From the IMG/VR virus record IMGVR_UViG_3300025687_000332, positions 1 to 23,650 of that record: a DNA stretch of 23,650 bases. One strand, written 5' to 3'. Below, in pieces: positions 1-23,650 of this stretch. Below the pieces are notes generated by a model that saw only the letters and a program-made list of their open reading frames with translations, did no database searches and had not been told where the DNA came from. This stretch comes from a virus. Within the stretch, counting starts at the first letter, position 1; the number at the start of each line of letters is the position of its first letter. Both the position numbers and the translations under genes were made by a program.

Positions 1-135
1 ATCTTCGATGGCACGGTCCAGTCTAGGTTTTAGGGTCGCTTCAAATTTGCGGCGCTGGATTTCCCGCTGTACTTCGTCCCAGGCAGAACGTGTACTGAAA
101 CGGAAAAGCCAGCGACCGTCCGGTGGGATCAGTCC
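1..135 (-). CDS. Orphan open frame, likely -1 frameshift extension of the upstream small protein (partial, runs off window)
   Basis: In the -1 frame relative to the 49-residue gene upstream, the sequence is open from 216 to the window edge. The part after the slippery site begins GLIPPDGRWLFRFSTRSAWD and continues with a charged, helix-like stretch (QREIQRRKFEATLKPRLDRA). It looks like real protein in composition, with W, F and R/E/K mixed as in an amphipathic helix. Over the whole open stretch of 72 codons there is no ATG, GTG or TTG, so it has no usual start of its own. The simplest reading is that ribosomes enter by a -1 shift at A AAA AAG (141-135). Alternatives are an undercounted A in the homopolymer, which would make one continuous gene, or non-coding chance. 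Function unknown. The end of the frame lies outside the window. Confidence 0.45.
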
Positions 136-278
136 TTTTTTGCTTTCAGGCTGCGGAGTGCAGTGAACAGCAGTTGGATCACACTGTTGTCTTTCAGGCT
201 TGACATACCGATCAGCTCAGATGCTGCGGCAACCACAACCCAGAAAGCAGGGTGGGCAAGGATTTGTTCGATGTGCAT
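129..278 (-). CDS. Small hydrophobic conserved phage protein, 49 residues
   Basis: ATG at 278 to TGA at 129 encodes a 49-residue protein starting MHIEQILAHPAFWVVVAAAS and ending SLKAKKD. Residues 11-25 are strongly hydrophobic (AFWVVVAAASELIG), and a second amphipathic segment (IQLLFTALRSL) precedes a basic tail. It resembles small proteins I recall near the tail and lysis genes of cyanophages, but I know of no assigned function. It lies 27 bases after the 81-residue membrane protein and is probably cotranscribed with it. A membrane-associated lysis or accessory role is inference from hydrophobicity and position. The C-terminus may be extended by a -1 frameshift, described separately. Confidence 0.75.
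   Translation of the reverse strand: MHIEQILAHPAFWVVVAAASELIGMSSLKDNSVIQLLFTALRSLKAKKD
135..141 (-). promoter_or_regulatory. Candidate -1 ribosomal slippery site A AAA AAG
   Basis: Read on the minus strand in the frame of the 129-278 gene, codons GCA AAA AAG contain the canonical X XXY YYZ heptamer A AAA AAG, two codons before the TGA stop. This is the heptamer known from dnaX-type programmed -1 frameshifting. The -1 frame downstream is open to the window edge. I did not find a convincing stem-loop at the usual spacing, which lowers confidence. A homopolymer sequencing error is the main alternative. Confidence 0.5.
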
Positions 279-305
279 GGAAGGGGTTTAACGCTTACCC
301 AAACT

Positions 306-551
306 CTAGCCTTTTTTGTTTTCAAGCACAGTGATGCGGCTGTCGTGGCGGTTAAGCCTTGAATAGATCGTCTTTCGGTCTTCCTTCATATCCTGATGCA
401 ACTCCTCCAATTTGCCAGCAATGCTTTCCACCGCCATTGTTAGACGGATGACGGCTTCGCGGGATTCGCTGGTGCGTTTGGTGAAGCCGGATATTGACAT
501 CCCAGCAATGCCAATGGAGGCACCTAAGACCGCTGCGTAGATTTCGATCAC
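306..551 (-). CDS. Small membrane-anchored coiled-coil protein (holin-like candidate)
   Basis: An 81-residue protein starting at GTG (551), preceded by purine-rich GGAGG and AGAGG stretches, the nearer about 6 bases from the start. Residues 4-23 form one transmembrane segment (IYAAVLGASIGIAGMSISG). Residues 28-78 are charged, heptad-like helix (ESIAGKLEELHQDMKED), ending in VLENKKG. One N-terminal membrane helix with a cytoplasmic or periplasmic coiled coil is seen in many phage holin-like and spanin-like proteins. Its neighbours are also small membrane proteins downstream of the tail genes, which fits a lysis cassette. The specific function is inferred; it could equally be an accessory membrane protein. 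Confidence 0.75.
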   Translation of the reverse strand: MIEIYAAVLGASIGIAGMSISGFTKRTSESREAVIRLTMAVESIAGKLEELHQDMKEDRKTIYSRLNRHDSRITVLENKKG

Positions 552-581
552 AGTGAGCCTCTGGCCTCCGTCAACCTTATT

Positions 582-722
582 TTACCGGTTGAGGACAATG
601 AATTTTCCTGCTTGAGTCGTCAGTCTTTCATTCTGCTGAGACGCCAAGATCACAAGCAGTGCAAGGCCACCGGCAATACTGCTGCGAATTCCGGTATTGA
701 TACTAGTTCGTAAATTCTTCAT
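582..722 (-). CDS. 46-residue membrane peptide, translationally coupled to the upstream gene
   Basis: The ATG at 722 shares its A with the stop of the upstream gene (TAATG junction), and the frame runs to TAA at 582. The peptide begins MKNLRTSINTGIRSSIAGGL, giving a basic N-terminus, then a hydrophobic segment at residues 14-28 (SSIAGGLALLVILAS), then a polar tail ending GKFIVLNR. The overlapping start is the main support, together with the fact that it fills an otherwise empty 168-base gap between two genes. The shape, positive N-terminus plus one membrane helix, suits a small holin, antiholin or inner-membrane spanin subunit. No family is recognised. It is easily missed because of its length. 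Confidence 0.6.
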   Translation of the reverse strand: MKNLRTSINTGIRSSIAGGLALLVILASQQNERLTTQAGKFIVLNR

Positions 723-1054
723 TACATCGAGCCGACCTTAGCGCTCACGGTTGGAGTGCCGCCATCAATACTGACGAGCCGGAGGCGCACGTACTTGACC
801 GGGCAGCCGTTCAGCGCATACCCATAGGTGCCGTTTGCGGTCAGGGTCGTGTCAGTTTCGCTTTCGTCGAGATTGAAGTAATTCTCATTATCAACGCTGC
901 CCTCAAGCCGGATCGTTACGCTTGTTCCGACGCTTGCCACGGTCACTTGAAATGCAAGATTCAGGCCAGTCGTGGCCTGAGAGTCGGTGACACCCGCACC
1001 GGTCAAGCTGCCAAGATCGGCAATCTCGTAGCCAGATTTAAGTCCGAGTGTCAT
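722..1054 (-). CDS. Conserved small phage protein, beta-rich, possible virion decoration or tail accessory
   Basis: A 110-residue protein starting MTLGLKSGYEIADLGSLTGA at ATG 1054, preceded by a purine-rich stretch (AAGAAAGAGCG). It is rich in T, S, V and G with alternating hydrophobic residues (FQVTVASVGTSVTIRLEGS), a DNENYFNLDESET patch and a terminal YVRLRLVSIDGGTPTVSAKV. This pattern suggests a beta-sandwich like those of small virion-surface proteins; the YVRLRL...GGTPTVSA end is typical of phage structural hypotheticals. There is no signal peptide or membrane helix. It lies 26 bases after the gene ending at 1081 and is coupled to the 46-residue gene downstream. Function not known. Confidence 0.75.
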   Translation of the reverse strand: MTLGLKSGYEIADLGSLTGAGVTDSQATTGLNLAFQVTVASVGTSVTIRLEGSVDNENYFNLDESETDTTLTANGTYGYALNGCPVKYVRLRLVSIDGGTPTVSAKVGSM

Positions 1055-1080
1055 CGCTCTTTCTTGTTTTCTCTATGTTA

Positions 1081-1392
1081 TCAAGACCAGGGCACACCAG
1101 CCGCTTTCGATGGCGCGTGCTTCTCATCGAGTTGCGCTTGAAGTGCGGTTTCGATCTCGGCAACCTTCTCGTCGCCAAACTTGTCCTTGACCCAGCCGAC
1201 GACGATTTCCTCGGTGAGGTTGTCGAACGGGATCATGCTGTCAGGCTCGGGTGCTTCGAGGCCAAGGCTGCCGTACGCACCAGCGGAATAGGTGCCGTCT
1301 TCAGCGTTGACGGTGTAGTGAACCGTGAAGACCACGCCGTCAGCGGTGTGGCGTTCGAGGTTGGCGATGTTCCAAGAAAAGGTGGTGCTCAT
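1081..1392 (-). CDS. Conserved small phage protein of unknown function, 103 residues
   Basis: I chose the ATG at 1392, giving MSTTFSWNIANLERHTADGV. An ATG 42 bases earlier lies inside the terminator hairpin and would add residues unlike the family. The protein has an N-terminal beta-rich part (VVFTVHYTVNAEDGTYSAGA), a middle FDNLTEEIVVGWVKDKFG segment and a C-terminal helix (KVAEIETALQAQLDEK) ending in AAGVPWS. Small proteins with a TFSWNI start, a LTEE..V.WVK motif and a PW end are common in cyanophages and related tailed phages. I know of no demonstrated role. It is the first gene after the tail-operon terminator. Confidence 0.8.
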   Translation of the reverse strand: MSTTFSWNIANLERHTADGVVFTVHYTVNAEDGTYSAGAYGSLGLEAPEPDSMIPFDNLTEEIVVGWVKDKFGDEKVAEIETALQAQLDEKHAPSKAAGVPWS

Positions 1393-1422
1393 GATATGTA
1401 AAAGCCTGTTGGCATTGTAGTG

Positions 1423-1448
1423 CAAAAGCCCCATGCGAACATGGGGCT
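1423..1448 (-). terminator. Intrinsic terminator with UUCG loop closing the tail operon
   Basis: On the minus strand AGCCCCATG, loop TTCG, CATGGGGCT form a perfect 9-bp stem with a stable UUCG tetraloop, followed by TTTTGC. It lies between the endonuclease stop (1480) and the start of the next gene (1392). On the plus strand the hairpin is followed by GTTATTG rather than a T-run, so the minus-strand orientation is favoured. The U-run is short, so some read-through is likely. Confidence 0.8.
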
Positions 1449-1479
1449 GTTATTGCGGCAGGGCGCGTAGAGAGTAGGG

Positions 1480-1944
1480 TTACTGGCCCTGGCTCGATTC
1501 AATGTAGGCGACAATCGCTTTCAGTTCATCGAGCGTCGCGTTGTTCTTGATCATGTTGGCTCGCATGGAAATCACGGCGATATTGCCAGGCACGTAACCT
1601 TTGCTGTTGTCGATACGATCCAAGCTCGGAGAGTTCTCCACTTGATCGCGGTTTGATCGACCAGCACCAACACGAGCAAACAACGGAATCCCCAGCACCG
1701 GACAGATTTCAGGGATCACGATGTCGTCTTTAGTGATGGTGCAATCCAGCCCAGCCATGAGAGCGCGGTTTCGAGCCGCGTAGATCATCTTTTGTCGAGG
1801 ATCTAAATCAAGATATTTCTGGATTTCGCACTGTCGACAACGTGAAATACGCGGCACGCCAAGCAAATCTTTTTTGCCACGCTTGTTTTTGTAAAAGTCA
1901 GTTTGTGGCTTGTGCTGTCCACAAACCCTGCATTGCCTCAGCAT
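1480..1944 (-). CDS. HNH / recombination endonuclease VII-like protein (freestanding homing-type nuclease)
   Basis: A 154-residue protein starting MLRQCRVCGQHKPQTDFYKN. An N-terminal zinc knuckle is formed by two CxxC pairs (CRVC near residue 5, CRQC near 36). The C-terminal nuclease part has ICPVLGIPL, then SPSLDRIDNSKGYVPGNIAV and SMRANMIKNNATLDELK, matching the bba-metal core of phage endonuclease VII/HNH proteins with conserved D, R, N and N residues. An ATG at 1986 would add 14 residues but overlap the fibre gene by 31 bases, and the zinc-finger fold begins at 1944; neither start has a good ribosome site. Such genes are commonly mobile intruders beside structural genes. A role in virus DNA processing cannot be excluded. 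Confidence 0.85.
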   Translation of the reverse strand: MLRQCRVCGQHKPQTDFYKNKRGKKDLLGVPRISRCRQCEIQKYLDLDPRQKMIYAARNRALMAGLDCTITKDDIVIPEICPVLGIPLFARVGAGRSNRDQVENSPSLDRIDNSKGYVPGNIAVISMRANMIKNNATLDELKAIVAYIESSQGQ

Positions 1945-1955
1945 GGGGCAGGAGT

Positions 1956-3368
1956 TTACCAAGTGCTGAGCGCGGCTCGTTTCCATGTGTTAGTGCCCAC
2001 TGCTACATAAATGTAATCAGCGTCCCAGCAGATCTCCCCGGCGGTGCCAGTATCGGATGCTGAGGCCGGTGTTTTTGCAGTGGCAATTCTAACTCGATTT
2101 CCGTTTACTTGGAGCAAGGCGCCGCCGGAATCTGTGCTTGTGCCAACTAACAACCTGCCGGAGCTGTCGATGCGGACCGCTTCACTTGCTCCATTATTTG
2201 TTCTAAAGGTATATGCACCTTGATCAGTTCTGAACCTGAGTTCATCTCCGACTGTGCCGATGGTAACGCTATCAGTTGTTGCAGCATCTGAGAAAAGAAT
2301 CCCAGTGCTTGCTCCAGAGGAAATAAGACGCGCCTGTACAGTTGCTGAGTCTGAGATATGTAGTGAACTGCTGGGGCTAGTAGTGCCAATCCCTACGCGC
2401 TGTGACGAGTCAATCGTCATTGCTGTAGTTGCACCTGTATTTGCCGTTGTGGATGTTGCTAGCTCAATGGAACCGCCCGTAGAGAGGCCGTTGACATTAA
2501 TGAACGCAGTTCCACGCGCACTGTTGGGGATAGTGCCGTCAGTTGGCCTGCGGTTGGCCGAAACCTGGCATGTGTCCCCTGCTGTCCCCAGATACAAAGC
2601 ATTAGAGTTGCCATTGATTCTGATGTTTTGAGCAGAAGATCCGCCTAGATGCAAACTCTCAACAGGGCTACTAGTCCCCAGACCTAACCTGCCGGAGCTG
2701 TCGATACGCATCCGCTCACCACCGTTCACGAATGCAATTAAGTCGTCTCCAGTTGCGCCAAGGCGGACAGTTGAGGTGGCTGTTGTCCCGCTTGCCGCAA
2801 AAGAGATAAAAGATTCCGTCTGATCTGTTTGAAACAACCCAGCAATAGATGAACCGGTTGTTTCATTAGAGTGAAATTTAAATACTGGACTCGTAGTCCC
2901 CAGACCCAGCTTCCCGTCCGATGTGATGCGGAGGCGTTCAGTAACTGCTACTAAATCAAACAAGCGAAGAGCGTTGTCACCAGTAACTTGTCCCAATAGG
3001 TATCTATCAGTTCCACCTTCAGAAAAAATCAAATTGGCGTTGTTACCGGAATCAACATTGATGCGAAGCTTTCCATTGGCAGTCGGGACTCCTCCAACCC
3101 CAACATTCCCATTCGCATCAACAAACAACCGCCCAGTGCCATTAGTCGAGATGGCTACTTGATCTGCGCCGGGGCGATAAATGCCGGTGTTACTGTCGCC
3201 GTCGAATGCGATGCCGGGTGCCGATTCCGTACCAGAGCCTGCGTTTTCAAGCAGATCAGCGATGCTGACCTTCTTGGTTTCATCGTTGGCGATATCCACT
3301 ACCGGCAGCACATCAGTGCTGGCTGGATCGGTAAGCGCGACTAGATCGGTGATCTTGATGTTGGCCAC
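1956..3368 (-). CDS. Tail fibre protein with GTTSP-type repeats
   Basis: A 470-residue protein from GTG (3368), starting MANIKITDLVALTDPASTDV, a typical cyanophage fibre N-terminus. It then has NTGIYRPGADQVAISTNG and five irregular repeats of the RIDSSGRLGLGTSSP type near residues 80, 148, 226, 319 and 402. The C-terminus, GEICWDADYIYVAVGTNTW followed by KRAALSTW, resembles exposed fibre tips. Proteins with these repeats often end in an S74 self-cleaving chaperone; none is present here, so folding must be unassisted or depend on another protein. It is the last fibre gene in the operon, overlapped or closely followed by the endonuclease gene. Host-surface binding is inferred. Confidence 0.85.
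   Translation of the reverse strand: MANIKITDLVALTDPASTDVLPVVDIANDETKKVSIADLLENAGSGTESAPGIAFDGDSNTGIYRPGADQVAISTNGTGRLFVDANGNVGVGGVPTANGKLRINVDSGNNANLIFSEGGTDRYLLGQVTGDNALRLFDLVAVTERLRITSDGKLGLGTTSPVFKFHSNETTGSSIAGLFQTDQTESFISFAASGTTATSTVRLGATGDDLIAFVNGGERMRIDSSGRLGLGTSSPVESLHLGGSSAQNIRINGNSNALYLGTAGDTCQVSANRRPTDGTIPNSARGTAFINVNGLSTGGSIELATSTTANTGATTAMTIDSSQRVGIGTTSPSSSLHISDSATVQARLISSGASTGILFSDAATTDSVTIGTVGDELRFRTDQGAYTFRTNNGASEAVRIDSSGRLLVGTSTDSGGALLQVNGNRVRIATAKTPASASDTGTAGEICWDADYIYVAVGTNTWKRAALSTW
2152..2171. repeat. 20-base direct repeat, copy 1 (fibre gene)
   Basis: The plus-strand sequence aacctgccggagctgtcgat occurs identically here and at 2686-2705. Both encode part of the IDSSGRL repeat of the fibre protein. 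Identity at DNA level, beyond the protein motif, suggests recent duplication or gene conversion and a possible site for repeat-number change. Confidence 0.85.
2686..2705. repeat. 20-base direct repeat, copy 2 (fibre gene)
   Basis: Second identical copy of the 20-base element at 2152-2171, in the same reading frame of the fibre gene. Just before it, the 13-base string tagtccccagacc (2673-2685) recurs near 2895, inside the neighbouring repeat unit. Confidence 0.85.
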
Positions 3369-3405
3369 GGTCGCTGATGCACTACTTATGGCCTAATCAT
3401 AGCTC

Positions 3406-4227
3406 CTAGATGGCATAGCGGATCACGACAATACCTGACCCTCCGTTGCCCTTGGTGGTTGCGCTATCGTCCGAGTTGCCACCACCGCCTGCTCCGGTAT
3501 TCGCTCCGCCGCTTACGCCTGGTAGCACTGAGCCTCCGCTCGACGATTGTGTGCTGCCGTTCGGAGTGCCGCCGTGACCACCAGCGCCGTAGTAAACGCC
3601 AGTGCCAGTGATGTCAATCAACAAGCCAGGACCACCAGCGCCAGATGCTGATCCAGTAGCAGACGTTCCAGCGCCACCAGCACCACCGCCGCCGCCGCCG
3701 AAATAAGGACTGCCACTGCCTTTTCCGCTGCCACCTGAGGAACCTTGTCCAGCTGTTCCAGCGCCGCCATCCTTGGCGCTGCCGTCGGAACTGCCACCAC
3801 CGCCACCGCTGCCGCCAGTATTTCCATTTGCGTCAAAAGCTCCACCACCGCCACCGCCGATTGCGGTTAGCCCTAAAGCGCTTGAATCACCGCCGTCGTT
3901 CAAGGCGTTGTCATTGGCAGTACCGCCAGCACCAACAACAATTGAGTAAGAGCCAGCCGTTACTGAGATACCAGAGCCAGCGGAGGTATAGAGCACACCA
4001 CCACCACCGCCGCCGCCTGTTGACCAGCTTTCACCTGGAGCGCCGCCGCCGCCAACGATAAGGTACTCTGCAGTCAATGATCCATAAACAAGCAAAGTAC
4101 CACTTGAGGTAAATGTATGAACTCTATAATTGGTCCCTCCGTCGGTAATTGTTGTGACCGTACCACCAGTGGCAAAGCCCGAACGCCCAGCGGCAGCCAC
4201 CATCAAGCCATGTGCAATGCTTCTCAT
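3406..4227 (-). CDS. Glycine-rich tail adhesin-like protein
   Basis: A 273-residue protein starting MRSIAHGLMVAAAGRSGFAT. After a short N-terminal region and a beta stretch (YRVHTFTSSGTLLVYGSLTA) comes AEYLIVGGGGAPGES and about 200 residues dominated by Gly runs (GGGGGGGVLYTSAG, IGGGGGGAFDANG, YFGGGGGGAGGAG). It ends in GNGGSGIVVIRYAI. This architecture matches the widespread phage glycine-rich domain proteins. It is also reminiscent in size and composition of polyglycine-II adhesins such as T-even gp38, although I see no clear sequence match to gp38. It lies 3 bases after the 563-residue fibre and before the 470-residue fibre, so a role in receptor contact is likely but inferred. Confidence 0.8.
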   Translation of the reverse strand: MRSIAHGLMVAAAGRSGFATGGTVTTITDGGTNYRVHTFTSSGTLLVYGSLTAEYLIVGGGGAPGESWSTGGGGGGGVLYTSAGSGISVTAGSYSIVVGAGGTANDNALNDGGDSSALGLTAIGGGGGGAFDANGNTGGSGGGGGSSDGSAKDGGAGTAGQGSSGGSGKGSGSPYFGGGGGGAGGAGTSATGSASGAGGPGLLIDITGTGVYYGAGGHGGTPNGSTQSSSGGSVLPGVSGGANTGAGGGGNSDDSATTKGNGGSGIVVIRYAI

Positions 4228-4230
4228 GAC

Positions 4231-5922
4231 TCAATCCACGTAATCGACAAGTGCAGCACCACGCCAGCGCGTTCCGCCGTCTTTAGTGACGAACATGAAT
4301 AGGTGTGTTTTGCCGGTGGTCAGTGTAGGCGCCACGTCAAACGGCCATTTTACCGATGCTGGCCAAGTGATCGTCCCGCTTGTATGCGTTACTTCAAGCG
4401 TAAATGCATAAGCGCGACCGGATGCTGGTGCATTGCTGAATGTGAATGTGCTGTTAGCAGCAATGGTTTTTGTGAAGTAATTCCCTAATGAGCAGTCAAC
4501 ATCAAGTGCAGCGACGGCGATCTCGTCCTCGGTGTAGGGGCCGTCGTTAGCGATGCCGCTGTCAAATGTTTGCAACGCGGTAAACGATTGCGCTGTGTCG
4601 AGCTTGGCGGTGTCAGCGTCATATGCCTGGACATCCGTGCCGATAACAAGTCCAAGCGTTGCGCGTTGAGTTGCAGCGTCTGCATCATCAAGCAACGCAC
4701 GGGCTGCAGCAGTGCAGGCAATTTCCTCGATCGGACCAGCGCCAGCAGTGCTACGCCCCAGCAACTTGTCGGTGGCGCTCACGTTGGCGAGCTTGCTGAA
4801 CGCAATGTCGGCGCTGGCATTGACATCAGCGTCAACAATCACACCTGATGCGATTGAAGTGGCAATACTCGCGCCACTGGTCAAGTCGCTATTGACGGTA
4901 CCTGTGACATCTCCGGTGACAGCGAATGTGCGAGTGCTGCTTAAAGCCGTGGCCGTGTCAGCGTTGCCAGTCAAATCAGCGGTGATCGTGCCAGCGGTGA
5001 AATCACCAGATGCGTCACGGGCAACGATCGCGCTTGCGGTATTGGCGTCGGTTGCAGTGGTGGCGCTATTGCTGACCTTGCCTGCAGAGCTGATCGTATC
5101 AAGATACGTATCAACAATGGCGCTGCCTTCCCACGTGCCAGTGCCAATGGTGCCGACACTGGTCAGGCTGGAATTGACGACACCACTACCAAGCGTGGTG
5201 CTGCTCAGTACTTCTGTGTCATTGATTCGATAGCTTTTGCCACTGGCGAGATCGATATGCTCTGAGCTGGTCCAGCTATCGGTGGCATCAAGCCAGTTGA
5301 AGGTTTTATCAGTCGCGCCCTTTAGCGTGATGCCGCCAGTATTGGCGGTGGTGTCTGTTGGGGTGTTGACATTACCTAAGACGATGTTGCGATCTTCGAC
5401 ATCAAGCGTTGTGGTGTTGATGATCGTTTGGGTGCCATTAACCGTCAGGTCTCCAGTGACGGTTGTATTGCCTGTGACGCTTAGGTTTGGAACGGTAAAT
5501 GGATCAGCAGCAAGAGCAGCACTGATGTCAGTGGTGATTCGGCTGGCAAGCTGGGCAGCGTCAACTACTTTCCCTGACGTACCGTTGGTGATGTCTGCGT
5601 TGGTGGCAAGCCTGACGGTGCCGTAAGCGCTGGTCGTTGCAACGGACACTGTTGCGGCAGATTGCCATGAGCTGCCGTCATATACCTTGAAGATCGGTGT
5701 GCTTGATGTGTCAAGCCACGGATCGCCTTTGGTTGGGCTGCTTGGTGCTGACGCTCCAACCCATATGCCGGTGACTTTGCGGATGTTACCCGCAGTGTCC
5801 TTACACGTCAGGAATGGGCCGTCAGCGTGATAATTCAGCGCGATCTCGCCTAGGGCAAGGTCACTGGGAAAAGGCTGCTTTTGCGAGACAGCGCTTTTCT
5901 TGAGTTCAATTTGCAGGGACAT
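4231..5922 (-). CDS. Tail fibre protein, cyanophage type
   Basis: A 563-residue protein starting MSLQIELKKSAVSQKQPFPS with a LALGEIALNYHADGPFLTCKD region typical of fibre N-termini. A segment near residue 50 (WVGASAPSSPTKGDPWLDTS) precedes AYGTVRLATNADITNGTSGK, a tail-fibre repeat module. Near residues 150-180 is TVTGDLTVNGTQTIINTTTL with DVEDRNIVLGN, a hallmark of cyanophage fibres; later come SAIVARDASGDFTAGTITAD and LLGRSTAGAGPIEEI. The last 100 residues (FTLEVTHTSGTITWPASVKW, then GKTHLFMFVTKDGGTRWRGA) form a compact tip domain. Low-complexity A/T/S/D composition fits a trimeric fibre shaft. Part of a five-gene host-recognition block. Confidence 0.9.
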   Translation of the reverse strand: MSLQIELKKSAVSQKQPFPSDLALGEIALNYHADGPFLTCKDTAGNIRKVTGIWVGASAPSSPTKGDPWLDTSSTPIFKVYDGSSWQSAATVSVATTSAYGTVRLATNADITNGTSGKVVDAAQLASRITTDISAALAADPFTVPNLSVTGNTTVTGDLTVNGTQTIINTTTLDVEDRNIVLGNVNTPTDTTANTGGITLKGATDKTFNWLDATDSWTSSEHIDLASGKSYRINDTEVLSSTTLGSGVVNSSLTSVGTIGTGTWEGSAIVDTYLDTISSAGKVSNSATTATDANTASAIVARDASGDFTAGTITADLTGNADTATALSSTRTFAVTGDVTGTVNSDLTSGASIATSIASGVIVDADVNASADIAFSKLANVSATDKLLGRSTAGAGPIEEIACTAAARALLDDADAATQRATLGLVIGTDVQAYDADTAKLDTAQSFTALQTFDSGIANDGPYTEDEIAVAALDVDCSLGNYFTKTIAANSTFTFSNAPASGRAYAFTLEVTHTSGTITWPASVKWPFDVAPTLTTGKTHLFMFVTKDGGTRWRGAALVDYVD

Positions 5923-5967
5923 GGCTATCGAGCCGATGGAAGCCGGTCATGGGCCGGTGTTTTCATT

Positions 5968-7617
5968 CTACAACGAACCGTCTCTGGTGATAATTGAAGC
6001 GTAGGGCTGCTCTACCCCCCAGAAGGCGTAGCTGTAACCAAGTCCCCCAAACGATTTCAAATTGGTGAAGCGCTGAGGCTCAACGCGAGTCCAAGTGCTG
6101 TAATCGCCAGAAAGCTGATAAAGGCCGCCATCCGTATGAATTGCATAAAACGGCATTCTCCAGTTTTGGATAGCAACTGAAGCAATGCTGCCACTCACAA
6201 CGCGAAGAGCTGTTGCATCTAAAGCACCAAAATTAGCTGCATCGGCGCTTGCGGCAATGGCTAGCTCATTTTGATCTGTCAAAAAGGTAAAAGTTTGATC
6301 GTCCCAGATTGATGGGCAATTCATCTCTATTACTTTTCCGTTTACTAATGGCAGGTCATAGGACAGCAGATTACTCAAAGTTCCACCGCTAGGAGCGCCT
6401 GTCAGGTTTGGTTCCATGTCACCAGCGCACCATATAGTTCCAGTGTCGCTCAAGAAAAGATAATTTTCTGCACCCCCTGTACCCCCGACCGCCCTCAACT
6501 TGAAGGCACGGGTAAAAACTTCTCCTGCCGGGATGGTAACATTTAAGGGTTGAAAAACTGGATTTATTCCACTTACATCGCCAGTGCCTGTGTAAATATC
6601 GCCATTTTTTGCTTGCGCCCAAATCGTGCCAGACCATGTTCCCATTGATCCAATATTGAAAAAGGTAATCCCTGGTGCCATTCGCTGCTTACTGGCAGGA
6701 TCGGGGATTAGTTCTGGTCTGTAAGGTCCAAAATGGTAAACTTCCCCTAAATTGTTCATTGCATAGATTCCGGTAAAAGCGTAATCTCCTGCCAAGGAAA
6801 TCCAAGTATCGGAATCATCAAAAAGCTGGAATGGGCCTGGCAGTTGCGTACTCCTGAAAATTCCTGTCGTTGCATACAACTTAAAGTCTGTTCCGATAGC
6901 AATAATCGTGTGTCCACCCGTTTCGACGGCGTTGAAAAATTCAACATCACCCGAGTCAACTTGAGACGCAATGCCACCGCTAACAATCCAGTATTTGCCT
7001 ACCTGCGAAGTAATAACAAAGAATGCCGTAGTAGTAAAGACGTTAACGTCTGACCATTCACTTATTTCTCCGTTGTTGGCGCGGTATCGCACCCTGATTC
7101 TGTATGTTGTTTCAGGCTCAAGATCTGTGGGAATTTGCCAGCTTGTCAGGTTTAATGTATCAACCAAACTTTCGACCAACGGTGACGTAAATTCAGTATC
7201 AGCATCAGTGGTGACTTGCCAATCGGTGCTTGCATGAGTAAGCCCGATTTCAGAAGTGAAATCACTGCTAGTAACGAACGGGTTTTTCTGGGCATCGCTA
7301 AAGCCATCTGCTGGTTGCAACACGCTCGGCTTCAAGACCGGAATGCCAACACCAAGTCGCACATTAAGAGCGGAAACTTTGTATGTAAGTCCGTTTCTAT
7401 TTGCAAGAAAAAGATCTGTATCTAAAATGCCACCCGCTCCAGGATTCAGGCGAATGTAATCAAAAAAGTTTTCGCCTGTAATCTTGTATGTCACACCATT
7501 TCTGTTGACCAGTAAAACATCAGAAGACAGCACTTTGTCGTAAACATCTTCTGTATTTACGCTATAGGACAGGCCAGCGCGATTGACGACGAGTTTGTCT
7601 GTGTTAGTTAAGGTCAT
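5968..7617 (-). CDS. Tail fibre/accessory protein with VNR repeats, an FN3-like domain and a propeller-like region
   Basis: 549 residues. The N-terminus carries three repeats of the form DxLLVNRNGVTYKVTxENV at about residues 7-23, 33-50 and 67-85, a motif I associate with cyanophage structural proteins. Residues 110-200 look like a fibronectin-III-like domain (LEPETTYRIRVRYRANNGEI, SEWSDVNVFTTT). The rest has repeated strands of the kind IIAIGTDFKLYAT, LGEVYHFGPY, AQAKNGDIYTGTG and YLFLSDTGTIWCAGD, which suggest an RCC1/propeller-like receptor domain. The ATG at 7617 overlaps the stop of the preceding 1090-residue gene by 4 bases, so the two are probably translationally coupled. Base composition is more AT-rich than in the neighbouring fibre genes. 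Substrate unknown. Confidence 0.85.
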   Translation of the reverse strand: MTLTNTDKLVVNRAGLSYSVNTEDVYDKVLSSDVLLVNRNGVTYKITGENFFDYIRLNPGAGGILDTDLFLANRNGLTYKVSALNVRLGVGIPVLKPSVLQPADGFSDAQKNPFVTSSDFTSEIGLTHASTDWQVTTDADTEFTSPLVESLVDTLNLTSWQIPTDLEPETTYRIRVRYRANNGEISEWSDVNVFTTTAFFVITSQVGKYWIVSGGIASQVDSGDVEFFNAVETGGHTIIAIGTDFKLYATTGIFRSTQLPGPFQLFDDSDTWISLAGDYAFTGIYAMNNLGEVYHFGPYRPELIPDPASKQRMAPGITFFNIGSMGTWSGTIWAQAKNGDIYTGTGDVSGINPVFQPLNVTIPAGEVFTRAFKLRAVGGTGGAENYLFLSDTGTIWCAGDMEPNLTGAPSGGTLSNLLSYDLPLVNGKVIEMNCPSIWDDQTFTFLTDQNELAIAASADAANFGALDATALRVVSGSIASVAIQNWRMPFYAIHTDGGLYQLSGDYSTWTRVEPQRFTNLKSFGGLGYSYAFWGVEQPYASIITRDGSL

Positions 7618-10600
7618 GGCAGCTCGGGGTAGCTTTCAATGGGAATAGGATAGGTGAGATTTGCGCTAGGAACTCTTGCGTTGCTGTCAAGCGGCGCTAA
7701 TCCATTCGCTGCTGCGCGTAATGCAGCAAGGTTGCTAGGCACCAGCGCTCTCGCGGTATCGCTGTAAGCAGCGGCTTCAGCATCAGTGGCAATTTCAATA
7801 ATCCCTTGCTGCGTTTCAGATGCAGCGGGCAGATTCCCGGTGGGGATAGCGGGCAGCTCGCTGGTCGGCACTTTGCCAGCACCATCGAGCGAAGCTAATC
7901 CATCAACAGCACCACGCAAATCACCCAGCGTGGCGGGCGTGATTGCTTTGTTGATGTCTTCCAGCGCTGCTACCTCTGCAGCCGTGGCAAGTTCAATGAT
8001 CCCTTGCGCTGTAGCGCTAGCAACGGGCAACACATTTGGCGCGAATGTAGGCGCACCATCGACCGTGCCATTGATCGTGATGTTGTTGAATGCCGCCTCT
8101 TGAAGCGCGTTAAATTCATCGGTGACTGTCAGTGTGTCAAAACTGGTTGGCACCACCGGGAAATCAGGATCACCGCCAAGAGCACCGAGGCCAGCGGTTT
8201 CAGTGGTGACGACAGTATTAGTTCCAAGGTCATTGATTGTATCGCCTTGAACGATAAGTCCGTCTTCGTTGAAGCCAGTGTTGTAAACCCTGCCGCCCAT
8301 GTGATTGACGGCGAAATAGTCAACCTTGTGCTGGTCACTCAATGCCGTCACTTGATATTTCGGCATTGCCTTGGAGTAGTTGCCTTGACCGGCCCACTCG
8401 TAGGCTTGACCGAAAGCGCGGATCAAACTCGGGCGGTTGAACTCCATCGGCCAGTAACCGCGAGCGCTCAGTTTGCCGCTTGGCGCAGGACTGCTCAGTG
8501 CCGATGGATCCCAATCACGCGCTGCGGCGGTATCTTGCAAAGCCAGCACTGAATTGACGTCACTGGCGCTGTACCCCACGGCAAGCATAAAATCAGCGAT
8601 ACCGCGATAATCTGTCGCGCTTCTTACCTGCTGAAGAATATCGGTATCAGTGGTCTGATCGATGCCAAGATCAGTACTGTCTGGATCGTTGGAAAGATCC
8701 TTGTTGATTAAAATTTCTGGAGCAATAGCAATACGAAGCGCTTCAATGCCGCGCTCATTGGTAAGCATCGGCAGCGTCGGTTCCCATTCGTCAGTCGAGA
8801 ACGAATCAAACGCATCGTTGCGCTTGGAGCGATAGATGCGGTTGGAGCTTAGTGCAGGCGTACCAACGCGGTAATATTCGCCAGGTGTGAAGCCAGTGGC
8901 AGAATCGCCAGGTCGCAGTACAACATTGAAGCGACTGGATGACACGCTGCCGCTAGTGTTGTCCACTGAGGACTCGCTCACCAAGAACACTTGACCGGCG
9001 CCGTTGTTTGGATCGAGCTGCGTTGCGGTGCTGCCACGACCACCAAGGCGAGCAATGAAATTACCAACAGGACGTCGCGTTGCGGCGGGGTTGCTGTTTT
9101 CGGTGATGATCGAATACTTGCGTTCCGATGGAGTGCGAGTGTCAACCAATCGACGGATGTAGACGCGGTTGCCGACAAGCACCGCAGGGTCCATCGTGGT
9201 GATGTTATTGATCGCAAGATCACCGCTGGGATTGACGTTGACAAGCGTTGGTGAGCCTTCATCCCACGGTGTTGCCGCCAACTTCGCCCTTACGTCAATA
9301 GCAGAAGAAGCATTCTTGTCTCCTGGCACGAAACCGGGACCAGTGTCGCGGCTGCGGTTCTCGATCCAGATGTAGTCATCTTCTTTAAGCGTGTAACCGT
9401 AGCGGCCAAAGGTAAGGTTGGGATCAAAGGCCGTATCAAGCGTGATCACACCAGTGCCGCTGTCATAGCTGGCGACGGTGCCAATGGTGATTTGACGAAT
9501 GTTGCTGCCATCCGTACGCACCCTAGTGGCGCGACGCACAGCTTTCGCAAGGAAGTTCTGATCTTGATTGAAGGCGCCGCTGGCAGTGCCGATGCCACGA
9601 AAGCCGGATGACAGCAATGCCGTCAGGCCAAAGTTTGAGTTGCTGTTGGTGATGGTGCATTCGCCACCGCTTGCAGTCCAATGGTGAACTGCATCACCAA
9701 TTACAAAACAGCTAACTTCCTGCAAGATTGAGTTGTTGATGCACTTGAAGCCGAAGCTGCGGTAGTCGGTGTCGTAGCAACCAGTGGTGTGATTGATGTT
9801 GCCCGCAATGCGATAGCGGACATTGTTGATGTCAGAAGCAATGTAGGCGGCGTAGCTAGCAGGGACGTTCCATGAGCCACTGGCGTAGGTTTCCCATGCG
9901 TTCATGTCCTTTTGCAAAGACACGTTGGTGAACTGCGCCACCACCATGCTCTTGAAGCCTGTTACCTTGTCGCCATCAAGGAACATGCCGCACATCCCAT
10001 AATCGGAACGCAACGAGCAGTTGAACACATACGGCGAGCTGCCGCGTGTGGAGTCAACGTCAGCAACGGCGGCACCATCCGGATAGACCGTTGTGATCTG
10101 CGTTTCGCCGGGATTGATGAGTTCGACGTCGGCAGGGTTGAGATTAAACGCCGTCGCCACCTTGGCGTAGAAAGCGCTCAGTTCTGCTTCAGCGCAAAAT
10201 TCAAAAGCGGACAGCAGATGATGCGACGTGGTGACACCGATCGCATCCTTGAAGGTGAAGTTGAAGAAGAACGAACCACCAGTGGCCTTGAAGATGGCGC
10301 CACGAGCAGTGGATGGGTTGAGATTGGCTGCTGGGACCGTGCTCGGACGGATGACGGATTTACGCAGATCCTCGCCAACGATGCTGACGCCACGGGGAAG
10401 GATGACGCCGATGCCGCTGCCGTTGAACGCACGGAGGTTTTCAGTAGTGGGCGAGAACGATGTACCCCAGGAGCTAACGGTTTCGGATCCAGCAGGAGCG
10501 TTGTCGATGATGTGCTCACCTGGCGACACGCGGATCACAACGCGGTCATACAGGTCATTGCTACTGCCAGAAACGATGGACAATCGAGCAGCTTCGATCA

Positions 10601-10886
10601 GCGCACGTTGCAGAGTTTTGAATGGAGCGCTTTTTGAGTACCCAGCCGTGATCTGCTGATTTGTCAGCGGTGGGACGGCGGTTTCGCTGGCAATGCCGCT
10701 TTCCCAGTCATCCGTTCCAATCTCAGGATCGACATAGAGACTGGTGGTCGTGACTCCTTGGTTCGTGCCACCGACGTAACGACGCGCAGCGACAGCAATA
10801 GCAGCGATCTGATCACGAAAATCAGCTTGAGTAATATCGATGTCGTCAATCGCGCCAGGCTGGCCAGGCAGTATGATGGCTGTCAC
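7614..10886 (-). CDS. Large tail fibre / virion structural protein with beta-helix-like N-terminal half
   Basis: 1090 residues from GTG (10886), preceded by AGGGGA about 5 bases upstream. Near residue 85 is the motif SKSAPFKTLQRALIEAARLS followed by VVIRVSPGEHIIDNAP and ILPRGVSIVGEDLRKSVIRP. This pattern is shared by large structural proteins of cyanomyoviruses and by pectin-lyase-like beta-helices of tail fibres. Residues about 200-450 contain many aromatic and Asn-rich strands consistent with a parallel beta-helix. The C-terminal 140 residues contain two tandem modules (GIIELATAAEVAALEDINKA and GIIEIATDAEAAAYSDTARA) of the tail-fibre repeat type. No catalytic motif for polysaccharide cleavage can be claimed. 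It begins the five-gene fibre block. Confidence 0.88.
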   Translation of the reverse strand: MTAIILPGQPGAIDDIDITQADFRDQIAAIAVAARRYVGGTNQGVTTTSLYVDPEIGTDDWESGIASETAVPPLTNQQITAGYSKSAPFKTLQRALIEAARLSIVSGSSNDLYDRVVIRVSPGEHIIDNAPAGSETVSSWGTSFSPTTENLRAFNGSGIGVILPRGVSIVGEDLRKSVIRPSTVPAANLNPSTARGAIFKATGGSFFFNFTFKDAIGVTTSHHLLSAFEFCAEAELSAFYAKVATAFNLNPADVELINPGETQITTVYPDGAAVADVDSTRGSSPYVFNCSLRSDYGMCGMFLDGDKVTGFKSMVVAQFTNVSLQKDMNAWETYASGSWNVPASYAAYIASDINNVRYRIAGNINHTTGCYDTDYRSFGFKCINNSILQEVSCFVIGDAVHHWTASGGECTITNSNSNFGLTALLSSGFRGIGTASGAFNQDQNFLAKAVRRATRVRTDGSNIRQITIGTVASYDSGTGVITLDTAFDPNLTFGRYGYTLKEDDYIWIENRSRDTGPGFVPGDKNASSAIDVRAKLAATPWDEGSPTLVNVNPSGDLAINNITTMDPAVLVGNRVYIRRLVDTRTPSERKYSIITENSNPAATRRPVGNFIARLGGRGSTATQLDPNNGAGQVFLVSESSVDNTSGSVSSSRFNVVLRPGDSATGFTPGEYYRVGTPALSSNRIYRSKRNDAFDSFSTDEWEPTLPMLTNERGIEALRIAIAPEILINKDLSNDPDSTDLGIDQTTDTDILQQVRSATDYRGIADFMLAVGYSASDVNSVLALQDTAAARDWDPSALSSPAPSGKLSARGYWPMEFNRPSLIRAFGQAYEWAGQGNYSKAMPKYQVTALSDQHKVDYFAVNHMGGRVYNTGFNEDGLIVQGDTINDLGTNTVVTTETAGLGALGGDPDFPVVPTSFDTLTVTDEFNALQEAAFNNITINGTVDGAPTFAPNVLPVASATAQGIIELATAAEVAALEDINKAITPATLGDLRGAVDGLASLDGAGKVPTSELPAIPTGNLPAASETQQGIIEIATDAEAAAYSDTARALVPSNLAALRAAANGLAPLDSNARVPSANLTYPIPIESYPELP

Positions 10887-10910
10887 GTCAGTCCCCTAAG
10901 CAGAGCAAGC

Positions 10911-12053
10911 TTATGTGCCCATTCTAAGCTCAATCGGCCCTGTCGTGACAAAATTCGCGGTTCCGACAATGATTTCCCCTGCCCTGGTATTGACAGCACT
11001 GTTGGTTATCAATATATCGCACTCGTAAAACAAGTCACCAGGCAGAAGCTGCGGCTGAGCGGCGTTTTCCTCTCTGCCGTAAATCATGTAAAATTCCGCT
11101 TTTGCCTTGCATCCTTTTTCTGTCAACAAGAGTAATTGCATTAAAGCGGTAGCATCATAGCTGTCATCGCTTGATCTCCTGTCAATATCAAAGTCAAATG
11201 TACCGCCCCCGCTAACTATTGATTTCACGTTTTCACCAAATTTGTCCCCAACCGCCGTCGTGCTAATTCCCGCAGCATCCAGGTTGATGCTCCACTCCGC
11301 AATGCAGCCTTGAATGATCCATGGAAAGCCATTGACCCAGCGGCGAGGCGCAAGCTCGGCATCATCGTATTCCGTGTTGCCAGCGACCGGTTGAAGATAC
11401 AGCGGAGGGAAATCGCAAATGCTCTCTAACGTAACCTCGTCGGTGACGTCGCTGAGGCGATATTCGCCAACGGCTGCTACGCACTCTGCGATTGCATTGT
11501 CGTACTCTTCTGTCCCAGCGGCAGACATTACAATGTATTCAAAATCAAGCCGCTTGATGTCCACCCTGTCAGCAGCCGCGCCTTTCAGTGCTTTGGCTCG
11601 CGAATCGTAAAAGCTGATCCGATCCAGCCTGTCTCTATAAACGTAGTATGTTGCGCTATTGACCGGAGCACCACGGTTGTAAAAGTAGGTTGTAGTGTCA
11701 TCGATAAAACTGATAGAGTCACCGCTTTGAGTTATCAGAGTATCTTCTGCCTGCGTGATTAGAAAAGTTGTGATTCCGGTGTAGTATGCGTCGTCATTTG
11801 ATGTGACATGAATCCTGTTCGGGCCAAGATCCCAGTACGAGCCGAAGTAGCAACCAACCCCTCCCGGCAAGGACTGGGCGGAAAACGGCAAGCCATTGGG
11901 CGACAGCAGCCTGACTTCATCGCCATTCCAAAACTCTTGACTATTGACTAAAATGACATCAATATCAGCCCTGGAGCTGGATTGGGGGAGAATTATTGGG
12001 CTAGGCGCATCGCGCCTAAATCTAACAATCCCATTTGTACCAAGAACGGCCAT
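10911..12053 (-). CDS. Tail protein with C-terminal tail-tube-like domain
   Basis: 380 residues starting MAVLGTNGIVRFRRDAPSPI. The C-terminal 140 residues (GCIAEWSINLDAAGISTTAV, GDKFGENVKSIVSGGGTFDF and later ECDILITNSAVNTRAGEIIV) follow the same order of motifs as the 132-residue protein encoded just upstream. Shared features are G.i..WS.N, TT..G, a G.G..D.D strand and a final N.A......G.I strand. This suggests a tail-tube-fold domain fused to an N-terminal region. The N-terminal 200 residues are beta-rich and not recognised. The start is 2 bases after the stop of the 12056-12454 gene. It probably forms part of the tail tip or fibre attachment collar; this is inference from position and fold similarity. 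Confidence 0.75.
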   Translation of the reverse strand: MAVLGTNGIVRFRRDAPSPIILPQSSSRADIDVILVNSQEFWNGDEVRLLSPNGLPFSAQSLPGGVGCYFGSYWDLGPNRIHVTSNDDAYYTGITTFLITQAEDTLITQSGDSISFIDDTTTYFYNRGAPVNSATYYVYRDRLDRISFYDSRAKALKGAAADRVDIKRLDFEYIVMSAAGTEEYDNAIAECVAAVGEYRLSDVTDEVTLESICDFPPLYLQPVAGNTEYDDAELAPRRWVNGFPWIIQGCIAEWSINLDAAGISTTAVGDKFGENVKSIVSGGGTFDFDIDRRSSDDSYDATALMQLLLLTEKGCKAKAEFYMIYGREENAAQPQLLPGDLFYECDILITNSAVNTRAGEIIVGTANFVTTGPIELRMGT

Positions 12054-12055
12054 GA

Positions 12056-12454
12056 CTAGAAGCCACCGCTAATAGAGCCAGAGATCTGGAACGATATAGA
12101 GCAAACTTGAATATCCGCAACGCTCACGCTGGGTGATGCTGCTGTCAAAAATGCGTTACAACTAAATGTTTTGCCACCTACCGAATCCAGCACAAATTCA
12201 ACTGACTGAGAGGCATTGGAGCTGTTGCTGAAAATGCTGTTCAATAATTCGACCGCGCCCCCTTCTGCTGGATCGTACATTAAATCAGCAGTGCCAGTCA
12301 CTCCGCGCAGGCCGGTAGTGTACGTTCGATCGTGACTTCCGAGATCAGTCGTTTCCAGTGCGTCCCGATTGACGTTCAGCGACCATGACCGGACCTTGCC
12401 GATTGTACTGCCATTCCAGCGCAAGGCGCCATTTTTTCCAGTAAGGACGGCCAC
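12056..12454 (-). CDS. Small tail-tube-like protein
   Basis: 132 residues from GTG (12454), with a good ribosome site (TTGGAGTG, 6 bases upstream). It begins MAVLTGKNGALRWNGSTIGK, then VRSWSLNVNRDALETTDLGS, HDRTYTTGLRGVTGTADLMY and a beta-rich C-terminus (VADIQVCSISFQISGSISGG). The G..k..W....... TTDLG ... Y..G..G.TG pattern is that of the short tail-tube protein family of siphophages and myophages. The main tube protein is at the right edge of the window, so this one, placed after the tip gene, is more likely an accessory ring or tip component than the tube itself. Confidence 0.78.
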   Translation of the reverse strand: MAVLTGKNGALRWNGSTIGKVRSWSLNVNRDALETTDLGSHDRTYTTGLRGVTGTADLMYDPAEGGAVELLNSIFSNSSNASQSVEFVLDSVGGKTFSCNAFLTAASPSVSVADIQVCSISFQISGSISGGF

Positions 12455-12482
12455 GAATCACTCCAACCTATGAGCATCATAG

Positions 12483-12872
12483 CTAAAAGTCACGTGTGGC
12501 TTCAAGGCTAATGCGGACACTGCTGATGCCAGGTTTGACACGCTGGACTTGAGGTGGCGCAGCGAAGTGCCAGATCAAGCTGTCGCCGCCATCTGAAACA
12601 TATGCGGTCAGCGTGGCATCGGCGCCATCGAACACCGCGCTGGGGACCGTTACGGCATCGAGCTGTCCGCGTGACGCATTCCAGGCATTAAGGAATTGAG
12701 CAGCAGAGGCGTCGGTGATGTTGTCAAAACTAAGCTGCAGCGTGGACCGCGATCCACGATTGCCGAAAATACGACGTGTCACCACGCCGCTGATTGAGGT
12801 ACTGGACTTGACCGGAAACTCCGGTGCCGTGAAGTCCATTGCGGTTGGTGTCAGCGCAGGTAGTGTTGCCAT
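12483..12872 (-). CDS. Small minor tail protein
   Basis: 129 residues starting MATLPALTPTAMDFTAPEFP. The middle has VVTRRIFGNRGSRSTLQLSF, DNITDASAAQFLNAWNASRG and WHFAAPPQVQRVKPGISSVR, ending in ISLEATRDF. The alternating strands and the RGSRS.L.LSF..I......F..AW... pattern are reminiscent of lambda gpM-type minor tail proteins, but I cannot assign the family. The start codon overlaps the stop of the J-like gene by one base (TAATG), so translation is probably coupled. Its position directly after the tip gene suggests a tip-complex component. Confidence 0.75.
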   Translation of the reverse strand: MATLPALTPTAMDFTAPEFPVKSSTSISGVVTRRIFGNRGSRSTLQLSFDNITDASAAQFLNAWNASRGQLDAVTVPSAVFDGADATLTAYVSDGGDSLIWHFAAPPQVQRVKPGISSVRISLEATRDF

Positions 12873-15800
12873 TAACTTTGGACCTCCCAGTTAAAAGCAT
12901 TATCAAACCCATCGGCGACTTCGAGAACGCCGGAGCTATTCACTGGCATGTGCATCGCTTCTATTGTAAACGTGCCTTCGTCGTCTGGCGTTATTCGTTC
13001 CACTTGGTAAACGCGGACTTGAGTGCTGGGTAGCTTGACAGTGAAAACAATACCTGTAGGTGTAGCGGTCTTGCCGTCTCCGCTAACAGAAAGCGTTGTG
13101 TCGGCTGGCGGCGTGCCCTCGGTTCCGTCCCAAGCAATCACCTGATAACTGCCAGCCGCCAAGGCTTTTGTGCTGACCAATGCGCCTTCGGGTGTAACGA
13201 CACCATTGTTGAACTCGTCATACTCGGTTTCATCCATTGCAACCTTGATGTAGTCGCCAGGCGACAAACCTGCCATTAGGCCATCATGCATGGTTTTAAA
13301 GGTAATTGTATGCGTTGGAATGCGACGCATCCGAATTAAAAACTTTGCCGCATCGATTGCATGAGCGCGGCTGGTGCAGTAAGCCGACATGTCAAGCTGC
13401 TCGATCGGATCGGTTGCGGATCCGGTGGCTTCACGTACTAGCACTTCACGCACCAACGGGAACAAGCCGGGGCTGGTCAAGTCGTTGCTGGGGCGCTCTT
13501 CGCGGTAACGAACGGAAACTTGGATCGGATCGCGGTCCTCGGGATCGAAGTATTGAAGCTGGAAGCTGTCCTCTGCGATATTGCCTGCGGTGAACAGGCC
13601 GGCGATCGATACAGCAGAGAACGAGATCGCGGGTCGCAAGAAATATTTGCCGTCGATCTCACCGAACTGCAGCAGATGCGTAGCTGCCAGATCCGCTGCC
13701 CATTGCCGGATGTTGATCGGCTCTGCAACGGCAGCATCATAGAAATACTTCCGGTCTTGGCACCACTGCGCGGCAGCGGCAAACTCAGTCGTGTCGATCA
13801 TATAGGACTTGATGAACGAACCAGCGCCGTAACGTGTGTTTATCATCAGGTCATACAGCACATCCGGGAACAGGTGCGTGGCGCCAGATCCACCAAGCAT
13901 TCGTGTGCATTCTTTGCCGCCGGTCACGTAGCTGGAGAACTGCGCGAACTGCTGCCATTCCGCTGATGAACGGATGTTGATGCCGACCAATGCAAGGTCG
14001 TCATATTGGGGAGCAGTTTCGTTGGGAACGATCTCGTTGACGTAAACAATCTCGTGTTCTGGGCCGGACTCAGCAGTTGTCGAAATCTCGGAGTAGACGA
14101 AAGTTTCAGCCAGCTTTGCATAGTCGTCGATGTAAGTGTTGGTATCAGTTTTAGGTAGTCCTTTGTATATCCGGTATTCGCTGTCGCCATCGACTATTAT
14201 CTCGGTGTCAACGAGAAATGTTGTCGTTTCCGGCATTGATGAATCAGCAACAAAAGTAAACGCTGAATTATCGGACGGAAGTCCTGATGCTCGCGTTAGC
14301 GAGCCATTAACTGTGACGGTATAAGTCCCCGTTGCCTCTCCTGTTGTTCCAACTTCTGACGTGCCATCTGCAGTAGCCGTGAAAGTATCACCAAGACTAG
14401 GGAAAGCAGGTCCACCAATCGCTGCCCAGTTCGTATTGCCAACAGCAGTAATTTCATACGTCTCGCCAATCACAAAACTTCCAAATGCCACAACGCCGTA
14501 TCTTTGTCCTATTGCAGATACGTCGAAGCTTTGCCCTGTAATCAGTGGAATGTTAACCTCGCCTTCGTCGCTTGATGTGATGCTAAGTTCAACGCCGTTC
14601 GCCGTAGTTTCGCCAGATGCAATCGAAAAAGTTGTTGCTATGTTAGCTGCATGTGTGTGGCCAGATGTCTTTCTAAGATAGCGATATAGACTATCTAACC
14701 CAGACACGCCAAACGCTTCGTTTATGCTAAAGCTATCTGCGGATCGAGTTACCTGTTCTCCATTGAAAGCGACTGCGCAACCATTCTCGGGAAGCGTAAC
14801 AAGAGGCAGCTTGTAATCAAGCACGTATAAGTTTGTGCCGCCGTCAAGATCAGCTCGAACCTCAAAGCCCGAAACAGGCTCAAACATAAATTCGCGCTGA
14901 TTTACCGCAGAAAACTCGAAACGAATAAAGTTGAAAAGCGATTGTTGCGACTCGCTGCGGGTGCCATAAGTGTGATTTAAATACTGCCAAGCCGCATCAC
15001 CGTATTCGCGCCATTTAATCCTGAAGAAGGAGTAGCGCTCAAAAGGAGTAGTTATCACTCCGCTTTGGTTGAAGACATTTAGGATGTCATCTGCATCCTC
15101 GTTTTCAAATGCTTGACAGTAAGCGGTGTCTATTTTTTCAAAGGTTTTTGTTTCTTGGAAATTGCAAAGTCCATTTATCCTTGCACCTAGAGTTGATTTT
15201 AGCCCGATTTCAACAGCACTACAAGGTCTTGAGTTTGAAACATGAGCAGTTGCATATTTAAGTAAGTGCCCACCTGTCGTACCTACCTCGCGATTAGGCA
15301 GATCGGACAGCGCTCCACTTTCGACTGAGACTGTATCAGCAAGATATGCTTGCTTGTGCTCCTTTATCTGACCAGCGCGTACCACTTCAAAGGTTGCTGT
15401 TACAGTCACGCCTATTGCGCCGCCTTGAACATCCGCATCTGAAACGAAAGGGCCATCTGTTCTTGAGACACAGATAGCCAAAGCATTCCCTACTTTGTAA
15501 AGCTCGCCCTCTACAAGCGCGTCGTCCCAGCTTTTTTGAAGAGAAGACACAGCAGACGCAACATCCTTGGCTGTAGCGTCATCATCATCGATTCCTGGCT
15601 CGTCATAGTTATTAAATACAACATCCTTGTGCGATTCGCTAAAAATCTTGTAAGTAAGGGTGTCGCCCACACTGGCTGTCCTTGTTTCGCTATCGGCAGC
15701 AATAGATTCATTATTTAATCCGCTAAATGTTGTAAATGGTGCGCGGATCTTATCGCGCTGGTTCATTTGTTGGGAATCGGCAGGGCAGCGAACACGTACC

Positions 15801-16657
15801 TCGCCCCCGGACTGGGGTTTAACTTGACTCCTGACCCCAGGGCGCAGCAGGGGGTTGACCTTATACATCAGGTCATTGCCTATCGGTGCATAAACACCGA
15901 ACGTGGTCTGCGTGCTTGGGCGATTGGATGAGCAAAAGTCCGTTCGCGGCTGACCGTTCCAGTACACCTGAAACACGTCAGAGCCACTGGAGCTACCATC
16001 ATCATTAAAACTGGTGCGACCGAGGACGCGATCCGTTCCAGCGATACGACCACCATCGGGGCTGAAATAAACGGTAACCCGAGCACCTTGCCCCGTTGCC
16101 AAAGCACTATCGAATACGTAGCCCTGCAACGTGTTGGAGCCGATCGCAAAGCTAGTCGTATCGATGCTGCTGACGGTGCCTTCACCAAGAAGGAACACAC
16201 CACGCAGCATCTGACCGCCGCCGAGACTCAATATCTGGTTCCACAGCATCGGCATATTGATGCGGATGCCACCGTAGTAATCGCCGCTGATCACTTCGCG
16301 TTTGGCGTAAACGATCGGGATAATGCTGCCGAGCGTGGCGATGTCCTGCTGACTGTCGAATCCGTACCGTGGCGCAAACCTGCTGTTGCGGATGATCGGA
16401 TCGGTGGTGTCCTGCGCCTGACGCGGCTGGCCTGCTTGGCCGGGTTGTGGAATTGTTGGTTTCAGTAGCGCAGAGATTACCAGCGAGCCAACGCTCAGCA
16501 GCAGCGATGCAGCTGCCAAGTAGACTTCCACACCAGCCACCACCGCAGGCTGCGGGCCTTCAGCTGCGCGTTTCCGCACCTCGATCTGGAAGTGACGGTA
16601 CTGCTCTTCCGTCAGACCAAGGATGTCGGCAAGGTAGCGATCAGAAGGCAGCATCAT
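12872..16657 (-). CDS. J-like tail tip / host specificity protein
   Basis: 1261 residues starting MMLPSDRYLADILGLTEEQY. Residues 42-65 form a hydrophobic helix (VEVYLAAASLLLSVGSLVIS), followed by a Pro/Gln-rich linker and RFAPRYGFDSQQDIATLGSI and PIVYAKREVISGDYYGG, the N-terminal pattern of J/tip-attachment proteins. The C-terminal third has RMLGGSGATHLFPDVLYDLM, INTRYGAGSFIKS, QWCQDRKYFYDAAV and LSPGDYIKVAMDE, typical of the J hub domains that contact the tail tube. Residues about 725-775 carry a module (YEITAVGNTNWAAIGG, GDTFTATADGT) often inserted into cyanophage virion proteins. Overlaps the upstream gene by 4 bases; an AGGA ribosome site lies inside that gene. The central part (about 14,100-15,750) is distinctly AT-richer than both ends. 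Confidence 0.9.
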   Translation of the reverse strand: MMLPSDRYLADILGLTEEQYRHFQIEVRKRAAEGPQPAVVAGVEVYLAAASLLLSVGSLVISALLKPTIPQPGQAGQPRQAQDTTDPIIRNSRFAPRYGFDSQQDIATLGSIIPIVYAKREVISGDYYGGIRINMPMLWNQILSLGGGQMLRGVFLLGEGTVSSIDTTSFAIGSNTLQGYVFDSALATGQGARVTVYFSPDGGRIAGTDRVLGRTSFNDDGSSSGSDVFQVYWNGQPRTDFCSSNRPSTQTTFGVYAPIGNDLMYKVNPLLRPGVRSQVKPQSGGEVRVRCPADSQQMNQRDKIRAPFTTFSGLNNESIAADSETRTASVGDTLTYKIFSESHKDVVFNNYDEPGIDDDDATAKDVASAVSSLQKSWDDALVEGELYKVGNALAICVSRTDGPFVSDADVQGGAIGVTVTATFEVVRAGQIKEHKQAYLADTVSVESGALSDLPNREVGTTGGHLLKYATAHVSNSRPCSAVEIGLKSTLGARINGLCNFQETKTFEKIDTAYCQAFENEDADDILNVFNQSGVITTPFERYSFFRIKWREYGDAAWQYLNHTYGTRSESQQSLFNFIRFEFSAVNQREFMFEPVSGFEVRADLDGGTNLYVLDYKLPLVTLPENGCAVAFNGEQVTRSADSFSINEAFGVSGLDSLYRYLRKTSGHTHAANIATTFSIASGETTANGVELSITSSDEGEVNIPLITGQSFDVSAIGQRYGVVAFGSFVIGETYEITAVGNTNWAAIGGPAFPSLGDTFTATADGTSEVGTTGEATGTYTVTVNGSLTRASGLPSDNSAFTFVADSSMPETTTFLVDTEIIVDGDSEYRIYKGLPKTDTNTYIDDYAKLAETFVYSEISTTAESGPEHEIVYVNEIVPNETAPQYDDLALVGINIRSSAEWQQFAQFSSYVTGGKECTRMLGGSGATHLFPDVLYDLMINTRYGAGSFIKSYMIDTTEFAAAAQWCQDRKYFYDAAVAEPINIRQWAADLAATHLLQFGEIDGKYFLRPAISFSAVSIAGLFTAGNIAEDSFQLQYFDPEDRDPIQVSVRYREERPSNDLTSPGLFPLVREVLVREATGSATDPIEQLDMSAYCTSRAHAIDAAKFLIRMRRIPTHTITFKTMHDGLMAGLSPGDYIKVAMDETEYDEFNNGVVTPEGALVSTKALAAGSYQVIAWDGTEGTPPADTTLSVSGDGKTATPTGIVFTVKLPSTQVRVYQVERITPDDEGTFTIEAMHMPVNSSGVLEVADGFDNAFNWEVQS

Positions 16658-17022
16658 TTGAATTTCCTAAACTCCAGCGGTTTGCAGCGATCCAGCGGCA
16701 TCCATTGCACGCCACGACGATGATGAACGTGGAGCAAACCACCATCAACAACAACGCCGATTCCAATGGTGCGTGCAGTGGAGAACAAGGTTACTGCGTA
16801 CTCCTCTGGAGCATCTAACGGTATTGTAAGTTCCTCGTAGGTCTGCGCTAACAATCGATGCCTGCCCCATTCGGCAAGATCCAGCCAGGTCGGATCAAGC
16901 CGTGGATGCGGTGCGCGGGCATCTTCGAGCACGTTCCAGACCATGATCAGGCAATCGGCGCCGTGGCCGTTGCGTGGATCAGCGCGGAACCGATGTGGTA
17001 GCCCAATCCAGTCTCTCCACAT
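16654..17022 (-). CDS. NlpC/P60-like tail protein (lambda K-like, short), possibly degenerate
   Basis: 122 residues starting MWRDWIGLPHRFRADPRNGH. Cys24 sits in GHGADCLIMVWNVL, the position of the catalytic Cys in NlpC/P60 and lambda gpK-type peptidases. The C-terminal part IGIGVVVDGGLLHVHHRRGV followed by QWMPLDRC resembles the HVGIYL...LLH segment of the family, but the first His, normally catalytic, appears to be Thr85 (RTIGIG). His98, His100 and His101 follow. It may therefore use another residue or be inactive. Unlike lambda gpK it lacks an N-terminal metallopeptidase domain. Position between the minor tail protein and J supports a tail-tip role, possibly peptidoglycan opening on entry. 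The start shares one base with the previous stop. Confidence 0.7.
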   Translation of the reverse strand: MWRDWIGLPHRFRADPRNGHGADCLIMVWNVLEDARAPHPRLDPTWLDLAEWGRHRLLAQTYEELTIPLDAPEEYAVTLFSTARTIGIGVVVDGGLLHVHHRRGVQWMPLDRCKPLEFRKFK

Positions 17023-17495
17023 CAGCTTACCACCAATGATCCGGATGTTGGCAATGCGCCAACTAAGGTAGTGCTCAGCGTACGACGCGGCACCTGCGCT
17101 TTGACGGCATCAAGTGGTGATGTCAGCTTCAACACCACGCGGGTGGTATCCATGTCGTAAGAAGCAACGCGCCAGATTTCAGATGCGACCAGCGCTTCAT
17201 CGGCAAAGGTCAGCGGATCAAGGCTGACGGTTTTGATTTCGAGCATGTAGCGGTTCTGCACCGCTTCAGCGAATAGGTTGACTGAGATCGCATCCGTACC
17301 AGCCACCAGTGATGCGCTGGAGCGTTCACCACCGCGAGCACCGCCGCCGGATGAGATAGCAAATGGCGCAAAGCTGTACGTCACCCCGCCGTACGTTCTG
17401 GTTTCGTTGATGCTGAAGTTCTGATACGGCGTGCCGGTGTACGCATCAGCCTGCGTCTTGAAGCGGACGTAATTAACGAATGCGTAGGCGCTCAT
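17022..17495 (-). CDS. Minor tail protein between tape measure and hydrolase-like gene
   Basis: 157 residues starting MSAYAFVNYVRFKTQADAYT. It contains YGGVTYSFAPFAISSGGGAR with GGERSSASLVAGTDAISVNL, then EIWRVASYDMDTTRVVLKLT and SPLDAVKAQVPRRTLSTTLV. The late SPLDA...VPRR.LS motif and the length recall lambda gpL/M-region proteins that join tape measure and tip hub. The family cannot be assigned with certainty. The start overlaps the tape-measure stop by 4 bases (ATGA), and its own stop overlaps the next start, so it belongs to a tightly coupled translation unit. Confidence 0.78.
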   Translation of the reverse strand: MSAYAFVNYVRFKTQADAYTGTPYQNFSINETRTYGGVTYSFAPFAISSGGGARGGERSSASLVAGTDAISVNLFAEAVQNRYMLEIKTVSLDPLTFADEALVASEIWRVASYDMDTTRVVLKLTSPLDAVKAQVPRRTLSTTLVGALPTSGSLVVS

Positions 17496-20400
17496 ATCCC
17501 GACGCGGCTCCTGGTCTTGACGCTATTCTGCAACGCCTGCAGCGTCAGTGCTCGACCGCGCTCAGCGGCTTGCGCCATGCCTTTGCGGTGCTGCTCAGCG
17601 GTGACGTATTCAACGCCGTTGATCACCTGCGATTCGTATTTGATGTCAAGCTTGCCGGGTGTTGATGCCATTTGCTCAATACGCTCTCGTTCATAACGCC
17701 GGTCAAATTCTTTTTGTTGTGACATGATTTGCATTCTATTCTCTTGGATACGCTCGCTTTCACGTATTGCAGCCCGTGTCGCAACTGTCGCTTCACGTTC
17801 GGTTTCGCTGTCGTCAGAAACAGTCCCGCCATTCTCGGTGTCAATAGAGTCAAGGAATGCTCTGTTTTGCGCTTGCAGATTTTCGTTTGACATCACCATG
17901 CCACTGCTAGATGGCATGAACAACTCAGGGCCGCGTTCACCGACGATGTAAGGCTGGTTTGCGTTGACCGGGCCGCCGTCGGCGCGGAATCCAAACATGC
18001 CCGCATCTAACGGACCAACGCCACCCATTTGGTTTGCTGCATCCAGTCCTGCTTCGGCACTGCCGCCAGCGAAGCTAAAGCCGCTGCTAATAGCGCCCAA
18101 TGCTTTGAGGATGGTCTGCAATGCAATCATCGCCAGCTGCTTTGCGATGATCTCAGCGGCCATTTCTAAGAACGCCTTGCCAATACTTTCAAAAGCATCA
18201 GCCAGAGCTTGCTCTGTGGATTTGGCGCCTGAGATGACATCTGTAAATGCCTGGCTAAATGCGTCGCCGATTGCTGTGGCGGCACCTGTGATTTGATTTA
18301 CGGGATCCACCAACTCTTTCAGCTCTCTTTTGAGCTGCGTAATGTTTTGCTGTACTTTCTCGAACGGGGTTGGGTCGATCTGTTGGCGAATAAGGTCAAG
18401 ATCCTCAGCGGTGGCACCAGGATATTGTTGTGTGAATTCCTGCTGCGCTCTTGCGACTCTCTCTTTTGGGTCAACCATTCCCAACTGCTCGCGCAATCCA
18501 AAGCGAGCGTCTTCCAAGGCTTCCGCCTGCTTCTTCAGCTCTATGGTGTTTTCCTGAACAAGTCCAATTCGATCATTTAAAGCATTGTTGATATTTTCTT
18601 CTATTCCAAAAATTCTTTGCTTTTCGGCTAGCTGAAGCTGAGCAGCACGTATTTGAGCTTTTTCCTCCAACGCTGCTGCTTCAACAGCTTTTTGATAATC
18701 CAGCTGAATCTCAAGGTCTTTTTTCAAGAACTCAAGACTAATTGCATCCTGCCTAAGAGCATAGGCTTTTTGTGTATTGTTTTCTGTTTGAGCAAAAATA
18801 ATCTGCCTTGCGTTTTCCCTGATTTCAGTATTGACCTCAAGGAGCGCCTTTGAGCGCTCTATCGCATCTCCTTGCAACTGGATTTGCGCAAGCTGTTGAG
18901 CAATTCGCTCTGCATCGCGGGTGGCTTTTTTGCCTTCGGAGTCCGCTGTGTCAACGGTGGGTCCCTTTAAATCAGTTACACCGTCAAGAGGCTCGCCGTT
19001 AGCTTTGCGCAACGCTCTTGCGCGAGCCCCTTTCGGCCCTCCATAAACAATGCCTCCAGCGGTGAACTCCTCCATGACGCCACCTTTGCCAAACTTATAC
19101 CCTTTTTGCTCATACTCAATTCTAATTTTATATGTACCTTTAAGGCGCTCTAGCTCGCCTCTAAGCTCTCTGATTTCTCCCTTCAACCTTTTAGCATCAC
19201 GGCCAGTCGCCTTCTGCTCGCCATTTATGCCCTCAAGCCTTGCTGTCGCTTTTCTAATAGAATCTTCGTATTCAAGAATTTTATCCTTCATTACCTGAGT
19301 AGATCCAACGCCATCGTCAAGAAGCGCGTTAAGCTCTTTTTGACCTTCGTAATACTTGTAAATCCCAACAGTGGCGGCAGAGATACCCGCAGCAAGCGCT
19401 ACCCAGGGATTCAGCAATGCGGCGACAGATGAAGCCTTCAGGGCAACAGTGAGAGCCCCAGCCGCTGAGGCTGCCTTCATCATGGCAACTCCAAGAAGGC
19501 TCAAGCCAGCAGTTCCAGCAACCTTGATGGACGCAATACTCAATGCACCCATCGCAAGCGCTGCACCACCAGCCGCAGCCGCCAACACATCAAGATTTTT
19601 CGCAACAGACAGAGCAAAATCGCCAATTTTGGGCAACAAATTAACCAACGCTGGCGTAATATTTTCAATAAAGGGAATAAATGCTTCCTGGAATTGCGCA
19701 CCAATAGGTTGCAACGCTTTACCTACTTCTTGCCGCATTTTGTCATATGCAACCTGAAGTCTTGCCCCCGCAGATTCAGAAGATGCAGCAATTTCTTCCG
19801 CCAATTTTCCATAATCATCACCCAATTGAACCAAAAACTTCATCAAATCATTCAATCCAACCTTGCCATCTTGCAAGGCTTTTGTGAGTTCAGGCCCCGT
19901 TCTTCCAGACGCTGCGGCAATTTTATTAAATGTACCAGGCAACCTCTCAGCGATCTGGTTGATTTCTTCCGCAGAAACTTTGCCCTTGCTAAAGATCTGC
20001 ACCAATGCCGTTACGGCACCTTCAACCTGCTCAGCACCGCCACCAGTTGCGATAATTGCAGAGTTGATATTCTTAAATGCAAGCTCTGCATCAGCGACAC
20101 CGCCACCAGCACCTTTAACGGCAGCGGTCAAGCGAGTCATGCCTTGGATGGCAACATCTTGGGGAATATTCAATTCCTTTGTAACGCTTGATGCCGCTGC
20201 CATTGCACGATTAAATTCGTCTTGAGATCCAGCAACGCCGCGAAGCGCAATCTGCATTTTCTGAATCTGAGCAGCATAATCCGCAAACTCACCAAGCTGC
20301 CTTCTCAAGCCACCAACCTGCGCACCAATCGCAGCACCAGCAAACGCACCGCCAACCCCACCGATAGCACCGATAGCGCCACCCAAGAAACCCTCAGGGC

Positions 20401-22297
20401 CACCAAAGATGCCACCTGAAATAGCAGCACCCGCAGCTTGGGTCATCTGCATTGGGGACATGCCACGACGGCGGCCCATGCGACGGCTTACCGCTTCAGA
20501 CTTGCGGTCAAGCTCAACCAAGTCACGGGTCAATAACTGGAATCGCTTGCTAGTGGCAGGAAGCGTAACCCTGTAATTTTCGAGCGCAGACTTAAGCCTG
20601 TTGATGCTGTTAATACTTCCGTCATATGCGCCCTTGGCTTCGCGAATCTCCCGGCGAAGATTTAAATCAGCTCTTCTTGCCGCTTCTTTTGCCTCCGTAT
20701 TTTCCCTGATTGCATCGGTTTGAGAGATGTACGAACGCCTCGCGGCATCATTTGTTTCAAGCTCAACTCCCGCCGGACGCTGACGACGGCCACCAACAGT
20801 TCCAAGATTTGTCGGCAATGCAGCAATTGGCTGCAGCGGGCCTACAGTTCCACGACGCGGCACTGCTCCGCCGCTCATTGCAGCACCAGTCCCTGGTGCA
20901 GTAGTGCCGCCAGCAGCGGGCAGCATCAATGGCGTTGCTGCGACACCAGCACGTACGGCCTCGGCAAGCTGCGCACCAGCAGCTTCTTGCGCACGCACCA
21001 TTGCGCGGTTCAGGTAATTTCTTGCAGTTGCCGTATTTGCATAAACACCTTGCGCAGCAGCGGCTTGCTGGGCCATATCAGAAACATGGCGATAACTATC
21101 TCCTAGCTGACGGAGCTGAGTCTCAAGATTCCTGACTTGGTTTGCGTTTTCTGCATAACGTCTTGATCCTTCTGCTGTTTGAACATCAAGCTCATTCATC
21201 TCAGACTGAAGCTGTCCAATCGCTTCACGCAGGTTTTTTGAGCTTCTAGCGGCAACTCCGGTATTTAGGTCTCTGACGAGCGCAGCACCCAACCCCTCCG
21301 TCGCCGCAGCGGCTTCGCGTTGGACGCGGGCAATCTCTAATGCGACAGAAACGTAATTACCTCCATCGCGGATGGTATTTACAAACTGCTTCTGAAGCTC
21401 TTGCAGGCGTTGGTTAAATCCAGCGGTTGTGTTTGGCAGCTTGCCGAAAGTATCATCAAGCAACTGCAAGCGCTTGTTGAAAGAATTTATACCTATATCA
21501 GCATCGTTAAAAGCATCTGCAGCAGAAATAACGGCTTTTCTGCCCGACTCGACTGAAGCAAGAAACCCTGTCTGAGCCTCGCTTCTCAAGAGTTTATTTA
21601 GCCTTTCCTGAAGCCTAAGCCTTTCCTCTACATTCTTCTTAAGAGTGCGCTCTTTGCTAGCAAGATTGTCTATTCCATCAATTTGAAGCTGAATACTTGC
21701 CGCTTCTTCTTTGAAAGCTTGCGCTTGAGCACGAATACTGCCAGGGGTGGCGCGAATGCCACCTGCAAGCAGCCCGGCTTTTTTTGCAGCCTTTTCTGCT
21801 TGCTGATCCAGTAAATTGAGCTTCGCAACCAGCCCTTCAATGTCTTTTCCAAACGCAGCGAAGGCGCTTGAGTCTAATTTCGTTTCAGTCCTTAACGCAG
21901 ATAGCTTGTCAATAGCATTCTGAATTTGCTTTGAAGTCGCGCCGGTAGAGTTAGCAAGATCAAGAATTGCCTTCTTTTTGGCATCAATCGCAGAGGTTGA
22001 TCCCCGTAAATTGCTTTCTAAGTTTGCTATGTCTTTCCCAAGCCGCACGTAAGCTTTCCCGCCCATCGCGGCCTGCTCTCGCAGCCCCTCAAAAGCCTTG
22101 ATCTGGCCCTTGATCGTTGCCTCGCTGTTGCCAGCTTCAGTTGCAAACTTTACAATATCTTTTGTCGCTTGAGTTATGTCCGCGTCAGACAGTTTTACTT
22201 GTTTGGATAAATCACGAAAAGACCTATTCAGCGCCGCGAGCTTTTCGCCGCCCTTGATGCCAAGCTCGATAGCAACAGGCTGAACAGTTTTAGCCAT
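17492..22297 (-). CDS. Tail tape measure protein
   Basis: 1601 residues starting MAKTVQPVAIELGIKGGEKL; it sets tail length and is threaded through the tube. Residues 1-420 are long charged helices. Residues about 665-850 match the tape-measure N-terminal-type domain (QDEFNRAMAAASSVTKELNI, INSAIIATGGGAEQVEGAVT, AEEINQIAERLPGTFNKIAA). Residues about 890-975 contain Ala/Leu-rich hydrophobic helices that could insert into the host membrane. Coiled coil follows at about 1080-1300. Near 1437-1460 is ADGGPVNANQPYIVGERGPE, the usual C-terminal tape-measure signature. The end (GVEYVTAEQHRKGMAQAAER) is a motif I recall from cyanophage tape measures. At roughly 0.15 nm per residue the tail would be about 240 nm. 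Starts 8 bases inside the end of the frameshifted chaperone frame. Confidence 0.95.
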   Translation of the reverse strand: MAKTVQPVAIELGIKGGEKLAALNRSFRDLSKQVKLSDADITQATKDIVKFATEAGNSEATIKGQIKAFEGLREQAAMGGKAYVRLGKDIANLESNLRGSTSAIDAKKKAILDLANSTGATSKQIQNAIDKLSALRTETKLDSSAFAAFGKDIEGLVAKLNLLDQQAEKAAKKAGLLAGGIRATPGSIRAQAQAFKEEAASIQLQIDGIDNLASKERTLKKNVEERLRLQERLNKLLRSEAQTGFLASVESGRKAVISAADAFNDADIGINSFNKRLQLLDDTFGKLPNTTAGFNQRLQELQKQFVNTIRDGGNYVSVALEIARVQREAAAATEGLGAALVRDLNTGVAARSSKNLREAIGQLQSEMNELDVQTAEGSRRYAENANQVRNLETQLRQLGDSYRHVSDMAQQAAAAQGVYANTATARNYLNRAMVRAQEAAGAQLAEAVRAGVAATPLMLPAAGGTTAPGTGAAMSGGAVPRRGTVGPLQPIAALPTNLGTVGGRRQRPAGVELETNDAARRSYISQTDAIRENTEAKEAARRADLNLRREIREAKGAYDGSINSINRLKSALENYRVTLPATSKRFQLLTRDLVELDRKSEAVSRRMGRRRGMSPMQMTQAAGAAISGGIFGGPEGFLGGAIGAIGGVGGAFAGAAIGAQVGGLRRQLGEFADYAAQIQKMQIALRGVAGSQDEFNRAMAAASSVTKELNIPQDVAIQGMTRLTAAVKGAGGGVADAELAFKNINSAIIATGGGAEQVEGAVTALVQIFSKGKVSAEEINQIAERLPGTFNKIAAASGRTGPELTKALQDGKVGLNDLMKFLVQLGDDYGKLAEEIAASSESAGARLQVAYDKMRQEVGKALQPIGAQFQEAFIPFIENITPALVNLLPKIGDFALSVAKNLDVLAAAAGGAALAMGALSIASIKVAGTAGLSLLGVAMMKAASAAGALTVALKASSVAALLNPWVALAAGISAATVGIYKYYEGQKELNALLDDGVGSTQVMKDKILEYEDSIRKATARLEGINGEQKATGRDAKRLKGEIRELRGELERLKGTYKIRIEYEQKGYKFGKGGVMEEFTAGGIVYGGPKGARARALRKANGEPLDGVTDLKGPTVDTADSEGKKATRDAERIAQQLAQIQLQGDAIERSKALLEVNTEIRENARQIIFAQTENNTQKAYALRQDAISLEFLKKDLEIQLDYQKAVEAAALEEKAQIRAAQLQLAEKQRIFGIEENINNALNDRIGLVQENTIELKKQAEALEDARFGLREQLGMVDPKERVARAQQEFTQQYPGATAEDLDLIRQQIDPTPFEKVQQNITQLKRELKELVDPVNQITGAATAIGDAFSQAFTDVISGAKSTEQALADAFESIGKAFLEMAAEIIAKQLAMIALQTILKALGAISSGFSFAGGSAEAGLDAANQMGGVGPLDAGMFGFRADGGPVNANQPYIVGERGPELFMPSSSGMVMSNENLQAQNRAFLDSIDTENGGTVSDDSETEREATVATRAAIRESERIQENRMQIMSQQKEFDRRYERERIEQMASTPGKLDIKYESQVINGVEYVTAEQHRKGMAQAAERGRALTLQALQNSVKTRSRVGI

Positions 22298-22957
22298 CCT
22301 TCTTGTTCAGTTCTGCGAGTGCGGCTGCTTCCATCACTTGGATGTCCTCTAGCAGCTCGCGGGGGTTCTCTACATCATACAGCGACATCAGTCCGCCCGC
22401 ACCAAGCAGCACCTCGTACTTCAAACCGACGTAGCCGCCCATCGTGACGTTCCACTGCGTTTGCATTCGCAGGAACATCATCAACGATTCCCAATTTTCC
22501 TCCCATACTTCGTAATGCTGCTCAGTCGGTGCAGCGGGACGCTGCGGCTTTAGTCCGAATGCCGCAGCGTCATCACTGGTCTTATCTTCTACTCTTTTGC
22601 CGCCTTTACACCAATACTCGACGGCACCTTTCAGTTTCCCAGACGGGCGCCCTCGAAGGTCTCGGTGTAAGCCTTAAGCACACCGCGAATCCAATACGGA
22701 TCGTCAGAGAATTCCTTCATCGTCGCCTGCGAAAATGGCACAGGCTTGCCATCCTCATCGTCGATGCCTTGCCATCCAGTTAACACAGCCTTGAGCAGCT
22801 CAAGGTCGCCTTTGTCGGCAAGCTTTTGAAACTCAGAGCGAGGCACACGCTTGAAAATCGCATCAAACGTAGACTCCTCAAATACACCGCCATCAGCAGG
22901 TTCTTCAATGGTTACAGGCCACTTAAAGGTCTTAACCTTCTTGCGAATAAAAGCCAT
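22290..22957 (-). CDS. Tail assembly chaperone G-T fusion by -1 frameshift (222 residues)
   Basis: Ribosomes shifting -1 at GGGAAAC (22640-22634) continue from 22634 to TAA at 22290. This adds 114 residues beginning LKGAVEYWCKGGKRVEDKTS and including EVWEENWESLMMFLRMQTQW, NVTMGGYVGLKYEVLL and LEDIQVMEAAALAELNKKDG. The W.VTMGGYVGL.Y segment is typical of the T part of siphophage G-T chaperones, which bind the tape measure and recruit tube subunits. The T frame has an ATG at 22484, but everything from 22634 is open and protein-like, so fusion is favoured over a separate 64-residue gene. The T frame overlaps the tape-measure start by 8 bases, exactly as in lambda-like phages. Confidence 0.85.
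22598..22640 (-). promoter_or_regulatory. Programmed -1 frameshift signal: slippery G GGA AAC plus downstream stem-loop
   Basis: On the minus strand the chaperone codons CTG GGA AAC TGA contain the heptamer G GGA AAC in the correct X XXY YYZ phase, directly before the stop. Seven bases later TGCCGTC (22626-22620) can pair with GGCGGCA (22604-22598) to form a 7-bp stem, one pair being U-G, around a 15-base loop. Heptamer, stop and stem at this spacing are the standard architecture of tail chaperone frameshift sites. The stem pairing was worked out by eye, not folded. Confidence 0.85.
22631..22957 (-). CDS. Tail assembly chaperone, G-like, unshifted product (108 residues)
   Basis: The ATG at 22957 gives MAFIRKKVKTFKWPVTIEEP, followed by DGGVFEESTFDAIFKRVPRS, EFQKLADKGDLELLKAVLTG, WQGIDDEDGKPVPFSQATMK and a C-terminus YTETFEGARLGN. 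The F.A.FKRVPR.EF ... L.GW.G..DEDG....FS pattern is a well-known tail assembly chaperone family. A TTG 51 bases earlier lies inside the terminator hairpin and would add unrelated residues, so it is rejected. It sits directly upstream of the tape measure and after the tube gene, as lambda G does. The stop TGA immediately follows the slippery heptamer. Confidence 0.92.
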   Translation of the reverse strand: MAFIRKKVKTFKWPVTIEEPADGGVFEESTFDAIFKRVPRSEFQKLADKGDLELLKAVLTGWQGIDDEDGKPVPFSQATMKEFSDDPYWIRGVLKAYTETFEGARLGN

Positions 22958-22992
22958 GAGTGAAAATAGACTCTTGCAAACTATACAGCAAT

Positions 22993-23018
22993 AAAAAAGG
23001 GACCGCAACGCGGTCCCT
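22993..23018 (-). terminator. Intrinsic terminator after the major tail protein gene
   Basis: On the minus strand AGGGACCGC, loop GTT, GCGGTCCCT form a perfect 9-bp GC-rich stem followed by a run of six T (TTTTTTATT). It lies in the gap between the tail-tube stop (23039) and the chaperone start (22957). A terminator at this place would keep tube protein expression much higher than that of the chaperone and tape measure, with downstream genes reached by read-through or by an internal promoter that I cannot identify. Confidence 0.9.
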
Positions 23019-23038
23019 GCGGATCCATCTCTCGCCGA

Positions 23039-23650
23039 TCAAGTGTACACCAGGCTGAACTCGTCGTTACCGGCAGTGGAAGGAATCGCGGTGTAGGGGA
23101 TGTTCAGCATTGCGATGCCATCCTGATCACCGTAAGACACGTCGCCAATATCGACCCGAGTGGATGCGAAGTCAACGATGTTGCCTGCAGTGGTGCCGTG
23201 CTGGAACGTCAGGTTGCCCAGGGTTCCATCGGTAAGCGCAGCAGCGAAATAATCCTTCTGCGCAATAGTCGGGGCTTCAACCACCACAGTGCCACTGCTG
23301 CTGCGATCAGTGATCAGCACCTCTTTGGTGCAACCAATCAACTCGCGATAGACCAGAGTGTTGCCCAGGTCAAGACTGACTGACTGAAGGCAGCCGGAAT
23401 ACGACAGCAGGGAGAAAGTGTCAGTATTGCCGTTTTTGAAGACCAGCGGCGTAGCCTGGTTCGCATAGGTCACGCTAGGCAGCGCCGAATCGTCAGGAGC
23501 GTTATAGATACCGGTGAAGGTGAAATCAATCGTCGGGATTTCGCCCACGTTGGCATTCAGCGTGAAAGTACCGCGAGCGCCAGTCACCTTATGGCGAACA
23601 CCATCAATGTTGTAGTGGATGGTGACAGAACCAAAACTTGCAGACACAGG
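23039..23650 (-). CDS. Major tail (tube) protein, C-terminal part, cut by the window edge
   Basis: The frame is open to the right window edge and ends in TGA at 23039, giving at least 204 codons. A GTG at 23647 is probably internal and not the true start, because the visible part corresponds to the C-terminal two thirds of the family. Visible features are HYNIDGVRHKVTGARGTFTL, GEIPTIDFTFTGIYNAPDDS, SVSLDLGNTLVYRELIGCTK, VLITDRSSSGTVVVEAPTIA and a final beta strand, the pattern of siphophage tail-tube proteins. Position before the chaperone pair and tape measure agrees. It is followed by a strong terminator, consistent with the high dose needed for the tube. Confidence 0.85.
   Translation of the reverse strand, partial: PVSASFGSVTIHYNIDGVRHKVTGARGTFTLNANVGEIPTIDFTFTGIYNAPDDSALPSVTYANQATPLVFKNGNTDTFSLLSYSGCLQSVSLDLGNTLVYRELIGCTKEVLITDRSSSGTVVVEAPTIAQKDYFAAALTDGTLGNLTFQHGTTAGNIVDFASTRVDIGDVSYGDQDGIAMLNIPYTAIPSTAGNDEFSLVYT

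Follow-up and report, generated by a model that had tools for sequence, protein, structure and literature searches.

A conserved slippery heptamer points to programmed -1 ribosomal frameshifting in a small membrane-protein gene of cyanophages

The heptamer A AAA AAG is used for -1 frameshifting by dnaX and by IS elements, where the two Lys-tRNAs slip in tandem. In E. coli this heptamer is highly slippery unaided and a stimulatory element is not obligatory for frameshifting on it; the dnaX and IS sites usually have an upstream Shine-Dalgarno sequence and/or a 3′ stem. Among phage genes, the tail chaperones of the lambda G/GT type have a short frame with an X XXY YYZ heptamer near its stop, where ribosomes slip and continue into a -1 extension. 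Two products can also be made from a single phage lysis gene without frameshifting, as in the dual-product holin gene of lambda, where S105 and S107 arise from two starts. Of the 2476 phage genes annotated as frameshifted in the PRFect survey, 2397 were tail chaperones and the other 79 hypothetical (PMC10885494).

The gene described here encodes a 49-aa membrane protein and has features of each of these systems. As in the tail chaperones, a short frame closes with an X XXY YYZ heptamer just ahead of its stop, and the heptamer leads into a -1 extension, but the gene, the protein family and the genome position are all different. With dnaX and the IS elements it shares the heptamer and, as we propose, the tandem Lys-tRNA slippage; in contrast to them, no upstream Shine-Dalgarno sequence or 3′ stem shared by the family was found. 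The resemblance to lambda S105/S107 is that one small membrane-protein gene, here a candidate holin, would give two forms at a set ratio beside the endolysin. However, the lambda forms differ at the N-terminus through the choice of start, whereas those proposed here would differ at the C-terminus through frameshifting. The mechanism is already known, and what is new is the gene family and its likely role. We found no earlier report of a frameshift in this gene in the open-access literature searched, and the genome papers checked, which cover two of these groups, are silent on frameshifting (PMC6157547, PMC3751600).

The window, that is, the whole stretch of DNA analysed, spans an entire IMG/VR virus record, which is a 23,650-base fragment. 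The features of interest are collected in Table 1. A preliminary description of this DNA had claimed that the 49-residue gene carries an in-phase A AAA AAG at 141-135, with the AAG two codons before the stop, and that the -1 frame runs from 216 to the window edge as 72 codons free of stops and of ATG, GTG or TTG. Both claims were confirmed in the sequence. The ORF ends in ..GCA AAA AAG GAC TGA, with the single codon GAC separating the heptamer from the stop, and the open -1 run, which reaches base 1, is preceded by a TGA at 219-217. Because the record is only a fragment, the end of the -1 frame was taken from relatives. In Cyanophage KBS-S-2A and in locus L003 the last residues of the frame are ..DERETDPTD, which places its end about 81 codons past the slip and not shortly left of the window. 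Since the nearest homologues end there and 47 codons are present, about 34 extension codons should lie past the window edge. The 49-aa protein has two hydrophobic stretches, with a mean hydropathy over 17 residues that peaks at 1.6, and its PHROG match (E=1.3e-32) is to a family of unknown function.

Table 1. Features of the 49-aa gene region in the window.
Feature	Coordinates	Strand	Remarks
0-frame ORF, 49-aa small membrane protein, candidate holin	129..278	-	PHROG 22542 family; TGA at 131-129
Slippery heptamer A AAA AAG	135..141	-	Same heptamer in 103/141 homologous loci, wobble bases invariant
-1 frame extension, KKGLIPPDGRWLFRFSTRSAWDEVQREIQRRKFEATLKPRLDRAIED...	1..141	-	47 of ~81 codons inside window; runs off edge
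Upstream neighbour, 81-aa protein	306..551	-	N-terminal hydrophobic helix and coiled coil; PHROG 26178, E=1.8e-48

The 81-aa neighbour gives weak matches to hemolysin/XhlA-like, holin and Rz-like PHROGs. It is kept beside the gene in KBS-S-2A, S-CBS1, S-CBS3, S-B28 and WH11-B, and is possibly a second protein of a lysis cassette. Its gene ends in another AAAAAAG (317-311, minus strand) that reads AAA AAA GGC TAG; this run is not an X XXY YYZ-type -1 heptamer because it is out of phase. Directly upstream of the 81-aa gene lies a small hydrophobic ORF of 46 aa (582-722, minus strand).

The window also includes its own tail chaperone, a 125-aa ORF at 22631-23008 with the slip site G GGA AAC at 22640-22634 on the minus strand, directly before the stop. 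From there the -1 frame continues uninterrupted as far as the ORF that precedes the tape measure gene. This site is a built-in positive control within the window, and the phage probably has two -1 frameshift genes, the tail chaperone and the 49-aa gene. We considered and rejected the 49-aa gene as a tail chaperone, for it lies at the opposite end of the window, beyond the tail fibre genes, and not between the major tail protein and the tape measure.

A search of IMG/VR with the 49-aa protein returned 80 close loci, and searches with other family members added T7-like, S-EIVl-like and other loci. After duplicates were removed, 141 distinct loci were analysed, mostly from metagenomic assemblies. 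Named isolates among the relatives are KBS-S-2A, the Synechococcus phages S-CBS1, S-CBS3, S-B28, WH11-B, 7B11-B and S-EIVl, and, more distantly, P60. A genome contig search gave one match, a metagenome-assembled contig that likewise has the heptamer and the extension. At 122 of the 141 loci the 0 frame contains a canonical X XXY YYZ heptamer in the correct phase and then stays open up to its stop. A AAA AAG accounts for 103 of these and G GGA AAG, the form used in the S-EIVl clade, where no run exceeds three, for nearly all the others; A AAA AAC (L250) and C CCA AAG (L239) each occur once. These four different X XXY YYZ heptamers occupy the same place in the gene, 0 or 1 codon ahead of the stop. 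One codon separates A AAA AAG from the stop at 92 loci and none at 11 (T7-like). About 119 of the 122 heptamers open the conserved -1 extension, and the median open run after the slip is 78 codons in the -1 frame and 11 in the +1 frame.

Chance does not produce this heptamer at such a frequency: the long ORFs of these phages contain 216 Lys-Lys pairs, and just 6 of them are written A AAA AAG, compared with its presence here at 103 of 141 loci. At those 103 loci the codon before AAA AAG specifies Ala, Gly, Pro, Ser, Thr, Gln, Glu, Val or Lys, and its third base is A in every case (103/103), against a background of 19-59% A-ending codons for the same nine residues in long ORFs of the same loci. 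Across 56 non-redundant genes, only the three heptamer codons have invariant third bases, while all other sense codons vary at the wobble position. Because this subset was chosen for having the heptamer, the association between heptamer and extension is the stronger statement. Scored by motif, the two occur together at 117 loci and are both absent from 18, with the heptamer alone at 5 and the extension alone at 1 (Fisher P = 2.5e-17, which is indicative only, as the loci are related). When the five heptamer-only loci were read by eye, L054 and L097 proved to have the extension, L181 is cut at the contig end, and L209 and L213 are truncated. The single extension-only locus, L079, does have the heptamer, with a TAG directly after the slip. 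The exceptions to the pattern are therefore L079 and the truncated extensions of L209, L213 and L235.

Two groups of relatives are natural controls at the level of sequence. The Oinezvirus-type clade (L131, L134, L143 and others) encodes the same Lys-Lys pair as CCA AAG AAA CAG and has neither heptamer nor extension; in its annotated member the following genes are on the opposite strand. The second group (L069, L241, L242, L245 and L248) ends in AAATGA and runs straight into an endolysin-type gene, again with neither heptamer nor extension.

The -1 frame carries the substitution pattern of a coding sequence. For 74 window-type extensions, the median pairwise dN/dS was 0.21 in the -1 frame versus 1.24 and 1.74 in the other two, indicating that purifying selection acts on the -1 frame only. 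Five codons differ between the window and L003; read in the -1 frame all five changes are synonymous, and read in the 0 frame none is. The comparison of the window with L009 gives 20 synonymous and 5 non-synonymous changes in the -1 frame as opposed to 2 and 21, respectively, in the 0 frame. Directly observed are the heptamer, the phase in which it stands, its conservation and the selection on the -1 frame. The conserved LIP.DGRW begins at the codon that overlaps the stop, which is CTG, TTG, TTA, CTA or, in T7-like phages, GTA, and the next codon is ATC, ATT, ATA or GTC. As these codons vary, no start codon is conserved at the junction, and since LIP.DGRW starts at the variable codon, the extension appears to be read from before any conserved start. 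The preliminary description had proposed programmed frameshifting as the best explanation and had asked for a heptamer and -1 frame kept with synonymous substitutions. The comparisons above provide that, and the conserved heptamer together with the selection on the -1 frame strongly supports the proposal. We conclude that the 49-aa gene very probably uses a programmed -1 ribosomal frameshift to make two products, a short membrane protein and, in smaller amount, an extended form of it.

The extension itself is built from exchangeable parts. Its N-terminal portion differs among relatives (LIPPDGRW..KF.ATL..RLD; WQRRLE.AIR.WWFE.TLPAKLD; LTLFSTKPRDAEA..; and VIAREAVDKAL in T7-like phages), and these varied portions share one C-terminus, LHIRAPW or LLGGxMSIHAPWxRD. 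An AlphaFold2 model of the extension (pLDDT 78, pTM 0.39) consists of a helix of 33 residues joined by a linker to a small hairpin. The extension had been described as a soluble, basic helical tail; this was partly right, as the helix is there, but the tail also has a small predicted beta-hairpin ending in [I/L]x[A/S]PW. No structural match for the model was found in the PDB, and sequence searches of Pfam, NCBIfam and the PDB returned a function for neither the 49-aa protein nor the extension.

Relatives of the extension occur outside the fusion. In S-CBS2, gp048 is the extension domain as a separate gene (hhalign profile E=1.2e-8) and gp049, directly before it, is related to the 49-aa protein (hhalign P 6e-5). 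The order and the relative frame are the same as in the window, but there are two genes, no heptamer and no fusion, and gp048 has its own GTG start overlapping the gp049 stop (TAGTG). Locus L265 is like S-CBS2, with the extension as a separate overlapping gene that begins at a GTG of its own and keeps the relative frame. Judged by the profile match, the extension domain is a real stand-alone protein in S-CBS2. PHROG 6464 / T4-GC 410 of cyanomyoviruses shares the C-terminal FGxxGWSIxIxxP motif and the preceding helix, but is a stand-alone in-frame gene. The link runs through S-CBS2 gp048 (E 3e-8; PHROG 6464 E 7.6e-9) and the T7-like extension (E 7e-4), the direct match of the extension profile to T4-GC 410 (E 0.005) being too weak alone. 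In the Kyanoviridae S-B68, DSL-LC02, DSL-LC03, S-CREM1 and B23, the motif ends an in-frame protein that in most has an N-terminal hydrophobic stretch, and in S-B68 and DSL-LC03 its gene is a separate one near the endolysin/lysozyme. The domain thus tends to be joined to, or to stand beside, a hydrophobic anchor, which fits a meaningful fusion. At L272 and L273, EHEPDGSxAQxLLGGxLxIK is also C-terminal in an unrelated-looking phage protein of ~180-220 aa, where from its sequence it behaves as if it were a portable C-terminal tag.

The position of the gene points to lysis. In KBS-S-2A, S-CBS1 and S-CBS3 the 49-aa gene follows the gene of the 81-aa coiled-coil membrane protein and comes directly before that of the endolysin/lysozyme. 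At 104 of 114 loci the next ORF begins within the extension, and in the siphovirus-like ones that ORF is endolysin-type. In the T7-like phages S-B28, WH11-B and 7B11-B the gene lies upstream of terS, immediately or one gene apart, which is where T7 has its holin gene 17.5. Since the gene is directly upstream of the endolysin in one group and in the T7 holin position in the other, a holin-type protein is the most likely identity of the short form, and we favor a role in lysis on the basis of this position and the membrane character of the protein. It matched no known holin family in Pfam, NCBIfam or the annotated PHROGs and so was not filed under any. More tentatively, we speculate that the long form is a minor fusion carrying the holin domain, which would time lysis or tether another lysis component to the membrane protein.

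A different function is compatible with frameshifting and competes solely with the functional half of our explanation. The frameshift could be real and the gene not a lysis gene, with the long form acting as a virion- or replication-associated membrane protein. We regard this as a less probable but serious possibility. It draws on the S-CREM1 stand-alone domain, which adjoins thymidylate synthase, on the T4-GC 410 proteins, which lie by uvsY or nrdB, on the Oinezvirus-type copy, which has no endolysin alongside, and on the lack of a match to a known holin family. However, an endolysin-type gene adjoins in most siphovirus-like loci, the T7 holin position is occupied in the T7-like phages, and the separate genes of S-B68 and DSL-LC03 are near endolysin/lysozyme.

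Other origins of the -1 frame product fit the data poorly. Termination-reinitiation would make the extension a separate protein, begun at a non-standard start at the stop and coupled to termination of the 49-aa frame. The AAGG ahead of the junction looks like a weak Shine-Dalgarno sequence, and in S-CBS2 and L265 the extension is indeed a gene of its own that overlaps the preceding one with the relative frame unchanged. The GTG starts of these two, however, have no counterpart in the window, where the -1 frame lacks any ATG, GTG or TTG, and the variable junction codons conserve no start. Reinitiation also leaves unexplained both the invariance of the heptamer wobble bases and the swap to the canonical G GGA AAG, and we consider it very unlikely. 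Transcriptional slippage on the A6-A7 run, giving frame-shifted mRNAs from which the fusion is made by ordinary translation, is highly improbable. Homopolymer runs can cause polymerase slippage and some loci have A7 (L035, L050, L081), but in this family the A run never goes beyond 6-7, its phase relative to the 0 frame is fixed, and one clade relies on G GGA AAG, with a longest run of 3. The last alternative, that homopolymer indels, which are common errors, or decay of a former fusion gene have split one continuous frame, has almost no probability and is already contradicted for the family as a whole: the phase is the same in ~100 independent assemblies and in the isolates KBS-S-2A, S-CBS1, S-CBS3, S-B28, WH11-B and 7B11-B, and conservation extends to the 0-frame protein as well as the -1 frame. 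This shared phase, together with a G GGA AAG clade that has no long A run, excludes assembly error as a general cause and so meets, at the level of the family, the doubt raised in the preliminary description over A6 or A7 in the reads. The continuous-frame homologue that it had named as counterevidence was not found among the relatives, S-CBS2 and L265 having a separate gene instead.

For programmed frameshifting, we propose the following sequence of events. The majority of ribosomes would terminate at the TGA of the 49-codon frame, producing the short membrane protein. A fraction would move back one base on A AAA AAG by tandem slippage of two lysyl-tRNAs, in competition with termination one codon ahead, and would then read ~80 more codons. 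The resulting protein of ~130 aa is predicted to have the same membrane anchor followed by a ~33-residue helix, a proline-rich linker and the small beta-hairpin with the [I/L]x[A/S]PW motif. That the ribosome itself performs the slip, and at what rate, we infer. The stop just downstream may help slippage by pausing the ribosome.

We found no stimulatory element common to the family. RNAalifold gave 0 pairs of a common 3′ stem on 33 aligned window-type sequences, and no upstream Shine-Dalgarno-like stimulator was found, the matches being mostly of 3-4 bases. The 60 bases after the slip were more structured on average than synonymous shuffles, with a mean z of -1.39 over 110 sequences that are not independent, and the window's own post-slip structure (z -0.1) is no stabler than its synonymous shuffles. 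Strong structure is predicted after the slip in some relatives only (L211, L196, L021), with z to -6. L211 has a very stable predicted hairpin after the slip site (-32 kcal/mol, z -6 versus synonymous shuffles), and this hairpin suggests that stimulators could be lineage-specific.

Reading the locus as a frameshift gene corrects the annotation of both the small gene and the extension. The small gene is conserved yet unannotated in S-B28 (L085, 2501-2644), where the extension is missed as well, and in S-EIVl (L089, 2504-2641). In S-CBS1 (gp23), S-CBS3 (gp22) and S-EIVl, part of the extension has been entered as a short hypothetical gene of its own. KBS-S-2A, S-CBS1 and S-B28 are isolates with culturable hosts, which makes the reading directly testable. 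If it is true, this gene would be a second widespread, conserved frameshift site in tailed phages, beside the tail chaperones (PMC10885494). We hypothesize, with some reserve, that the frameshift, kept in a lysis-cassette membrane protein across siphovirus, T7-like podovirus and S-EIVl-type cyanophages with extension modules swapped around one C-terminal motif, fixes how much holin is made relative to a holin-fusion regulator and in this way times lysis of the cyanobacterium. The ratio of the two membrane-protein forms could then control the timing of the cyanobacterial burst, and frameshifting would serve as a lysis clock.
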